Source of the DNA: Paraburkholderia fungorum | GTDB taxonomy: Bacteria > Pseudomonadota > Gammaproteobacteria > Burkholderiales > Burkholderiaceae | DNA: 64,000 nt | Assembly: GCF_900099835.1 (NCBI RefSeq) | Contig: NZ_FNKP01000001.1 | Span: 558,001-622,000, forward strand | Direction: 5' to 3' | Notes under the pieces: model-generated | Seen by the model: only the letters and a program-made list of their open reading frames with translations | What the model was told of the DNA's origin: nothing | Database searches by the model: none | Made by a program: the position numbers and the translations under genes | Shown: positions 1 to 64,000 of the stretch, in pieces | Position numbering within the stretch: the first letter of the stretch is position 1 | Layout of the letters: every line of letters starts with the position of its first letter

Positions 1-1383
1 GTCGTTGAACGGCTTGAAGTGGTTCAGATCCACGTAGCACGCATGGAAACCGGCCTGGTTGTCCAGTAGCCGCGCAATGTGCGAACTGATCGGGATATTG
101 CCCGGCAGAAAGGTCAGCGGATTCGCGTAGCGCGCCGCTTCGAGACGGACTTCGGTGACCGCGCGCACCAGGCTTTCGCCCGTGCCGAGGCCCGCGTATT
201 TGCCGTTCTCGGTAATCACGAAGCCGTCCGCGAGATAGCGCTGATCGTCGCTGGCGAGAAGCCGCGCCATCTGCTCGACCGTCATCGATTTCTCGATCAG
301 GACCGGCGACGCATTCGCAAACTGCATGCACGGCTTCTTGCCGAACAGCTCGCGGTGATACGGCAGCGCATAGCGGTCCATGAAACTGCGCCGGTTGATC
401 AGCGCGACCGGTTCGTCGCTTTCGATCACCGCCACCGCGTGCAGTTCGGGCAGGCGATTGAACAGGTCGAGCACGTTGTTATTGGTCGCGTGACGCGGCA
501 GCGCGGGCGCGTGGACCAGCATCCTCTCCGACGCCATGCCGCCCGACGGCGACGCGCTGCTGACCGCGCGCGTGGTCTCCGGGAACACGGCGATGTGCCC
601 GGCGCGCATCGCGTCGCGGGCCGCTTCGCTCACCTTGAGCGCAGGTTGCGCGTGCGGACGGCCGAAGAAAAAGCCTTGCCCGTAGCCGATCCCCATGTCG
701 CGCACCACGATCAGATCCGCTTCGTTCTCGATGCCCTCGGCCACCAGCTGCGCGCCGCTCGCTTTCGCGAAGTGCTGCATCGCGCGGACGGCCTCGAACT
801 TGAGCGGATCGCTGGCGATGTCGTGAATGAAGAAGCGGTCGATTTTCACGACGTCCGGTTGCAGCCGTACCCACAGATTCATGCTGGCGTTCGCGGTGCC
901 GTAGTCGTCGAGCGCGAATTGCGCGCCGGTATCGCGCAACGCCGCGACGACCGGCGCGAAGTCGGCCATGTCGGGAATCGCACTTTGCTCGGTCAACTCG
1001 ATCACGATCCGCTGCGGATCGATGCCGCAATCGCGCAGCAGCGCCAGAGTGTCTTCGCGTGCGGCGGCCAGCTGGCGGATCGCGCCCGCGCTGAAATTGA
1101 GGAACAGCTTGCCGGCGGTATCGAGTTTCGCGAACGTTTCGATACAGGTGCGCGCGGCAGCGCGCTCCAGTTCGATCGCGCAACCTTCGGCCAGCGCCTG
1201 CGAAAACAGCGCGAACGGCGCTTCGAGCGGTGTGCCCGCCGGGCCGCGAATCAAGCCTTCGTAGCCGAGGATCGCCCCGTCTTCGAACTCCACGATCGGC
1301 TGGAACACGGCGGACAGCTCACGCCGGGCGATCAACTCCTCGATGCGCGGCGCAGCGGATCGGGAGGGCGAACGAGGTTGCAT
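1..1383 (-). CDS. EAL-CBS-GGDEF cyclic-di-GMP signalling protein, C-terminus off the window
   Basis: The frame opens at an ATG at 1383 and runs off base 1, so only the first ~460 residues are visible. The N-terminal ~250 residues are an EAL phosphodiesterase domain: the signature is a variant EGL (YEGLIRGP), followed by LNFSAG, IELTEQ, LDDYGTAN, VKIDRF, AEGIEN and GYGQGFFFGRP, so the metal-binding acidic residues and catalytic Glu are retained. A paired CBS-like region follows (HAVAVIESDEPVALINR to VLIEKSMTVEQMA), and the last residues (YVDLNHFKPFND) match the start of a GGDEF domain. EAL proteins hydrolyse c-di-GMP in the cytoplasm; the GGDEF part may be regulatory. Whether the cyclase motif is intact cannot be seen. 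Family assignment is secure; the net activity is unknown. Confidence 0.88.
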   Translation of the reverse strand, partial: MQPRSPSRSAAPRIEELIARRELSAVFQPIVEFEDGAILGYEGLIRGPAGTPLEAPFALFSQALAEGCAIELERAAARTCIETFAKLDTAGKLFLNFSAGAIRQLAAAREDTLALLRDCGIDPQRIVIELTEQSAIPDMADFAPVVAALRDTGAQFALDDYGTANASMNLWVRLQPDVVKIDRFFIHDIASDPLKFEAVRAMQHFAKASGAQLVAEGIENEADLIVVRDMGIGYGQGFFFGRPHAQPALKVSEAARDAMRAGHIAVFPETTRAVSSASPSGGMASERMLVHAPALPRHATNNNVLDLFNRLPELHAVAVIESDEPVALINRRSFMDRYALPYHRELFGKKPCMQFANASPVLIEKSMTVEQMARLLASDDQRYLADGFVITENGKYAGLGTGESLVRAVTEVRLEAARYANPLTFLPGNIPISSHIARLLDNQAGFHACYVDLNHFKPFND

Positions 1384-1576
1384 GGCAGGAGGGCGTAGCG
1401 ATCGATCTACGGCTTATCGGCGATTCCAGTTTCGAAGTTAAGTGAATTTTTAATGAAATTAAGCACTGTTGTGGTGCTTCGGAGCATTTCTGAGATGCGG
1501 TCGGCGGCCGATTGAGAAACGTCTTATGCCATCAGGCTGAGGCGACAGCGCGGGCGTTTGGGCGTGAAATAACAAA

Positions 1577-1597
1577 AAAGCCGCACGAGGCGGCTTT
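1577..1597 (-). terminator. Rho-independent terminator of the symporter gene
   Basis: A perfect inverted repeat (AAAGCCGC / GCGGCTTT, 5-nt loop) lies 59 bases past the stop of the minus-strand transporter. Read on the minus strand it is followed by a T-rich tract. Confidence 0.8.
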
Positions 1598-1655
1598 CTT
1601 CACATGACGCTCAGGGAGGGCGCTTATGAACGTTCTGTTTGCATTGCGCGCGTAT

Positions 1656-2684
1656 TTACCGACGCGCGACGGCGGCAGCAGCCCGCTCGCGCGAGGCGGG
1701 GTGAGTCTCGCCGCTGATATCGCGCGCGCCCCAGCGCTGCGCGAGCGCGGCGCACACCATCAGCTGGATCTGGTGGAACAGCATCAGCGGCAACACGACG
1801 GCGCCCACCGCGTGCGAGGCGAAGATGACCTTGGCCATCGGCACGCCGGCCGCGAGGCTCTTCTTCGAGCCGCAGAAAATGATGGTGATCTGATCGGCGC
1901 GGTTGAAGCCGAGCCGCTTGCTGACGAAGATCGTCAGGCCCAGCGCCAGCGCGAGCAGCACGGCGCACACCACCAGCAGACCGCCGAGCGCGGACAGCGG
2001 AATCTGATGCCACAAGCCTTCGTTCACCGCCTCGCTGAACGCGCCGTACACCACCAGCAGGATCGAACCCTGGTCGACGAACTTCAGCACGCCGCGATTG
2101 CGCTCGATCCACTTGCCGATGAGCGGACGCAGCAGTTGACCGGCTACGAACGGCACCAGCAGTTGCAGCACGATGTTGCCCACCGTATGCCACGGCGAAG
2201 CGCCGCCGCCGGCAGCCTGATTGGTAACGACGACGCTGACGAGCGCGGGAGTGATGAAGATGCCGAGCAGGCTGGACGCGGACGCGCTACATACCGCCGC
2301 CGGCACGTTGCCTTTGGCGATGGAAGTAAACGCGATAGACGACTGGACAGTCGACGGCAGCGTGCAGAGGAAGAGGACCCCCGCATAGAGCGCCGGCGTG
2401 ACAAGTGGCGAAAGGATCGGTTTAAGCGCGAAGCCGAGCAGCGGAAAGAGCGCGAACGTGCTGAGAAGTACGACCAGATGGAGCCGCCAGTGCGTCGCGC
2501 CCGCAACGATCGCTTCGCGTGAGAGCTTGGCACCGTGCAGAAAGAACAGCAGGCCGACCGCCACGTTCGTCACCCAGTTGAAGCCGATGGCGGCCTGCCC
2601 GTGAACCGGCAGCAGGCTGGCGAGGATCACGGTGCCAACCAGGCACAGCGTGAAGTTATCGGGAAGCAGTTTCGGGCGAGCCAT
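1656..2684 (-). CDS. Bile acid:sodium symporter family transporter (YfeH type)
   Basis: Encodes a 342-residue, very hydrophobic inner-membrane protein with about nine to ten predicted membrane segments, beginning almost at the N-terminus (FTLCLVGTVILASLLP). Motifs such as GLLFFLHGAKLS and LPSTVQSSIAFTSIAKGN are typical of the SBF-like/YfeH branch of the bile acid:sodium symporter superfamily; the polar crossover segment PSTVQSS is the likely substrate/ion site in this fold. Substrate is unknown for most bacterial members (organic anions are plausible). It stands alone between its terminator and an AT-richer upstream region. Family call is strong, substrate unassigned. Confidence 0.9.
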   Translation of the reverse strand: MARPKLLPDNFTLCLVGTVILASLLPVHGQAAIGFNWVTNVAVGLLFFLHGAKLSREAIVAGATHWRLHLVVLLSTFALFPLLGFALKPILSPLVTPALYAGVLFLCTLPSTVQSSIAFTSIAKGNVPAAVCSASASSLLGIFITPALVSVVVTNQAAGGGASPWHTVGNIVLQLLVPFVAGQLLRPLIGKWIERNRGVLKFVDQGSILLVVYGAFSEAVNEGLWHQIPLSALGGLLVVCAVLLALALGLTIFVSKRLGFNRADQITIIFCGSKKSLAAGVPMAKVIFASHAVGAVVLPLMLFHQIQLMVCAALAQRWGARDISGETHPASRERAAAAVARR

Positions 2685-3268
2685 GTCGGAATCTCGATTC
2701 GGTGATGCGCACTGGCGCGGAAGGGGCGCGTAACAGCGCCACCTTAGGCTATGGGAAACGGCTATTGTTGTTGAAAATCGATTGAAAAAGCAAATTCATT
2801 TGCCGAATCGATTAATGAATGTTGTGCATTAAGAATGTCGTGTTAGCAGGACTTGATGGAATGCTTCGGGCCGTCTTTCAGTATTGGTCAGGGTGTCGGA
2901 TTGGTCCATCCTGTTTTGACAATCGGAAGCAAAAGTGGTGGCTGGAAGAAGCGCCGATTCGTCATACGCGAGAGCGTTTCGCAGGGTGCCGAAAAGCCCT
3001 GCCGCCAAGCTGTTCCGATGCGTTCGCGCAAGTGCTGTGTCGCACAAAAACGTCGCAGTAACAAGGTGTTACATCCAGGGAGGAGGCCTAACACTTTTTG
3101 GCTCGACACCCTCCGCCGACGCCCATAAATTACGGTTCAAAGGCCGTCGGGATACCACGCACCGCGAATCGAACGCGTTGTTCGTAGCGTCCCAGAACAA
3201 GTCCGTTGCAGCTCGAACGGCGGACTTCAGGCAAGTCTTCGGGCGTGAGAGTCACCAAGGTGGACGGG
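2685..3268. other. Gene-poor upstream region, AT-rich island
   Basis: No convincing gene. Around 2755-2835 base composition drops well below the surrounding GC, with two copies of the palindrome AATCGATT near 2779 and 2807; this is probably the promoter area of the minus-strand transporter. At 3066-3094 a short inverted repeat (GTGTTA/TAACAC) encloses a strong Shine-Dalgarno-like GGGAGGAGG and is followed by T5, but no start codon follows at a usable distance. Confidence 0.4.
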
Positions 3269-3862
3269 TTGTCGAGAACGAAGCACTGGGCGCTGGGCGC
3301 GGTTATTGCCGTGTTGTGCTCGTTCGTCCATGCAAAAGGACCGGGCGTGCCGCACGGCGGCGGTGGTTTTTCCGGTATGCATTCGGGTGCTTCCCCGGGT
3401 GCTTCCTATTCGCATGCGCCGGATCGCTCCATGCGTGCGGACATGCGCGGCGGCGGTAACGTCCGTTACTCGGGTGCGCCTGCAGCAAGATCAGGCCGAT
3501 ATCAGGCGGCTGATCGCAATGCACGAGCATCGCGTGGCGCCGCAAACTATGCCAGCGACAGGTATGCCGACGGTTTTCACGGTGCCAATGGTTTTGGTGT
3601 CTATAGTCCCAGCGTGCGCGGCCTCACCACACCGTCCCATTATCCCGATGACGGCCGTGGCCGCATGCAGTACGCCGGCGCAATTACGCAGGTTAGCGCC
3701 GAGTCCCGCTCGGTGCCGCGACCGCCTCCCAATGCGCCCATGCGCTCCGGTTCGATTCGCGCCGACGTCGCCCGCTATAACGAAGAGCGTGGTGCTTCAC
3801 GTGTGATGCAGCGTCAGAGTGACGATCCGCGTCAGCCGGAAGGGTCGCCGTACCGTAACTAG
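3269..3862 (+). CDS. Secreted Gly/Arg/Ser-rich hypothetical protein
   Basis: I favour a TTG start at 3269 because AAGGTGG lies just upstream (3257-3263) and this start places a normal signal peptide at the N-terminus: basic LSRTKHW, hydrophobic ALGAVIAVLCSFV, cleavage after HAK or nearby. In-frame starts at 3206 and 3245 (GTG) would add a non-signal extension. The mature ~175 residues are low complexity, rich in Gly, Ser, Arg, Pro and Tyr (HGGGGFSGMHSG, APAARSGRYQAADRNAR), with no catalytic motif or transmembrane segment. I do not recognise a family; it looks like an exported, probably disordered envelope or surface protein. It is monocistronic, upstream of the porin gene. Confidence 0.55.
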   Translation: MSRTKHWALGAVIAVLCSFVHAKGPGVPHGGGGFSGMHSGASPGASYSHAPDRSMRADMRGGGNVRYSGAPAARSGRYQAADRNARASRGAANYASDRYADGFHGANGFGVYSPSVRGLTTPSHYPDDGRGRMQYAGAITQVSAESRSVPRPPPNAPMRSGSIRADVARYNEERGASRVMQRQSDDPRQPEGSPYRN

Positions 3863-4476
3863 TAGTTCAAGCGGGTTCTCCGCAGACCTGTATTTAACTT
3901 CATCAATTCAGATAGCTGACCGGTACGATTACTGCGCGATAATTTCGCGCGTCCTGTTTCCTGTTCGCCGCCTCTGCTGCAAAAATTCAAGCTGCAATCC
4001 TCGCTCGATCGGCTCGTTTTTGCCGCGTCGCTCAGCTTTCCGCGCTCGTCCGCTTTAATCCGCCACTAATCCCGCCGCTCAATGTGACGTTTCGACGCCA
4101 CACTTTTTTGAAAACGCTCGGCAGTCATACCCTTCCCGTCGTCAAATCTCACCCGTTCTGCGGCAGTGCGTCATTCGTATGTCATCAGATGTCTGAAAGC
4201 GCCGCGTAGCTTGGCCTCCAGGCCATTTTGCGCGATGCAGCGAATTCGATCGCGACGCCGTGCGGATGACGAAGACTGCAGCTGTAGCAGGTCGATAAGC
4301 GACAAAACTAATCAGACCGATATACCCGCAATAACCAACGATATTTTTGTCCATAAAAATGGTCCGCAAAGATGGTCCCGCCCAGCTTGGTTCGACGATC
4401 GAACGGACAACAACAAAAGTTCACGCGAGCTCCCTTTCGCACAGCCACACCTTTTTTGACAAAGACAGGAGAACCC
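3863..4476. other. Long intergenic region upstream of the porin
   Basis: No open frame with coding character. It is less GC-rich than neighbouring genes. A short inverted repeat GTTCGA-CGA-TCGAAC at about 4390-4404 lies 70 bases before the porin start and is the only operator-like element I noticed; no regulator can be named. A long leader and complex control are common for porin genes. Confidence 0.35.
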
Positions 4477-5562
4477 ATGAAAACAAGCAACAGCAGTGCG
4501 CTGAAGACCATCCTCAAGGCAACCGCGTGTGCCGCTCTGCTGGCCAGTGCATCGTCTGCTTTTGCGCAATCGAGCGTGCAGCTTTACGGTCAGGTCGACG
4601 AATGGGTCGGCTCGCAAAAATTCCCCGGCGGAAAAAGCGCAGCAGTGGTGTCCGGCGGCGGTATGTCGACGTCGTACTGGGGCTTGAAGGGTTCTGAAGA
4701 TCTGGGTAACGGCTACAAGGCGATTTTCGCGCTGGAAGGCTTCTTCCTCGCGCAGAACGGCCAGTACGGCCGCTTCACCGGCGACACGATGTTTTCGCGT
4801 AACGCGTACGTGGGCATCGAATCGCCGTACGGTACGATCACCGCCGGCCGTCTGACGACGCCGCTGTTCGTGTCGACGATTCTGTTCAACCCGTTCGTCG
4901 ACTCGTATGTGTTCTCGCCGATGATTTACCACACGTACCTCGGCCTCGGCACGTTCCCGACGTACTCGACGGACCAGGGCGTGACCGGCGACTCGGGCTG
5001 GAGCAACGCGGTGCAGTACTCGTCGCCGAACTTCAACGGTTTGAGCGCGACGGCAATGTACGCACTTGGCAACACGACCGAAAACGGCGCGAAGAAGTGG
5101 AGCGGCCAGGTGCTGTACTTCCACGGCCCGTTTGCGGCGACGGCGGTGTACCAGTACGTGAACTTCAACAACACGCCGGGCGACCTGGGCAGCTTCGACA
5201 CGTCGGGCGTGCCGGGCCTGAAGAGCCAGAGCGTCGGCCAAGTCGGTGTCTCGTACGACCTGAAGTTCGTCAAGCTCTACGGTCAGTACATGTACACGTA
5301 CAACGACCAGCAGGTCACGAGCTGGCACGTGAACACGGGACAAGGCGGCGTGACGGTGCCGTTCGGCCCGGGCTCGATCATGGCGTCGTACGCGTATTCG
5401 CGTAACGGCGGCGGTTCGAACCAGACGCGTCAGACGGCGGCAGCGGGTTACGACTACCCGCTCTCGAAGCGCACGGACGTCTACGCGGCTTATCTGTACG
5501 ACCACATCACCGGCCAGTCGAGCGGCAATACGTACGGCGTCGGTCTGCGCGCGAAATTCTAA
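4477..5562 (+). CDS. Gram-negative general porin (OmpC-like, Burkholderia type)
   Basis: ATG at 4477 is preceded by AGGAGA at 4467-4472. The 361-residue product has a signal peptide (KTILKATACAALLASASSAFA, cut before QSS) and then the classical porin start SSVQLYGQVDEWVG. Alternating amphipathic strands, SRNAYVGIESPYGTITAGR and the C-terminal GNTYGVGLRAKF ending in Phe are hallmarks of trimeric 16-stranded outer-membrane porins assembled by the Bam complex. Such porins allow passive entry of small hydrophilic solutes. An in-frame ATG does not occur closer to the signal peptide, so the start is firm. Monocistronic, closed by two consecutive hairpins. Confidence 0.95.
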   Translation: MKTSNSSALKTILKATACAALLASASSAFAQSSVQLYGQVDEWVGSQKFPGGKSAAVVSGGGMSTSYWGLKGSEDLGNGYKAIFALEGFFLAQNGQYGRFTGDTMFSRNAYVGIESPYGTITAGRLTTPLFVSTILFNPFVDSYVFSPMIYHTYLGLGTFPTYSTDQGVTGDSGWSNAVQYSSPNFNGLSATAMYALGNTTENGAKKWSGQVLYFHGPFAATAVYQYVNFNNTPGDLGSFDTSGVPGLKSQSVGQVGVSYDLKFVKLYGQYMYTYNDQQVTSWHVNTGQGGVTVPFGPGSIMASYAYSRNGGGSNQTRQTAAAGYDYPLSKRTDVYAAYLYDHITGQSSGNTYGVGLRAKF

Positions 5563-5575
5563 ACGCGTCGATCCT

Positions 5576-5609
5576 GCCAGGTGGCGTCTGCTTGCAGACG
5601 CCACCTGGC
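5576..5609 (+). terminator. Long perfect hairpin directly after the porin stop
   Basis: CCAGGTGGCGTCTG / CAGACGCCACCTGG with a 4-nt loop is perfectly paired, starting 14 bases past the porin stop. There is no T tract, so it may act as an mRNA 3'-stabilising structure rather than a terminator by itself. Confidence 0.6.
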
Positions 5610-5644
5610 GGTTGGTCAATCAGCACAATTAGCATCCTCCTTTC

Positions 5645-5676
5645 AAAAGCCCGCCTTCTTCCGAAGGCGGGCTTTT
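5645..5676 (+). terminator. Rho-independent terminator of the porin gene
   Basis: AAAAGCCCGCCTT / AAGGCGGGCTTTT with a short loop, the usual GC-stem then T4 arrangement; it would work in both directions. Confidence 0.85.
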
Positions 5677-5771
5677 GCGCTTCTGGAACTGACCCAGTGC
5701 GAGGTTTGCCGACCATCTTTTGATAAACGCGGCAAAATGTCGTCGATTAATTCCTGAAGCGAGCGATTGAG

Positions 5772-6704
5772 ATGGATACCCTCGTCAGCATGAAAGTGTT
5801 CCGCCATGTGGTCGAAGTCGGCAGTTTTGTCGGCGCGGCCGAGCGGATGGAGATGTCGGCGGCGATGGCGAGCAAGCACGTGATGCATCTCGAACAGCAA
5901 CTCGGCGCGCGTCTGCTGAACCGCACCACGCGGCGCGTCGCTCCGACCGAGGCGGGGCGCGAATACTACGAGCGGCTGAGCCAGGCGCTCACCGAGCTCG
6001 ACGAAGCGGGTCAGGTGGTCGGCGCGGCGAGCGTCGTGCCGCAGGGGCGCTTACGGGTGTCGTCGCTGTCGGCGTTCGGCTTGAGCTATGTGATGGCGGC
6101 GGTCGGCGACTACGCCGCGCAATATCCGCAAGTCACCGTCGATATGACCTTGTCCGACCGCGTGGTCGAACTGATCGACGAGGGTTTTGATGTCGCGATC
6201 CGGGCTTCGCCGAGCGGGCTGAAGTCGTCGTCGCTGATCGCGCGGCAGATCGCGACGGCGCATCTCGTGCTGTGCGCGTCGCCCGCGTATTTGCGACGGC
6301 ACGGCACGCCGAAGAGCGTCGCCGATCTCGCGCGCCACAACTATTTGCAGTACGCAGGCGTGTCGGTGCCTGAAATCGCGACCGGCGAGACCTCGCCGCG
6401 TGTGCGTCTGTCGGGCAATCTGATCGTCAATCATCTGGAGGCGCAGCGCGTGCTCGTGCTGCAGGGCGCGGGTATCGCGATGCTCGGCACCGAGGTGATC
6501 GGCCCGGATCTGGCCGAGGGTCGCCTCGTGCCGCTGCTGGTGGACGAAGTGCCGCCACGCGAGCTGCCGATTCACGTGGTGTATGCAAGCCGGCGGCATT
6601 TGTCGGCGAAGGTGCGTTCGTTCGTCGACTTTCTCGCTGAGCGGTTCACGAACGAGTCGCTGTGGCCGTCGCTTGAGCAGATCAGGGAGTTGGCGGTGGG
6701 GTAG
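5772..6704 (+). CDS. LysR-family transcriptional regulator
   Basis: 310 residues, the usual LysR length. Residues 1-60 form the winged helix-turn-helix (MDTLVSMKVFRHVVEVGSFVGAAERMEMS ... LEQQLGARLLNRTTRRV, here given in parts). Residues ~90-300 are the periplasmic-binding-protein-like effector domain (GRLRVSSLSAFG, LSDRVVELIDEGFDVAIRA). The subgroup resembles the CrgA/AaeR-type regulators that often control a divergent gene. Here its upstream neighbour is the convergent end of the porin gene, and its downstream neighbour faces it, so no target is obvious. The effector is unknown. Confidence 0.93.
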   Translation: MDTLVSMKVFRHVVEVGSFVGAAERMEMSAAMASKHVMHLEQQLGARLLNRTTRRVAPTEAGREYYERLSQALTELDEAGQVVGAASVVPQGRLRVSSLSAFGLSYVMAAVGDYAAQYPQVTVDMTLSDRVVELIDEGFDVAIRASPSGLKSSSLIARQIATAHLVLCASPAYLRRHGTPKSVADLARHNYLQYAGVSVPEIATGETSPRVRLSGNLIVNHLEAQRVLVLQGAGIAMLGTEVIGPDLAEGRLVPLLVDEVPPRELPIHVVYASRRHLSAKVRSFVDFLAERFTNESLWPSLEQIRELAVG

Positions 6705-6896
6705 CGGGGTGTTGCGGGCGGCTTGTATTCGACGCCTCGCAGCCAGTCATTGCTGGCGGGTGCAACTGGCGAAGGACTTAGCCTGTCGCCGAGCGTCTGC
6801 GGGAATTTTTTAAGCCGAGGTTCGACCTGATCTTAATGAACCCCGGCATCTCACCCAACCAACAACCCCATCAGGTGAGCACTCAGTCATCGCCCC

Positions 6897-7856
6897 TTAG
6901 CGCGCAATTCCCAGCCGCGCCTTCGCGTCGTCATATTCCTTCTTCAGACGCTGCACCAGTTCACCCACGCTCGGCACGTCGTCCATCAGACCGACGCCCT
7001 GGCCTGCGCCCCAGATGTCTTTCCACGCCTTCGCCTTGTCGCTGGCGAAGTTCATCGCACTCTTGTCCGACTCCGGCAGCGCGTCCGGGTCCAGCCCCGC
7101 GTTCACGATGCTTTCGCGGATGTAGTTGCCGTGCACGCCGGTGAACAGGTTCGTGTAGATGATGTCCGACGCGTTGGAATTGACGATCGCCTGCTTGTAG
7201 CTCTCGACCGCGTGCGCTTCCTGGGTCGCGATAAAACGCGTGCCCATGTAGGCGAGGTCCGCGCCCATTGCCTGCGCGGCGAGAATCGAGCCGCCGTTGG
7301 CGATCGAGCCGGACAACACGATCGGGCCGTCGAACATGCGCCGCACTTCGCCGACCAGCGCGAACGGCGAGGTCGTGCCCGCGTGGCCGCCCGCGCCGGA
7401 CGCCACCAGGATCAGACCGTCGACGCCCGCTTCGAGCGCCTTCTGCGCGTGGCGCAGGTTGATCACGTCGTGCAGCACGATGCCGCCGTAGCTGTGCACC
7501 GCGTCGACGATTTCACGCGCGGGCGCGCGCAGGCTCGTGATGAAAATCGGCACCTTGTGTTCGACGCACACGCGCACGTCGTGCTCGAGCCGAGTATTCG
7601 ACTGATGGACGATCTGGTTGACCGCAATCGGCCCGATGATCGCGTCGGGATGGGCGGCCTTGTGTTCGGCGAGTTGTGCCTGGATCTGCGTGAGCCATTC
7701 GTCGAGCAGTTCTGCGGGGCGCGCGTTCAGCGCCGGGAACGAACCGACGATCCCGGCCTTACATTGGGCCAACACGAGTTCGGGATAGCTGACGATGAAC
7801 ATCGGCGAAGCGACGACCGGCAACGCTAGGTTTTGCAGAACGGCGGGCAATGCCAT
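6897..7856 (-). CDS. Nitronate monooxygenase (FMN-dependent, NMO/2-nitropropane dioxygenase family)
   Basis: 319 residues with a TIM-barrel NMO pattern: N-terminal LALPVVASPMFIVSYPELVLA, VPIFITSLRAP, the FMN-phosphate loops GLILVASGAGGHAGTTSPFAL and IVLSGSIANGGSILAAQAMGADLAYMGTRF. These enzymes oxidise alkyl nitronates to carbonyls and nitrite using FMN and O2; close relatives also occur in fatty-acid-related clusters. AGGAG sits nine bases before the ATG. It is divergent from the dehalogenase-like gene, with a candidate operator over its probable promoter. Family certain, physiological substrate inferred. Confidence 0.9.
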   Translation of the reverse strand: MALPAVLQNLALPVVASPMFIVSYPELVLAQCKAGIVGSFPALNARPAELLDEWLTQIQAQLAEHKAAHPDAIIGPIAVNQIVHQSNTRLEHDVRVCVEHKVPIFITSLRAPAREIVDAVHSYGGIVLHDVINLRHAQKALEAGVDGLILVASGAGGHAGTTSPFALVGEVRRMFDGPIVLSGSIANGGSILAAQAMGADLAYMGTRFIATQEAHAVESYKQAIVNSNASDIIYTNLFTGVHGNYIRESIVNAGLDPDALPESDKSAMNFASDKAKAWKDIWGAGQGVGLMDDVPSVGELVQRLKKEYDDAKARLGIAR

Positions 7857-8209
7857 AGTGCGAGTCTCCTGATTTGGACGAACCGGCGCGACGTTGAGCG
7901 CCCGGCGTTTGATGAGTTTAGCGGCACATGGAACGGCGCATATGGCGGCGCAGCCAGCGTGCAGTTCGCCGCGACTGACCGGCGTTCACACTGCCTTCAC
8001 GACCACGCTTCCAGATGCAAAACCATGTCCGTCCGAAAATTTAAGAACGGTCGTTCGATTATAGGCGAAGCGTGACGCGTGCGCCGTGCGGCATCGTTTG
8101 GAACAGTTGGAAGGAGAGTTCAGTTTCTACGTTTGCGTGGGTTACCCCACTGGTGCGGACAGATTGCGCTTTTACAATGCTCGAACTCCCAAACGACAAG
8201 AGAGACGCC
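7857..8209. promoter_or_regulatory. Divergent promoter region with operator-like palindrome
   Basis: On the minus strand TATAAT occupies 8063-8058, and the palindrome GAACG-GT-CGTTC (8045-8056) lies where transcription of the nitronate monooxygenase gene would begin, a TetR-type repressor arrangement. On the plus strand TTTACAATG places a TACAAT -10 at 8173-8178, 32 bases before the chosen dehalogenase start. No regulator gene is adjacent. -35 elements are poor on both sides. Confidence 0.5.
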
Positions 8210-9100
8210 ATGGCCTTCGAGAATTTCACGCCCTTTCGCGTCGCCGTGGGCGATGTCGACATTTTCGGAGTGAAGGGAGGCGCGGGGCCGCCATTGCTGC
8301 TGCTGCACGGTCATCCGCAGTCGCATCTGATCTGGCAGCGCTGCGCCGCTCGGCTGGCTGCGCACTTCACCGTGATCGCGACCGATCTGCGCGGTTACGG
8401 CGCGTCGGGCAAACCGGCCAGCGACGCCACGCACATGCCGTATTCCAAGCGCACGATGGCCGCCGATCAGGTCGCGGTGATGCGCCATTTCGGCTTCGAT
8501 AAATTCCTCGTGTGCGCGCACGATCGCGGTGCGCGCGTCGCTCACCGGATGGCGCTCGATCATGCCGACGCCGTCGAGCGTCTGATGCTGCTCGACATCG
8601 CACCGACGCTGGCGATGTACGAAGCCACCGACCGCACGTTCGCGACGCACTATTTCCACTGGTTCTTCCTGATTCAACCCGAGCCGCTGCCCGAAACACT
8701 GATCGGCGCAAACCCGGCCGCTTACGTCGATGCGGTGATGGGCGGCCGTCACGCGGGACTCGCGCCGTTCGAACCCGCGTCACTCGACGCCTATCGCGCC
8801 GCGCTCGCGCAACCCGGCGCGGTGCATGCGATGTGCGAAGACTATCGCGCGTCGGCGAGCATCGATCTCGAGCACGACCGTGCCGATATCGAACGCGGTA
8901 ACAAGATTGGTTGTCCGCTGCGCGTGCTGTGGGGCGATAAAGGCGTGATCGAAAAGTGCTTCGATGCGCTTGCCGAATGGCGTCGTGTGGCGCGCGACGT
9001 CAGTGGGCGTTCGCTGTCATGCGGGCATTACATACCCGAAGAGGCGTCGGACGAACTGGTTGCGGAGATGCTGTCTTTCTTCGAAGCAGTCGAGCAGTAA
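8210..9100 (+). CDS. Alpha/beta hydrolase, haloacetate (fluoroacetate) dehalogenase-like
   Basis: 296 residues from ATG 8210. This start is preferred over the ATG at 8177, which lies inside a TACAAT promoter element. Motifs match the haloacetate dehalogenase branch: oxyanion loop LLLLHGHPQSHLIW, TDLRGYGAS, nucleophile Asp in CAHDRGARVAHR (with the two substrate-binding Arg), halide-pocket His-Trp in THYFHWFF, IGANPAAY, LWGDKGVIEK and catalytic His in SCGHYIPEE. Known members hydrolyse C-F or C-Cl bonds of haloacetates to glycolate and halide in the cytoplasm, but many homologues have other esters or no proven substrate. Paired divergently with nitronate monooxygenase. Confidence 0.85.
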   Translation: MAFENFTPFRVAVGDVDIFGVKGGAGPPLLLLHGHPQSHLIWQRCAARLAAHFTVIATDLRGYGASGKPASDATHMPYSKRTMAADQVAVMRHFGFDKFLVCAHDRGARVAHRMALDHADAVERLMLLDIAPTLAMYEATDRTFATHYFHWFFLIQPEPLPETLIGANPAAYVDAVMGGRHAGLAPFEPASLDAYRAALAQPGAVHAMCEDYRASASIDLEHDRADIERGNKIGCPLRVLWGDKGVIEKCFDALAEWRRVARDVSGRSLSCGHYIPEEASDELVAEMLSFFEAVEQ

Positions 9101-9153
9101 GTACCGAACGATGATACGGATTACGGAATAAATAAAAGGAGATCATTGTTCAT

Positions 9154-9243
9154 ATGAGCGGAGCAATGATCGTGACTCTGGCGACAGGAGACCTGCTGAC
9201 AGAGGTGTCTGCGGATCTAAAACATAGCGTCAACATTCTGTAG
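9154..9243 (+). CDS. Possible 29-residue small protein
   Basis: ATG at 9154, stop TAG at 9241. A run AAAGGAGA ends about 11 bases upstream, slightly far but usable. The peptide begins MSGAMIVTLATGDLLTEV and ends KHSVNIL; it has no transmembrane character and no family I recognise. A rho-independent terminator follows at 9320. It lies downstream of the dehalogenase-like gene, with which it could be cotranscribed. Equally it could be chance; there is no homology evidence. Confidence 0.3.
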   Translation: MSGAMIVTLATGDLLTEVSADLKHSVNIL

Positions 9244-9319
9244 GGAAATCACCGATGCGGTCCAAAAACCCGCGCGCGTATCATCCGTACAGACGCTGAT
9301 CACGTCCGACAGAATTTCC

Positions 9320-9354
9320 GCCGCTCGCCTTGATGGTCGAGCGGCTTTCTTTTT
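9320..9354 (+). terminator. Rho-independent terminator
   Basis: GCCGCTCG / CGAGCGGC with a 10-nt loop, followed by TTTCTTTTT. It ends the plus-strand transcription unit begun by the dehalogenase-like gene. Confidence 0.8.
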
Positions 9355-9387
9355 GTGCCGACGGTTTTGTGCCGCCGCGCGAAGTCT

Positions 9388-10308
9388 TCACCGTTCACGC
9401 GCAAGAACCCGCGCACCGTCTATCTCCAGCGGCCCATTCTTCGCCGCAAGTTCATCGACAATATCCGCTATCAGCGCAGGCCATTGGTCTCGCGGCTTGA
9501 GTATCGATGCCGCGGCGCGCATGACGTCGGCGTCGTCGAGAAGCTCTTGCAGTTCGTCGAAACTCATTGCGCGGACGTCGAGCAGCTTGAATACGATCAA
9601 CACCTTCAGCGCATTTTTCGCGTTGCGCGCGGGATCGGCACGCAACCATGCGAGCCGCGAAAACGCTCTTTCAAGCGCATGTTCGACATTCGTGAACGGT
9701 GCGCCATGACCGGGAATCACCACGCGCACATCCAGTTCCGCTATGGCTTCGAGCACGGCCTGCTGTTCAGCGAAACCGCTTTCGCCTTCCAGTTCAGGAA
9801 AGATCACGCCGAAGCCGTTTTCCCATAACGCGTCCGCGCTGATCAGGATGCATTCGTCCGCGCAATAAAGCATCAGCGAATGCGGGTCGTGACCGGGTGC
9901 GCCGAGCACTTGCCAATCGAGTGCGCCGAGCCGCAACGACGCGCCCGGTGCAATGGTGCCGTTGAAGGTGAAGCGGTCGCAGGTCTGGCCGGTCGCGCGA
10001 AATGTCAAACGTGCTTCGTCCCAGGCGCGAACGTTGCCGGCTTCCGATTCGGGGATCAACGTGCGGCACGGCCACGTTGCCTGCAATAGCGCGTTGCCGC
10101 CGCAGTGATCCGAATGAAGATGTGTGTTCACGATCAGATCGAGCGGTCGCGCGCCCAGTGTCTGCCGCACCAGCGCGAGCGTTTGCGGCGCGTGTGTCGC
10201 ATAGCCTGTGTCGACGAGTGCCGTGCAATTTGCGTCGGTCAGCAGCACATTGTTCGACGACAGCCAGCCCCGTTCAAAAACGCGGATCGATTCCGGCAGC
10301 GCGATCAT
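9388..10308 (-). CDS. MBL-fold metallo-hydrolase
   Basis: 306 residues of the metallo-beta-lactamase superfamily. The zinc motif is THLHSDHCGG (HxHxDH), with further ligands in LGAPGHDPHSLMLY and in LISADALWENGFG, and the late His in VVIPGHGAPFT. Such proteins hydrolyse thioesters, lactones or phosphodiesters; the neighbourhood of MaoC hydratase and HMG-CoA lyase suggests an acyl-thioester or lactone substrate, which is inference. Its ATG overlaps the stop of the MaoC gene by four bases (ATGA), so it is the last gene of a translationally coupled operon. Confidence 0.88.
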   Translation of the reverse strand: MIALPESIRVFERGWLSSNNVLLTDANCTALVDTGYATHAPQTLALVRQTLGARPLDLIVNTHLHSDHCGGNALLQATWPCRTLIPESEAGNVRAWDEARLTFRATGQTCDRFTFNGTIAPGASLRLGALDWQVLGAPGHDPHSLMLYCADECILISADALWENGFGVIFPELEGESGFAEQQAVLEAIAELDVRVVIPGHGAPFTNVEHALERAFSRLAWLRADPARNAKNALKVLIVFKLLDVRAMSFDELQELLDDADVMRAAASILKPRDQWPALIADIVDELAAKNGPLEIDGARVLARER

Positions 10309-10781
10309 TGCGCGCCCATTTGCGCATCGACACGCGTGGACGCAGCTTCAGGTTTCGGCATCACCAGAATGGTCGACGTGCCGGTCAGCATCGTGTCGCC
10401 GCGTTGATTCACGACAGTGCCTTCAAGATGCGCGAGATCGCCGTTCAGGCTCGCCTTCCAGTGCGCGTCGCGCACGCGCCAGGTCATGGTTAGCGTGTCG
10501 TTCGCGTGAACCGCTTTTTTTAGCTTGATGTCGAACTCCAGGCCGAGCGGCTGCGCGTAAGTCGAAAAATGCGTGGCCAGCAGTGCCATGAAATGCGCGG
10601 TGGGCTGCGTGCCCGATGCAATCAATCCGCCGAAGCGGCTTTGCGCGGCATAGGCGTCGTCGTGATGCAGCGGGTTGAGGTCGTTGACGAGCGTGGCGAA
10701 CGACTTCACCGAATCGGCCGATAACTCCAGCGTCGAACTGAAGCTCTCGCCAATCGTGACGATGCGTGGCGCGGCGGTCAT
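10305..10781 (-). CDS. MaoC family (hot-dog fold) enoyl-CoA hydratase-like protein
   Basis: 158 residues with one hot-dog domain. The hydratase 2 signature is clear: [20 protein letters not shown] followed by [10 protein letters not shown], containing the catalytic Asp and His. R-specific hydratases of this type hydrate trans-2-enoyl-CoA and can feed polyhydroxyalkanoate synthesis or degradative pathways. The gene is coupled on both sides by four-base ATGA overlaps, with DUF1289 upstream and the MBL hydrolase downstream. Substrate not determinable from sequence. Confidence 0.88.
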
Positions 10782-11020
10782 TGCGGGCCTTTCGGTTGTT
10801 GCGCGTGCGTGGCCATGAACTGCGCGTGGCGCACTTCGATCTCGTCCCAGACCGCGCGTTTTTTATCGTCGTCGAATAGCGACCAGCCGGCGATTTCCTC
10901 GATGGTGCGCAGACACCCTTCGCACCATCCGGTCGACGCATCCATCCTGCACACGCTGATGCACGGCGACAGCACGGAGCCGTCGTCGTCCTCGTTATCG
11001 TTGCGCTCGCTGGGGGTCAT
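10778..11020 (-). CDS. DUF1289 small cysteine-rich protein
   Basis: 80 residues. The centre carries the DUF1289 pattern [10 protein letters not shown] ... [16 protein letters not shown], with four conserved cysteines that probably bind a metal or an iron-sulfur cluster. The acidic N-terminus (NDNEDDDG) and Gln-rich tail are variable. Function of the family is unknown; members often sit beside oxidoreductase or acyl-CoA genes, as here. Coupled to the MaoC gene by an ATGA overlap, 31 bases after the YbaK-type gene. Confidence 0.9.
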
Positions 11021-11051
11021 CTCGTTAGCCTGTTACCCGTTCGGTTCCCCG

Positions 11052-11573
11052 TCACGCCGTTTCGCGCAGCGCCACGTCGACCACCGGCGCGCCCGTCAGC
11101 GTGACCAGTTCCTGCGCCGTCAGATTGAACACCGCATGCGGATGACCGGCGGCAGCCCACAGGCTGTCGAGCGCGAGCAGATCGGCGTCGATCAACGTAA
11201 CGGGTTCGGTCGCGTGCCCGATCGGGCACACACCGCCAATCGCATAGCCCGTTTTTTCGCGGACAAACTTCGCGTCCGCCCGGCCGATCTCGCCGACGTG
11301 CGCGGCCACTTTCTTCTCATCCACGCGATTCGCGCCGCTGGCGACCACCAGTACCGGCGCATCGTCTTCACGGCGGCGAAACAGAATCGACTTGGCGATC
11401 TGCGCCACCGAGCAGCCGAGTCCGGCGGCGGCTTCGGCGGAAGTCTTGCCGGTCTCCGGCAGCATCACGATCCGGCCGGCGTGACCGCGTTCGCGCAGCA
11501 ATTGCGCGACACGGCGAGCCGCGTCGGGTAGCGCGGTGAGATCGTCGGATTCGAGAGACGCGTAATCAGTCAT
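11052..11573 (-). CDS. YbaK/ProX-type aminoacyl-tRNA deacylase family protein
   Basis: 173 residues from ATG 11573 (AGGACC lies upstream). It is a single YbaK/aminoacyl-tRNA editing domain: GKTSAEAAAGLGCSVAQIAK, SILFRRREDDAPVLVVASG, KVAAHVGEIGRAD and GGVCPIGHA, the last carrying the GxxxPxxG loop that binds the 3' end of charged tRNA. Members hydrolyse mischarged tRNAs such as Ala-tRNA-Pro or Cys-tRNA-Pro in trans. The specific tRNA target cannot be read from sequence. Located inside the ghrA-to-MBL operon. Confidence 0.88.
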   Translation of the reverse strand: MTDYASLESDDLTALPDAARRVAQLLRERGHAGRIVMLPETGKTSAEAAAGLGCSVAQIAKSILFRRREDDAPVLVVASGANRVDEKKVAAHVGEIGRADAKFVREKTGYAIGGVCPIGHATEPVTLIDADLLALDSLWAAAGHPHAVFNLTAQELVTLTGAPVVDVALRETA

Positions 11574-11625
11574 CGTTTCAGGTCCTGATTGAGTGAGCGT
11601 GTTGCACAAAAAATTCGACGGAACG

Positions 11626-12552
11626 TCAGACGCAGTTCGCCGCTTCGCTGCGCGCCTTCGCGAGCAGCGCTTTACCGGCGCGCGACACGTTCGGGCGTCC
11701 GATCGACGTCGAAATGAAATCGCCGATCGCAACGACTTGCGCGAGGTCGATACCGGTCTCGATGCCGAGTCCGTTCATCAGATACAGCACGTCTTCGGTC
11801 GCGACATTGCCGGTCGCGCCCTTCGCATACGGACAGCCGCCGAGCCCCGCCACCGAAGCGTGATAAATCTCGATGCCTTCCTGCAACGCCGCGTAGATGT
11901 TCGCGAGCGCCTGGCCGTACGTATCGTGGAAATGGCCCGACAGACGCTCGCGCGCAAACACTCGGGTCACGGCGTCGAACACTTCGCGCGTGCGCTTCGG
12001 CGTGCCGACGCCAATCGTATCGGCGATATCGATTTCATCGCAGCCGAGCGCAGCGAAGCGTTCGACCACGTCCACCACCGACGCCACCGGCACCTCGCCC
12101 TGATACGGGCAGCCGAGCGCGCACGACACGCTGCCGCGAATCCGTATGCCATGTTCCTTCGCCGCCTGCGCAACCGGCGCGAAGCGGTCGATGCTTTCCG
12201 CGATGCTGCAATTGATGTTCTTCTGCGAAAACGCTTCGCTGGCCGCGCCGAAGATCACGATCTCGTCGGCACGCGCGGCGAGTGCGCCTTCGAAGCCACG
12301 CAGGTTCGGCGTCAGCACCGAGTAGATCGTGCCCGGACGACGCGCGATACCGGCCATCACGTCGGCGCCGTCGGCCATTTGCGGCACCCATTTCGGCGAC
12401 ACGAACGACGCTGCCTCGACATTGCGAATACCCGCCGCCGACAGACGGTCGATCAACTCGACCTTGGTCGCGGTGGGCACGAATTCTTTCTCGTTCTGCA
12501 GCCCGTCACGCGGACCGACTTCGACGATTTTCACTTGCTGTGGGAAGGTCAT
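11626..12552 (-). CDS. mvaB: Hydroxymethylglutaryl-CoA lyase
   Basis: 308 residues, the normal bacterial length. Cleaves HMG-CoA to acetoacetate and acetyl-CoA, the last step of leucine catabolism. TIM-barrel motifs: VGPRDGLQNEKEFV (Arg and Asp of the active site), AASFVSPKWVPQMAD, SCALGCPYQG, GHFHDTYGQALAN (metal-binding His pair) and the signature VAGLGGCPYAKGATGNVA with the catalytic Cys. It is 55 bases after the ghrA-like gene in the same operon. The rest of the leucine pathway is not in this window, although a LiuR-like regulator and thiolase lie ~12-17 kb away. Confidence 0.95.
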   Translation of the reverse strand: MTFPQQVKIVEVGPRDGLQNEKEFVPTATKVELIDRLSAAGIRNVEAASFVSPKWVPQMADGADVMAGIARRPGTIYSVLTPNLRGFEGALAARADEIVIFGAASEAFSQKNINCSIAESIDRFAPVAQAAKEHGIRIRGSVSCALGCPYQGEVPVASVVDVVERFAALGCDEIDIADTIGVGTPKRTREVFDAVTRVFARERLSGHFHDTYGQALANIYAALQEGIEIYHASVAGLGGCPYAKGATGNVATEDVLYLMNGLGIETGIDLAQVVAIGDFISTSIGRPNVSRAGKALLAKARSEAANCV

Positions 12553-12607
12553 GTTCTGTCTCCTGCCGCGGTGGCGGCGCTTTTTCAGTCTGATTCCAAG
12601 GTGCCGG

Positions 12608-13549
12608 TCAGTATCCGCGTTCCAGATTCACCACGCCGCTCACGGCTTCACCGCGCATCAGCGCGTTGATTTTTCGCGCGACCTGCTCGACGCTTTCGCT
12701 GCGCAATGTCAGCGCGGAGACGTGCGGCGTGATCGTGATACGCGCTTCGCGCCAGAACGGATGATCGGGCGGCAACGGTTCTTCGTGGAACACGTCGAGC
12801 GTGGCGGCGCTTAGTTGGCCGCTTGCCAATGCATCGAGCAGATCCGCTTCGACCAGGTGCCCACCGCGCGCGACGTTGATCAGATACGCGCCGTGAGCGA
12901 GCTTCGCGAACACCTGTGCGTTCAGCACGCCGCGCGTGTCCGATGTATGCGGCAGCAGGTTCACGAGTACTTTCACGCCGTCGAGAAACGCGTCGAATTG
13001 CGCTTCGCCGGCGAAGGTCGTGATGCCGTCCACCTGCCTGGCGCTGCGGCTGTAGCCGCGCACCGGCATGCCGAACGACGCGACGGTTTGCGCAACGTGC
13101 GCGCCGAGTACGCCGAGTCCAAGCACTCCGACCGTAAAGCTGTCTCGCGGATGCGGTTCGAGCGCCTGCCAGCGGCGTTCGGCCTGCAGCGTCTGATATT
13201 CGTCGAATCGACGCAGATAGCGCAGCACCGCGTGCGCCACATACTCGGCCATTTGCGATGCCATGCCGCCATCTTCGAGACGGATCAATTGCGCGTTGCG
13301 CGGCAACGTGCCGGGATGGTCATGTTCGAGCGCGAGGATTGCGTCGACGCCCGCGCCGAGATTGAAGATCGCGCGCAAGTCGTCGCGGCCGGCCAGCATT
13401 TCATGCGGTGGCCGCCACACGACCGCGAAGTCGGCCGGCGCGGTATCGCCCGGTTGCCATTCGCGCAATTCGGCCTCGGGCAGCGCGCGGGCGAAATCGT
13501 GCAGCCACCCGGCAGCGTCGGCATGCGGCATGTAGAAGAGGATTTTCAT
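12608..13549 (-). CDS. ghrA: Glyoxylate/hydroxypyruvate reductase A-like D-2-hydroxyacid dehydrogenase
   Basis: 313 residues, the GhrA length. The NAD(P)-binding Rossmann loop is LGLGVLGAHVAQTVA; catalytic Arg is in NVARGGHLVE, Glu in LDVFHEEPLPPDHPFW and His in TITPHVSALT. The N-terminal MKILFYMPHADAAGWLHDF and VVWRPP are typical of GhrA. It reduces glyoxylate to glycolate and hydroxypyruvate to glycerate. Its start codon overlaps the stop of an upstream 30-codon ORF in an ATGA arrangement, so its translation may depend on that ORF; it has no strong Shine-Dalgarno of its own. Confidence 0.9.
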   Translation of the reverse strand: MKILFYMPHADAAGWLHDFARALPEAELREWQPGDTAPADFAVVWRPPHEMLAGRDDLRAIFNLGAGVDAILALEHDHPGTLPRNAQLIRLEDGGMASQMAEYVAHAVLRYLRRFDEYQTLQAERRWQALEPHPRDSFTVGVLGLGVLGAHVAQTVASFGMPVRGYSRSARQVDGITTFAGEAQFDAFLDGVKVLVNLLPHTSDTRGVLNAQVFAKLAHGAYLINVARGGHLVEADLLDALASGQLSAATLDVFHEEPLPPDHPFWREARITITPHVSALTLRSESVEQVARKINALMRGEAVSGVVNLERGY

Positions 13550-13638
13550 ACGGTCCTGGAGATGCCAGCGTTGCCCGGACGGATCGCGTCCGCGTCACGA
13601 TACGACGGCTGCGCTGGTTCCGACGGCGCTTGCGGCAT
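13546..13638 (-). CDS. 30-residue ORF translationally coupled to ghrA
   Basis: ATG at 13638, with a perfect AAGGAG five bases upstream (13649-13644), ends in TGA that overlaps the ghrA ATG (ATGA at 13549-13546). A minus-strand TAGAAT -10-like box at 13671-13666 would start a transcript about 20 bases before this ATG. The peptide starts MPQAPSEPAQPSYRDADAI and is Pro/Ala-rich, with no recognisable domain or amino-acid run of an attenuator. Translation looks likely from the start signal; whether it is a functional protein or only a coupling leader is open. Confidence 0.6.
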   Translation of the reverse strand: MPQAPSEPAQPSYRDADAIRPGNAGISRTV

Positions 13639-13875
13639 GAAGGCTCCTTCGTCGATGGAAGCTTCATTCTACTTTTTCGACGCCGATCGCGCGCGATTGC
13701 GAACGGACGTGCGGAACGGCGGCGCGCGCGCCAGTTGGGCACGCTGGTCCGATTTGCCACGGCGGCTACGGTGGTTGGCCGCATTTGCCCCATAACCAAA
13801 GCACAAAAACTTGGTTCATCCCCGAGGCTCGGCGCGTGACAATCATTTCCCGGATTCCCGCAGCGAGGCACCGAC
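13639..13875. promoter_or_regulatory. Divergent promoter region, ghrA operon versus serine hydrolase
   Basis: Contains the minus-strand TAGAAT (13671-13666) for the leader ORF/ghrA operon. A plus-strand frame at 13654-13795 (46 residues, starting MEASFYFFDADRARL) lacks a good ribosome site and I do not call it. No operator palindrome seen. Confidence 0.4.
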
Positions 13876-14478
13876 ATGCTTTCATGCACCAAATCGACAT
13901 GGCCGCCGCGACTCGTCACCGTTCCCGGCCTGCACGGCAGTGAAGGCGCGCATTGGCAGACATGGCTGGAGCGTCAGTTCGCGCGTTCGCTGCGCGTCGA
14001 GCAGGCCGATTGGGATGCACCCGATGTCGCGCAATGGGCCCAGTCGTTGCGCGATCTGCTCGCGCGCGAGCGCGGGCCGTTCGTGCTGGCCGCGCATAGC
14101 TTCGGCTGCCTGGCGACCGCGCATGCGTTGGCGCAGTCGTCGTATGCGAACGATGTCGTCGGCGTGCTGTTCGTCGCGCCCGCGAGTCCGCAGAAATTCG
14201 CGTTTGCCGGACCTTTCGAGGCGCGGCGTCTCGGCGTGCCGTCGATTCTGATCGGCAGCGAAACCGATCCGTGGATGTCGCTGGCCGGTTCGCGCGAACT
14301 TGCGCAGCGCTTCGGCAGCGCGTTCGTGAATCTCGGCGATGCAGGGCATATCAACACGGCAGCCGGTTATGGTCCGTGGCCGCGCGCAAAATATTTCATC
14401 GATACGCTCGTGCATTGCGCTGCACCGCTGCGCTTTCGCGAAGACACATTCGAGGTCGCGCAGCACGCGTTCGTTTGA
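13876..14478 (+). CDS. RBBP9/YdeN family alpha/beta serine hydrolase
   Basis: 200 residues, one small alpha/beta-hydrolase domain. RLVTVPGLHGSEGAHWQTWLE and DWDAPDVAQWAQSL are the family's N-terminal signature; the nucleophile Ser is in AAHSFGCLATAHALA (GxSxG variant HSFG), the acid in GSETDPWMS and the His in LGDAGHINTAAGYGPWP. Substrates of bacterial members are unknown. GAGGCACC precedes the ATG. It lies 149 bases upstream of the sulfate-binding protein gene on the same strand and may be independent of it. Confidence 0.9.
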   Translation: MLSCTKSTWPPRLVTVPGLHGSEGAHWQTWLERQFARSLRVEQADWDAPDVAQWAQSLRDLLARERGPFVLAAHSFGCLATAHALAQSSYANDVVGVLFVAPASPQKFAFAGPFEARRLGVPSILIGSETDPWMSLAGSRELAQRFGSAFVNLGDAGHINTAAGYGPWPRAKYFIDTLVHCAAPLRFREDTFEVAQHAFV

Positions 14479-14627
14479 ACGAAATCGGTGGGCATTGCGG
14501 CGCATTGAAAACCTGTCAAAAGACGCGCCGGGACCGCGGCCGAGCTGGTAAGCAATCCGTTAGAATCCCGCTTCACGCTGCATATTCGTGCGGCGACCGG
14601 TTTTTATCATCGAAAGGCGGGGACAAG

Positions 14628-15653
14628 ATGGCAGGCAAGACGGGGACTTCGCGCTGGCTCGCAGCCGGCATGACGGCAATCACGCTCGCGTTGGGAACGC
14701 TGTCGACGGCACACGCCGACACGTCGTTGCTCAACGTGTCGTACGACGTGACGCGCGAGTTGTACAAAGACATCAACGCCGGTTTTGTCACGGCCTACAA
14801 ACAGAAGAGCGGCGAGACCGTGTCGATCCGCCAGTCGCATGGCGCGTCGAGCGCGCAGGCGCTGTCGGTGCTGCAAGGACTGCAGGCCGACGTCGTGACG
14901 ATGAACCAGCCTAACGACATCGACCTGCTCGCGGAAAAGGGGCAACTGGTGCCGGCCAACTGGCGCGCGCGTCTGCCGGACGACAGCGCGCCGTACACCA
15001 CGACGATGGTGTTCCTCGTGCGCAAGGGCAACCCGAAGCACATCAAGGACTGGGACGACCTCGCGAAGCCGGGCGTGCAGGTGGTGATCGCGAATCCGAA
15101 GACGTCGGGCAATGGGCGCTATGCGTATCTCGCCGCGTGGGGTTTCCGCAAGCAGCACGGCGGCACCGATGCGCAGGCGCTCGACTTCGAAAAGGCGATC
15201 TTCAAGAACGTGCCGGTGCTCGATACGGGCGGTCGTGGCGCGACGACTACGTTCACGCAACGCGGTATCGGCGACGTGCTGGTGACGTTCGAAAACGAAG
15301 TCTCGCTGATCGACACGGGCGTGGGCGCGGGCAACTTCGAGGCGGTGTATCCGTCGGTGAGTTTGCTGGCGGCACCGCCGGTGACGATCGTCGACAAGGT
15401 GGTCGACAAGCGCGGCACGCGCAAGGAAGCGCAGGCGTATCTGGACTATCTGTGGTCGCCGGCCGCGCAGGAAATCATCGCGCAGCATCATCTGCGTCCG
15501 CGTGACAAGAACGTGCTGGCCAAACATGCCGCCGAGTTCAAGTCGATCAAAACCTTCACCGTCGAAGAGATGTTCGGTAGCTGGCAAAAAGCGCAGCAAA
15601 CTCATTTCTCCGATGGCGGCACGTTCGACCAGATCATCGTCGACAAGAAGTAA
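14628..15653 (+). CDS. sbp: Periplasmic sulfate-binding protein of the sulfate/thiosulfate ABC importer
   Basis: 341 residues from ATG 14628, which gives a clean signal peptide (WLAAGMTAITLALGTLSTAHA, cleaved before DTS). Mature protein motifs LLNVSYDVTRELYKDIN, SHGASSAQALSVL, VVTMNQPNDIDLLAEKG, VIANPKTSGNGRYAYLAAW and DTGGRGATTTFTQRGIGDVL match Sbp, whose main-chain amides and Ser/Gly residues in these loops bind the anion. Delivers sulfate to the CysTWA permease, which is not in this window. CysB-dependent induction by sulfur limitation is usual for the family but no site is assigned here. Ends at a strong terminator. Confidence 0.93.
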   Translation: MAGKTGTSRWLAAGMTAITLALGTLSTAHADTSLLNVSYDVTRELYKDINAGFVTAYKQKSGETVSIRQSHGASSAQALSVLQGLQADVVTMNQPNDIDLLAEKGQLVPANWRARLPDDSAPYTTTMVFLVRKGNPKHIKDWDDLAKPGVQVVIANPKTSGNGRYAYLAAWGFRKQHGGTDAQALDFEKAIFKNVPVLDTGGRGATTTFTQRGIGDVLVTFENEVSLIDTGVGAGNFEAVYPSVSLLAAPPVTIVDKVVDKRGTRKEAQAYLDYLWSPAAQEIIAQHHLRPRDKNVLAKHAAEFKSIKTFTVEEMFGSWQKAQQTHFSDGGTFDQIIVDKK

Positions 15654-15678
15654 GCCGGGAGTTTGATTTTGATGTGAG

Positions 15679-15714
15679 AAGGGCCGCGTGTCGTGAGACA
15701 CGCGGCCCTTTTTT
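15679..15714 (+). terminator. Strong rho-independent terminator after sbp
   Basis: AAGGGCCGCGTGTC / GACACGCGGCCCTT with a GTGA loop, followed by a T run. It lies between the convergent sbp and bioB genes and may serve both. Confidence 0.9.
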
Positions 15715-15770
15715 ATTCATGCATTCACGCGAGCGTTTTACTGCCCGCGTTGCCGTTCAATGCTCAATAC

Positions 15771-16859
15771 TCAGTTCGGCGCGGCGTGCTTGTCGCAGCC
15801 ATGCTCGCAACCGCTTTGATCCAGCGGCATCTGCTGCGACGCTTCGGCGCGAATGCCGAGGCGTTCGAGCAGTTTGCGATCGGCTTCAGCTTGCGGATTG
15901 CTGGTGGTCAGCAACTGATCGCCGTAGAAAATCGAGTTCGCGCCGGCGAGGAAGCACAACGCCTGCAACGCTTCGTCCATCTGCTCGCGACCGGCCGACA
16001 GACGCACCATCGCCTTCGGCATCGTGATACGCGCAACCGCGATCGTGCGCACGAATTCGAACGGATCGATGGCTTCCGTGCCGGTCAACGGCGTGCCTTC
16101 GACCTGAACCAGATTGTTGATAGGCACCGATTCCGGATATGGCTCCATGTTCGCCAGTTGCGTGATCAGACCGGCGCGCTCACGACGCGATTCGCCCAAG
16201 CCCACAATCCCGCCGCAGCACACGTTGATACCCGCATCGCGCACACGTTCGAGCGTGTCGAGACGGTCCTGATACGTGCGTGTCGAAATGATCTGACCGT
16301 AGAACTCCGGCGACGTATCGAGGTTGTGGTTGTAGTAGTCGAGGCCCGCGTCGCGCAGCGCTTGCGCCTGGTGCGTTTCGAGCATGCCGAGCGTCACGCA
16401 GGTTTCGAGGCCCATCGCCTTCACGCCGCGAATCATGTCCTTGATCGGTTCGAGATGACGGTCCTTCGGATTGCGCCATGCAGCGCCCATGCAGAAGCGC
16501 GTCGCGCCGTTTTCTTTCGCGACCTTCGCGGCGGCGAGCACTTCGTCGACCGGCATCAGCTTGTCGGCGGCGAGGCCGGTGTCGTGATGCACCGATTGCG
16601 GACAATACGCGCAGTCTTCCTCGCAACCGCCGGTCTTGATCGACAGCAGCGTCGACAGTTGCACGGTGTTCGCGTCGAAATGTTCGCGGTGGGTTTGCTG
16701 GGCGCGGAACATCAGGTCGTTGAACGGCAGTTCGTACAGCGCGACGATATCGGCGACGCGCCAGCGCGCGACCTGCTTTGCTTCGGCGGCTGCCGCGTTG
16801 GCGTTGTTGTTCGCTGCGGCTGCATCGGCTGCCGTCGGGGTGATGTTCAGATGCGTCAT
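15771..16859 (-). CDS. bioB: Biotin synthase
   Basis: 362 residues. Radical-SAM enzyme that inserts sulfur into dethiobiotin. The [4Fe-4S] motif is [11 protein letters not shown] (CxxxCxxC); [37 protein letters not shown] and [10 protein letters not shown] supply the SAM and dethiobiotin sites and the second cluster Cys/Arg ligands ([12 protein letters not shown] region). An unusual Ala/Asn-rich N-terminal stretch of about 25 residues precedes the core ([19 protein letters not shown]), longer than in E. coli. Last gene of the bioA-bioF-bioD-bioB operon, 35 bases after bioD. Confidence 0.97.
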
Positions 16860-16894
16860 AGGGCAATCCTCTTGGATAGATGGGATGTTTAGGA

Positions 16895-17668
16895 TCAGCG
16901 TTGCGCGTTGGTCTGTGTTTCAGACTGCAATGCGCGCAACGTCTGCAAAAGACGGTTGATATCGAGTTGGTCGGCCGCGAGTTCGGGCGATGCCGGGCTC
17001 AGGTGCGGCACGATGCCGAGCAGCGGCGCGTCGTGTTCGCGCGCGAGATGCTCGCGGATCGACGCGATGTTTTCGTCGGGGAACGTCATGTCGGGATCGA
17101 CGCGATTCGCGACCCAGCCCGCGAGCGTCAGGCCGCGTGAAGCGATGGCTTCGGCGGTCAACAGCGCATGGCTGATGCAGCCGAGGCGCATGCCGACCAC
17201 CAGCACGACTGGCAGCTTCAGCGCGACGGCGAGATCGGCGGTGTCTTGCGTCGCCGTCAACGGCACGCGAAATCCGCCGACGCCTTCGACCACGACGATG
17301 TCCGCGCGCTGCACAGCTTGCGCATGGCAATCGACGATATGGTCGACGTCGAAGGTCACGTTTTCCAGCGCGGCGGCGATATGCGGCGCTGCGGGTTCCT
17401 TCAGCAGATACGGCGTGCGCATGTCCGGCGGCAGCAACACGTTCGACGCGGCGTCCAGTTGATCCGCGTCCTCGTTGTGCAGCACGCCGTCCAGTTCGAA
17501 CGCGCCGGCGGCGATCGGTTTCATCGCGGCGGCTTGCAGGCCTTCGCGGACAAATCCGCGCAACAGGGCCGACGAAACGAAGGTCTTGCCGATTTCCGTA
17601 TCGGTACCGGTGACGAATAAAGAGAGTGCGTTTTTGTTCATACCGTTGATGCTTTTAAGACCGTTCAT
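16895..17668 (-). CDS. bioD: Dethiobiotin synthetase
   Basis: Converts 7,8-diaminopelargonate, CO2 and ATP to dethiobiotin. P-loop [32 protein letters not shown], the [12 protein letters not shown] motif and GWVANRVDP identify BioD. Two starts compete: ATG 17668, whose ATGA overlaps the bioF stop (257 residues, nine extra at the N-terminus), and ATG 17641 (248 residues, closer to the family's usual start). I give the longer one because overlap coupling is the pattern in this operon; neither has a clear Shine-Dalgarno. Function is certain, start is not. Confidence 0.92.
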
Positions 17669-18849
17669 ACCGGTTGCGCAGCGACTTGCTGCAAGCCGGC
17701 TTCGAGCCGGTCGAGATCCGCGTGCGAGTGCGCCGCCGACAGCGAAATGCGCAAACGCGACGTGCCGGACGGCACCGTGGGCGGACGAATGGCGGGCACC
17801 CACAGCCCCGCGCGATCGAGCGTGGCCGCGATGTCGAGCGTCGCATCGTTGGCACCGATGATCAGCGGTTGCACGGCAGTGTGCGAATCGACGGGAATCC
17901 ACGGGGTGGCTTTCAGCATCGCGCGCGTGCGCTCGATCAATTGCTGAAGATGCGCACGCCGTTCGTCGCCTTCCTCGCCGCCGATAATCCGCAAGCTCGC
18001 CGACACCGCGTGCGCCGCAGCGGGCACCGACGCCGTCGTGAAGATGTACGGACGCGCGCGCTGCACCAGCCATTCGATCACGGTCTCGTGCGCGGTAACG
18101 AACGCGCCCGAGACGCCCGCGGCCTTGCCGAGCGTGCCGATCGAAATGAGATTCGGCGAACGCAACGCGGCCTGCGCAACCGCGCCCCGTCCTTGCGGAC
18201 CGAGCACGCCGAAGCCGTGCGCATCGTCGACGATCAGCCACGCGCCGTGCTGTTCCGCGAGTTCCAGCAGACGCGGCAGCGGCGCGATATCGCCATCCAT
18301 GCTGAACACGGTATCGGAGACGATCACTTTTACTTCGGCGTCCGACGCGTCGAGCATCGCGCTCAACGCGTCCATATCGCAGTGCGGATAGATCTGCACG
18401 TCCGCGCGCGACAGACGCGCTCCGTCGATCAGCGACGCGTGATTCAGCGCATCGGAAAAGAGCGTCGTGCCGCGGCCCGCGAGCGCGGTGAGCGTCGCGA
18501 GATTCGCCATATAGCCGGTGCTGAAGTAGAGCGCGCGCGGGTTGTCGACGAAGCCGCCGGTGAACTCCGCGAGGTCGTCTTCGAGTTGTGCGTGCGAGCG
18601 CGAGTGGCCGCCGAGCAGGTGCGAGCCGCCGCTGCCCGCGCCATAGCGCCGCGCGCCTTCGGCGATGGCTTCGATCAGCAACGGATGCGCGGCCAGGCCG
18701 AGATAGTCGTTACTGGCGAAGCCGATCATCTCGCGGCCGTCGACGGTCATGTGCGCGGCGCACGGCGTGTCGGCAGTGCGGCGGCGACGGCGCAGCCCGC
18801 GTTCGTCGATCTCTTTCAGACCTTGCGCGAGGGTGTCTAGCAGATGCAT
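17665..18849 (-). CDS. bioF: 8-amino-7-oxononanoate synthase
   Basis: 394 residues. PLP enzyme condensing pimeloyl-ACP/CoA with L-alanine. Motifs: [83 protein letters not shown] and the Schiff-base lysine in [15 protein letters not shown]. Its ATG overlaps the bioA stop by one base and its stop overlaps the first possible bioD start. Biotin pathway second committed step; pimeloyl-forming genes (bioC/bioH or similar) are not seen nearby. Confidence 0.97.
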
Positions 18850-20210
18850 CAGCGCACCTCCGCGAGTGTGGCTTCGAAGGTGTCACGCGTGCGCGAGGCG
18901 AGCAGCGCGAGTTCTTCGTCATCGAGGATGTACGGCGGCATCAGGTACACCGTGGTGCCGATCGGGCGCAGCAGCAGTTCGCGTTGCAGCGCGTTTTCGA
19001 AGAAGCGGCGCGAGAAAGTTTTCGCGTGCTGCGCGTCGTCGATCACGGCGTCGAACGCGAAGATCGTGCCGCAGTTGCGCAGATTGCGCACTTGCTTGTG
19101 ATGGGCGAGAGGCGCGAGCGCGGCTTTCAGTTTCGCGGATTTCTGCGCGTTGACGGCGAGCACGTTGTCGCTCGCGAACAGGTCGAGCGTGGCCAGCGCT
19201 GCACGGCAGGCGAGCGGATTGCCGGTGTACGAGTGCGAATGCAGGAAGCCGCGCGCGGTGTCGTCGTGATAGAAGGCCGCGTAGATTTCATCGCGCGACA
19301 ACACGATCGACAGCGGCAGATAACCGCCGCTAATCCCTTTCGACAGACACAGAAAATCCGGCCAGATGCCTGCTTGTTCGCACGCGAAAAAAGTGCCGGT
19401 GCGGCCGCAGCCGACCGCGATTTCGTCGGCGATCAGATGCACGCTGTACTCGTCGCACAGCGCGCGCAGGCCGGCGATGTACGACGGATCGTGCATCGCC
19501 ATGCCGGCCGCGCATTGCACGAGCGGCTCGACGATCAGCGCGGCGATTTTCGTTGCGCGTGAGTCGAACAGCGCGCGAACGTGGTCGAGCGCGCGGCGGG
19601 CGACGTCGGCGGCGGATTCGCCGGGTTGCGCGAGGCGAGCGTCGGGGGACGCGACGACGTGCGCGTTGCGGATCAGCGGGTCGTACGCGTCTTTGAACAG
19701 CGCGACGTCGGTGACGCCGAGCGCGCCGATGGTCTCGCCGTGGTAGCTGTTGGCGATGCAGACGAATTCCTGCTTATCCGCGAAACCGCGATTGCGCCAT
19801 GAGTGGAAGCTCATTTTCAGCGCGATCTCGACGGCGGACGCGCCATCCGACGCGAAGAACGCATGGCCGAGCGTGTTGCCGGTGAGCGCGTGCAGGCGCT
19901 CCGCGAGTTCGATGGCCGGCTCGTGCGTGCAGCCGGCGAGCATCGCGTGTTCGAGGGTGTCGAGCTGATCTTTCAGCGCCGCGTTGATGCGCGGATTCGC
20001 GTGGCCGAACAGGTTGACCCACCAGGAGCTGATTGCATCCAGATAACGGTGGTTGGCGCGATCGTAGAGCCACGCGCCCTGTCCGCGCGCGACGGGGATC
20101 AGCGGCAGACGTTCGTGGTGCTTCATCTGGGTGCAGGGGTGCCATACGGCACGCAGGCTGCGGGCGACCCAATCTTCCGGGGCGACGGATTGTGCTGCTG
20201 AGTTTTCCAA
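18849..20210 (-). CDS. bioA: Adenosylmethionine-8-amino-7-oxononanoate aminotransferase (TTG start)
   Basis: 453 residues. Transfers the amino group of S-adenosylmethionine to KAPA. Family marks: [76 protein letters not shown] and PLP-lysine in [14 protein letters not shown]. The conserved WHPCTQ lies upstream of the first internal ATG, so initiation must be at the TTG at 20210, which has GGAG about seven bases before it. First gene of the biotin operon; its upstream region is the G+T-skewed segment. Start-codon choice may lower expression. Confidence 0.95.
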
Positions 20211-20755
20211 AGGGGTACTCCAACGGTGCTTTTTTGCCGCGTTTTTTGCCGCTGCGCGGGGGCTTTTTAGGGCCCTGTCAGGGACGATGCGCCTGGTTTT
20301 TGCGCGCGGCGCGCGGCTTTTGGCGGGCGTGCGGGGTCGAGATTAGCGGTTTATTTGGGGTTCTGCACTAGCTGTTGGAGGGGCTGTTTTCCATGCTGGG
20401 CGGGGGTTTGGCGATGTTTGGGGCAGGTGCGTTCAGTTCGGGTGGGAAGGTCGCTGATGGGCGGAGTTAGCGACGGCAAAGTGGTTGGACCTTATGGGGG
20501 AGGTTTGGGCCCTGCGGGCCGGCTTTTGGGGTTTTTGGTTTTTTTGGGGGTGTTGGTCTGTTTTTGTTTTTTGGGCTAGGGGGTGGGTTCTTTGCGGTGT
20601 TGGCTTTTTTGTGGCCACGGTGGTTTATTGGCGTTGCCGTTGTGGTCTTGGCTGTGTTGGCCTTTCCTTGCTTTCACGGTGGTCTATTAGCACTGCCCCT
20701 GTGCGGGGCGGGGGTTGAGCTTTTGTTGGCTGCGCCCTTTGGCGGTGTTCTTCGG
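20211..20755. other. G+T-skewed non-coding segment upstream of bioA
   Basis: From about 20220 to 20755 the plus strand is extremely poor in A and C, with long T and G runs (TTTTTTTGGGGG, GGGCTAGGGGGTGGG). Frames exist in it but they encode only Gly/Val/Leu/Phe/Trp low complexity with no consistent ribosome site, so I call no gene. The bioA promoter must lie at its left edge. No BirA-type operator could be identified. The right half carries degenerate direct repeats annotated separately. Confidence 0.7.
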
Positions 20756-20820
20756 GGTGTTGGCCTTTCCTTGATGTCACGGTGGTCTATTAGCGTTGCC
20801 CCTGTGCGGGGCGGCACTCA
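20616..20820 (+). repeat. Three degenerate direct repeats abutting the inverted-repeat element
   Basis: CACGGTGGT(T/C)TATT(G/A)GC begins at 20616, 20675 and 20778. The second and third copies extend to CACGGTGGTCTATTAGC, then (AC/GT)TGCCCCTGTGCGGGGCG, and are also preceded by GGCCTTTCCTTG. The third copy is the outer part of the left inverted arm. The first is the most degraded. Confidence 0.8.
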
Positions 20821-20966
20821 CTTTCTTTGCCGCCGCAAAGAAAGTAAGCAAAGAAAGCGGGCTCACACCGCTAACCATTAAGCGGGTCCCCTGGCTTGGA
20901 GGGGGCAGTGGTGCATCTGGAATCGGTGCTCCCGCGCACTCCGCGTTCGTGACAAGGCAGTCATTC
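20756..20966 (+). repeat. Left arm (211 bp) of a large inverted repeat
   Basis: Matches the reverse complement of 21336-21546 over its whole length with no gap; I counted about 15 mismatches by eye. It contains GGTGTTGGCCTTTCCTTGAT at the outer end, the hairpin at 20820-20845, AAGCGGGCTCACACCGCTA, GGGTCCCCTGGCTTGGAGGG, and ends at CAGTCATTC. The outermost ~60 bases are also a copy of the adjacent direct repeat. No coding frame is preserved between the arms. Confidence 0.88.
20820..20845. repeat. Perfect hairpin inside the left arm
   Basis: ACTTTCTTTGC-CGCC-GCAAAGAAAGT, an 11-bp perfect stem with a 4-nt loop. The right arm carries the same hairpin around 21465-21490 with the stem extended to 14 bp by compensating CTTA/TAAG ends. 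The same AAAGAAAG word recurs just beside it as a direct repeat. Confidence 0.85.
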
Positions 20967-21335
20967 GCTCCCACTCCGCACTACGTGCGTCGCGGTGGGG
21001 TCTGCTTGGGAAACCAGCGGTTTTTGTTCCGCTGCCGAGGGACCGTTGCCCCGCATTCGTGATGACATGCAATGGAGCAATGCGAACACGCCAGAACGCT
21101 GAGGGAGAAGAAGCAGCAAGTCTTCTCCGCACTAAAGGCAACTAACTGACCGCACGCGTCGAACGGCCCGATTGGCGTGCGGTGCACGGTAGCTGGTGAA
21201 GTGCGGGAAGGGGGGAGGATTGATGCGGGAATTGCTACGCGGTTGTTTGCGACCGGACGATAGAAGTATTGTGGGCGCCAGGGATATCGATTGGTTTGAT
21301 GAACGACCGCGACGGCGCGCGGAGCGTCGCCGGAA
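20967..21335. other. Central 369 bp of the inverted-repeat element
   Basis: Non-repetitive core between the arms. Frames are short and lack start signals. It has mixed composition, unlike the G+T-skewed left flank, and contains several purine-rich stretches (GAGGGAGAAGAAGCAGCAAG). I see no transposase fragment, tRNA or known RNA family. Confidence 0.5.
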
Positions 21336-21546
21336 GAATGACTGCTGTGTCACTGACGTGGAGTGTGCGGGGGCACCGATTCCAGATGTACCACCGCCCC
21401 CTCCAAGCCAGGGGACCCGCTTAAGAGCTAGCGGTGTGAGCCCGCTTTCTTTGCTTACTTTCTTTGCGGCGGCAAAGAAAGTAAGTGCCGCCCCGCACAG
21501 GGGCAGAGCTAATAGACCACCGTGACATCAAGGAAAGGCCAACACC
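21336..21546 (-). repeat. Right arm (211 bp) of the large inverted repeat
   Basis: Reverse complement of the left arm at about 93% identity, same length. It ends 36 bases before the stop codon of the minus-strand secreted hydrolase gene, so any transcript of that gene reading through would include it. No target-site duplication is evident at the outer ends. Confidence 0.88.
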
Positions 21547-21582
21547 TTAGGAGCACACCCAAAACCAAGCGCCCCGCGCAAC

Positions 21583-22905
21583 CTAGTTCCGACTAGCAAT
21601 AGCCCGCTGCCCTTCATCGGCAGCAGCAGAATCAGCACCCCGACCGCCGCCATCCGCCGTCTGCGAAGACTCCTTCCCCCAGACCACCGAATTATCCACC
21701 GCATACAACCGGCAAGGCACAGCACTCTGCTTCTGGCAATTCGCCACCGCCACGGACATCGGATCGTCCCCGCCTTCAGCCCACGACCACGCCCCCGAAT
21801 CCGACACGGCAAACGCGCGGCTCGGATACTGATGCAGGAAGTTCCGATATCCCGCGCGACCCGCTTCGTCGACATACGGCACGGCGTCGACCGCATCGAC
21901 CGCAGCAAAGCCGCTCGCGCTCGGCAGCGACGGATCGGACACCTGATACCGCACGCCCGTCGGCATGCCTACCCGCGCCAGAAACGCCTCGACAGCCGGC
22001 CACCACACATGCACGCCATCCCGATCGCCGACCAGGCGGTGCGCGTCGTTCTTGTAGCTGCCGTAATCGACCATCTTCGCGCTCGCACCGTGCGCGCCAA
22101 ACGCGGCGTACATGCCCGCGACCAGCGGCGCATTCCAGACCGAATCGTTATCGCCGTACATCCACAGCGACGGCACCGTGGTCTTCTCGCCGTAAGCGCC
22201 AAACGCGCGCGTCAGATTGCCCTGCCAGTCGGTACACGCATCCTGCCGCAAACCGCCCGAGAAATTGATCAGTGCCCGCACGCCGGGCGCGGCTTCGGTG
22301 CCGTAGGCCATCGTCGCCAAACCGCCGTGCGATGTGCCGGCGACGACGATATGCGTCGCATCCACGTAAGGCTGCTTCGACATGTAGCTGATCGTTGCCG
22401 CCACGTCGCCGGCCTGACCGAGGCCATTGCGTTCGACGTCGCAGCCATCCTGTTCATACGCGCCGTCGGAATGGCCGAAGCCCTGGCGGTTCGGTGCGAC
22501 CACCACATAGCCACGACGGACGAATTCGCGTGCGAACGGCAGCGGATCGCTGCGTTCCTGCGTACGCGGATCGCCAGGAATCTTGCCGTGGTTGAACACG
22601 ATCATCGGAAACGGGCCTGGGCCGTCCGGTTTGTAGATCGTGGTTTCGAGCGTGATCGTGCCGTCGGCATCGACCGGCACGCGGATGATCTTTTCGTTGA
22701 GGCTGGCCGTGGGCAGATAGACGTCGTCGAGCGCGATACGCGGCACGTGTGCGCGTGTCAGCGGACCCGGCTGGTTGTCGGCGAGCGAAGCGGTGCGCGC
22801 ATCGGCGAGAGAGGCGGCGAGCGGATCGGCATGCGCGACTGCGACAGCGCACGTAGCCGCTGCACAGATCACCACACACTTCGTCAGAACCTTGCTGAAC
22901 ACCAT
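21583..22905 (-). CDS. Secreted alpha/beta hydrolase (dienelactone hydrolase / S9-like fold)
   Basis: 440 residues from ATG 22905, which has GAGGTGGG about nine bases upstream and begins a signal peptide (KCVVICAAATCAVAVAHA, cut before DPL). The mature protein has an alpha/beta-hydrolase core: IVFNHGKIPGDPRTQ, FVRRGYVVVAPNRQGFGHS, nucleophile Ser in VVAGTSHGGLATMAYG, acid in MYGDNDSVWN, and catalytic His probably in KNDAHRLVG. The C-terminal ~120 residues (AAVDAVPYVDEAGRAGYRNF to the end) form an extra domain seen in some periplasmic relatives. Substrate unknown; ester or peptide hydrolysis in the periplasm is likely. Monocistronic. Confidence 0.82.
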   Translation of the reverse strand: MVFSKVLTKCVVICAAATCAVAVAHADPLAASLADARTASLADNQPGPLTRAHVPRIALDDVYLPTASLNEKIIRVPVDADGTITLETTIYKPDGPGPFPMIVFNHGKIPGDPRTQERSDPLPFAREFVRRGYVVVAPNRQGFGHSDGAYEQDGCDVERNGLGQAGDVAATISYMSKQPYVDATHIVVAGTSHGGLATMAYGTEAAPGVRALINFSGGLRQDACTDWQGNLTRAFGAYGEKTTVPSLWMYGDNDSVWNAPLVAGMYAAFGAHGASAKMVDYGSYKNDAHRLVGDRDGVHVWWPAVEAFLARVGMPTGVRYQVSDPSLPSASGFAAVDAVDAVPYVDEAGRAGYRNFLHQYPSRAFAVSDSGAWSWAEGGDDPMSVAVANCQKQSAVPCRLYAVDNSVVWGKESSQTADGGGRGADSAAADEGQRAIASRN

Positions 22906-23541
22906 TGACGCACCCACCTCTAAAACCTGCCCTGAACACCGTGCGCCGTTCGCCGGAATATTGCTGACGTTTTCCTTTCGTCCGCATTTTCGACAAACAA
23001 AAACACACTCGCGTACGGAGTGCGCTATGCGCACGCACGCTAATCGAGATCGCACGGGATGAACCCAAACGGCCGACGCGACCCCACGCGCCGATGATGA
23101 GCGCCACCTTGCTGCCTGGGACCGCCGCCGAACCCACACTCTCTGGTGAACGGCAGGACCCCCTGCGCATTTTGCGGAGCCGCTATGGAGCGCCTCTCGC
23201 AATGTGACGTCATGAAGCTACGGCCTCATCCTGGCACGACAATTTTGTTTTGTGCAATCAAGGAGAACCCGCGACGAAAAATTTGCCGCAAGCTTTTTCA
23301 TTCGATGAGCCTACGGGCCAGCAGGGCGCGGCGGTGATTGGCTGCACGAAGTAATCGAAGGAAAGGTGCTGGCTGTGGTGTCGAGCCAACACGAAAAAAG
23401 GCCCTGATATCAGGGCCTTATGTGAATGCAGAAGGAAGGGTCAGGGTCGTTGCGGGACGCGCGGCGCTAACGAACAAGGCGCAATGCGATCAGCTTGTCG
23501 AACGAAATATTTGGAAACGCTCGCAGAGGCGGTCGTCGCGA
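22906..23541. other. Intergenic region with one terminator
   Basis: Apart from the hairpin at 23393-23420 I see no gene. An AAGGAG at about 23261 is not followed by a usable start codon. The part near 22960-23000 is relatively AT-rich and may hold the promoter of the secreted hydrolase. Confidence 0.4.
23393..23420 (-). terminator. Rho-independent terminator of the YchJ-type gene
   Basis: AAGGCCCTGATATCAGGGCCTT is a perfect 22-base palindrome; on the minus strand it is followed by T4-T6. It lies about 120 bases beyond the YchJ-type stop. Confidence 0.8.
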
Positions 23542-23991
23542 TTATTCGCTGACGTCGCCGTCGACATAGAGCCAGCGTCCGTCGTCGCCGCGTACAAAGC
23601 GGCTCAACTCGTGCAGCCGGTGCGCGCGGCCGCCCACCTTGTATCGTGCGACGAATTCGACGGTCGCATGCCGGTCGTCGGTCTCGGCGAATGCCTTGAT
23701 CTGCAGTCCGAGCCAGCGCGGCGCATCGGGGGCGGCGGGGTCTGCGTCGAGATCGGCGGGGCAGGTGTGGGGCGCCCACGTGGCCCGCAGATAATTCGTT
23801 GCCCCGACAACATACGCGCTGTAACGCGAGCGCATCAGTTCGAGCGCGCGAGGTGCGGTTTCGCCGCCGTCAATGTAGCGGCCGCAACATTGCGCGAAGC
23901 GGGGCGCTTTGGCCCCGTTGCGCTGATCGGGCGCGGCGCCGCCGCAGGGACAATCGGATGGTCGTTGCATCGACAACAGTTGCTTATTCAT
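23542..23991 (-). CDS. YchJ/UPF0225 family protein with SEC-C-like zinc motif
   Basis: 149 residues from ATG 23991 (a start at 23970 is possible). The N-terminus has the zinc-type motif SDCPCGG ... FAQCCGRYIDGGETA and is followed by LMRSRYSAYVVGATNYLRATW, HATVEFVARYKVGGRAHRLHE and WLYVDGD, the NTF2-like YchJ domain. Function unknown; the fold suggests binding of a small ligand or metal. It partners the SDR gene upstream only by proximity (61 bases). Stop overlaps nothing. Reliable family call. Confidence 0.88.
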   Translation of the reverse strand: MNKQLLSMQRPSDCPCGGAAPDQRNGAKAPRFAQCCGRYIDGGETAPRALELMRSRYSAYVVGATNYLRATWAPHTCPADLDADPAAPDAPRWLGLQIKAFAETDDRHATVEFVARYKVGGRAHRLHELSRFVRGDDGRWLYVDGDVSE

Positions 23992-24052
23992 TGGACTTTT
24001 AGCGAGGATCGCGAACGATCGGAGTTTCCACTGCAAGCGCCGCAGCGCGCTT

Positions 24053-24730
<678 letters not shown>

Positions 24731-24784
24731 CGAATACCTCAATCTGTTTAAAAGTGCGGTTTGAAAAGCACCGCGAATAGCGTG

Positions 24785-25993
24785 TTAAACCAGTTCGATA
24801 CCCATTGCCGTGGCTTCGCCGCCGCCGATGCACAACGTCGCCACCCCGCGCTTCAGTCCGCGTTTTTTCAGCGCGCCGATCAGCGTCACGAGAATGCGCG
24901 CGCCCGATGCGCCAATCGGATGGCCGAGTGCGCAAGCGCCGCCGTTCACGTTGACCTTGTCGTGCGGCAGACGGTGTTCCTTCATCGCTGCCATCGTCAC
25001 GACGGCGAACGCTTCGTTGACTTCATACAGATCGACTTCATCGGCACGCCAGCCGTTTTTCTCGAACAGCTTGCGAATCGCGCCGATCGGCGCGGTGGTG
25101 AACTTCGCCGGTTCCTGCGCGAAAGTCGAATGGCCGACCACGCGCGCAATCGGCTCGACGCCGAGCCGCTTCGCCGTCGATTCGCGCATCATCACGAGCG
25201 CCGCTGCGCCGTCTGAAATCGATGACGAATTGGCCGCCGTCACGGTACCGGTTTTGCTGAACGCGGGCTTCAGCGTCGGGATCTTGTCGAGGTTGGCCTT
25301 GAACGGCTGTTCGTCGCGATCGATGCTGACTTCGCCTTTGCGGCTCGCCACTTTCACCGGCGCGATTTCCCATGCGAACGAGCCGTCTTCGTTTGCACGT
25401 TTTGCGCGATTCAGCGACTCGACCGCGAACGCGTCCTGCGCCTCGCGCGTGAAGTCGAACGACGATGCGCATTCCTCGGCGAAGGTGCCCATCAGGCGGC
25501 CTTTTTCGTACGCGTCTTCGAGGCCGTCGTAGAACATATGGTCGATCACCTGGCCATGTCCCATACGCATGCCGCCACGCGCCTTCGGCAACAGGTAAGG
25601 CGCATTCGTCATGCTCTCCATGCCGCCCGCGACGATCACGTCGACCGAACCTGCTGCGAGCATGTCGTGCGCGAACATCGCCGCGCGCATGCCGGAGCCG
25701 CACATCTTGTTGACCGTCGTGCTGCCCGTGCTCAACGGCAAGCCCGCACCGAGCGCCGCCTGACGCGCGGGCGCCTGGCCGAGGCCGGCGGGCAGCACGC
25801 AACCCATCACCACTTCATCGATCTGCTCGGGCTTCAGCCCCGCGCGCTGGACGGCGGCTTCGATCGCGGCCGAGCCTAGCTGAGGCGCGGTGAGCGCGGC
25901 GAAGTCGCCCTGAAACGCGGCCATCGGCGTGCGTGCCACACCGACGATGACAATCGGATCAACCTGGTTTGCATTCATGTTTGTCTCACTCAT
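24785..25993 (-). CDS. Acetyl-CoA C-acetyltransferase (thiolase II)
   Basis: 402 residues. Condenses two acetyl-CoA to acetoacetyl-CoA or performs the reverse thiolysis. Active site: nucleophilic Cys in VNKMCGSGMRAAMFAH, His in YEVNEAFAVVTMAAM/NVNGGACALGHPIGASG, second Cys in TLCIGGGEATAM. The start overlaps the carbonic anhydrase stop by eight bases; an alternative ATG lies five codons in. Could serve leucine/ketone-body catabolism (with HMG-CoA lyase) or PHB synthesis; the acetyltransferase assignment is firm, the pathway is inference. Confidence 0.94.
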   Translation of the reverse strand: MSETNMNANQVDPIVIVGVARTPMAAFQGDFAALTAPQLGSAAIEAAVQRAGLKPEQIDEVVMGCVLPAGLGQAPARQAALGAGLPLSTGSTTVNKMCGSGMRAAMFAHDMLAAGSVDVIVAGGMESMTNAPYLLPKARGGMRMGHGQVIDHMFYDGLEDAYEKGRLMGTFAEECASSFDFTREAQDAFAVESLNRAKRANEDGSFAWEIAPVKVASRKGEVSIDRDEQPFKANLDKIPTLKPAFSKTGTVTAANSSSISDGAAALVMMRESTAKRLGVEPIARVVGHSTFAQEPAKFTTAPIGAIRKLFEKNGWRADEVDLYEVNEAFAVVTMAAMKEHRLPHDKVNVNGGACALGHPIGASGARILVTLIGALKKRGLKRGVATLCIGGGEATAMGIELV

Positions 25994-26762
25994 GTTTTAG
26001 CTCCTTGATCACACCTTCGACGATAGCCGGCACGTCGCCCAGTTGCGCGGCATCGGCCGCGACCATGTCGTTGTCCGTTTTGTGCGCGCCGGTCGCCGAC
26101 ACTGCCGCGACGCACTCCCTGTACGTCGATTCGAGCGACGCGGCGTCGCCGACCGTCATGCCGAGATTGCGCACCTTGCCGTCGTGCACGCCATACGCCC
26201 AGCCGTGCACGGTCAATTCCTGGCCGCGCGCCCACGCATCGTTGACGATGGTCGTGCGGCACACGTTCATCACCTGCTCAATCGTATTCAGTTCGACCAG
26301 GCGCCGATGACGCACTTCACCAATCGGCCACTCCTCGATCAGCGCCGCGTGCTTGCTGCGCACGTCCTGCACGTGAGCGAGCCAGTTATCCGCGAGACCC
26401 ACGCGGCGGCCGTGAAGTGCTGCTGCCACGCCCGAGCAGCCGTAGTGGCCGACCACCATGATGTGCTTGACCTTCAACAGATCGACCGCGAACTGGATCA
26501 CCGACAGACAGTTCAGATCGGTATGCACAACCACGTTCGCGATGTTTCTGTGCACGAACACTTCGCCCGGCGGCAGGCCGATGATCTGGTTCGCGGGCAC
26601 GCGCGAATCGGAGCAGCCGATCCACAGATATTCGGGCGCCTGCTGATGCGCGAGACGCGAGAAGAACTCGGGATCTTCGGACAACTTGCGCGTGACCCAT
26701 GCGTCGTTGTTCTCGAAAAGATGCGCGAGCGGATGGGAAGAATTGGATGCGTTCGTGGTCAT
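25986..26762 (-). CDS. can: Beta-class carbonic anhydrase
   Basis: 258 residues. Zn ligands: Cys in YLWIGCSDSRVPANQ (with the Asp-Arg dyad), His and Cys in MVVGHYGCSGVAAAL. VFVHRNIANVVVHTDLNCLSV is the dimer/active-site signature. The C-terminal extension of ~35 residues (AVSATGAHKTDND to ELKHE) is longer than E. coli Can. Supplies bicarbonate for biotin-dependent carboxylases; linkage to acyl-CoA genes (thiolase, SDR) fits provision of bicarbonate for methylcrotonyl- or acetyl-CoA carboxylase, which is inference. Confidence 0.95.
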   Translation of the reverse strand: MTTNASNSSHPLAHLFENNDAWVTRKLSEDPEFFSRLAHQQAPEYLWIGCSDSRVPANQIIGLPPGEVFVHRNIANVVVHTDLNCLSVIQFAVDLLKVKHIMVVGHYGCSGVAAALHGRRVGLADNWLAHVQDVRSKHAALIEEWPIGEVRHRRLVELNTIEQVMNVCRTTIVNDAWARGQELTVHGWAYGVHDGKVRNLGMTVGDAASLESTYRECVAAVSATGAHKTDNDMVAADAAQLGDVPAIVEGVIKELKHE

Positions 26763-26852
26763 TTTGCGTCTTGTGGTTGATCGACCGGCCGACGCGTTCA
26801 GGCGATTCAGGCGGTCGAAGTCGTTACATAAGGTTCGGGCGATGCACGCGTG

Positions 26853-28664
26853 TCACGCGGCTCGCATGTTGCGTTCGTCGTCAGCGGGGGCGGGTGCGAA
26901 ACGCTCGGGATATCGCACGCAAAAACGCACGCTGTTGTCGTACGGAAAAAAGTCGGGCAGTTCGCCTTTCAATAGATGATCCTTGTGCCGCTGCCACAGC
27001 GCAGGATCGAAAAAGTCCGCGTGATGCTGCATGAAGGCGCGGCGCACGCGCGGGTCGCCGAGCAGAAAAGTGCCATACGTCTCCGGGAAAATGTCGTGCG
27101 GGCCAACCGAATACCACGGCTCGCCCGAGAGTTCGTCTTCCTCGTTACGTGGCGCAGGCACCGCACGCACGTTGCAATCGGTCAGATATTCGATCTCGTC
27201 GTAGTCGTAAAACACGACCCGGCCATGACGTGTCACGCCGAAATTCTTGTACAGCATGTCGCCGGGAAAGATGTTCGCCTGCATCAGTTCTTTCACTGCA
27301 TTGCCGTACTCGCTGATGCCGCGGTCCACGTCTTCGTCGCTGCCGTTTTGCAGGAACAGATTGAGCGGCACCATGCGCCGTTCGATATACAGATGCCGGA
27401 TCACCAGGTTGTCGCCGTCGTATTCGATCAGCGACGGCACTTCCTTTTCAAGCTCGCGCACCAGCGCTTCGTCGAGCCGCGAAACGGGCAACGCGACGCT
27501 CGAATATTCGAGCGTGTCGGCCATGCGACCTAAGCGGTCGTGTCGTTTGACGAGCTGATATTTCGCCTGAATCTGCGCGCGCGTGGTTTCTTTCGGCGGC
27601 GGAAAGTTGTCTTTGATCAGCTTGAAAACGTACGGAAAGGAGGGCAGCGTGAACACCAGCATCACTAGCCCCTTGATGCCGGGCGCGATGATAAAACGGT
27701 CGCTCGAATGCGACAGGTGATGCAGAAGATCGCGATAGAACAGATTCTTGCCCTGCTTCTGCAAACCCACCGACGTATAGATTTCCGCCTTCGGTTTGCC
27801 AGGCATGATCGTGCCGAGAAATTCGACATACGCGGATGGCACTTCCATATCCACGAGAAAATACGAATGCGAAAAGCCGAAGATGATCAGCAACTGGTCG
27901 CGCTTGAGCAACACGGTGTCGAGTGCGAGCACGCCGGGTTTCACATGACGCAGCGGCACCGCAAACGGCAGCAGCGAATCGCCATTGATAATTCGCCCGA
28001 CGATGTACGCCGATTTGTTCCGGTAAAACAGCGACGACAGCACGTGAATCTGGAAGTTAGGCGCTTCGTCAAACGCGCCGAACGCTTCGTGAATGGCCTG
28101 CATCACGCAGCCGACATCGCGTGTCAAATCTTCGAACGGAGGCTCGAGCTGGAAGTTGGTGACGATCCGTTCAAGCGTCGCGCGCAACCCGTCTTTTCCC
28201 GGGTAATACGCGCGATAAGTCGGTTTCGCCGCGGGTTCGTCGTTCTCGATATAGTCGGTCGAAATGGCCGGCCGCACGAAAATGAAATCGTTGTTGAAAT
28301 ACGAGCGGTGCAGGATCTTGCAGCACACCGAATTGAAAAACGTTTCCGCGCATTCGGGCTGGCGGTGCGTGGTCAATAAACCAATGTAGTGCAGCTTGAT
28401 CTGCTGCCAGACTTCGTTGTCGATGTTCTCGGCGTCGTATTCGTCTTCGAGCAGAACAACGCATTCGGCAACGCGTTCGTCATACGAAGTAATGCGATCA
28501 CGCGCGAGCTTTTGCAGAGCGTGCCAGTCGGCCGTTTCGAACAGCGTTTTGGCGTGAATCGCGGCGTCGCGGAAAATACGGTAATGCCGGTCGAATCCTT
28601 CGAGCATCGTCTGGGCGACGTCGAAGCCGATTTGCGACGACAGCAGTTTGGGGAAGTGATTCAT
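26853..28664 (-). CDS. aceK: Isocitrate dehydrogenase kinase/phosphatase
   Basis: 603 residues, full length for AceK. Bifunctional enzyme that phosphorylates isocitrate dehydrogenase to divert carbon into the glyoxylate shunt on acetate or fatty acids. The ATP-binding region [20 protein letters not shown] is the AceK signature; the regulatory N-terminal half ([40 protein letters not shown]) and the catalytic block [20 protein letters not shown] with the Asp motif are intact. Usually next to aceBA in enterobacteria; here it is alone, beside the MerR regulator and carbonic anhydrase. Confidence 0.97.
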
Positions 28665-28883
28665 GTCGACCGTGCATTCGTCTCATGTCGTGAAGACACC
28701 CGTGATTGTATCGTCCGGGTGGGCCCGCGACGCATCGCGCCGCTCGACTCACGCGCGCGCGCCTTGTGAGCGTTAGCAGGCGTTCGCCGACTTTCAGACT
28801 AACTTCGCTCAATGCTTCGGTTCGACATGCAATGAGCGGTGCAATTCCAGCGAAAAATATTTTCCAGTACGCGTTTCCTGAGG

Positions 28884-29297
28884 CTATTCGTTCACGCCGA
28901 GCTTGCTATCGCGTGCCCCGCTTTCAAGCAGCGCGCGCGCCTGCGCTTCATATTGCAGGAGATCTTCGAGCGTGGCGTCGAGGTCTTCGCGCTGACGTTC
29001 GAGCACTTCACGATGACGCGCCACCGTCGAAAGGAACGCCTGCAATTGCGGCACGGTGTCGGTCGGCGACTCGTACACGTCCAGCAGATCGCGGATTTCC
29101 GACAGCGTGAAACCGAGCCGCTTGCCGCGCAGCGTGAGCTTCAAACGCGTTCGATCGCGGCCGGAATAAACGCGCCGCAAGCCGCTCGATCCTTCGCGGC
29201 TCGGCGCGAGTAAACCCTGATCTTCGTAGAAACGGATAGCGCGCGGTGTGACGTCGAATTCCCGCGCGAGCTCGGTGATCGTGTATTGCGTGTTCAT
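28884..29297 (-). CDS. MerR-family regulator, LiuR-like
   Basis: 137 residues. N-terminal winged helix YTITELAREFDVTPRAIRFY, then EDQGLLAPSREGSSGLRRVY and RLKLTLRGKRLGFTLSEIRD, and a coiled-coil dimer helix (QLQAFLSTVARHREVLERQR). It has no cysteine cluster, so it is not a metal sensor; the pattern fits the LiuR group that controls branched-chain amino-acid and isovaleryl-CoA catabolism. The intergenic region ahead of it carries a matching pseudo-palindrome at 29351. It is divergent from an MBL hydrolase that is the likely target. Confidence 0.85.
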   Translation of the reverse strand: MNTQYTITELAREFDVTPRAIRFYEDQGLLAPSREGSSGLRRVYSGRDRTRLKLTLRGKRLGFTLSEIRDLLDVYESPTDTVPQLQAFLSTVARHREVLERQREDLDATLEDLLQYEAQARALLESGARDSKLGVNE

Positions 29298-29350
29298 CGG
29301 GGCATCCCGTGGCCGGGCAGAAAGTCGGATTGAACGATAGAATCTAGACG

Positions 29351-29366
29351 TTTACGTTATCGTCAA
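29351..29366. promoter_or_regulatory. Candidate LiuR-type operator between MerR regulator and MBL gene
   Basis: TTTACG-TTAT-CGTCAA at 29351-29366 is an imperfect palindrome (TTKACG N4 CGTMAA) of the form reported for LiuR sites in proteobacteria. It lies 54 bases before the regulator's start on one side and 135 bases before the hydrolase start on the other, positioned to autoregulate and to control the divergent gene. Confidence 0.6.
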
Positions 29367-29500
29367 CCTGAGTTGAAATCAACCACTGCTGCACCCACGG
29401 CGTAATAGCGCGAAAACGCAGGGCAAAACGCGCCACAACCACGCTGACCGGCATCGCACACCTCGCCATGCCGGACAGCCGACGGAGGAAGACATCCCCA

Positions 29501-30574
29501 ATGAATGCACTCGAACATCAACTCCAATATCCGTTCAACGACACCTTGCCTGAACCCGGTCACGCGATGCAGGTCGCGCCCGGCGTGTTCTGGCTGCGCA
29601 TGCCGCTGCCTTTCGCACTCGACCACATCAATCTGTGGCTGCTGCGTGACGAGATCGACGGCAAGCAGGGTTGGACGGTGGTGGACTGCGGCATTACGTC
29701 GGACACGATCAGGCAGAACTGGGAGACCGTGTTCGACTCGGTGCTCGACGGTCTGCCGGTGCTGCGTGTGATCGTCACGCATTGCCATCCGGATCACATC
29801 GGCCTCGCGCACTGGGTGTGTACGGGCGGCGACAAAAAGCGCTGGGACGCGCGCCTGTGGATGACGCTAGGCGAGTACATGCAGGCTCGCGTGATGGCCG
29901 CCGGGGACGGCTCCAATGCGGGCGGCGAGGCAGCGGCGCGGCACTTCGCGCGGCATGGTCTGAACGACGAGGAATCGCTCGAGAAGCTGCGTAATCGCAA
30001 GAGCTACTACTCGAGCCTCGTTCCGGCGATTCCGGGTCAGTACCGCCGTCTGCGCGAAGCCGACGGCGTGACGATCGGCGGCAAGACCTGGCGCGTGGTG
30101 ACGGGCTTCGGCCATTCGCCCGAGCACTGCGCGTTGTATTGCGAAGAGACCGGCGTACTGATTTCCGGCGACATGGTGCTGCCGCGCATTTCGACCAACG
30201 TGTCGGTGTTCGACATCGAGCCGGAAGGCACGCCGCTCGCGCTGTATCTGGAATCGCTAGGACGCTACGAGACGATGCCGGAAGACACGCTCGTGCTGCC
30301 GTCGCATGGCAAGCCGTTTCGCGGCGTGCGCACGCGTATTCGTCAGTTGCGCGAGCATCACGATGCGCGGCTGGCCGAAGTGCGCGAAGCCTGCGCGCAG
30401 AAACCGCAAAGCGCCGCCGACATCGTGCCGCTGATGTTCAAGCGCCAACTCGATATCCATCAGATGACGTTCGCGCTTGGCGAAGCGCTCGCGCATTTGC
30501 ATCTGCTGTGGCTCGCGGGTGAGTTGAAGCGCACGCAGGACGCGGACGGAGTGATTCGTTTCGCGCCGGCCTGA
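29501..30574 (+). CDS. MBL-fold hydrolase, probable acyl-CoA/thioester hydrolase type
   Basis: 357 residues from ATG 29501; GGAGGAAG at 29485-29492 decides this start over an ATG at 29468. Zinc site VIVTHCHPDHIGLAHW (HxHxDH), VTGFGHSPEHCALYCEE, LISGDMVLPRIS, and LVLPSHGKPFRG, with the C-terminal MBL-associated region (HQMTFALGEALAHLHLLW). This subgroup often sits with LiuR-controlled isovaleryl/acyl-CoA genes. Reaction unproven; thioester or lactone hydrolysis is plausible. Followed by a bidirectional terminator. Confidence 0.88.
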   Translation: MNALEHQLQYPFNDTLPEPGHAMQVAPGVFWLRMPLPFALDHINLWLLRDEIDGKQGWTVVDCGITSDTIRQNWETVFDSVLDGLPVLRVIVTHCHPDHIGLAHWVCTGGDKKRWDARLWMTLGEYMQARVMAAGDGSNAGGEAAARHFARHGLNDEESLEKLRNRKSYYSSLVPAIPGQYRRLREADGVTIGGKTWRVVTGFGHSPEHCALYCEETGVLISGDMVLPRISTNVSVFDIEPEGTPLALYLESLGRYETMPEDTLVLPSHGKPFRGVRTRIRQLREHHDARLAEVREACAQKPQSAADIVPLMFKRQLDIHQMTFALGEALAHLHLLWLAGELKRTQDADGVIRFAPA

Positions 30575-30602
30575 TTCACGTCAGTGCATTGATGCGGCAA
30601 TA

Positions 30603-30634
30603 AAAAAAGCCCGGTTGTGCAAACCGGGCTTTCT
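30603..30634. terminator. Bidirectional rho-independent terminator
   Basis: AAAGCCCGGTT / AACCGGGCTTT with a 5-nt loop, flanked by A7 on one side and T-rich sequence on the other, between convergent MBL and ABC binding-protein genes. Confidence 0.85.
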
Positions 30635-30669
30635 TCTGTGTACCTTCGCGCCTTCGGGCGAGCGCTGCT

Positions 30670-32256
30670 TTACTGCACCGACACCGCCCCAAAGTTCACG
30701 CGACCAAACGGACTGACGTGATACCCGCTCACGTTCGTGCGCGTAATCGCCGACGCGGTCGGGTAACCGAGCGGAATCCACAGCGCCTGATCGTGAATGA
30801 TCTGCTGCGCCTGCTCATACGCCTTCGTACGTTTGGCGATATCCGGCGTCGCCTTGCCGTCGGCAATCAGCTTGTCCAGATCCTGATCGCAGAAACGCGC
30901 GAAGTTGATGCCCGACTTCACCGCGTTGCAGCTGAATAGCGGCGACAGGTAATTGTCCGGGTCGCCGTTGTCGCCGGCCCAGCCCATGAACAGCGAGTCG
31001 TGCTGCCCCTGCTTGGCCTGCTTGATCAGCTCGCCCCATTCGATCACCTTCACGTCCGCCTTCACGCCGATCTTCGCGAAGTCCGCTTGCAGCAATTCGG
31101 CGCCCGCTTTCGGATTCGGATTCAGCACGCTGCCGTTCGGACGCACCCAGATCGTCGTCTCGAAGCCGTTCGGATAACCCGCATCGGCGAGCAGCTTTTT
31201 CGCCTTCGCCGGATCGTACGGCCACGGCTTCACCGACTTGTTGTAGCTCCACGTATTCGGCGGATACGGGTTCGTGGCCGGGGTCGCGGTGTTGTCGAAC
31301 ACGGTCTTCAGATAGGTGGTGCGGTCGAACGCCATGTTCAGCGCGGCACGCACTTTCTGATTGTCGAGCGGCTTCTTCTGCGTGTTCAACGCGACGAACG
31401 CGGTCATGAACGCAGGCGTTTGCACGATCGCGAGCGACTTGTCGTTCTTCGCGTCGGCGAGATCCTGCGGTTTCGGCGACAACGCGATCTGGCATTCGCC
31501 CGCCTTCACCTTTTGCGCGCGCACCGTGGCGTCCGGCGTGATCGCGTAGATCAGGCGGTCGATCTTCGGCTTCGGCCCCCAGTAGCCCGGATTCACGTCA
31601 TAGCGGATCACGGCGTCTTTCGTGTAGCTCTTCAGCGTGAACGGTCCGGTGCCGATCGGCTTCGCGTTCAGATCGACCTGCTTGCCCGCCTTCAGCAACT
31701 GGTCGGCATACTCAGCCGAATAGATCGATGCAAAACCCATGGTCAGGATCGACACGAAAGTTGCATCCGGCGAGTTCAGTTCGAACTTCACCGTGTTGTC
31801 GTCGACCTTGGTGATCGACTTGATGAGCTTTGGCAAGCCCATCGACTGCGCATGCGGGAAGCCGCTTGCGCCCGCCACCTTGTGCCACGGATTGTTCTCG
31901 TCGAGCATGCGTTCGAACGTGAACACGACGTCGTCGGCATTCAGCGCGCGGGTGGGCTTGAAGTAGTCGGTGGTCTGGAACTGCACGTTCGGCCGCAGAT
32001 GGAACGTGTATGAGAGGCCATCCGCGCTTGCTTCCCATTTGTCGGCCAGCGCCGGGACGACTTTCTTCGCGGCTTCGTCGTACGAGACCAGCGAATTGAA
32101 GATCACGTCCGCCGATGCGTTGGTCGTGACGAGCGAATTGAACTGCACCACATCGAAGCCGTCGGGGCTCGACTCGGTACAGACGGTCAGCGGTTTGGCG
32201 AGCACGAGCGCGGGGGCCGTGAACAGTACGGCGGCTGCGAGCAGTTTGAAGCGCAT
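30670..32256 (-). CDS. Periplasmic dipeptide/peptide-type substrate-binding protein (SBP family 5)
   Basis: 528 residues from ATG 32256, which has GGGAGAA upstream and a clean signal peptide (KLLAAAVLFTAPALVLA before KPLTVCTE). Family 5 motifs: SSPDGFDVVQFNS, VVPALADKWEASADGLSYTF, LNADDVVFTFERMLD, GTGPFTLKSYTKDAVIRY, VRAALNMAFDRTTYL, FMGWAGDNGDPDNYLSP. Closest known type is DppA (dipeptides, heme, in some species other oligopeptides). No permease or ATPase genes adjoin it; they must be elsewhere or shared. Monocistronic. Confidence 0.92.
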   Translation of the reverse strand: MRFKLLAAAVLFTAPALVLAKPLTVCTESSPDGFDVVQFNSLVTTNASADVIFNSLVSYDEAAKKVVPALADKWEASADGLSYTFHLRPNVQFQTTDYFKPTRALNADDVVFTFERMLDENNPWHKVAGASGFPHAQSMGLPKLIKSITKVDDNTVKFELNSPDATFVSILTMGFASIYSAEYADQLLKAGKQVDLNAKPIGTGPFTLKSYTKDAVIRYDVNPGYWGPKPKIDRLIYAITPDATVRAQKVKAGECQIALSPKPQDLADAKNDKSLAIVQTPAFMTAFVALNTQKKPLDNQKVRAALNMAFDRTTYLKTVFDNTATPATNPYPPNTWSYNKSVKPWPYDPAKAKKLLADAGYPNGFETTIWVRPNGSVLNPNPKAGAELLQADFAKIGVKADVKVIEWGELIKQAKQGQHDSLFMGWAGDNGDPDNYLSPLFSCNAVKSGINFARFCDQDLDKLIADGKATPDIAKRTKAYEQAQQIIHDQALWIPLGYPTASAITRTNVSGYHVSPFGRVNFGAVSVQ

Positions 32257-32681
32257 AGGTTCTCCCATAACGAGCGCAGTCAGGCAGTGCGTCTGGTTGT
32301 GTGTGTAGCGGTGACGAGGGACGAGGTTGGGCGTCGTCCTGATTGTGATACGTTTCCGGCGCTGGCGCATGGCTCGGGTGACGCAGGCCATGCGTGTGGC
32401 GGCCTTCGCGAAAGCTTATCGAAGGGTGATTATGGCGACAACAATTTAATCCACATATCCATATGGGCTCGCGGACGCGGTGGCGCTGTTGCGCGCGTAG
32501 ACGCGACGGCGGCTGATTGCGGCGGTGCGTAGCCGGAGCGGATGTGTGGCTGTTCGCTATCTGGCTCGCAGCGAAACAGCGCGTGATCGGCGTTGGTTAG
32601 CCGGTTGCGTGAACGTAGACAGTCGGGAGAGTAGGGCGAAGAGCGCGACGAACCGAACGGCGTCGCGCGGACCAGCAAGCG
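32257..32681. other. Intergenic region, no gene seen
   Basis: Holds the promoter of the binding-protein gene on the left. Around 32430-32470 it becomes AT-richer (ACAACAATTTAATCCACATATCC). I see no terminator for the upstream-lying SDR transcription unit and no RNA gene. Confidence 0.35.
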
Positions 32682-33455
32682 CTATTCCGCAGCCACGCGC
32701 GGCTTGCGCGGCGCGCGTTCGAACGCGCGATCGTAGAGCCAGCGCGGCAGCACATGCAGCAGCATTGCGACGATACGCATCTGCCATGGAAACACCGCGA
32801 ACGCCGTTTGACGCTCGATCGCGCGCGTCGCTCTGGCGGCGAAACGGTCGGCGTCCATCAGGAACGGCATGGTGTACGGATTGTGCTCGGTCATCGGCGT
32901 GCGGATATAGCCGGGGGCAATCGTGACCACGCCCACGCCGAGCGGCCGCATTTCGACGCGCAATGCCTCGAGATACTTGAGCGCCGCCGATTTCGACGCG
33001 CTATATGCGCCCGACCCCGGCAAGCCCCGCACGCTCGCGACGCTGGCAATGCCGACCAGCGTGCCGCGTTTAGCCGCGACCATCGCGGCCGCGAACGGCT
33101 CGAACGTGGCGACCATGCCGAAGTAATTGATGTCCATCACTTCGCGAAACGCACGCAGATCGCCGTGCCCGGTGACCGCGCCGCGACTGATGCCCGCATT
33201 GGCGATCACCACGTCGGGCAAGCCGTGCTGCGCGATGAACTGCGCAGCCGCATCGGCGAGCGCTTCGGCGTCGCGGACGTCGACGGAATAGATCGAAACA
33301 GTGTTCTGGGGATGGGACTGCTGGAACGCGGCGAGCGCTTCGCCGCGGCGGGCAACGAGGCCGAGAATCGCGCCGCGCGCCGCGTAGTCGGCGGCGAGCG
33401 CGAGGCCAATGCCACTCGACGCGCCGGTAATGAAAACCTTCAGCGGTGAACTCAT
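32682..33455 (-). CDS. Short-chain dehydrogenase/reductase
   Basis: 257 residues. Cofactor loop KVFITGASSGIGLALA, NAG motif VVIANAGISRGAV, Ser in LVGIASVASVRGLPGSG and YSASKSA catalytic YxxxK, then VVTIAPGYIRTPMTEHN. The C-terminus is basic and hydrophobic (MLLHVLPRWLYDRAFERAPRKPRV), as in membrane-associated SDRs acting on lipids or sterol-like substrates. It is 15 bases from dsbA on the same strand and is probably cotranscribed with it. Substrate unknown. Confidence 0.9.
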   Translation of the reverse strand: MSSPLKVFITGASSGIGLALAADYAARGAILGLVARRGEALAAFQQSHPQNTVSIYSVDVRDAEALADAAAQFIAQHGLPDVVIANAGISRGAVTGHGDLRAFREVMDINYFGMVATFEPFAAAMVAAKRGTLVGIASVASVRGLPGSGAYSASKSAALKYLEALRVEMRPLGVGVVTIAPGYIRTPMTEHNPYTMPFLMDADRFAARATRAIERQTAFAVFPWQMRIVAMLLHVLPRWLYDRAFERAPRKPRVAAE

Positions 33456-33470
33456 TCCGGCGCCCCGTCT

Positions 33471-34109
33471 TTACATCTTCTTCGCGCGGATTTGCGAGAC
33501 CAGGTAGTCGAGCACCTGGATCGTGCCCGGCAGGCTGTCGGTCGCGGCCGGACCCGTTTCATACTTGCCTTGCACCGCGAGCGTCGGCACGCCGTCGATC
33601 TTGTAGTCGTCGAGCAGCTTCTTGTCCTTCTGCAACGCGCTTTGCGTCGAGAACGAGTTGTACGCTTCCATGTACTTCTTCGGATCGACGCCGTTCTTCG
33701 CGAGGAATTTGGCCTGATCTTCCGGCGTCAGCAGATAGTTCTTGTTGACGTGGATTTCGTTGAACACCTTCGGCGTCAGTTCCTGAGCGACGCCCAGCGC
33801 GTCGAGCGCATGGTACATCTTCGAATGCGGAATGAAGTCGTCGCGGAACGCCACCGGCACGCGCTTGAACACGACGTCGGGAGCCTGCTTCTTCACCCAT
33901 GCTTCGAGGTACGGGTTGAATTCGTTGCAGTGCGGGCAGCCGTACCAGAAGAATTCGGTGACTTCGATCTTGCCCGCCGGCACGTCGGTCGGCTGCGGCG
34001 ACGCCAGCACGGTGTAGTCCTTGCCCGACACCGGCGCGGACGGCGATGCATGCGCCGTAGCGGCGATCAGGCCCAGCGAGAGAAACAGAATGCTCAGCAG
34101 CTTTTTCAT
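33471..34109 (-). CDS. dsbA: Periplasmic thiol:disulfide oxidoreductase DsbA
   Basis: 212 residues from ATG 34109. Signal peptide KKLLSILFLSLGLIAATAHA. Thioredoxin fold with active-site CPHC in VTEFFWYGCPHCNEFNPYLE and cis-Pro in IDGVPTLAVQGKY. Introduces disulfides into exported proteins, with electrons passed to DsbB (not in this window). An in-frame longer start is possible but would destroy the signal peptide position. Preceded by the SPOR-domain and argS genes on the same strand, the usual Burkholderia order argS-SPOR-dsbA. Confidence 0.95.
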   Translation of the reverse strand: MKKLLSILFLSLGLIAATAHASPSAPVSGKDYTVLASPQPTDVPAGKIEVTEFFWYGCPHCNEFNPYLEAWVKKQAPDVVFKRVPVAFRDDFIPHSKMYHALDALGVAQELTPKVFNEIHVNKNYLLTPEDQAKFLAKNGVDPKKYMEAYNSFSTQSALQKDKKLLDDYKIDGVPTLAVQGKYETGPAATDSLPGTIQVLDYLVSQIRAKKM

Positions 34110-34264
34110 GTTGTGTGATCCAGGTTGGCAATAAAGCGGTGGCGCCACGCAAATGTCCGTCACCGCTTCTCAGAGTCAGACGATGTTCTATCGCCCATCG
34201 GGCTGTGACCCGCGCGGCTCGCCGATAGTTCGGCTGGCTGCGCGCGCCAAGGTTTACCGTTTAT

Positions 34265-35071
34265 TTATTGTTTGGTGAAGCGGATGACCGCCGTATCGAC
34301 ACCAGCATCCGACAGACGCTGACGATTCGAATTCATGTCCTCGAATTTCGAGAACGGTCCGATACGCACGCGATAGTACGTCACGCCGCCTGCATCGCGC
34401 TGGGTGACCTTCGATTCGAAGCCTTGGAACGCAAGACGCGCGCGTTGCTGTTCGGCGTCGGCGGCAGTCTTGTACGCGCCTACTTGCAGGAAGTAGCCGG
34501 TGTTCGCATCGCCCGGAGCCGGTGCGGCCGCCGCAGCCGAACCCGGCTTGGCGTTGCTATTGGCGTTAGCCGTGGTGGTGGTCTTCGGTGCGGAACCTGC
34601 CGCGGTGGCAGCCGGTGCGCTCGATGCCTGCGGCTTCTTCACAGGAGCCGGAGCGTTGGCCGTTTCGTTGCCGTTATCCAGCGAAGGCTTCGGCGCGACA
34701 GCCGTGCCGTTTGCATTGCCGGCCGACGGCGGCACTTCGATGATCTGCGGCTCTTCCGCGATACCCGACTGGGTTTGCGAATTGGTTTGACCCGGCGCGG
34801 TGTTCGGCGGCGCCGGTTGCGCGGCTTGCGGCACCGGCTGGCCCGGCGTCTTGCCTTGCAGCGGACGGTTCGGATCGTATTGCGTGTTGCCCGCGTTGGA
34901 GTCTGACGCCGCGGGCGGCGCGACCTTCGACACGAACGGCGTAGGTGCCCGGGTGATATACAGCGCCACCACTACCGCGATCGCCAGGCCGACGATCAGG
35001 CCCAGCACGATGCCGAGAAAAGTGCCCCCGGTTTGCTTCGATTGCTTTGTTGTGCGGCGTGGTTTTGCCAT
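34265..35071 (-). CDS. FtsN-like SPOR-domain envelope protein
   Basis: 268 residues from ATG 35071 with AGGTG upstream. Cytoplasmic basic tail (KPRRTTKQSKQTGG), one transmembrane helix at about 17-41 (FLGIVLGLIVGLAIAVVVAL), a long Pro/Ala/Asn-rich periplasmic linker, and a C-terminal SPOR domain (GYFLQVGAYKTAADAEQQRA ... YYRVRIGPFSKFEDMNSNRQ). SPOR domains bind denuded glycan strands at the septum, so a cell-division role like FtsN is likely. Sits 79 bases after argS and upstream of dsbA. Confidence 0.9.
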   Translation of the reverse strand: MAKPRRTTKQSKQTGGTFLGIVLGLIVGLAIAVVVALYITRAPTPFVSKVAPPAASDSNAGNTQYDPNRPLQGKTPGQPVPQAAQPAPPNTAPGQTNSQTQSGIAEEPQIIEVPPSAGNANGTAVAPKPSLDNGNETANAPAPVKKPQASSAPAATAAGSAPKTTTTANANSNAKPGSAAAAAPAPGDANTGYFLQVGAYKTAADAEQQRARLAFQGFESKVTQRDAGGVTYYRVRIGPFSKFEDMNSNRQRLSDAGVDTAVIRFTKQ

Positions 35072-35150
35072 CGTACGAATCACCTGCAAAAAGAATCCTG
35101 GAACGGCCGCCGATTATAGCGACGGCCGCATGCATGTTGCGCCGGAGGAC

Positions 35151-36941
35151 TTACATCTTGGCGGGAGCGGAGACGCCGATCGTCGCGAGACCGTTGGCCA
35201 GCACCTGACGCGTGGCCGCGAGCAGCGCCACGCGTGCATTGCGCTCGGCTGCATCGTCGACCAGCACACGCTCGGCCCGGTCATTGTAGAACGAGTGGAA
35301 TTCCCCGGCGAGGTCGCGCAGATAGAACGCGACCGCGTGCGGCGCGAGTTCGTCGGCGGCATGTTGCAGCATGTCCGGGAATTCGGCGAGCTTGTTCAGC
35401 AGAGCCATCGCGCGTTCGCTGGTGAGCGGCGACACGTCCACGCTCGCGAGCGTGCTTTCGTCCGTGCTGTAGCGTGCCTTGCATTCGGCGATCACCGAGC
35501 AGATGCGCGCGTGTGCGTATTGCACGTAATGGACCGGATTTTCGTCGTTCTGCTTCAGCGCGAGGTCGATGTCGAACACGAATTCCGTATCCGCCTTGCG
35601 CGAGATCAGGAAGAAGCGCACCGCATCACGGCCGCGGCGAATGGTTTCTTCGTCGATCAGATCGACCGCTGCTTCCTGCCCCGGCGTTGCGCCACCCGAC
35701 CATTCGATCAGATCGCGCACCGTCACGTAGCTGCCCGCGCGCTTGGAGATTTTCACCTCTTCGCCGTTACGCATGACCGTGACCATCTTGTGCAGGATGT
35801 AGTCAGGATAGCCCTTCGGAATGCCGATGCCGAGACCTTGCAGGCCGGCGCGCACGCGCGCGATCGTGCCGTGGTGGTCCGAGCCCTGAATGTTGATGAC
35901 CTTGGTGAAGCCGCGTTCCCACTTGGCGACGTGATACGCGACGTCCGGCACGAAGTACGTGTAGGTGCCGTCTTTCTTGCGCATCACGCGGTCTTTGTCG
36001 TCGCCGTCGTCGGTGGTGCGCAGCCAGAGGGCGTCGTCCTGTTCGTAGGTCTTGCCCGCGGCGACCAGCGCGTTGACGGTTTTCTCGACGCGGCCTTCGG
36101 TGTACAGCGACGACTCCAGATAGTACTGGTCGAACTTCACGCCGAACGCCTGCAAGTCCATGTCCTGTTCGCGGCGCAGATACGCCACGGCGAAGCGGCG
36201 GATCGCTTCGAGATTCTCGACATCGCGCGCACCGGTGACGGGCTCGCCGTCGCTGGCGGCCACGGTCGCGCCGTCCAGATAGTCCTTCGCGATGTCGGCG
36301 ATGTACTCACCGTTGTATGCCGACGCCGGCCAGCCTTCGTCACCGGGGGCGAGTCCACGGGCGCGCGCCTGAGTGGACTGCGCGAGCGTGTGAATCTGCA
36401 CGCCGGCGTCGTTGTAATAGAACTCGCGATGCACGTCCCAGCCTTGCGAGGTCAGCACGTTGGCGAGCGCGTCGCCGAGTGCGGCCTGGCGGCCATGGCC
36501 GACGTGCAGCGGACCGGTCGGGTTCGCCGACACGAATTCGATCAGCACATGTTTGCCGGCGTCGCGCTGCGAGCGGCCGAACTTGTCCTGCTCGGCGAAC
36601 ACGGCGGCGATCACTGCCTGCTTGGCGGCGGCGGCGAGGCGCAGGTTGATGAAGCCGGGGCCAGCCACTTCAGCCGCGTCGATCAGGCCTTTGGCCTGCG
36701 GCTGCGCGAGCAGCGCGTCGACGATCTGCTGGGCCAGCTGGCGCGGATTCGCGCGCAGCGGTTTGGCGAGCTGCATCGCCACATTGCACGCGACGTCGCC
36801 GTGCGCGGCGACCTTGGGTCGTTCGAGCGTGATGGTGGGCGACACAAAAGCGGCTTCGGTCGCGCCTTGCGTGGCTTCTGCGACCTGCTTCACCGTGTCG
36901 GCGAGCAGTGTTTCGAGGGTATGTTTATGTGCGGGCAGCAT
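35151..36941 (-). CDS. argS: Arginyl-tRNA synthetase
   Basis: 596 residues. Class I synthetase charging tRNA-Arg. N-terminal add-1 domain, HIGH-equivalent [40 protein letters not shown]-equivalent [20 protein letters not shown], and DALRA-type anticodon-binding domain ([19 protein letters not shown]) are all intact. Followed by the SPOR-domain gene and dsbA; this cluster is conserved in Burkholderiaceae. Confidence 0.97.
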
Positions 36942-37458
36942 GCTTGTTGCGAGTCCAGTGAGGCAATCCGGTGATGCGGGAGAGGCGGCGGCCGTGCGTC
37001 GGGCGTTTAGCGTCGGGCACGGCCGGTTCGTCAGAAGCGTGGAAAGCGGCGTTGCATTTGTCGCGGCTCAATCTGGCCGCCCTCGGCGCTCAGAGCAACC
37101 GGGCCGGTCCGTCAGGCACGTTGCCTGCAACGCGGTCAGGCGATGCATCGAGCGAGGCAGGGCAAAGTGCGATGGCGTTGGCTGCTGCAGTTAGCCCTCA
37201 GGCAGCATCCGGGCAGACTCGGCCACGATGCCTGTAGTCGAGTCGTCCAGCCACGCACTTCTGCGCTTTGCCCCGCGCGGTGCGTTGCAGCGCGCTTTTC
37301 CGTTCAGACGGATTTTAGCAGGTGCTAATATGTTCAATGAGATGCCCAGCAAGGGCCGTGGCCGCCAAACCTGTGTGGCGAGTCAACGTAGTGCGCGCCG
37401 GCAGCCGCTTTTTTAGCCGCCCGCGCGTCAGATCCGACATAACGAAAAGGGAACAGTC
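36942..37458. other. Divergent intergenic region between argS and the DUF1840 gene
   Basis: Very GC-rich, with no ribosome-site/start pair that I trust and no hairpin with T tract. It must contain both promoters; a TGCTAATATG at 37322-37331 looks like an extended -10 on the plus strand. Confidence 0.35.
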
Positions 37459-37785
37459 ATGCTGATTACTTTCAAATGCCGCGCTTGCCCAGACGTGATG
37501 ATGCTTGAGAATCTGGCACAGTATCTGGTCGGCATTGTCGGCAAACGCCTTGGAGAACGCGGCGTCATTACTCACGACGAAGCGGGCGAAGCCATCACCA
37601 AACTCGAAGCTGCCATCACCTTCGACAAGCAGGAACGCGCCGAGCACGACGGCCATTTCCACGAAGGCGAAGAGGGCCACGAGCATCACGAGATTCCGCC
37701 GGGGCTGGCGCAGCGCGCGTATCCGTTTCTCGACATGCTGCGGGCCGCGCAGAAGGAAAACGCGGATATCGTGTGGGGTTTGTGA
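37459..37785 (+). CDS. DUF1840 domain protein
   Basis: 108 residues. Starts LITFKCRACPDVMMLENLAQ, the DUF1840 signature with two Cys, and ends HEIPPGLAQRAYPFLDMLRAAQKENADIVWGL. A His/Glu-rich loop (AEHDGHFHEGEEGHEHHEI) may bind divalent metal. Function of the family is unknown; it is restricted mainly to beta- and gammaproteobacteria. Monocistronic, ends in a bidirectional terminator. Confidence 0.9.
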   Translation: MLITFKCRACPDVMMLENLAQYLVGIVGKRLGERGVITHDEAGEAITKLEAAITFDKQERAEHDGHFHEGEEGHEHHEIPPGLAQRAYPFLDMLRAAQKENADIVWGL

Positions 37786-37842
37786 TCGGGCGTAATGCCT
37801 GATCGCGGAGCTTGCCGAAGCGCCTCCCCGCTGCACCAATAA

Positions 37843-37869
37843 AAAGAGCCCGCTGAACGCGGGCTCTTT
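37843..37869. terminator. Bidirectional rho-independent terminator
   Basis: AAAGAGCCCGC / GCGGGCTCTTT with a TGAAC loop, between the DUF1840 gene and the convergent Lys-rich peptide gene. Confidence 0.88.
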
Positions 37870-37910
37870 GTCATTCGAAGGTCCGCATCCGGCGGACCTT
37901 GCTGCGCGGC

Positions 37911-38120
37911 TTACTGGCTGGCGGCGTCTGCCGGAGCGGCGGCGGGGGCCGACGCGCCTTTCTTCACTTTCTTCTTTTTCGGCTTCTTGACGTGTTTCAC
38001 GGTCGGCGGCGAATACGAACTGACCGCGCTCGCGGCGCCCGGCGCGGCCGGCTGGGCCAGCGCGACCGAGGTGCCCAAGGCCAGTGAAACAGCAGTCAAT
38101 AACAGCGTCAGCTTCTTCAT
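37911..38120 (-). CDS. Small secreted Lys/Ala/Pro-rich protein
   Basis: 69 residues. Signal peptide KKLTLLLTAVSLALGTSVALA, then a ~45-residue mature part with the basic block VKHVKKPKKKKVKKGAS between Ala/Pro-rich ends. The positive block could bind DNA, LPS or peptidoglycan; I recognise no family. AGAAAATC precedes the ATG, a weak site. Shares a terminator with the convergent DUF1840 gene. Confidence 0.7.
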   Translation of the reverse strand: MKKLTLLLTAVSLALGTSVALAQPAAPGAASAVSSYSPPTVKHVKKPKKKKVKKGASAPAAAPADAASQ

Positions 38121-38275
38121 ACGATTTTCTCCGTTGACGATTGCAAATTAATAAGCCGACGCGTTGTGCTCGCGCCTGGCGGGATAAAACCGGTTCAGTC
38201 TACAAAGACGAAAATTACGCTGCCGCAAATATTCAGTCTTTCAGACCCGATATAGTGGGTTTCCCGCCACAAGGC

Positions 38276-40993
<2,718 letters not shown>

Positions 40994-41149
40994 GGCGTAT
41001 ATGCGAATCGATGGCTTGCGTTTTAGGTGCGGCGGGGATGCATCTTTGTTTGCTGCTGGTGCGGCTGCTTCTGCTGCGGTTGTTGCTGTTGCTGTTGCCA
41101 CGACACGGCTGGAGGCACGCGTGAGCGCGACCTCGTGCCGTGTCGTCGA

Positions 41150-42229
41150 TCAGGCCGCGTCGCGATACTGGGTCGGCCACTGGCGCGGCTTGATGTCGGC
41201 CAGCGCCTTGGCGATTGCCTCGATATGCTCCGGCGTCGTACCGCAGCAACCGCCGGCGATATTGACCAGACCGGCTTGCGCGAACTCCTTCAGCAAGCCC
41301 GACGTATCGGCCGGCAATTCGTCGAAGCCCGTATCGCTCATCGGATTCGGCAAACCGGCGTTCGGATAGCACGACACGTAGGTGTCGCACAGCTTCGCCA
41401 GTTCGGCGACGTACGGGCGCATCAGCGCCGCGCCCAGCGCGCAGTTCAGGCCGAACGTGAGCGGTTTCGCATGACGCAGCGAGTTCCAGAACGCCTCGAC
41501 GGTCTGACCCGACAGAATGCGGCCCGACGCGTCGGTGACGGTGCCCGAGATCATGATAGGCAGACGCTCGCCGGTGTCTTCGAACAATTCGTCCAGTGCG
41601 AACAGCGCGGCTTTTGCATTGAGCGTGTCGAAAATCGTTTCGACGAGGAACAGGTCGCAGCCGCCGTCGAGCAGCGCTTTGGCCTGCTCGTAGTAGGCGG
41701 CGCGCAGTTCGTCGAACGTGACGTTACGCGCGCCCGGATCGTTGACGTCCGGCGAGATGCTTGCGGTTTTCGGCGTCGGTCCGATCGCGCCCGCGACGAA
41801 GCGCGGCTTGGTCGGCGTCGAATACTTGTCGCAGGCGGCGCGCGCGAGCTTTGCCGATTCGATGTTCATCTCGACTGCAAGCGCTTCCATTCCGTAGTCG
41901 GCCTGGGCGACCGTAGTCGCGCCAAACGTATTCGTTTCGATGATGTCCGCGCCCGCTGCGAGATATTGCTCGTGAATCTCGGCAATGATCTGCGGCTGGG
42001 TGATCGACAGCAACTCGTTGTTGCCTTTGATGTCGCGCCCGTAGTCCTTGAACCGCTCGCCGCGATAACGCGCTTCGTCGAGCTTGTAGCGCTGGATCAT
42101 CGTGCCCATCGCGCCGTCCAGGATCAGGATGCGCGACTTGAGCAGCGCGGGAAGCGCCGCGCCGCGCGTGTAGGCGGCTTCGGAGCGGACTGGCTTGGCG
42201 GTTTGAGCGGGCTGGGTCATGGCGGACAA
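41150..42229 (-). CDS. Homocysteine S-methyltransferase half of split methionine synthase (MetH subunit 1)
   Basis: 359 residues corresponding to the first module of E. coli MetH. Zn ligands: Cys in [16 protein letters not shown] and the paired Cys in [51 protein letters not shown] and [20 protein letters not shown] are family motifs. It ends 156 bases before the start of subunit 2. No frameshift joins them: the stop is clean and the intervening sequence is non-coding, so this is a genuine two-gene form, also found in other Burkholderia. Confidence 0.93.
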
Positions 42230-42300
42230 GGGCTTGCGCCGGCTTTTTCAGGAAACCTGTCATTGTAGCCGTTGCCGGGACGATTCGCCCGGCGCGGGCG
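42230..42300 (-). promoter_or_regulatory. Promoter of the split metH operon
   Basis: On the minus strand GGCTACAATGACAGG places a TACAAT -10 at 42277-42272, so the leader is only about 35 nt. That length excludes a cobalamin or SAH riboswitch in the leader; I also looked for and did not find their conserved boxes. Confidence 0.5.
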
Positions 42301-42370
42301 GGCCGTGCTGTAGGGACTCTCGACGCCGGCTTCGCCTGATCCGGCTTGAACGACGCGAAACGGCCGCAGA

Positions 42371-42411
42371 AAAGAAAACGGCCCGGCAGGCGGGAAGCCT
42401 GCTGAGCCGTT
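42371..42411 (-). terminator. Rho-independent terminator of the DUF3567 gene
   Basis: AACGGC..GCAGGC / GCCTGC..GCCGTT (3-nt internal loop on both sides) followed on the minus strand by TTTTCTTTT, 93 bases past the stop. Confidence 0.75.
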
Positions 42412-42503
42412 CGATTCCTGCTGACCGCCTTATAAAGGCCGCCGGTTATGCCGGACGGCGCGGTCGATAGGTGTCGCCAAAAACGTTAAGCCGAACCCTG
42501 AGA

Positions 42504-42761
42504 TCAGTGAAGGATCACTGGTTGATGCATCAGGCTGTCGAACTGGCCGAGAAACTCGTCTACTTCATCCAGCGACGGTTCCTCTTCGATCAGCTTTTGC
42601 ACATGCTCGCGAAAACGTGCCGCCATCGCACCGTCGATGTAGATTTCGCGCTGCATATTCTTGTCCACGATCTCATACCCACCCGACTTCATCGCCAGCA
42701 GACCTTCCTGCGGCGGAAACTCTACGACACAATAATTGGGGCTGTTGTAGATCATTTGCAT
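42504..42761 (-). CDS. DUF3567 protein
   Basis: 85 residues. MQMIYNSPNYCVVEFPPQEG, LAMKSGGYEIVDKNMQREIY and EPSLDEVDEFLGQFDSLMHQ match DUF3567, a small soluble family limited to Burkholderiales. Function unknown. AAGGAGTGTCGCC precedes the ATG, an excellent site, suggesting high translation. Monocistronic with its own terminator. Confidence 0.9.
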   Translation of the reverse strand: MQMIYNSPNYCVVEFPPQEGLLAMKSGGYEIVDKNMQREIYIDGAMAARFREHVQKLIEEEPSLDEVDEFLGQFDSLMHQPVILH

Positions 42762-42880
42762 GGCGACACTCCTTATTTCCGTTGGCTCCTGGCCGTTCCT
42801 GCACCATAAATGGAGCGTGTGGTGTGGAATTCAAGGGGTGGGTCCGGGGATGACGCTTGTGAAGCTTCCGAACCTACCGG

Positions 42881-43669
42881 TTAGACCGGCCTTTCAAGAA
42901 ACGTTTCAAGCAGTGCAGCAAAACGGTGAGATTGCTCGATGGGGGCAAGATGGGCAGCATCGAGAAGTTCGAACTGTGCGCCTTCGATGGCGTCTGCTAT
43001 TGCCTGCGTGGTAGCAGGTGGTGTGCCCGAGTCGTGGCGCCCCGCCACGGTCAGGGTTGGGCAACGAATGTTTCCCAGCTTACTGCGTACATCGAATTCG
43101 CGCAGGGCTTCGCACGCCATTGCGTATCCTTCTGGCAACGTCTGCACCAATACTTCACGAATTGGCTCGACAGCTTCGGGATGCGCAGCCTGGAAACCGG
43201 GCGTCAGCCAGCGGCTCAACGTGTTCGGTGTAAGCGCTGCCATTCCGTCCGAACGTGCGGCATGCGCGCGTTGATCCCACGTGCTGCGGCCTTCGGGGGC
43301 GGTGCCTGGCGTGCTGTCGGCGATCGTCAACGTGTCGACTCGCTGGGGGTGGTCCAGGGCGAATTGCTGCGCGATCATGCCGCCCATCGACATGCCGACA
43401 AGATGCGTCGTGGGTGCGCCGAGTGCGTCGAGCAGCGCGGCGAGATCGTTTGACAGATCGCCGACACTGAACGGTTTGGCCGAAGCCGCCGTCTGGCCAT
43501 GACCGCGCACGTCGTAACGCAGCACGGTGTAATCGTCGCGGAAATAGCCGGCGAGTTGATCCCATACGGATAAATCGCCGCCGAGTTGATGGATGAACGT
43601 CAGCCAGGGGCCGCCGCCCTCGTTGCTCAACACGTAGCGCGTTTCGATGCCGTCGATGTTCACTTGCAT
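42881..43669 (-). CDS. Alpha/beta hydrolase, 3-oxoadipate enol-lactonase family
   Basis: 262 residues from ATG 43669, decided by AAGGAG six bases upstream. Alpha/beta-hydrolase motifs: GPWLTFIHQLGGDLSVW (oxyanion), YDVRGHGQTAAS, nucleophile Ser in HLVGMSMGGMIAQQFALDHP, acid in TVAGRHDSGTPP, His in LLDAAHLAPIEQ. PcaD/enol-lactonase relatives hydrolyse 3-oxoadipate enol-lactone in the beta-ketoadipate pathway. No other pca gene is near, so the true substrate may differ; confident at family level only. Confidence 0.85.
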   Translation of the reverse strand: MQVNIDGIETRYVLSNEGGGPWLTFIHQLGGDLSVWDQLAGYFRDDYTVLRYDVRGHGQTAASAKPFSVGDLSNDLAALLDALGAPTTHLVGMSMGGMIAQQFALDHPQRVDTLTIADSTPGTAPEGRSTWDQRAHAARSDGMAALTPNTLSRWLTPGFQAAHPEAVEPIREVLVQTLPEGYAMACEALREFDVRSKLGNIRCPTLTVAGRHDSGTPPATTQAIADAIEGAQFELLDAAHLAPIEQSHRFAALLETFLERPV

Positions 43670-43859
43670 GCGGGCTCCTTGAAGGGATCGCAGTGGAAGA
43701 TCCGTTTGCGCGCGCTGCATCTCGTGATCCGCCTTCATATCATCACAAGGCTGATTGATATACGCAGCATTCGCGCGAACGGTTGCAACAGACGTGCGAG
43801 TCGTGAGCGTCGCGGAAGTTTCGGCGATCTTCAGAGGCCTTATTCGGATTCTGCAGACG

Positions 43860-45194
43860 CTAAGGCTTGGGGTTGCCGGAGTCGGTTGGAGCGGGGGCGG
43901 CCGCAGGGGCCGCATCGACCGTAGCTGCCTGGGGAGTGGCAGGTGACATGCCGGCAGAATCCGCCGGCATGGCGGATGCGGCGTCCTTGCCGGTTTCATT
44001 TGCCCCTTCTTTGCCGTTGTCATTGGCACCGGCACCAGCACCAGCACCAGCACGGCCATCCGACGAACCCGTCTCGTCGATGTTCAATTTGCCGCGCCAT
44101 ACCAGTTCGAACTGCGTGCCATTCGGTTCCGTTTGAACGATGCGCGCGGGCAGCCAGCCGAGCGACGGTGCAAGCCACACGTCGATGCGTCGCAGGTCGC
44201 CGTCATGCCGGGGCAGGCGTTTGAAATGACGCGTTTCCAGATAGCCCTGGTCGGTGCGGATGGTTTCGTCGCCAATCGTCTCGACCGGCCAGTTTTCGCC
44301 GCTATTGTTGTCGACCACGAAGAACTGTCGCGTCACGCCCGGCTTATACGCGGACGGATCGCCGCGCACCAGGCTCGCGAGCTGCATCACCATGCTGAAG
44401 CGGTCTTGCGCGCCGTCGGTCAGCGGCAGCGTGTCCGGGGTCCGCGTAAAGCCGATTTTCTTGTCCGTGCGATTGAAGATCGCGATGTCTTCCGCGCGAC
44501 GACCGCGTTTCTCGCTGTACTGGTCCGGCGCGAGGCCGAAGGCATCAATACGGCCGCGGCTCGAGTAGACGAATGGACCGACGAAAGGCAGCGGCACGGA
44601 CACGATCATTTCGTAGCCTTTCGCGTTGCTGGTCCAGTGGATCGTACCGGGCGCATTGCGCACGCCGTTATAAAACGTGTCGTACTGCATTTCAGCCGAT
44701 GGCGGAACGGAAAACTTCACGCCGGACGACGCCTGGGGCGCGCTAGCCGCAACGGGTGCGCTTGCGGCTCCCGTACTGGCGTTGGCGCCCGGGTTAGCGG
44801 TGTTGGCCGTTCCCGCAGCACTGGCTGCGTCCGATGCTGCCGTTGCCGGCTGCGCCTGCTTTTCCTCGTGTGCAGGCTGAAGCGCGGTCAGTACATGCTC
44901 GCGCGGCGGACTTGCAGCCGCTTTGCGCGCAGGAGCCGGCGCCGGTTGCACAGCAGCGGCGGGTTTGCTCTCGACACGCTCGGGTGTCAGCAGTTTGACC
45001 TGCACCGGCACGTGCTCGTTATCCGGCGGATTCAGCGACGCCCGATTGTGCTCGAACCATTGTGCGGCGATCCAGTGCACGACGACCACGGTCGCCAGCA
45101 CAGCGGCCCAACGCCACGCGCGCGAACCGCGCCCTGACTCGCCGGGCGGCGGGCTATCGGAGCGGGAGCGGCGGGGGGCGGAGGCTGCGGCCAT
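43860..45194 (-). CDS. DUF3108 envelope protein with TonB-like N-terminus
   Basis: 444 residues from ATG 45194. A short cytoplasmic Arg/Ser-rich tail, one transmembrane helix (WAAVLATVVVVHWIAAQWF), a Pro/Ala-rich periplasmic stretch starting VQVKLLTPERVESKPAAA as in TonB/TolA, then a DUF3108 domain (MQYDTFYNGVRNAPGTIHWT, FVVDNNSGENWPVETIGD, SLGWLPARIVQTEPNGTQFE). The C-terminal ~75 residues are low complexity and carry a six-base tandem repeat (44026-44055) coding Ala-Gly pairs. DUF3108 proteins are periplasmic and of unknown role; a TonB-like energy-coupling function is speculative. Confidence 0.82.
   Translation of the reverse strand: MAAASAPRRSRSDSPPPGESGRGSRAWRWAAVLATVVVVHWIAAQWFEHNRASLNPPDNEHVPVQVKLLTPERVESKPAAAVQPAPAPARKAAASPPREHVLTALQPAHEEKQAQPATAASDAASAAGTANTANPGANASTGAASAPVAASAPQASSGVKFSVPPSAEMQYDTFYNGVRNAPGTIHWTSNAKGYEMIVSVPLPFVGPFVYSSRGRIDAFGLAPDQYSEKRGRRAEDIAIFNRTDKKIGFTRTPDTLPLTDGAQDRFSMVMQLASLVRGDPSAYKPGVTRQFFVVDNNSGENWPVETIGDETIRTDQGYLETRHFKRLPRHDGDLRRIDVWLAPSLGWLPARIVQTEPNGTQFELVWRGKLNIDETGSSDGRAGAGAGAGANDNGKEGANETGKDAASAMPADSAGMSPATPQAATVDAAPAAAPAPTDSGNPKP
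44026..44055. repeat. Hexanucleotide tandem repeat in the DUF3108 gene
   Basis: Five units of (G/A)GCACC in the plus-strand reading, encoding (Ala-Gly)n on the minus strand. A six-base unit keeps the frame if copy number changes. Confidence 0.75.
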
Positions 45195-45340
45195 CGGCGA
45201 GTGAATGTGTATTGGAGAACGTGGTCTGGACGGGAGCGAATACGAGAAGCACGACAAGCGATCAAACGAACCGGTTCGACCGTCACGCCGCAAACGATGT
45301 TCCTCGAACTCCGGCGATCCCCGGCCTCAAAAGCCTTACA

Positions 45341-46240
45341 TCACCTGTCTTCGCAGCGGGGCGTCGCACTATACCCCAGCTCGTACGACAGCTTTTGCGC
45401 GCATTCCCGCAAAGCCAGATCGATCTCACCGCCCCAGCGAATATCGAATGCGCCTTCGTGTCCCAGCGCGACGAGACCCATCGCAAGCTCGCCCGTCGAA
45501 TCGAACACGGGCATGCAGAACGCGTGAATGGTCGGCAGCAACATACCTTCGACGCGCGCCGCTTCGTGCTCGCGCACCTGGGCGAGCACTTTGCCGACCT
45601 CATCATGCGTGCGTGGTCCGTTCATATGCGCCGACCGGCGTGAATCCGTCAGTTCCCGTTCGAGCATCGCGGCCGTCTTGCTTGCGGGCAAATACGCGGC
45701 GAACAGCAGGCCGGTCGCGGAACTGAGCAGCGGCATCACATCGCCGAGTTTCAGCGACGCCTTCGCGGGATGACTCGACTCCATCCAGTGGACCATGGTC
45801 GGCCCCTGATTGCCCCATACCGCGATACCCACGGTGAGATCGAGCCGGTCGCGCAATTCGGCAAGCGCGATGCGCGCGAGTTTCACGCCGTCGACGCGTG
45901 CGAGCCGCGCGAGTCCCAATTGCAGCGCAAAGCCGCCGAGTTCATAGCGGCCCGACAGCGGATCTTGCGACACGACGCCAAGCCGCAGAAAGCTCACCAG
46001 ATAACGGTGCGCCTTCGCCGGACTCATCCCCGCGCGCTGCGCGAGATCGCGCAGCATCATCGCGCGAGGTTCGTGGGTCAGCACGTCGAGCAACCTGAAC
46101 CCGACCTCGATCGACTGAATGCCCGAACGCAGCTTCTCTTCGCCGGAGTCGGCGCTGTCGTCGTCGGCTTCGGGGGCGTCGAGCGGTTCAGCGGAGTCGG
46201 TATCGGTACGGATCGCGCCGGAGCGGGCAGTTGGAGGCAT
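45341..46240 (-). CDS. IclR-family transcriptional regulator
   Basis: 299 residues from ATG 46240; starts at 46339 or 46372 would reach into the divergent promoter. Winged HTH SIEVGFRLLDVLTHEPRAMM and AQRAGMSPAKAHRYLVSFLR, then the IclR effector domain (GGFALQLGLARLARVDGVKL, MPLLSSATGLLFAAYLPAS, HDEVGKVLAQVREHEAARVE, HAFCMPVFDSTGELAMGL). Acidic linker (EADDDSADSGEEK) precedes the HTH. Divergent from the FAH-family gene, which it probably controls, with an aromatic or carboxylate effector by family precedent. Confidence 0.9.
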   Translation of the reverse strand: MPPTARSGAIRTDTDSAEPLDAPEADDDSADSGEEKLRSGIQSIEVGFRLLDVLTHEPRAMMLRDLAQRAGMSPAKAHRYLVSFLRLGVVSQDPLSGRYELGGFALQLGLARLARVDGVKLARIALAELRDRLDLTVGIAVWGNQGPTMVHWMESSHPAKASLKLGDVMPLLSSATGLLFAAYLPASKTAAMLERELTDSRRSAHMNGPRTHDEVGKVLAQVREHEAARVEGMLLPTIHAFCMPVFDSTGELAMGLVALGHEGAFDIRWGGEIDLALRECAQKLSYELGYSATPRCEDR

Positions 46241-46385
46241 GAGCGAGGCGCAGCAAGCGCGTTCAGAAGCAGTGAAAGAAGTGAATGACGACGCGCCCGC
46301 CGAAAACCCTCTCCCACTTGGGCCGCGCCGATTCACCATCGTAGAATAGATTCCCTCCATCGTCACTAACACGGTTCACTCCCCT
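46241..46385. promoter_or_regulatory. Divergent promoter, IclR regulator and FAH gene
   Basis: 145 bases between the two starts. Contains the TAGAATAGATTCCC stretch at 46343-46356 on the plus strand as a possible -10 (TAGAAT) of the FAH gene. No perfect palindrome; IclR sites are often imperfect. Confidence 0.4.
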
Positions 46386-47369
46386 ATGAAACTTGCCACG
46401 CTGAAGGACGGCACGCGCGACGGCCAACTGATCGTCGTGTCCCGCGACCTGCATACCGCGGCCATCGCCGACGCGATCGCGCCCACCATGCAGCGCGTGC
46501 TCGACGACTGGGCCTTCTACGCGCCGCAATTGCACGACCTGTACGACGCGCTCAACCAGGGCCGCGCGCGCAACACCTTCGCGTTCGACGCGCGGGAGTG
46601 CATGGCGCCGCTGCCGCGCGCATTCCAGTGGGCCGACGGCTCGTCGTACGTGAATCATGTGGAACTCGTGCGACGTGCGCGCGGCGCGGAAATGCCGCCC
46701 GAGTTCTGGACCGATCCGCTGATGTACCAGGGCGGCAGCGACGACTTCATCGGACCGAAAGACGACGTGCTGTGCGCATCCGAAGCGTTCGGTATCGACT
46801 TCGAAGCGGAAGTCGCCGTGATCACCGGCGACGTGGCGATGGGCGCGACGCCCGACCAGGCGCTGAGAAGCGTGCGCCTGATCACGCTGTGCAACGACGT
46901 GTCGCTGCGCAACCTGATCCCCGCCGAACTCGCGAAGGGCTTCGGCTTTTTCCAGAGCAAGCCGGCCACGTCGTTTGCGCCGGTCGCGGTGACGCCCGAT
47001 GAACTCGGCGAACACTGGCGCGAAGGCCGCGTGCATCGTCCGATGATCGTGCATTGGAACAACAAGAAAGTCGGCCAGCCGGATGCCGGCACCGACATGG
47101 TGTTTCACTTCGGCCAACTGATCTCGCACGCCGCGAAAACGCGCAACCTGCGCACGGGCGCGATCGTCGGCTCGGGCACGGTGTCGAACAAGGACGCGAA
47201 ACGCGGCTACTGCTGTATCGCCGAGAAGCGCTGCCTCGAAACCATCGAGCACGGTGCGCCCCAAACCGAGTTCATGAAGTTCGGCGATACGGTGAAGATC
47301 GAAATGTTCGACGAAGCGGGCAAATCGATTTTCGGTTCGATCGATCAGAGCATCGCGCCGCTGGATTGA
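46386..47369 (+). CDS. Fumarylacetoacetate hydrolase family protein
   Basis: 327 residues. Metal/active-site motifs: YVNHVELVRRARGAEMPPEF, GIDFEAEVAVITGDVAMGAT (Glu ligands), LCNDVSLRNLIPAELAKGFG, QSKPATSFAPVAVTPDELGE (Lys), and GAIVGSGTVSNKDAKRG. The family hydrolyses C-C bonds in acylpyruvates such as fumarylacetoacetate or homologous ring-fission products. The 2-residue-variant family (FAH domain with an extra N-terminal domain) fits either homogentisate-like or other catabolic hydrolases. Divergent from IclR; 309 bases before the binding protein gene. Confidence 0.9.
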   Translation: MKLATLKDGTRDGQLIVVSRDLHTAAIADAIAPTMQRVLDDWAFYAPQLHDLYDALNQGRARNTFAFDARECMAPLPRAFQWADGSSYVNHVELVRRARGAEMPPEFWTDPLMYQGGSDDFIGPKDDVLCASEAFGIDFEAEVAVITGDVAMGATPDQALRSVRLITLCNDVSLRNLIPAELAKGFGFFQSKPATSFAPVAVTPDELGEHWREGRVHRPMIVHWNNKKVGQPDAGTDMVFHFGQLISHAAKTRNLRTGAIVGSGTVSNKDAKRGYCCIAEKRCLETIEHGAPQTEFMKFGDTVKIEMFDEAGKSIFGSIDQSIAPLD

Positions 47370-47678
47370 AGCATCAGGGACGTGCGGAGCGCGGCATGAG
47401 ACTGCGCCCGTATGTGCCGAAGCCGGCAGAAGCGAAGGGTTTCGCCCGATGCCGTTGGCATTGCGCGCCGCTACACTGACTGGCGCAGCGCGATAGAGGG
47501 GTGATTGGAGGCCTGCGCTGAGCTTGCGCGTAAGACCCGGCCTCACGCAGTGAAGCCTGCAAATCACGCAGGGGCGGGGCAAGAGAAACATGGCTTGAAC
47601 CACGGCCACACAACAAGCAATGCTCAAGCAGCGCATCGGCAGCAGATCAAAACGAAAAACCGACGTGAGGAGACAGGC
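47370..47678. other. Intergenic region between FAH gene and binding-protein gene
   Basis: GC-rich without an open coding frame. A TACACT at 47471-47476 is a possible -10 for the binding-protein gene; no strong terminator for the FAH gene is visible, so readthrough into the next gene is possible. Confidence 0.35.
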
Positions 47679-48926
47679 ATGCCGCGATTTGAACGATCCA
47701 CCGAACCGGGAAAGCGGCGCGCTCGCGCGTCGCATGTGAAGCAAAGCGCATCGGACGCCCGGTTCGCAAAACGTGCCGCCGCGTTGGGCATTTCGCTCGC
47801 GGGCGCTCTGGCTGGCGCATTACCCGCTGTCGCACTTGCCCAGGTCAAGATCGGCCTCGTGCTCTCGTTGACCGGACCCGCTGCGTCGCTTGGCATTCCC
47901 GCTCGCGACACAGTCGCGCTGCTGCCCAAACAGATCGGCGGCCAGACGGTCGAATACATCGTGCTCGACGACGCGTCCGATACCACGCAAGCCGTGCAGG
48001 ACACCAAGAAGCTGATCTCCGAAAATCACGTCGACGCGATCATCGGTTCGTCGATCACGCCGAATTCGCTCGCGATGATCGACGTGGTCGCAGAAGGTGG
48101 GACGCCGATGATCTCGCTGGCGTCGTCCGCGAAAATCATCGAGCCGGTGGATGCAAAACGTCACTGGGTATTCAAGACGCCGCAGACCGACGCGATGATG
48201 GCGTCCGCGATCGCCGAACACGCGAGCACGCACAACGTCAAAACCATCGCGTTCATCGGTCAGGCCGACGCGCTCGGCGAGACCTTCTACGCCGAGGTCG
48301 CCAAGTTTGCGAAACTGCATCACATCGACATGGTGGCGAGCGAGCGCTTCAATCGCACGGACCCGAGCGTCACCGGCCAGGTTCTGAAGATTCTCGCGAC
48401 GCATCCCGACGCGGTGGTGGTCGGCGCGGCCGGCACACCCGCCGCGCTGCCGCCGAAGACGCTTCGCGAGCGTGGCTATAAGGGCTTGATCTATCACAAT
48501 CATGGCGTCGGCAATAACGACTTCCTGCGCGTATGCGGCGCCGATTGCAACGGCACGTTCCTGCCCGCAAGTCCGGTGCTGGTCGCCGCGCAATTGCCCG
48601 CGGATCATCCAGCGAAACGGCTCGCGCTCGACTACATCGCGCGTTTCGAAGCGCAGCATGGAGCGGGTAGCGTGTCGGCGTTCGGTTCATATACGTGGGA
48701 CGCGGGCGTGCTGCTCAATCATGCGGTGCCGATTGCGGCGAAAGCGGGCGCGCCCGGCACGCCAGAGTTTCGCCGCGCATTGCGCGACGCGCTCGAAACA
48801 ACCCAGGGTCTCGCGGATACCAACGGCGTCGTCAACATGAGCGCCACCGATCACCTCGGCCTCGATCAACGGGCGCGCGTGATGGTCGAAATCAGCAACG
48901 GGAAGTGGGTTTATCAGCCGCGTTAA
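47679..48926 (+). CDS. Periplasmic amino-acid-type substrate-binding protein (Peripla_BP_6)
   Basis: 415 residues from ATG 47679, with GAGGAGA upstream. A long basic N-region (RSTEPGKRRARASHVKQSAS) precedes the hydrophobic core (AAALGISLAGALAGALPAVA, then LAQ). Ligand domain: IGLVLSLTGPAASLGIPARD, YIVLDDASDTTQAVQDTKKL, VDAIIGSSITPNSLAMIDV, WVFKTPQTDAMMASAIAEH, KTIAFIGQADALGETFYAEV. Typical of LivJ/aromatic-compound ABC importers. The permease and ATPases are not adjacent. With the FAH hydrolase and enoyl-CoA hydratase it may bring in an aromatic or dicarboxylic substrate. Confidence 0.88.
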   Translation: MPRFERSTEPGKRRARASHVKQSASDARFAKRAAALGISLAGALAGALPAVALAQVKIGLVLSLTGPAASLGIPARDTVALLPKQIGGQTVEYIVLDDASDTTQAVQDTKKLISENHVDAIIGSSITPNSLAMIDVVAEGGTPMISLASSAKIIEPVDAKRHWVFKTPQTDAMMASAIAEHASTHNVKTIAFIGQADALGETFYAEVAKFAKLHHIDMVASERFNRTDPSVTGQVLKILATHPDAVVVGAAGTPAALPPKTLRERGYKGLIYHNHGVGNNDFLRVCGADCNGTFLPASPVLVAAQLPADHPAKRLALDYIARFEAQHGAGSVSAFGSYTWDAGVLLNHAVPIAAKAGAPGTPEFRRALRDALETTQGLADTNGVVNMSATDHLGLDQRARVMVEISNGKWVYQPR

Positions 48927-48991
48927 AAAAACGTTAGTGGACGGCTCTCGACCCCGGTTCAACAGTTTCAGCGACACACGGATTGCTCATC

Positions 48992-49903
48992 ATGTCTCAC
49001 GCACCCTCTTCTTCTGCGCCGCATGGCAACGACGCGTATTACGCGCGCTATCAATCGCTTCAGTTGCACCGGCATCCGCACGGCGTGCTCGAAGTCGTGA
49101 TGAACGGCGAGGGCGCGAACAAAAGCGGCCTCGCCACCGCCAACGCGCGCATGCATTTCGAACTCGCCGAAATCTGGCGCGACATCGACCGCGATCCCGA
49201 CACGCGCGTCGCGATCATTCGTGGCGAAGGTAAAGGTTTTTCGGCGGGTGGCGATCTGCAACTGGTCGAAGACATGGCGACCGATTTCGACGTGCGCGCC
49301 CGCGTGTGGCGTGAGGCGCGCGACCTGGTCTACAACGTGATCAACTGCAGCAAACCGATCGTCTCGGCGATGCACGGCCCTGCGGTCGGCGCGGGGCTTG
49401 TCGCCGGATTGCTTGCAGACATCTCGATTGCAACGAAGACAGCGCGAATCATCGACGGTCATACGCGGCTCGGCGTAGCCGCCGGCGATCATGCGGCGAT
49501 CGTCTGGCCGCTTTTGTGCGGCATGGCAAAAGCGAAGTACTACCTGCTGCTGTGCGAACCGGTGAGCGGCGAAGAGGCGGAACGTATCGGCCTCGTGTCG
49601 CTCGCCGTCGACGAAAACGATTTGCTGCCCAAAGCATTCGAGGTCGCGCAGAAGCTGGCCAACGGCTCGCAAACGGCGATTCGCTGGACCAAATACGCAC
49701 TGAACAACTGGCTGCGCTCGGCGGGCCCCGCGTTCGATACCTCACTCGCGCTGGAATTCATGGGCTTTGCGGGCCCGGACGTTCGCGAAGGCGTGAACTC
49801 GCTGCGCGAACGTCGCGCACCCGATTTCGGCGCCGCCGACCCCTGGCGCGACGCGCCGCAAACGCCGTCCGCAGGCGACTCGGCGAGTGGCGAGCGGTCC
49901 TGA
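48992..49903 (+). CDS. Enoyl-CoA hydratase/isomerase family protein
   Basis: 303 residues from ATG 48992. Crotonase fold: [20 protein letters not shown] (oxyanion hole), [60 protein letters not shown]. The C-terminal part [20 protein letters not shown] is the usual ending. A Glu at the second catalytic position is not clearly retained (DHAA instead of a canonical Glu), so it may be an isomerase or a hydrolase within the superfamily rather than a true hydratase. Co-oriented with the binding-protein gene, 65 bases apart. Confidence 0.85.
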
Positions 49904-50045
49904 TTGCGCGTGTCGCACGGTATGATTGAAGTGGACCCAGATCGAAGCCAGGCCGGGTCTGGCTCGACATCGAGCAGAACCCGAACCTGAATCAGACGCG
50001 CGCGGGACGGCGCTCACCTTCCCCTTATGCAGCGAGGCGACAAGC

Positions 50046-50807
50046 ATGACCGACACGACTAATTCCACGCCGCCGTTTCCCGGCTTTCCTGGTTTTCCGC
50101 CCGCTGAAATGCTCGAACGCATGTGGGGCATGATGCGGATGTCGCCGTTCGGCTCGGCCTTTCCCGGTGCGCAATCTGGCGGCAATCTCGGCCCCTCGCT
50201 GTCGATGATGTCGGACATGATGGCGCCGCTCACCAATGTCGAGGAACTCGACAAGCGCATCACCGACATGCGCGCGGTCGAGCAATGGCTCAAGCTGAAT
50301 CTGAGCATGTTGCAGTCGGCGATCCAGGCGCTCGAAGTGCAACGCGCGACGCTCGCCACGTTGCGTGCGTTTGGCGCTTTCGCGCAGTCGTCGATGTCGC
50401 AACCGGCTGCGGCCAATGCGCCGAGTCCTGCTCCGGCCACGGGCTGGCCGCATCCGGCGGCGCCTGCTGCTGAAACTGCTGCGCAGAGCGCGTCCGCATC
50501 TGAATCGACCGAAAACGACGAGGACGAAACGCCCGCCACGCCGCCATTCGACGCGTCTGCGTGGTGGAATCTGCTGCAATCGCAGTTCAATCAGATCGCG
50601 CAGTTCGCGGTGGCGCAGCCCGCAGCGGCGGCTGCGGCGGCAACGGACTCGGCGGCGAACGCATCCGCAGCGGGCGGAGCGGCAGAGGAGCCGCCAGGCG
50701 AACCGGCGGCAAACGCGGAACCCGCAGCCAAACGGCCGACGGCAAAACGCGCGGCTTCATCGACCAAACGTAGCGCTAGCGCGTCAACCGCGAAAAAGTC
50801 TATTTAA
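50046..50807 (+). CDS. phaM: PhaM-type polyhydroxyalkanoate granule protein
   Basis: 253 residues from ATG 50046. N-terminal PFPGFPGFPPAEMLERMWGM and VEELDKRITDMRAVEQWLKL, LNLSMLQSAIQALEVQRATL match PhaM, which activates PHA synthase and links granules to the nucleoid. The C-terminus (AAKRPTAKRAASSTKRSASA ending AKKSI) is a Lys/Arg/Ala-rich DNA-binding tail of the histone-H1/PAKKA type. The middle is Ala/Pro-rich and disordered. It also ties this organism to PHB storage, consistent with the MaoC hydratase and thiolase in the window. Confidence 0.85.
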   Translation: MTDTTNSTPPFPGFPGFPPAEMLERMWGMMRMSPFGSAFPGAQSGGNLGPSLSMMSDMMAPLTNVEELDKRITDMRAVEQWLKLNLSMLQSAIQALEVQRATLATLRAFGAFAQSSMSQPAAANAPSPAPATGWPHPAAPAAETAAQSASASESTENDEDETPATPPFDASAWWNLLQSQFNQIAQFAVAQPAAAAAAATDSAANASAAGGAAEEPPGEPAANAEPAAKRPTAKRAASSTKRSASASTAKKSI

Positions 50808-51362
50808 GGGCAGGAATTAAAGGCGGTTCGGCAAGCCATGCAACGCGCGAAAAGTCCGTTGGGCCGACGTGACACAGAACGACAAAATCGCCGTCTGTCA
50901 TGGTTTTGCCGTGAATTGTCCGCGACACTTGGCCCACTGCTCGCTTCATTGAGAAATGTCAATCGGGCGGCTCCTATAGGGCGGGTTCAGTAAAGGCCGC
51001 GTGCTATCATTGTGTAAGCTTTATTTGGCTTTTGGGCGTGCGCTGACAAGAACCAATCCAGCCGCCCTGTATCATTCGCCGCCGGTAACACCGGCGCAGG
51101 GCTGGACGGTGCGGTTTTCATCGCAGACTGGCTCGACCTCAGGCATAGGGTATCCCTCACCCACGGTTGGCCGCATCGCGCGTAACTTACGGTTAGGCGC
51201 GCTTGCGCAAACGCCCGGACTTCTTTGCTGCCTGGTGCATCTAGGCAGTGGATTACCGCGTAAAATCGAATGTTTGGCCGACGCAAGGTATGTTTCGTGC
51301 GTCGTCAGTCAAGTGCTAAACGTAGCAGACACACACAGTATGCGCAGAACAGGGGTGGGACT
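50808..51362. other. Intergenic region upstream of the ferritin-like gene
   Basis: No gene that I can support. A TATCAT at about 51003 could be the -10 of a long-leader transcript into the ferritin-like gene (leader ~350 nt). I looked for a known riboswitch or small-RNA structure and saw none. Composition is slightly lower in GC than the genes. Confidence 0.4.
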
Positions 51363-52235
51363 ATGAACACCATGCTTTATCCGGAACTTTATAAATCGCT
51401 CGAATCCGTTCGATGGGACATGGAGAAAGACATTCCCTGGGACAAGTTCGATGCATCGCTATTGACCGACGAGCAGGCTGCGACGATCAAGATGAATGCG
51501 ATCACCGAATGGTCGGCGTTGCCCGCCACGGAAATGTTTCTGCGTGACAACCATCACGACAGCGATTTCTCCGCGTTCATGAGCGTGTGGTTCTTCGAAG
51601 AACAGAAACATTCGCTGGTGCTGATGGAATATCTGCGCCGCTTCAAGCCGGAAATGTGCCCGACCGAAGAAGAGCTGCACGCTGTGCGCTTCGAGTTCGA
51701 TCCGGCGCCGCCGCTCGAAACGCTGATGCTGCATTTCTGCGGCGAAATCCGTCTGAATCACTGGTATCGCCGTGCGGCAGAATGGCACACCGAGCCGGTC
51801 ATCAAACAGATCTACGAAACCATTTCGCGCGACGAAGCGCGTCATGGCGGCGCGTATCTGCGCTACATGAAGAAGGCGATGTCGCAAACCGGCGACATCG
51901 CGCGCGCTGCATTCGCGAAGATCGGCGTGCTGATGGCGTCGGCGCGTCGCACTGAGAAGCCGTTGCATCCCACGAATCTGCACGTGAATCAGGCACTGTT
52001 CCCGCGCGACACGATCCAGTCGCGTCTGCCCGATCCGGAATGGCTCGAGCGCTGGCTCGACGAACAGATCCGTTTCGACGACGGCTGGGAAAAGAAGGTG
52101 GTCGAACGCATTCTGCACAACCTGTCCATTCTGTTCGAGCGCACGTTCAACACCGCGCAGGAACTGAACCGTTACCGCAAGGAAGTGGTCGCGCGTTTGC
52201 AGGCCGAACAGAAGTCGAGCGAACAGCCGGCTTGA
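51363..52235 (+). CDS. Ferritin-like di-iron protein (acyl-ACP desaturase-related)
   Basis: 290 residues from ATG 51363, following AGGGGTGGG. Helical di-iron motifs: ATEMFLRDNHHDSDFSAFMS, FFEEQKHSLVLMEYLRRFKP (ExxH), LMLHFCGEIRLNHWYRRAAE, and ISRDEARHGGAYLRYMKKAM (ExxH). These four helices with Glu and ExxH pairs bind a carboxylate-bridged di-iron center. Resembles stearoyl-ACP desaturase-like and AurF-type oxygenases found in Burkholderia. Partner electron donor is not adjacent; substrate unknown. Confidence 0.82.
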   Translation: MNTMLYPELYKSLESVRWDMEKDIPWDKFDASLLTDEQAATIKMNAITEWSALPATEMFLRDNHHDSDFSAFMSVWFFEEQKHSLVLMEYLRRFKPEMCPTEEELHAVRFEFDPAPPLETLMLHFCGEIRLNHWYRRAAEWHTEPVIKQIYETISRDEARHGGAYLRYMKKAMSQTGDIARAAFAKIGVLMASARRTEKPLHPTNLHVNQALFPRDTIQSRLPDPEWLERWLDEQIRFDDGWEKKVVERILHNLSILFERTFNTAQELNRYRKEVVARLQAEQKSSEQPA

Positions 52236-52312
52236 TGTGTTCGGGTTCGTAATCCGGGGCGCGGGTTGCTTAGCTTCCACGCTCCCGCTGCGAACAGAAT
52301 CAAGGTTTTGAG

Positions 52313-52350
52313 AACGGTCCGACAGGCGCGAGCTTGCCGGACCGTTTTGC
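52313..52350 (+). terminator. Rho-independent terminator of the ferritin-like gene
   Basis: AACGGTCCG / CGGACCGTT with a 16-nt loop, followed by TTTGCTT. The loop is large, so efficiency may be moderate. Confidence 0.7.
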
Positions 52351-52406
52351 TTGATACCGTCCACGCTGTATCGTGACGGCCACTTCTACTTATTTCTCAC
52401 TCCGTC

Positions 52407-52889
52407 ATGGCCGCAATTTTCGAACGCAAGATTCTTTCGCGCGATGCATTGGCGACGCTGCGCCCCACGCTCGACGCCCCTGTCGTGTTCACCAACGGCG
52501 TGTTCGACATCCTGCATCGCGGGCACGTGACGTATCTCGCCGATGCGAAGGCGCTCGGCGCATGTCTGATTGTCGGCGTGAATAGCGATGCTTCGGTGCG
52601 CATGCTCGGCAAGGGCGACGACCGGCCGATCAACAACGAAGCCGACCGGATGGCGCTGCTGGCCGCGCTGGAAAGCGTCGACTACGTGGTGTGCTTCGGC
52701 GAGAAAACGCCGGTCGATCTGATCTCGGCGCTGCGCCCGGATGTGCTCGTCAAAGGCGGCGATTACGATATGGATGCGTTGCCCGAATCCGCGATTGTGC
52801 GTGGGTGGGGCGGCAAGGCGCTGGCGATTCCGTTCGAGCATGATCGCTCGACCACGGCGCTGTTGAAGAAAGTGCGGACGCAGGGCTGA
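52407..52889 (+). CDS. rfaE2: D-glycero-beta-D-manno-heptose 1-phosphate adenylyltransferase
   Basis: 160 residues. Makes ADP-heptose for LPS core. Nucleotidyltransferase motifs VVFTNGVFDILHRGHVTYLA (HxGH), LIVGVNSDASVRMLGKGDDR, DYVVCFGEKTPVDLISALRP, VLVKGGDYDMDALPES and FEHDRSTTALLKKV. In E. coli this is the C-terminal domain of bifunctional HldE (RfaE); here it is a separate gene, as usual in betaproteobacteria, so the kinase (hldA) is elsewhere. ATG context is GTCATGG with no strong site. Confidence 0.95.
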   Translation: MAAIFERKILSRDALATLRPTLDAPVVFTNGVFDILHRGHVTYLADAKALGACLIVGVNSDASVRMLGKGDDRPINNEADRMALLAALESVDYVVCFGEKTPVDLISALRPDVLVKGGDYDMDALPESAIVRGWGGKALAIPFEHDRSTTALLKKVRTQG

Positions 52890-52953
52890 AGGCCGCCGCT
52901 TACGTTGTGCAACGAGCCTGAACGCGGTCAGGCTCCGCGAGTGCCACGGGCTT

Positions 52954-53193
52954 TTACTGCGCCAACTCCGACGCCGCGATCGGCACCGCAGGCGCCGGTC
53001 CGCCGACAACCGGTTGATCGGCCGCTTCGGCAGCCGTGACCGGCTGCACTTTCAACCACTCCGAATTCACCTGCCGGTTCAGATGATTCGGCTCGCGTCC
53101 GCCCGCCGTGGGCGACGGGCCGAAAACGCCGCGCACCGCGACGAATGCCAGCACGTTGGCAAGAAACAGGATGGCGATCGGCCAGCGAAGCAT
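52954..53193 (-). CDS. Small single-TM hypothetical protein
   Basis: 79 residues. N-terminal membrane helix WPIAILFLANVLAFVAVRGV, then a Pro/Ala-rich, mostly hydrophilic tail containing the short conserved-looking REPNHLNRQVNSEWLKVQPV. It faces rfaE2 convergently and is 63 bases downstream of coaX on the same strand. I recognise no family; similar short proteins accompany coaX/birA in other Burkholderia, which is recollection and not checked. Confidence 0.6.
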   Translation of the reverse strand: MLRWPIAILFLANVLAFVAVRGVFGPSPTAGGREPNHLNRQVNSEWLKVQPVTAAEAADQPVVGGPAPAVPIAASELAQ

Positions 53194-53256
53194 TGTGGGT
53201 TTTCCCAGTCCAAAAAAGTTGAGCCGCCGCTATCTATCCCGATAGCGGGGCGCGAT

Positions 53257-54081
53257 TCAGGCGTCGTGATCCTGCGCGTGCGCGGCGGCAATCAGCGCCA
53301 GGCCGGACAGCACCAGCGAATCGTGGCGAGTATGCGGCACTTTGAGCGCGCTCGCCACTTCATCCACGGCACCGCCGCTGACTACCAGACGCACCGAAAC
53401 CTGCCATTCATCCTGCAGGTCGCGCCACATCCGCTCGATCAAACCGGCCTGCGCGAGCGTGCAACCCGCCGATAGCGAACGCGGCGTGTCGGTTGCGAAA
53501 AACGGCCCGCGGCGCGGCGACTCAGATGCGCCCGACGTGCCCGCAGTGCCGAGCAGACCGCGCGCCGCGCTGGCGTCGAGCGTCGGCAGTTGCGCAGTGT
53601 GCTCGCCGAGCGAGCGCATCATCAAGGTCCAGCCGGGCGCGATCAGGCCGCCGACGAAACAGCCGTCCGCGCGCAATGCTTCGAGCGTGGTCGCGGTGCC
53701 GAACGTCGCAATCAGCAGATGCTCGCCCGGAAACGCCGCGTGCGCGCCGATCATGCCGGCCCAGCGATCGCTGCCGAGCGCGTGCGGCGTGGTGTAACTG
53801 TTGGTCACGCCGCATTGCTGGGCGCGCGCGCGGATCGTCGTGAGCGGCAGTTGCGGCCAGCGCGCGTCGAGCAACGCAGCGATGCGCGCCGCGACCTGTT
53901 CGCCCGCGACATTCGAGAGCCACGCGCCACACGGCATCGGCAGATTCGACCAGGCGGGACGATCGTCGCCGCCATGCGTCAGCGCGCCGGACGCGAGTTG
54001 CGCGCCGTCCGCGTAGACCATCGCCCATTTGATCCGGCTATTGCCCGCATCGATCAGCAGATAAGGCGCGCCGCTCGTCAT
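53257..54081 (-). CDS. coaX: Type III pantothenate kinase
   Basis: 274 residues. First step of CoA synthesis. Fold motifs [19 protein letters not shown] (ASKHA phosphate-1), [20 protein letters not shown] (K+/pantothenate site), [20 protein letters not shown] (phosphate-2), [20 protein letters not shown] and [12 protein letters not shown] (adenosine loop) are present. Insensitive to CoA feedback by family knowledge. Its ATG overlaps the birA stop by four bases. Confidence 0.94.
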
Positions 54082-55004
54082 GCAGCACCGTCGGCCAGAC
54101 GCAGCGAAACATCGCCGGTAGCGATCGTCTGACGGCCGGTGGCCGTGTCGAGCAGCAATTGACCGCGCTCGTCGACACCCGCCGCCACGCCGCGCGCGAG
54201 TTCTTCACCTTGTTCCAGCAGCACGACTTCGCGGCCCGCGTATGCATGCACCGCGTTCCAGCGAGCCTGGAACGGCGCGAAGCCTTCCGCGCCGAAGCGC
54301 TGCAGCGCGGGTTCGAGCGCGTTGAGTTCGGCGGCGAGCGTGTCGGTGAGGTTGGCGTTCGGCAGCGCGCGTTGCAACGCGGTCGGCACCGTGCCGCGCG
54401 CCTGCGGGGGCGCGGCGGCGTTCAGCGCGCCGACTTTGGCCGCGAGTTCGTCCGCGCCCTTCACATTGGTGCCGATGCCGATCACGACGGCGCTCGCGTC
54501 GTCGGTGCTCCACGCAGTTTCGATCAGGACGCCGGCCAGCTTGTCGCCTTCGAGCAGCACGTCGTTCGGCCATTTCAGCGCGATCTGACCGGGACCGGCG
54601 ACCGGCAGCGAGCGCAAGCCGTCGACCAGCGCGACGCCCACGGCAAGGCTCAGGCCCGCCAGTCCTTCGAGCGGACGTGGCAGCACGCACGCGACCGAAA
54701 ACAGCAGCGCATTGCCCGGCTCCGCATACCACGGACGACCGCGCCGTCCACGCCCGGCGGTTTGCAGATACGCGACCCGCACGATCGGCCGCGGCAGTGC
54801 ATTCGCTTTACGCGGCAGCGCCTTGACGCGCGCCATCAGGTCGGCGTTGGTCGAGCCGGTTTCCTCGACGATTTCGATCGGCCAGTCGTGCGCGTGCGCG
54901 CCGAACAGCGCGACGGCGCGTCCACGGTCGATACGCCAGTCGGCGCCGTTGTCAGCGGAAGCAGCGGCTGCCGCGCCTGGGGAGGGAGTCTTGGAAGCAT
55001 TCAT
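54078..55004 (-). CDS. birA: Biotin--[acetyl-CoA-carboxylase] ligase without repressor domain
   Basis: 308 residues. Catalytic domain only: [40 protein letters not shown] (biotinyl-AMP loop GRGRRG), [20 protein letters not shown] and [13 protein letters not shown], with the SH3-like C-terminal ([20 protein letters not shown]). The N-terminal winged HTH of E. coli BirA is absent; residues 1-40 are Ala-rich and unstructured. So it cannot repress the biotin operon by the BirA mechanism. Couples to coaX by ATGA. A minus-strand TACAAT lies 7 bases before the ATG, suggesting a leaderless start. Confidence 0.94.
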
Positions 55005-55074
55005 GGCTCATATTGTAGCGACAGCCAACCCTATGGGGTTTAGAGCACGGCCCATCCGCCGCGCCTTCGTTACA
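55005..55074. promoter_or_regulatory. Divergent birA / mlaE promoter with near-zero leaders
   Basis: Minus-strand TACAAT at 55017-55012 ends 7 bases before the birA start. Plus-strand TACAAT at 55071-55076 overlaps the ATG that I chose for the permease gene, so if it is the true -10 the permease must start further in (TTG 55111). Confidence 0.5.
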
Positions 55075-56244
55075 ATGGCCCCTAATCCGATAACCAGATT
55101 CTCGCGATCCTTGAACTACGACACTCCGCCCGGCCTTGAAGTCGCGGCAGGCAGCCAAGGCAAGATCGTCCGGCTCTCGGGCCAGTGGACGGCGCTCGCG
55201 CTCGCCCGCGACAAGGCCACCGGGCACGTGATTCCGCAGTTGCGCTCGCTGGCCGGCGCCCAGGGCATCGGTGCGTGGGACCTGTCGCGCATCACGCGGA
55301 TGGACCACGTCGGCGGACAGGCACTGTGGCGCGTGTGGGGCCACAAGATGCCCCCGGACACCGAACTCACCGATACGCAGCGCGACATTTTCGAGCGCAT
55401 CGCGTTGCTCGACACGGTGCGCGAAAAAGCCGAACCGGTCGTCAAGTTCGATCCGTTCACGCGTCTCGGTCTCGCGATCTTCTCGTTCTTCGAACACCTG
55501 TACGGCGGCGTGAGCATGCTCGGGCGCGTGGTGCTCGATCTGTTCGCGATCCTGCGCAATCCGAAAATCACGCCGTGGACCGAAATCTCGGCGAACGTGT
55601 ACAACGCCGGCGCCCGCGCGTTGCCGATCACCGCGCTGGTCGCGTTTCTGATCGGCATCGTGCTCAGCTATCTGTCGGCGCAGCAATTGCGGCTCTTCGG
55701 TGCGAACCAGTTCATCGTCAACATTCTCGGGCTGGCGGTGATTCGCGAACTCGGGCCCGTGCTCTCGGCGATTCTGGTGGCGGGGCGTTCGGGCTCGGCG
55801 ATCACCGCGCAAATCGGCGTGATGCGCGTGACCGAAGAACTCGATGCAATGCGCGTGATGGGCATCCCGCACGGCCTGCGGCTGATCCTGCCGCGCGTGC
55901 TTGCGCTGGGCGTGGCGATGCCGTTGCTGGTGATGTGGACCAACGTCATCGCGTTGACCGGCGGTGCGCTCGCAGCCAAGGTGGTGCTCGGCATCGACAT
56001 GAGCTTTTTCGCGCGCGCGCTGCCGGGCGTGGTGCCGGTCGCGAATCTTTGGATCGGCCTGGGCAAGGGCGTCGCGTTCGGCATGCTGATCGCGATCGTC
56101 GGCTGTCACTTCGGTTTCCGTATCAAGGCCAATTCGCAGAGTCTCGGCGAAGGCACGACGACCTCGGTGGTGACCTCGATCACCATCGTGATTCTCGCGG
56201 ACGCGGTGTTCGCAATCCTCTTCCAGAATGTGGGGCTAGGATGA
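55075..56244 (+). CDS. MlaE-family ABC permease with N-terminal STAS-like domain
   Basis: 389 residues. Residues ~15-130 resemble a STAS domain (VRLSGQWTALALARD ... WDLSRITRMDHVGGQALWRV), fused to the MlaE permease core: ALPITALVAFLIGIVLSYLS, AVIRELGPVLSAILVAGRSG, SAITAQIGVMRVTEELDAMR, FGFRIKANSQSLGEGTTTSV. MlaE permeases export or import phospholipids between the membranes with MlaF and MCE partners. In E. coli the STAS protein MlaB is separate. Start uncertain: ATG 55075 or TTG 55111 if the overlapping TACAAT is the promoter. Stop overlaps the MlaF start (ATGA). Confidence 0.92.
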   Translation: MAPNPITRFSRSLNYDTPPGLEVAAGSQGKIVRLSGQWTALALARDKATGHVIPQLRSLAGAQGIGAWDLSRITRMDHVGGQALWRVWGHKMPPDTELTDTQRDIFERIALLDTVREKAEPVVKFDPFTRLGLAIFSFFEHLYGGVSMLGRVVLDLFAILRNPKITPWTEISANVYNAGARALPITALVAFLIGIVLSYLSAQQLRLFGANQFIVNILGLAVIRELGPVLSAILVAGRSGSAITAQIGVMRVTEELDAMRVMGIPHGLRLILPRVLALGVAMPLLVMWTNVIALTGGALAAKVVLGIDMSFFARALPGVVPVANLWIGLGKGVAFGMLIAIVGCHFGFRIKANSQSLGEGTTTSVVTSITIVILADAVFAILFQNVGLG

Positions 56245-57119
56245 TCGCGCCACTCACTCAGGCCGTACGCGGCCAGCCGATGCCGTGCATCGCCGAGCCG
56301 GTGATCGAAGTCAACGACATCACCAAGCGCTACGGGCGCAACATCGTGCATCAGCATCTGAGTCTGGACGTGCGGCGCGGCGAGATCATGTCGATCGTCG
56401 GCGGTTCGGGTTCGGGCAAGACCACGCTGGTGCGGCAGATTCTCGGTCTCGAGAGTCCGTCGTCCGGCACCATCAAACTGTTCGGCGAAGACCTCTCGAC
56501 CATCTCGCCGGAAACCGCGCTGCTGATGCGCAGCCGCTCCGGCATGCTGTTCCAGCGTGGCGCGCTGTTCTCGTCGCTGTCGGTGTTCGACAACATCGCG
56601 CAGCCGGTGCGCGAACTCGGCAAGGTGCCCGAAGACCTGCTGCGCGACATCGTGATGCTCAAGCTCGAAATGGTCGGACTGCCTTGCAAACACGCATCGA
56701 AGATGCCGTCGGCGCTGTCGGGCGGCATGGTCAAGCGGGTCGGCATTGCGCGCGCCATCGCGCTCGAACCCGAGTTGCTGTTCCTCGACGAACCGACGGC
56801 CGGCCTCGATCCGCAGGCGTCCGATGAATTCGTCGAACTGATCTCGGCGCTGCATCGCGCGCTGGGATTGACGGTGGTGATGGTCACGCACGACCTCGAC
56901 ACGATGATCGCGCTGTCCACCCGCGTCGCCGTGCTGGCCGACCGCAAGGTGCTGGTCGCCGCGCCGGTCGAAGAGGCGGCGGGTGTCGACCATCCGTTTA
57001 TCCGCGAATATTTTCTCGGCCTGCGCGGGCGGCGCGCGTTGCAGGCGCTGCCGCCGGAGCGGCGCGCGAAGTTGCCGCGTGCCGCGCTAGAGACGGCATC
57101 GTCCGAATTGCCGCTGTGA
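56241..57119 (+). CDS. MlaF-type ABC ATPase
   Basis: 292 residues. Walker A IVGGSGSGKTTLVRQILGLE, signature ALSGGMVKRVGIARAIALEP, Walker B ELLFLDEPTAGLDPQASDEF, H-loop VVMVTHDLDTMIALS, and Q-loop MLFQRGALFSSLSV. The MlaF-specific C-terminal tail (VDHPFIREYFLGLRGRRALQ) is present. It is translationally coupled to the permease gene through ATGA. Provides energy for the MCE-type lipid transporter encoded by this operon. Confidence 0.94.
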   Translation: MIAPLTQAVRGQPMPCIAEPVIEVNDITKRYGRNIVHQHLSLDVRRGEIMSIVGGSGSGKTTLVRQILGLESPSSGTIKLFGEDLSTISPETALLMRSRSGMLFQRGALFSSLSVFDNIAQPVRELGKVPEDLLRDIVMLKLEMVGLPCKHASKMPSALSGGMVKRVGIARAIALEPELLFLDEPTAGLDPQASDEFVELISALHRALGLTVVMVTHDLDTMIALSTRVAVLADRKVLVAAPVEEAAGVDHPFIREYFLGLRGRRALQALPPERRAKLPRAALETASSELPL

Positions 57120-57135
57120 ACCTGGGAACCTGACA

Positions 57136-58098
57136 ATGGAAAACAAAGCACACGCCTTCTGGGCCGGGCTCTTTACGGTCGTCCTGCTGGTGGCCATTGC
57201 GCTGGCGGCATTTTTGTTCAACGTCGACCGCTCCGTGCGGGTGCCGTACGATCTGATTGCGCGCACCAACGTTACGGGGCTGTTCGCCGACGCGGCGGTG
57301 CGCTATCGCGGCCTCGACGTGGGCAAGGTGCAGTCGATCAAATTCGATCCGGATCATCCGGGGCAGATTCTGGTCCGCATTCTCGTCGATACGCACGCGC
57401 CGATCACTCATTCCACGTTCGGCAGCCTTGGCTTCCAGGGCGTGACGGGCATCGCCTTTATTCAACTGGACGACAATGGGCGCGACCTGCGGCCGCTGCC
57501 TTCGTCGATCCACGATGTCGCGCAGTTGCCGATGCGTCCCGGCTTGCTCGACCAGTTGCAGCAACGCGGCGACATCCTGCTGCGCAAGCTCGAAAAAGTC
57601 ACCGACGACGTGAACAATATGCTGTCGCCGGAAATGGTCGCGCAGTTGCACGGCACGGCGGCCAGTATCCAGAAGGCGGCCGACGGCATCACCACGCTGA
57701 CCCAGCAGATTTCGCCGGCCACCGGCAAGCTGCCCGCGACGATCGATCAACTCGATCGCACGCTCGCGTCGACCAATCAGCTCATTACCAGCCTGAACCG
57801 GCCGGATGGTCCGTTCGAGATGAATCTGAATAAGGTCGGCACGGCCGCGCAACAGGCCGGCGACGCGTTGGCGCAGATGAACGTGTCGGTGCAGGACCTG
57901 TCGGCGCGAGTCGGTTACGACACGCTGCCGCGCGTCAATTCGCTCGCCGACGACGTGCGCACGGCGGTTCGCTCGGTCGACCGCGCGGCGGACACGTTGA
58001 GCACCAACCCGCGTAGCCTGCTGTTTGGCGCTCCGCGCCCGGCGCCGGGTCCGGGCGAAGCGGGCTTCACGTGGCCGGCCGCGCACACGGCTCACTGA
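57136..58098 (+). CDS. MlaD-like MCE-domain lipid-binding protein
   Basis: 320 residues. One N-terminal transmembrane helix (FWAGLFTVVLLVAIALAAFL), the MCE domain (NVTGLFADAAVRYRGLDVGK, FGSLGFQGVTGIAFIQLDD) and a long helical/coiled C-terminal part (LRKLEKVTDDVNNMLSPEMV, ASIQKAADGITTLTQQISPA) that may form a needle or contact partner rings. Anchored in the inner membrane, it takes lipids to or from the permease. Longer C-terminus than E. coli MlaD (183 residues), closer to PqiB/LetB-like single-MCE forms. The stop codon lies in an 8-bp tandem repeat. Confidence 0.92.
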   Translation: MENKAHAFWAGLFTVVLLVAIALAAFLFNVDRSVRVPYDLIARTNVTGLFADAAVRYRGLDVGKVQSIKFDPDHPGQILVRILVDTHAPITHSTFGSLGFQGVTGIAFIQLDDNGRDLRPLPSSIHDVAQLPMRPGLLDQLQQRGDILLRKLEKVTDDVNNMLSPEMVAQLHGTAASIQKAADGITTLTQQISPATGKLPATIDQLDRTLASTNQLITSLNRPDGPFEMNLNKVGTAAQQAGDALAQMNVSVQDLSARVGYDTLPRVNSLADDVRTAVRSVDRAADTLSTNPRSLLFGAPRPAPGPGEAGFTWPAAHTAH

Positions 58099-58150
58099 AT
58101 CACTGAATCACTGAATCACTGAATCACCGAATCACCGAATCACTGAATTT
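58095..58150. repeat. 8-bp tandem repeat across the MCE-gene stop codon
   Basis: CTGAATCA repeated four times, then CCGAATCA twice, then CTGAATTT. The MCE-gene stop TGA is inside the first unit. Because the unit is 8 bases, successive TGA triplets fall in all three frames. Confidence 0.9.
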
Positions 58151-58174
58151 GAAGTTCGAACAAAGGAAGATCCC

Positions 58175-58801
58175 ATGTCACGCTCGATTAACCGATTGTT
58201 GTCCACGAGCGCCGCGCTGGCGGTGATGCTCGCGTTCGGCGTGCTGGCCGCCGGTTGCGCGGGCACGCCGGCCGCGCTCGCGGACATTCGCTATGACTTC
58301 GGACCGCCGAATCCGGCGGCGTCGGCGGGCACGTTGCCGGCGGTGAAGGTGCTCGACGTGACCGCGCCCGAGACGCTCGAATCCGACCGGCTGGTGTATC
58401 GCCTCAGCTACGCCGACGCGCAGCAGACTGCGTCGTACGCGAACAGCCACTGGACCATGATGCCGTCGCAATTGCTGACCCAGCGTTTGCGTAACGCGCT
58501 CAGTTCGCGCGGCACGGTGCTGACGGGTTCCGATGGCGTAGCCGCGCCGGTGTTGCGGGTCGATCTGAGCGAGTTCGAGCAGGTGTTCGACAGCCAGGCG
58601 GAAAGTCACGCCGCGATCACCGCGCGAGTCACGCTGACACAAAGCGGCAAGGTGCTGGGCCAGCGCACGTTCATCGCGCGCGCCCCGGCGAGTTCCGCCG
58701 ATGCCGCTGGCGGCGCGCAATCGCTAGCCGCCGCCAGCGATGACCTCGTGTCGCAAATCGGCGCGTGGCTTGGCGTGCAGGCGCTGGTCGCCGCCCAATG
58801 A
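58175..58801 (+). CDS. ABC-type transport auxiliary lipoprotein (PqiC/MlaD-partner family)
   Basis: 208 residues with a lipobox LAAGC at about residue 28 (AVMLAFGVLAAGC then AGTP), so an outer-membrane lipoprotein. Conserved ADIRYDFGPPNPAASAG, LPAVKVLDVTAPETLESDRL, YANSHWTMMPSQLLTQRLRN, DLSEFEQVFDSQAESHAAIT match the ABC_trans_aux (PqiC) domain. AAGGAAGA precedes the ATG. Completes the MCE transport set: permease, ATPase, MCE and lipoprotein. Genes of substrate-capturing MlaA/MlaC are not in this window. Confidence 0.9.
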   Translation: MSRSINRLLSTSAALAVMLAFGVLAAGCAGTPAALADIRYDFGPPNPAASAGTLPAVKVLDVTAPETLESDRLVYRLSYADAQQTASYANSHWTMMPSQLLTQRLRNALSSRGTVLTGSDGVAAPVLRVDLSEFEQVFDSQAESHAAITARVTLTQSGKVLGQRTFIARAPASSADAAGGAQSLAAASDDLVSQIGAWLGVQALVAAQ

Positions 58802-58832
58802 CGGGCTGGCAGCGCACGCAACGGAGCGCTGC

Positions 58833-59990
58833 ATGAGCGAACGACCCTGGCTGCGCCGGCCCTCGGCGCTGGCCCGGCAGGCGCTGCTGCTGTACGCCGC
58901 GCTGATCGTGTACGGTTCGTGGTATCCGTTTTCCGGCTGGCGCTCGCTCGGTCTCGCGCCGTTTGCCTATCTGTCCGATCCCATGCCGCAGTATCTGACG
59001 GCGTTCGACGTCGTCACCAACGTGCTCGGCTATATGCCGTTCGGCGCGCTGGTCGTGCTCGCGGTTTATCCGCGCTGGCGGGGCACGCTGGCGGTTGCGC
59101 TGGCGTTCGTGCTCGGCGGCATGCTGTCGGGCGTGATGGAAGCCGTGCAGACCTATCTGCCCACTCGCGTTGCCTCCAATCTCGATCTGGCCGCGAACGC
59201 GCTCGGCGCGTTGCTCGGTGCGGCGATGATGTCGCCTGCAACCGGCGCGCTGCTCGATCGCGGTCTGTTGCGACGCCTGCGGCTGCTGTGGTTCGAGCGC
59301 GACCGGCCCGCGCTGGCGTGCCTCGTGGCCGCATGGCCGTTTGCGACGATGTATCCCGCGCCGCGTCTGTTCGGGCTCGGCAACTGGCCGCGCGCGTTGT
59401 GGCTGCGTTTCGATTCGACCACGCAAGATGCGCTGCTCGCGTGGACGCCGCCGGGCTGGCACGTCGGCGCGTGGCCGGCGCTGGTCGCCGCATGGTTGCC
59501 CGACGACACGTGGGAAGCCGTCATCACCACGCTCAATCTGTTCGCCGCGCTGATGCTGGCTTCGTTGCCGGTCAGGCGTCATGCGCCGCGCGTGCGTCTG
59601 CTGATCCTTTTTATTCTGACCACCTTGTGCGTGAAAGCGGGCGCGACGTTCCTGCAATCGCAATCAGGCCTCGCATTCGATTGGGCGACCCCGGGCGCGC
59701 TGATGGGGCTGCTGGGCGGAACCGTTCTTGCGCTTCTGGCCTTGCCCTTGCGGCGCAGAGCACGCGGGCTGCTGGCTGGCGTCGCGCTGACGGTCGCGCT
59801 GGTGTTCGTCAACCTGCTGCCGGTGAATCCGTATTTCGATGTCGTGCTCGCCGACTGGCGGCAGGGGCGTTATCTGCACTTCAACGGACTCGCGCACTGG
59901 CTCGCGTGGATCTGGCCTTATGCGGCGCTGGTGTGGATGGCGTACGTGGCCGAGCAGGCGTGGCTGAAGCGGCGCACAAAGCGGCCGTGA
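58833..59990 (+). CDS. VanZ-family membrane protein
   Basis: 385 residues from ATG 58833 (GGAG upstream). About eight to nine hydrophobic segments; VanZ-like motifs YGSWYPFSGWRSLGLAPF, FDVVTNVLGYMPFGALVVLA, VLGGMLSGVMEAVQTYLPTR and VASNLDLAANALGALLGAAM cover the first half, followed by a second hydrophobic half without a known domain. VanZ in enterococci raises teicoplanin resistance; in Gram-negatives the role is unknown, probably in the envelope. Nested behind the MCE operon, 31 bases after the lipoprotein gene, so it may be cotranscribed. Confidence 0.88.
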   Translation: MSERPWLRRPSALARQALLLYAALIVYGSWYPFSGWRSLGLAPFAYLSDPMPQYLTAFDVVTNVLGYMPFGALVVLAVYPRWRGTLAVALAFVLGGMLSGVMEAVQTYLPTRVASNLDLAANALGALLGAAMMSPATGALLDRGLLRRLRLLWFERDRPALACLVAAWPFATMYPAPRLFGLGNWPRALWLRFDSTTQDALLAWTPPGWHVGAWPALVAAWLPDDTWEAVITTLNLFAALMLASLPVRRHAPRVRLLILFILTTLCVKAGATFLQSQSGLAFDWATPGALMGLLGGTVLALLALPLRRRARGLLAGVALTVALVFVNLLPVNPYFDVVLADWRQGRYLHFNGLAHWLAWIWPYAALVWMAYVAEQAWLKRRTKRP

Positions 59991-60161
59991 GTGCCGGTGA
60001 GTGCCGATCAGCGCTCACCGAAGCGCTCGCGAGCGGACTTTTCACCCACCTTCGCGCGGCCGACGCCGCTTGACCCCGCTCGCTATAATCGTTCGCACAA
60101 CCGGCACGGCACCGTGCTTACAACGGCATTCCCCCACTCTTACACTCTCGCCCAAGACACC

Positions 60162-60485
60162 ATGGACTCCTTCTACAAGTACCACGTCTTTTTCTGTCTC
60201 AATCAGCGGGACCCCGGCGCCGAGCGCCCGAGTTGCGCGAACTGCAACGCGCAGGAACTGCAGGAGTACGCGAAAAAGCGCGTGAAGAAACTCGGTCTCG
60301 CCGGCCCCGGCCAGGTGCGCATCAACAAGGCGGGGTGTCTGGATCGCTGCGAATTGGGACCGGCACTGGTCGTGTATCCGGAAGGCGTCTGGTACACCTA
60401 CGTCGACGAAACCGATATCGATGAAATCGTCGACTCGCACCTTGCAAACGGCAAGATCGTCGAGCGTCTGAAAATCGATCAATAA
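60162..60485 (+). CDS. Thioredoxin-like [2Fe-2S] ferredoxin (shethna type)
   Basis: 107 residues from ATG 60162. Cys pattern YHVFFCLNQRDPGAERPSCA with NCNAQELQEY, and RINKAGCLDRCELGPALVVY, the thioredoxin-like 2Fe-2S signature C-x10-12-C ... C-x3-C. The fold is that of NuoE/Shethna II-like ferredoxins (domain protecting or transferring electrons). No dehydrogenase is adjacent; its partner is unknown. Nine bases separate it from the next gene, so both are likely in one transcript. Confidence 0.88.
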   Translation: MDSFYKYHVFFCLNQRDPGAERPSCANCNAQELQEYAKKRVKKLGLAGPGQVRINKAGCLDRCELGPALVVYPEGVWYTYVDETDIDEIVDSHLANGKIVERLKIDQ

Positions 60486-60494
60486 GCCTCGAAT

Positions 60495-61139
60495 ATGAAC
60501 GTTCATACGAAGAAGTATCTGATTGACGGCCCGGTCGGCAAGATCGAGGTCGCGCTGGATCTGCCCGACGAAATGCGCGAAAACGGCGCCGCGCCGCGCG
60601 GCATCGCGCTGGTCGCGCATCCGCATCCGCTGTTCGGCGGCACTATGGACAACAAGGTCGCGCAGACGCTCGCGCGCACGCTGACCGGCCTGAACTACGT
60701 GGTGTACCGGTCGAATTTTCGCGGCGTCGGTCAGACCGAAGGCGAGCACGACGCGGGCATCGGCGAGCGCGACGATCTGCGCGCCGTGCTCGATCACATG
60801 CGCGCCGAAGCCGGGCAGGGCGATCTGCCGCTCGTGCTTGCGGGCTTCTCGTTCGGCACCTTCGTGTTGTCGCACGTCGCCGCGAAGTTGCGCGAAGAAG
60901 GCGCGGCAATCGAGCGGATGGTGTTTGTCGGCACGGCGGCGAGCCGCTGGGAAGTCGCGCCGGTTCCGGAAAACACGCTCGTCATTCACGGCGAAACCGA
61001 CGACACCGTGCCCATTCAATCCGTCTACGACTGGGCGCGGCCGCAGGAATTACCGGTGGTCGTGATTCCGGGGGCAGAACACTTTCTGCATCGCAAGCTG
61101 CACGTGCTGAAACGGATCATCGTCGATGCATGGCGTTAA
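60495..61139 (+). CDS. Small alpha/beta hydrolase (dienelactone-hydrolase-like)
   Basis: 214 residues. Motifs GIALVAHPHPLFGGTMDNKV, GLNYVVYRSNFRGVGQTEGE, nucleophile Ser in LVLAGFSFGTFVLSHVAAKL, acid in LVIHGETDDTVPIQSVYD and His in VVIPGAEHFLHRKLHVLKR. This is the small alpha/beta hydrolase family often annotated OsmC-like adjacent or YfhR-like; substrate unknown. Probably coupled to the ferredoxin gene upstream. Confidence 0.88.
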   Translation: MNVHTKKYLIDGPVGKIEVALDLPDEMRENGAAPRGIALVAHPHPLFGGTMDNKVAQTLARTLTGLNYVVYRSNFRGVGQTEGEHDAGIGERDDLRAVLDHMRAEAGQGDLPLVLAGFSFGTFVLSHVAAKLREEGAAIERMVFVGTAASRWEVAPVPENTLVIHGETDDTVPIQSVYDWARPQELPVVVIPGAEHFLHRKLHVLKRIIVDAWR

Positions 61140-61458
61140 GCCGTGCTCCGCGCGCGTTTTTCACGCTACAGGCCTGTAAAAACCAGACTTTATCGGTATG
61201 GCCCCAGCAAAGTTGGCGGAAATGCGCGCGTATAATGAGCGCTCTTTTTTGGGCGCAGCCCCGCCTGTCCGGCAGTTCGCGCGACGCGTAGTCTTATCTC
61301 GCGCGCAGCGGTGACGGATGCAGGGCGAACTGCGCGAACCGATCGCGTCGCCGGAAGTCCAAAGGGCGCCGCGCCGTTTTACGGCCAGACGCTCGCCGAC
61401 CGGCTCTTCCAAACAATGCGCCCTGCGCGCGATGTATTTTTCCGCACGAATCGACCCT
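61140..61458. promoter_or_regulatory. Promoter and long leader of dacC
   Basis: A perfect TATAAT at 61231-61236 (ATGCGCGCGTATAATGAGCG) has no good -35 at the right distance. If used, the dacC leader is about 215 nt, GC-rich and with several short inverted repeats. I cannot name any regulatory RNA in it. Confidence 0.5.
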
Positions 61459-62688
61459 ATGCGTTTCTCCACCACCGGCCGCACGTCAATCCCGTCAGTT
61501 ATTTCCTCCGCTCCCCACAAGCTTAGCCGCGCCGTCACCCTCGGCGCCGTGTTGACGGCAACCCTTGCCGCCAGCACCGCTTTTGCGCAAGTGCCGCCGC
61601 CCGCGGTCAACGCGCGTTCGTGGGTTCTGGTCGACGCCACCAGCAACCAGGTGCTCGCGTCCGGCAATGCCGACGAGCGCGTCGAACCGGCCTCGCTGAC
61701 CAAGCTGATGACCGCGTATCTCGTCTTCGAAGCACTGCAGACGAAGAAGATCACGATGGACCAGGCCGTGATGCCGAGCGAAGCGGTGCGTCGCGTGAAG
61801 ACCGACGAATCGCGCATGTTCATCGAGGCGAACAAGCCGGTGACCGTGCACGACCTCGTGTACGGCATGATCATCCAGTCGGGTAACGACGCGGCGATCG
61901 CGCTGGCCGAACTGGTCGGCGGCAGCGAGTCGCAGTTCGTCGTGATGATGAACAACGAAGCGCAGAAGCTCGGCATGAAGCACACCCACTTCGCCGACGT
62001 GAACGGCATGCCCGACCCGCAGCACTACACGTCGGCGGGCGATCTGGCGATCCTGTCGGCGCGTCTGATTCGCGACTTCCCTGACTACTACAACATCTTC
62101 TCGGTCAAGGAATTCAAGTACAACAACATCAAGCAGCCGAACCGCAACCGTCTGCTGTGGATCGACCCGACCGTCGACGGCCTGAAGACCGGCCACACGC
62201 AAGCCGCCGGCTACTGCCTGATCGCGAGCGCAAAGCGTCCGCTGCCGGGCGCGACCGACGCGTCGCGCCGTCTCGTCTCGGTGATGATGGGCGAGACCAA
62301 GGAACACGACCGTGTGCAGGACAGCCTGAAGATGCTGAACTACGGCTACACCGCGTACGACACGGTGCGTCTGTACAAGGCGGGTCAGGTGGTCGGCACG
62401 CCGCGCGTGTACAAGGGTTCGCAGGACAGCGTGCAGATCGGCGTGAAGAGCGACCAGTACATCACCGTGCCGAAGGGCATGGCCGACAAGGTGAAGCCGC
62501 AGATCGACCAGGTCGACACGCTGATCGCGCCGATCGCGAACGGTCAGCAGGTCGGCACGGCGAAGCTGATCGCCGACGGCAAGGTGCTCGCGCAGTTCCC
62601 GGTGGTGGCGTTGCAGGCTGTGCCGCAAGCGGGCGTGGTCGGCCGCGTGTGGGATTCGCTGATGCTGATGTTCAACAAGAAGAAATAA
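61459..62688 (+). CDS. dacC: D-alanyl-D-alanine carboxypeptidase (PBP5/6 family)
   Basis: 409 residues from ATG 61459. Signal peptide region (LSRAVTLGAVLTATLAASTA, cut after AFA). Active-site SxxK in VEPASLTKLMTAYLVFEALQ, SGN in MIIQSGNDAAIALAELVGGS, KTG in DGLKTGHTQAAGYCLIASAK; C-terminal PBP5-specific domain and amphipathic anchor (VVGRVWDSLMLMFNKKK). Trims the fifth D-Ala from peptidoglycan stem peptides. Whether it is DacA-, DacC- or DacD-like is a matter of naming; the enzyme class is secure. Confidence 0.94.
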   Translation: MRFSTTGRTSIPSVISSAPHKLSRAVTLGAVLTATLAASTAFAQVPPPAVNARSWVLVDATSNQVLASGNADERVEPASLTKLMTAYLVFEALQTKKITMDQAVMPSEAVRRVKTDESRMFIEANKPVTVHDLVYGMIIQSGNDAAIALAELVGGSESQFVVMMNNEAQKLGMKHTHFADVNGMPDPQHYTSAGDLAILSARLIRDFPDYYNIFSVKEFKYNNIKQPNRNRLLWIDPTVDGLKTGHTQAAGYCLIASAKRPLPGATDASRRLVSVMMGETKEHDRVQDSLKMLNYGYTAYDTVRLYKAGQVVGTPRVYKGSQDSVQIGVKSDQYITVPKGMADKVKPQIDQVDTLIAPIANGQQVGTAKLIADGKVLAQFPVVALQAVPQAGVVGRVWDSLMLMFNKKK

Positions 62689-62701
62689 GAGCCGGTTCGC
62701 A

Positions 62702-63670
62702 ATGTCCGCAGCAGTTTCTGATGTGTCGCCAGATCCGATCGTTTATCTGAATGGCGAGTTGGTGCCGTTGTCCGAAGCGCGCGTGCCGGTTCTCGACCGC
62801 GGCTTTATTTTCGGCGACGGCATTTACGAAGTCGCGCCGCTGTATGCGCTCGAAGGCGGCCGCACGGCGTTCCGATTGCCGCAGCATCTGGCGCGGCTGG
62901 CCCGTTCGGTCGACAAGATCGGCATCGTCAATCCGTTTAGCGACGCCGGCTGGCGCGAGCTGATCGGCCGCGTGGTCGACGCGAACGAGGCCGACGGCAG
63001 TTTGTCCGCCGGCCAGGACGCAATTGCCTATATTCAGGTGACCCGCGGTGTCGCGAAGCGCGGCCACGCGTTCCCGGCCGGCATTCAGCCGACCGTGTTC
63101 GTGATGGTCACGCCGCTCAATCTGCCGGACGCCGCGCAGCGCGCGAAAGGCGTGCGTTGCGTGAGCGCCGAAGATCGCCGCTGGCTCAATTGCGATATCA
63201 AGTCGGTGTCGCTGCTGGGCAACGTGCTGATGGCGCAATTCGCCGCCGAAAACGACGCGTTCGAGACGATCCAGTTCCGCGACGGCATGCTGACCGAAGG
63301 ATCGTCGTCGAATGTGTGGATGGTGAAGGACGGCGTGCTGTCGGCGCCGCCGCGCAGCAACAAGATTCTCGAAGGGATTCGCTACGGGCTGATCGAAGAA
63401 CTCACGGCCGAGTGCGGCGTCCGCTTCGAAGCACGTGAAATTGCCGAAGCAGAGCTGCGTGCCGCCGACGAGATCATCGTCAGTTCGGCGACCAAAGAAG
63501 TGCTGCCGGTCACGCAACTCGACGGCCAGCCGGTCGGCGAGGGCAAGCCGGGCGCGGTCTTTGCGGCGTTGTACGCGGCGTATCAGCGAGCCAAGGTTAA
63601 GGAAGCGCAGCAAGCGCAGCAAGGAGCAACGAATGAATCAGCCGAACAACCCGAACGACTCACTGTTTGA
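62702..63670 (+). CDS. dat: D-amino acid aminotransferase (branched-chain aminotransferase fold)
   Basis: 322 residues. Fold-type IV PLP enzyme: VLDRGFIFGDGIYEVAPLYA, LPQHLARLARSVDKIGI, PLP-lysine in LNCDIKSVSLLGNVLMAQFA, QFRDGMLTEGSSSNVWMV, and KILEGIRYGLIEELTAECGV. Catalyses D-Ala/2-oxoglutarate transamination, and sits beside a DD-carboxypeptidase, so recycling or supply of D-Ala/D-Glu is plausible. The C-terminus is extended and Ala/Gln-rich (KEAQQAQQGATNESAEQPER). It overlaps the next gene by 38 bases. Confidence 0.93.
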   Translation: MSAAVSDVSPDPIVYLNGELVPLSEARVPVLDRGFIFGDGIYEVAPLYALEGGRTAFRLPQHLARLARSVDKIGIVNPFSDAGWRELIGRVVDANEADGSLSAGQDAIAYIQVTRGVAKRGHAFPAGIQPTVFVMVTPLNLPDAAQRAKGVRCVSAEDRRWLNCDIKSVSLLGNVLMAQFAAENDAFETIQFRDGMLTEGSSSNVWMVKDGVLSAPPRSNKILEGIRYGLIEELTAECGVRFEAREIAEAELRAADEIIVSSATKEVLPVTQLDGQPVGEGKPGAVFAALYAAYQRAKVKEAQQAQQGATNESAEQPERLTV

Positions 63671-63911
63671 TTTTCCCTGCGATTTCCCGATCAAGATCAT
63701 GGGCAAATCGCATCCGGAATTCGCCGAAACGATCGTGACGGTGGTCCGTCAGTTCGATAACGAAGTCGATGCATCGCGTGTGGAAACGCGTCCGTCCAGC
63801 GGCGGCAATTACACCGGCCTGACGGTCACCGTGCGCGCCACGAGCCGCGCGCATCTCGACGACATTTATCGCGCGCTGACCGGCCATCCGATGGTCAAAG
63901 TGGTGATGTAA
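63633..63911 (+). CDS. ybeD: YbeD/DUF493 family protein
   Basis: 92 residues. FDFPCDFPIKIMGKSHPEFA, VRQFDNEVDASRVETRPSSG, LTVTVRATSRAHLDDIYRAL, TGHPMVKVVM. AAGGAG at 63621-63626 precedes the ATG, which lies inside the dat gene (38-base overlap in another frame). DUF493 proteins are ACT-like folds, function unknown, always next to lipB in many proteobacteria. Confidence 0.93.
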   Translation: MNQPNNPNDSLFDFPCDFPIKIMGKSHPEFAETIVTVVRQFDNEVDASRVETRPSSGGNYTGLTVTVRATSRAHLDDIYRALTGHPMVKVVM

Positions 63912-63916
63912 AGCCT

Positions 63917-64000
63917 ATGTATTACGGCGTGACGCGCAATGCGTCCGCCGACAGACCGGCGCCTGCCGAGGGACCTACCTCGCAGGCCCGGTCGAACAGT
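63917..64000 (+). CDS. Start of the next gene, by position probably lipB (partial)
   Basis: ATG at 63917, five bases after the ybeD stop, opens 28 codons to the window end (MYYGVTRNASADRPAPAEG and on). This stretch is too short and too variable for homology. The order dat-ybeD-lipB-lipA is conserved in Burkholderia, so an octanoyltransferase N-terminal extension is expected; no catalytic motif is in view. Confidence 0.4.
   Translation, partial: MYYGVTRNASADRPAPAEGPTSQARSNS

Follow-up and report, generated by a model that had tools for sequence, protein, structure and literature searches.

The window analysed here is a 64,000-nucleotide stretch of the Paraburkholderia fungorum genome (G000:C1:558001-622000), in which a palindromic element of 791 bases lies between the aminotransferase gene bioA and a gene for an alpha/beta hydrolase. 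Its two arms (20756-20966 and 21336-21546), of 211 nt each, align as collinear, gapless inverted copies, a match that far exceeds chance. The original prediction had described the arms in these terms, with about 15 mismatches, and a recount gave exactly 15 and a core between the arms of 369 nt; the nested hairpin that it had placed in each arm, with a lengthened stem on the right, was likewise present, at 20817-20848 with one stem mismatch and at 21454-21485 as a perfect 14-bp stem. Both neighbouring genes had also been said to touch the element. This is accurate for the hydrolase gene, whose stop codon (21583, minus strand) is 36 bp from the right end, but not for bioA, whose start (20210) is 545 bp from the left end; the element thus adjoins the 3′ end of a gene, and not bioA. 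The name bioA is that of the original prediction, the domain evidence being PF00202. Farther out toward bioA are two additional outer units, in each of which the outermost 50-58 nt of the arm recur in decayed form. The features of the locus are:

18849..20210, minus strand: flanking gene bioA, aminotransferase class III (PF00202), with its 5′ end facing the element
20596..20644, plus strand: decayed outer unit, arm positions 1-51, 80%
20654..20711, plus strand: extra outer unit, a further copy of arm positions 2-59, 93%
20756..20966, plus strand: left arm, outer end 20756, inner end 20966, inner type X
20798..20812, no strand: short G+C hairpin of the left arm, GCCCC-loop-GGGGC
20817..20848, no strand: nested hairpin of the left arm, stem ACTTTCTTTGC/GCAAAGAAAGT
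20967..21335, no strand: core, in which conservation among the other copies compared is confined to the two ends
20967..21070, plus strand: X module, the core end on the bioA side, conserved in other species
21293..21335, minus strand: Y module, the core end on the hydrolase side, conserved in other species
21336..21546, minus strand: right arm, repeating the left arm in inverted form at 93% identity; its inner type is Y
21454..21485, no strand: nested hairpin of the right arm, its stem extended by paired ends
21490..21504, no strand: short G+C hairpin in the right arm, which resembles a terminator if the minus strand is read inward
21583..22944, minus strand: flanking alpha/beta hydrolase gene, start uncertain, gene end 36 bp from the element

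The segment at 20300-20755 has a strong T and G bias on the strand read inward. A T+G-rich inward-read strand beside the arms was also seen across the flanks of 60 elements (120 sides), the mean T-A skew of the first 50 nt being 0.77 as a raw, uncontrolled value.

Arm matches were present in 31 of the 59 genomes searched, comprising 29 of 35 from Paraburkholderia (the present genome included) and 2 of 24 others; among the 35 same-genus genomes, those lacking a match were G009, G010, G011, G024, G033 and G034. Across the genus the arm is shared over its outer 118 nt, beyond which several genomes show no match. Twelve arms of about 200 bp or more occur in the P. fungorum genome, at eight loci, four of which are pairs. 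Two of these loci (C1:3213288 and C1:3403992) are 95% identical across 680 bp, outside of which nothing but two short stretches of outer unit (57 and 76 nt) matched between their flanks. This 680-bp element has been copied as a unit with defined ends between otherwise unrelated flanks, as expected of a MITE, a look that copying by conversion would give as well. The earlier proposal of a dispersed, structured family of MITE- or REP-like character was right in kind. Tandem repetition is found at two loci of G022 (L049 and L051), where 137-bp units of the inner arm stand on both sides of the palindrome, and in G062 (L243, 399-1604), where arms recur with a 253-bp period on both sides of one palindrome; the same period is seen in L235 (1268-1901). 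Eighteen plasmid records (9 from Paraburkholderia, 7 from Caballeronia and one each from Burkholderia and Variovorax) carry arm matches at a total of 327 places, none of which covers 80% of the arm, and no annotated features were noted near the match in the three plasmid records examined. The arm had no match among phage records. The exact hairpin pattern, which inexact forms escape, was found in one of 249 other genomes of the order, six of them from the same family and none from the same genus.

We compared loci from the present genome, loci from relatives, most of them chosen from the best hits to the window arm, and bioA loci, a choice that biases the sample toward likeness to the window arm. 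All 61 neighbouring pairs of opposite arms face inward and none outward, with hairpin centres 363-1997 bp apart; these represent 60 distinct elements (L143 repeats L057), besides which 13 arms stand alone, in part at the ends of contigs. The cores are polar, with module X (~105 nt) at one end, module Y (~45 nt) at the other and a variable middle. In the longer stem, scored in 45 of the 60 left arms, 97.4% of cells are paired compared with 95.3% in shuffles, and two-sided changes account for 28 cells compared with 8.4, a value reached in none of 500 shuffles. A single column pair contributes 22 of these 28 cells, further pair types number 7 against 6.9 in shuffles, and the shuffle control is weakened by related rows.

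Some cores carry genes. Four palindromes of G022 enclose a gene for a 150-aa protein, and one more in G132 does so at the site represented by locus L018. The loci with this gene are L050, L049, L051/L119 and L123 (G022), L255 (1117-1569, minus strand), L293-L298, L300, L301 and L364. Among the best 80 of 109 places with relatives of the gene in named genomes, arms lie on both sides of 7 and on one side of 3, and in most other genomes searched the relatives lie outside palindromes. In a tree of 85 rows, built from a short alignment on which the palindrome label requires four changes, 13 of the 14 palindrome-labelled rows fall within one supported group of 15 (100/97), and this lineage of the protein appears to be mostly palindrome-borne. 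Among the five G022 copies dN/dS is about 0.11-0.34. The protein is predicted to form three helices (pLDDT 64.5); its fold had no match in the PDB at E 0.001 or less, its best PDB sequence match was a ribosomal protein (E 0.029), and as a query against Pfam, PHROGs and NCBIfam it returned no family. A lytic polysaccharide mono-oxygenase (LPMO) gene (PF03067, E 6.4e-36; L238, 1036-1782, minus strand) occupies the core of G137 at the site represented by locus L019. Insertion sequences of three families (Mutator/IS256-type, IS481-like and DDE_Tnp_1) were found inside cores in G022 and G027 (L054, L270 and L276) and inside one arm in G061 (L252), and those nested in or beside cores differ between genomes.

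When grouped by flank similarity the 60 elements resolve into 22 sites, several of which are shared between species. The bioA gene is present in 117 genomes, and the 29 others most similar in bioA were examined: 18 carry an arm pair at this site (two with one arm of ~140 nt), one has a full and a partial arm, four have remnants of about 75-82 nt, four are cut by contig ends (three with an arm) and two have none. At the L018 site (20 stretches from 18 genomes) 13 stretches have two or more long arms, four have partial, single or cut arms and three have none. Occupancy at the L019 site (20 stretches from 19 genomes) is sparser, with a pair in three genomes (G107, G088 and G137), arms at two contig ends of the close relative G062, a 56-bp remnant in one stretch and 14 armless stretches, in 13 of which the flanking conserved blocks are just 0-123 bp apart. 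Both of these blocks end in a stop codon toward the element, so the L019 element lies in a convergent spacer. The junctions at unoccupied L019 sites are too diverged to define a target duplication; among the other sites, element junctions are alike at site 2 and too diverged for judgement elsewhere.

Arms resemble those at other sites of their own genome more closely than their counterparts at the same site in other genomes. Mean arm identity is 0.862 for different sites of the same genome, 0.785 for the same site in different genomes and 0.748 where both differ. Fifty-two arms come from genomes that hold several elements and have an orthologous site that is also occupied; for 45 of these the closest non-partner arm belongs to the same genome, for 3 it occupies the orthologous site and for 4 it lies elsewhere. 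Between G000 and G006 orthologous arms are 0.884 identical and non-orthologous arms 0.881, compared with 0.93 and 0.90 within the two genomes, and in 20 of the 26 genome pairs the advantage of orthologous over non-orthologous arms is 0.02 or less; four of the six pairs with an advantage above 0.02 involve G025 (for example G006-G025, 0.898 versus 0.822). The cores follow the same pattern: with full-length homology defined as at least 80% of both cores in common, over all 60 cores, it was found for 25 of 59 comparisons between sites of one genome, 5 of 228 at the same site in different genomes and 2 of 1482 between different sites of different genomes. G030 has a single core type at five sites (cores 97-100% identical), at two of which other genomes hold different cores. 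Core orientation relative to the flanks also varies between genomes, by 17:1 at site 0 (20 elements), 4:2 at site 1 (6) and 2:1 at site 4 (4), the remaining elements at these sites not being scorable. The inner half of the G007 arm at sites 3 and 4 is unlike the type found in G014, G022, G006, G012 and G030. Closer likeness within genomes than at shared sites is the pattern of concerted evolution, and, judged from these sequence comparisons, gene conversion through the arms is its likely cause, with re-insertion at favoured sites as the main rival. The original prediction had taken the absence of indels between the arms as a possible sign of constraint; homogenisation within genomes explains it better, given how little closer orthologous arms are in those 20 genome pairs.

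The elements favour gene 3′ ends. Gene orientation was best judged in a single genome, G027 (three contigs), in which at least 40 arms are present (40 of 75 candidates scored) and 17 pairs and 8 single arms were taken as loci. The 16 pairs with both neighbours called comprise 9 in convergent, 5 in tandem and 2 in divergent spacers, compared with 27 tandem, 8 divergent and no convergent among 35 other spacers of the same loci; the excess in convergent spacers (9/16 versus 0/35) gives a Fisher value of 3.8e-6, and avoidance of divergent spacers was not significant (2/16 versus 8/35, p 0.47). Five of the six single arms with genes called on both sides lie in tandem spacers and one in a convergent spacer. 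Distances from pair to stop codon are 90 bp or less in 17 of 23 cases, and no 5′ end comes closer than 80 bp. In a count over several genomes (n = 41, L057 and L080 excluded), 13 elements lay in convergent spacers, 21 in tandem and 3 in divergent ones, and 4 were unknown, compared with 2, 18 and 8 convergent, tandem and divergent among 28 other spacers; as this count repeats orthologous sites and misses genes, the G027 count is preferred, and both counts rest on a home-made gene caller that misses genes.

As to the suggestion that the element might be a structured RNA, the arms show a relation to one RNA family, Rfam RF02421, but the similarity is weak and the window arms themselves score below its cut-off: the outer halves gave 34.1 and 32.5 bits and a third match in the window 20.6, the gathering score being 44. 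A solitary arm relative between aceF and lpdA (L024, 2094-2169; G000:C1:2550593-2550668) scored 82.1 bits, and high-scoring RF02421 copies lie at this position in the four other genomes checked (G027, G025, G022 and G019). In its available sections the paper on this family reports an aceF/lpdA neighbourhood for the RT-PCR-tested candidate transcript Bp1_Cand684 (PMC3521395). Terminator-like sites over 1.5 kb number 6, compared with 3.3 (sd 1.6) in shuffles, and three of them are in the arms (one inward, two outward). The presence of hairpins where genes end, and of a solitary relative within an operon-like gene pair, may point to a role at the RNA level, a reading that is tempered in that convergent spacers are the safest places for any insert too.

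The gene encoding a RAYT-like protein in the P. fungorum genome (L269, 1571-2281, minus strand; G000:C1), the only PF01797 match there, was considered as a mobiliser and rejected. The best arm match within 4.5 kb around it is 16 nt, and it has, as in G008, GAVQ (a relative, L100, has NHVH) in place of HxH, the catalytic motif of HUH enzymes according to the available text of PMC3733652. It scores 53.8 against NF047646 (curated cut-off 80), and PF01797 also occurs in G009-G011, genomes without arms.

Taken together, the element is a member of a family of large palindromes, common across Paraburkholderia, that occupy shared places, mostly beside gene 3′ ends, and we think it probable that the copies within a genome are homogenised by gene conversion through the arms. 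In this scenario an element would once have entered a spacer downstream of a stop codon and would then have been inherited in place, while homologous recombination between arms, putatively of the RecA type, would copy whole elements or cores between sites and paste the donor core in either orientation. Arms that are inverted copies of each other allow a donor core to enter either way round, which fits the observed core flips. Solitary arms would be remnants, and where transcription of a gene runs into an arm, the conserved hairpins may act at the RNA level, through 3′-end protection or weak termination. A bolder version, which we regard as possible but doubtful, is a slot-and-cassette system in which fixed gene-end slots with arms as recombination handles would receive cores, including real genes such as the 150-aa lineage and LPMO, transferred between slots either way round, the whole set of a genome being overwritten together. 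Counting against gene conversion, the same pattern could arise from loss and re-insertion, and conversion was not caught between strains; orthologous arms are also somewhat closer overall than arms differing in both site and genome, and five core pairs are common to a site.

Loss and re-insertion are the substance of a competing explanation that we hold to be unlikely, though a serious contender, in which a non-autonomous transposon (a giant REPIN or MITE), served by a putative enzyme, is lost and re-inserted at favoured 3′-end sites in each lineage and the likeness of copies reflects recent transposition. Near-identical whole elements at unrelated sites, the five G030 copies and the L019 site, empty in many relatives and filled in few, all agree with it, as does the layout of inverted pairs and solitary remnants, which is that of REPINs as given in the available part of PMC3116915. 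It requires, however, re-insertion with alike junctions at sites common to several genomes; no target duplication is definable at the diverged L019 junctions, the transposase genes between or within arms belong to nested insertion sequences of three different families, and the sole PF01797 gene of the present genome has neither a nearby arm nor the HxH motif. Selection on a functional RNA or terminator element, with hairpins maintained site by site to end or protect transcripts and likeness due to constraint, is improbable. The position past stop codons and between convergent genes speaks for it, together with the two-sided changes by which the stems keep pairing, concentrated as these are in one column pair, and the relative kept between aceF and lpdA in the neighbourhood reported for Bp1_Cand684 (PMC3521395, available sections). 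Constraint alone would nevertheless not give genome-specific arms such as the G007 inner half at sites 3 and 4, terminator-like sites are few, and insertions do least harm in convergent spacers as well. The inverted layout is all that speaks for an inverted duplication that arose locally at bioA and has no relatives, a reading to which we assign practically no probability: arm relatives occur in so many same-genus genomes, and at eight loci of this genome alone, that the search for copies in Paraburkholderia refutes it, and the recent inversion or duplication envisaged in the original prediction is contradicted by occupation of the bioA site in many other species.

If the preferred reading of conversion through shared arms is correct, these palindromes would be a clear example from bacteria of non-coding repeats that are dispersed over fixed sites and evolve in concert, an issue brought up for REPs decades ago; gene conversion in REP evolution was reportedly already raised in a 1988 paper, to go by its title. 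Concerted evolution would be directly testable in Paraburkholderia with these palindromes, and if cores are pasted between sites, small genes could be multiplied and distributed without a transposase of their own. At a practical level, some draft contigs break inside the palindrome repeats, as seen in G062 and G025, and gene annotation could mistake reading frames that run through the arms for small proteins.

Among the papers listed in the literature searched, none describes this palindrome family in its title or abstract opening, and the closest known systems each share part of its organisation. REPINs, according to the available text of PMC3116915 and PMC8049555, consist of a pair of inverted repeats, each bearing a hairpin, with a spacer of lower conservation between them, and are extragenic and long-lived, with solitary remnants; an inverted hairpin-bearing pair, a variable spacer, an extragenic position and solitary remnants are found here also. 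As defined by Bertels and Rainey (2011, PMC3116915, available part), a REPIN is a REP doublet with 16-mer ends 71 or 110 bp apart and is linked to a RAYT, whereas the palindromes described here have ~211-bp arms, measure about 500-800 bp or more in total and in some cases carry genes, and a RAYT link was not found in the P. fungorum genome. BIMEs and REPs are likewise palindromic and extragenic, and the roles proposed for REPs, termination and mRNA stability, are of the kind considered above, but GTAG/CGTC REPs measure 20-40 bp against the ~211 bp of these arms (PMC3733652, available part). TIRtrons and other TIR families are also repeated families with longer terminal inverted repeats; the repeats of TIRtrons flank a tyrosine transposase gene in the available account (PMC3733652), and none was seen in the cores whose genes were listed. 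The source paper of RF02421 (Bp1_684, a Burkholderia sRNA candidate) treats it as one sRNA, the word 'repeat' being absent from the available portion of its text (PMC3521395). Although the window arms score under the gathering cut-off of that family, it matches the outer half of the arm and has a high-scoring copy between aceF and lpdA.
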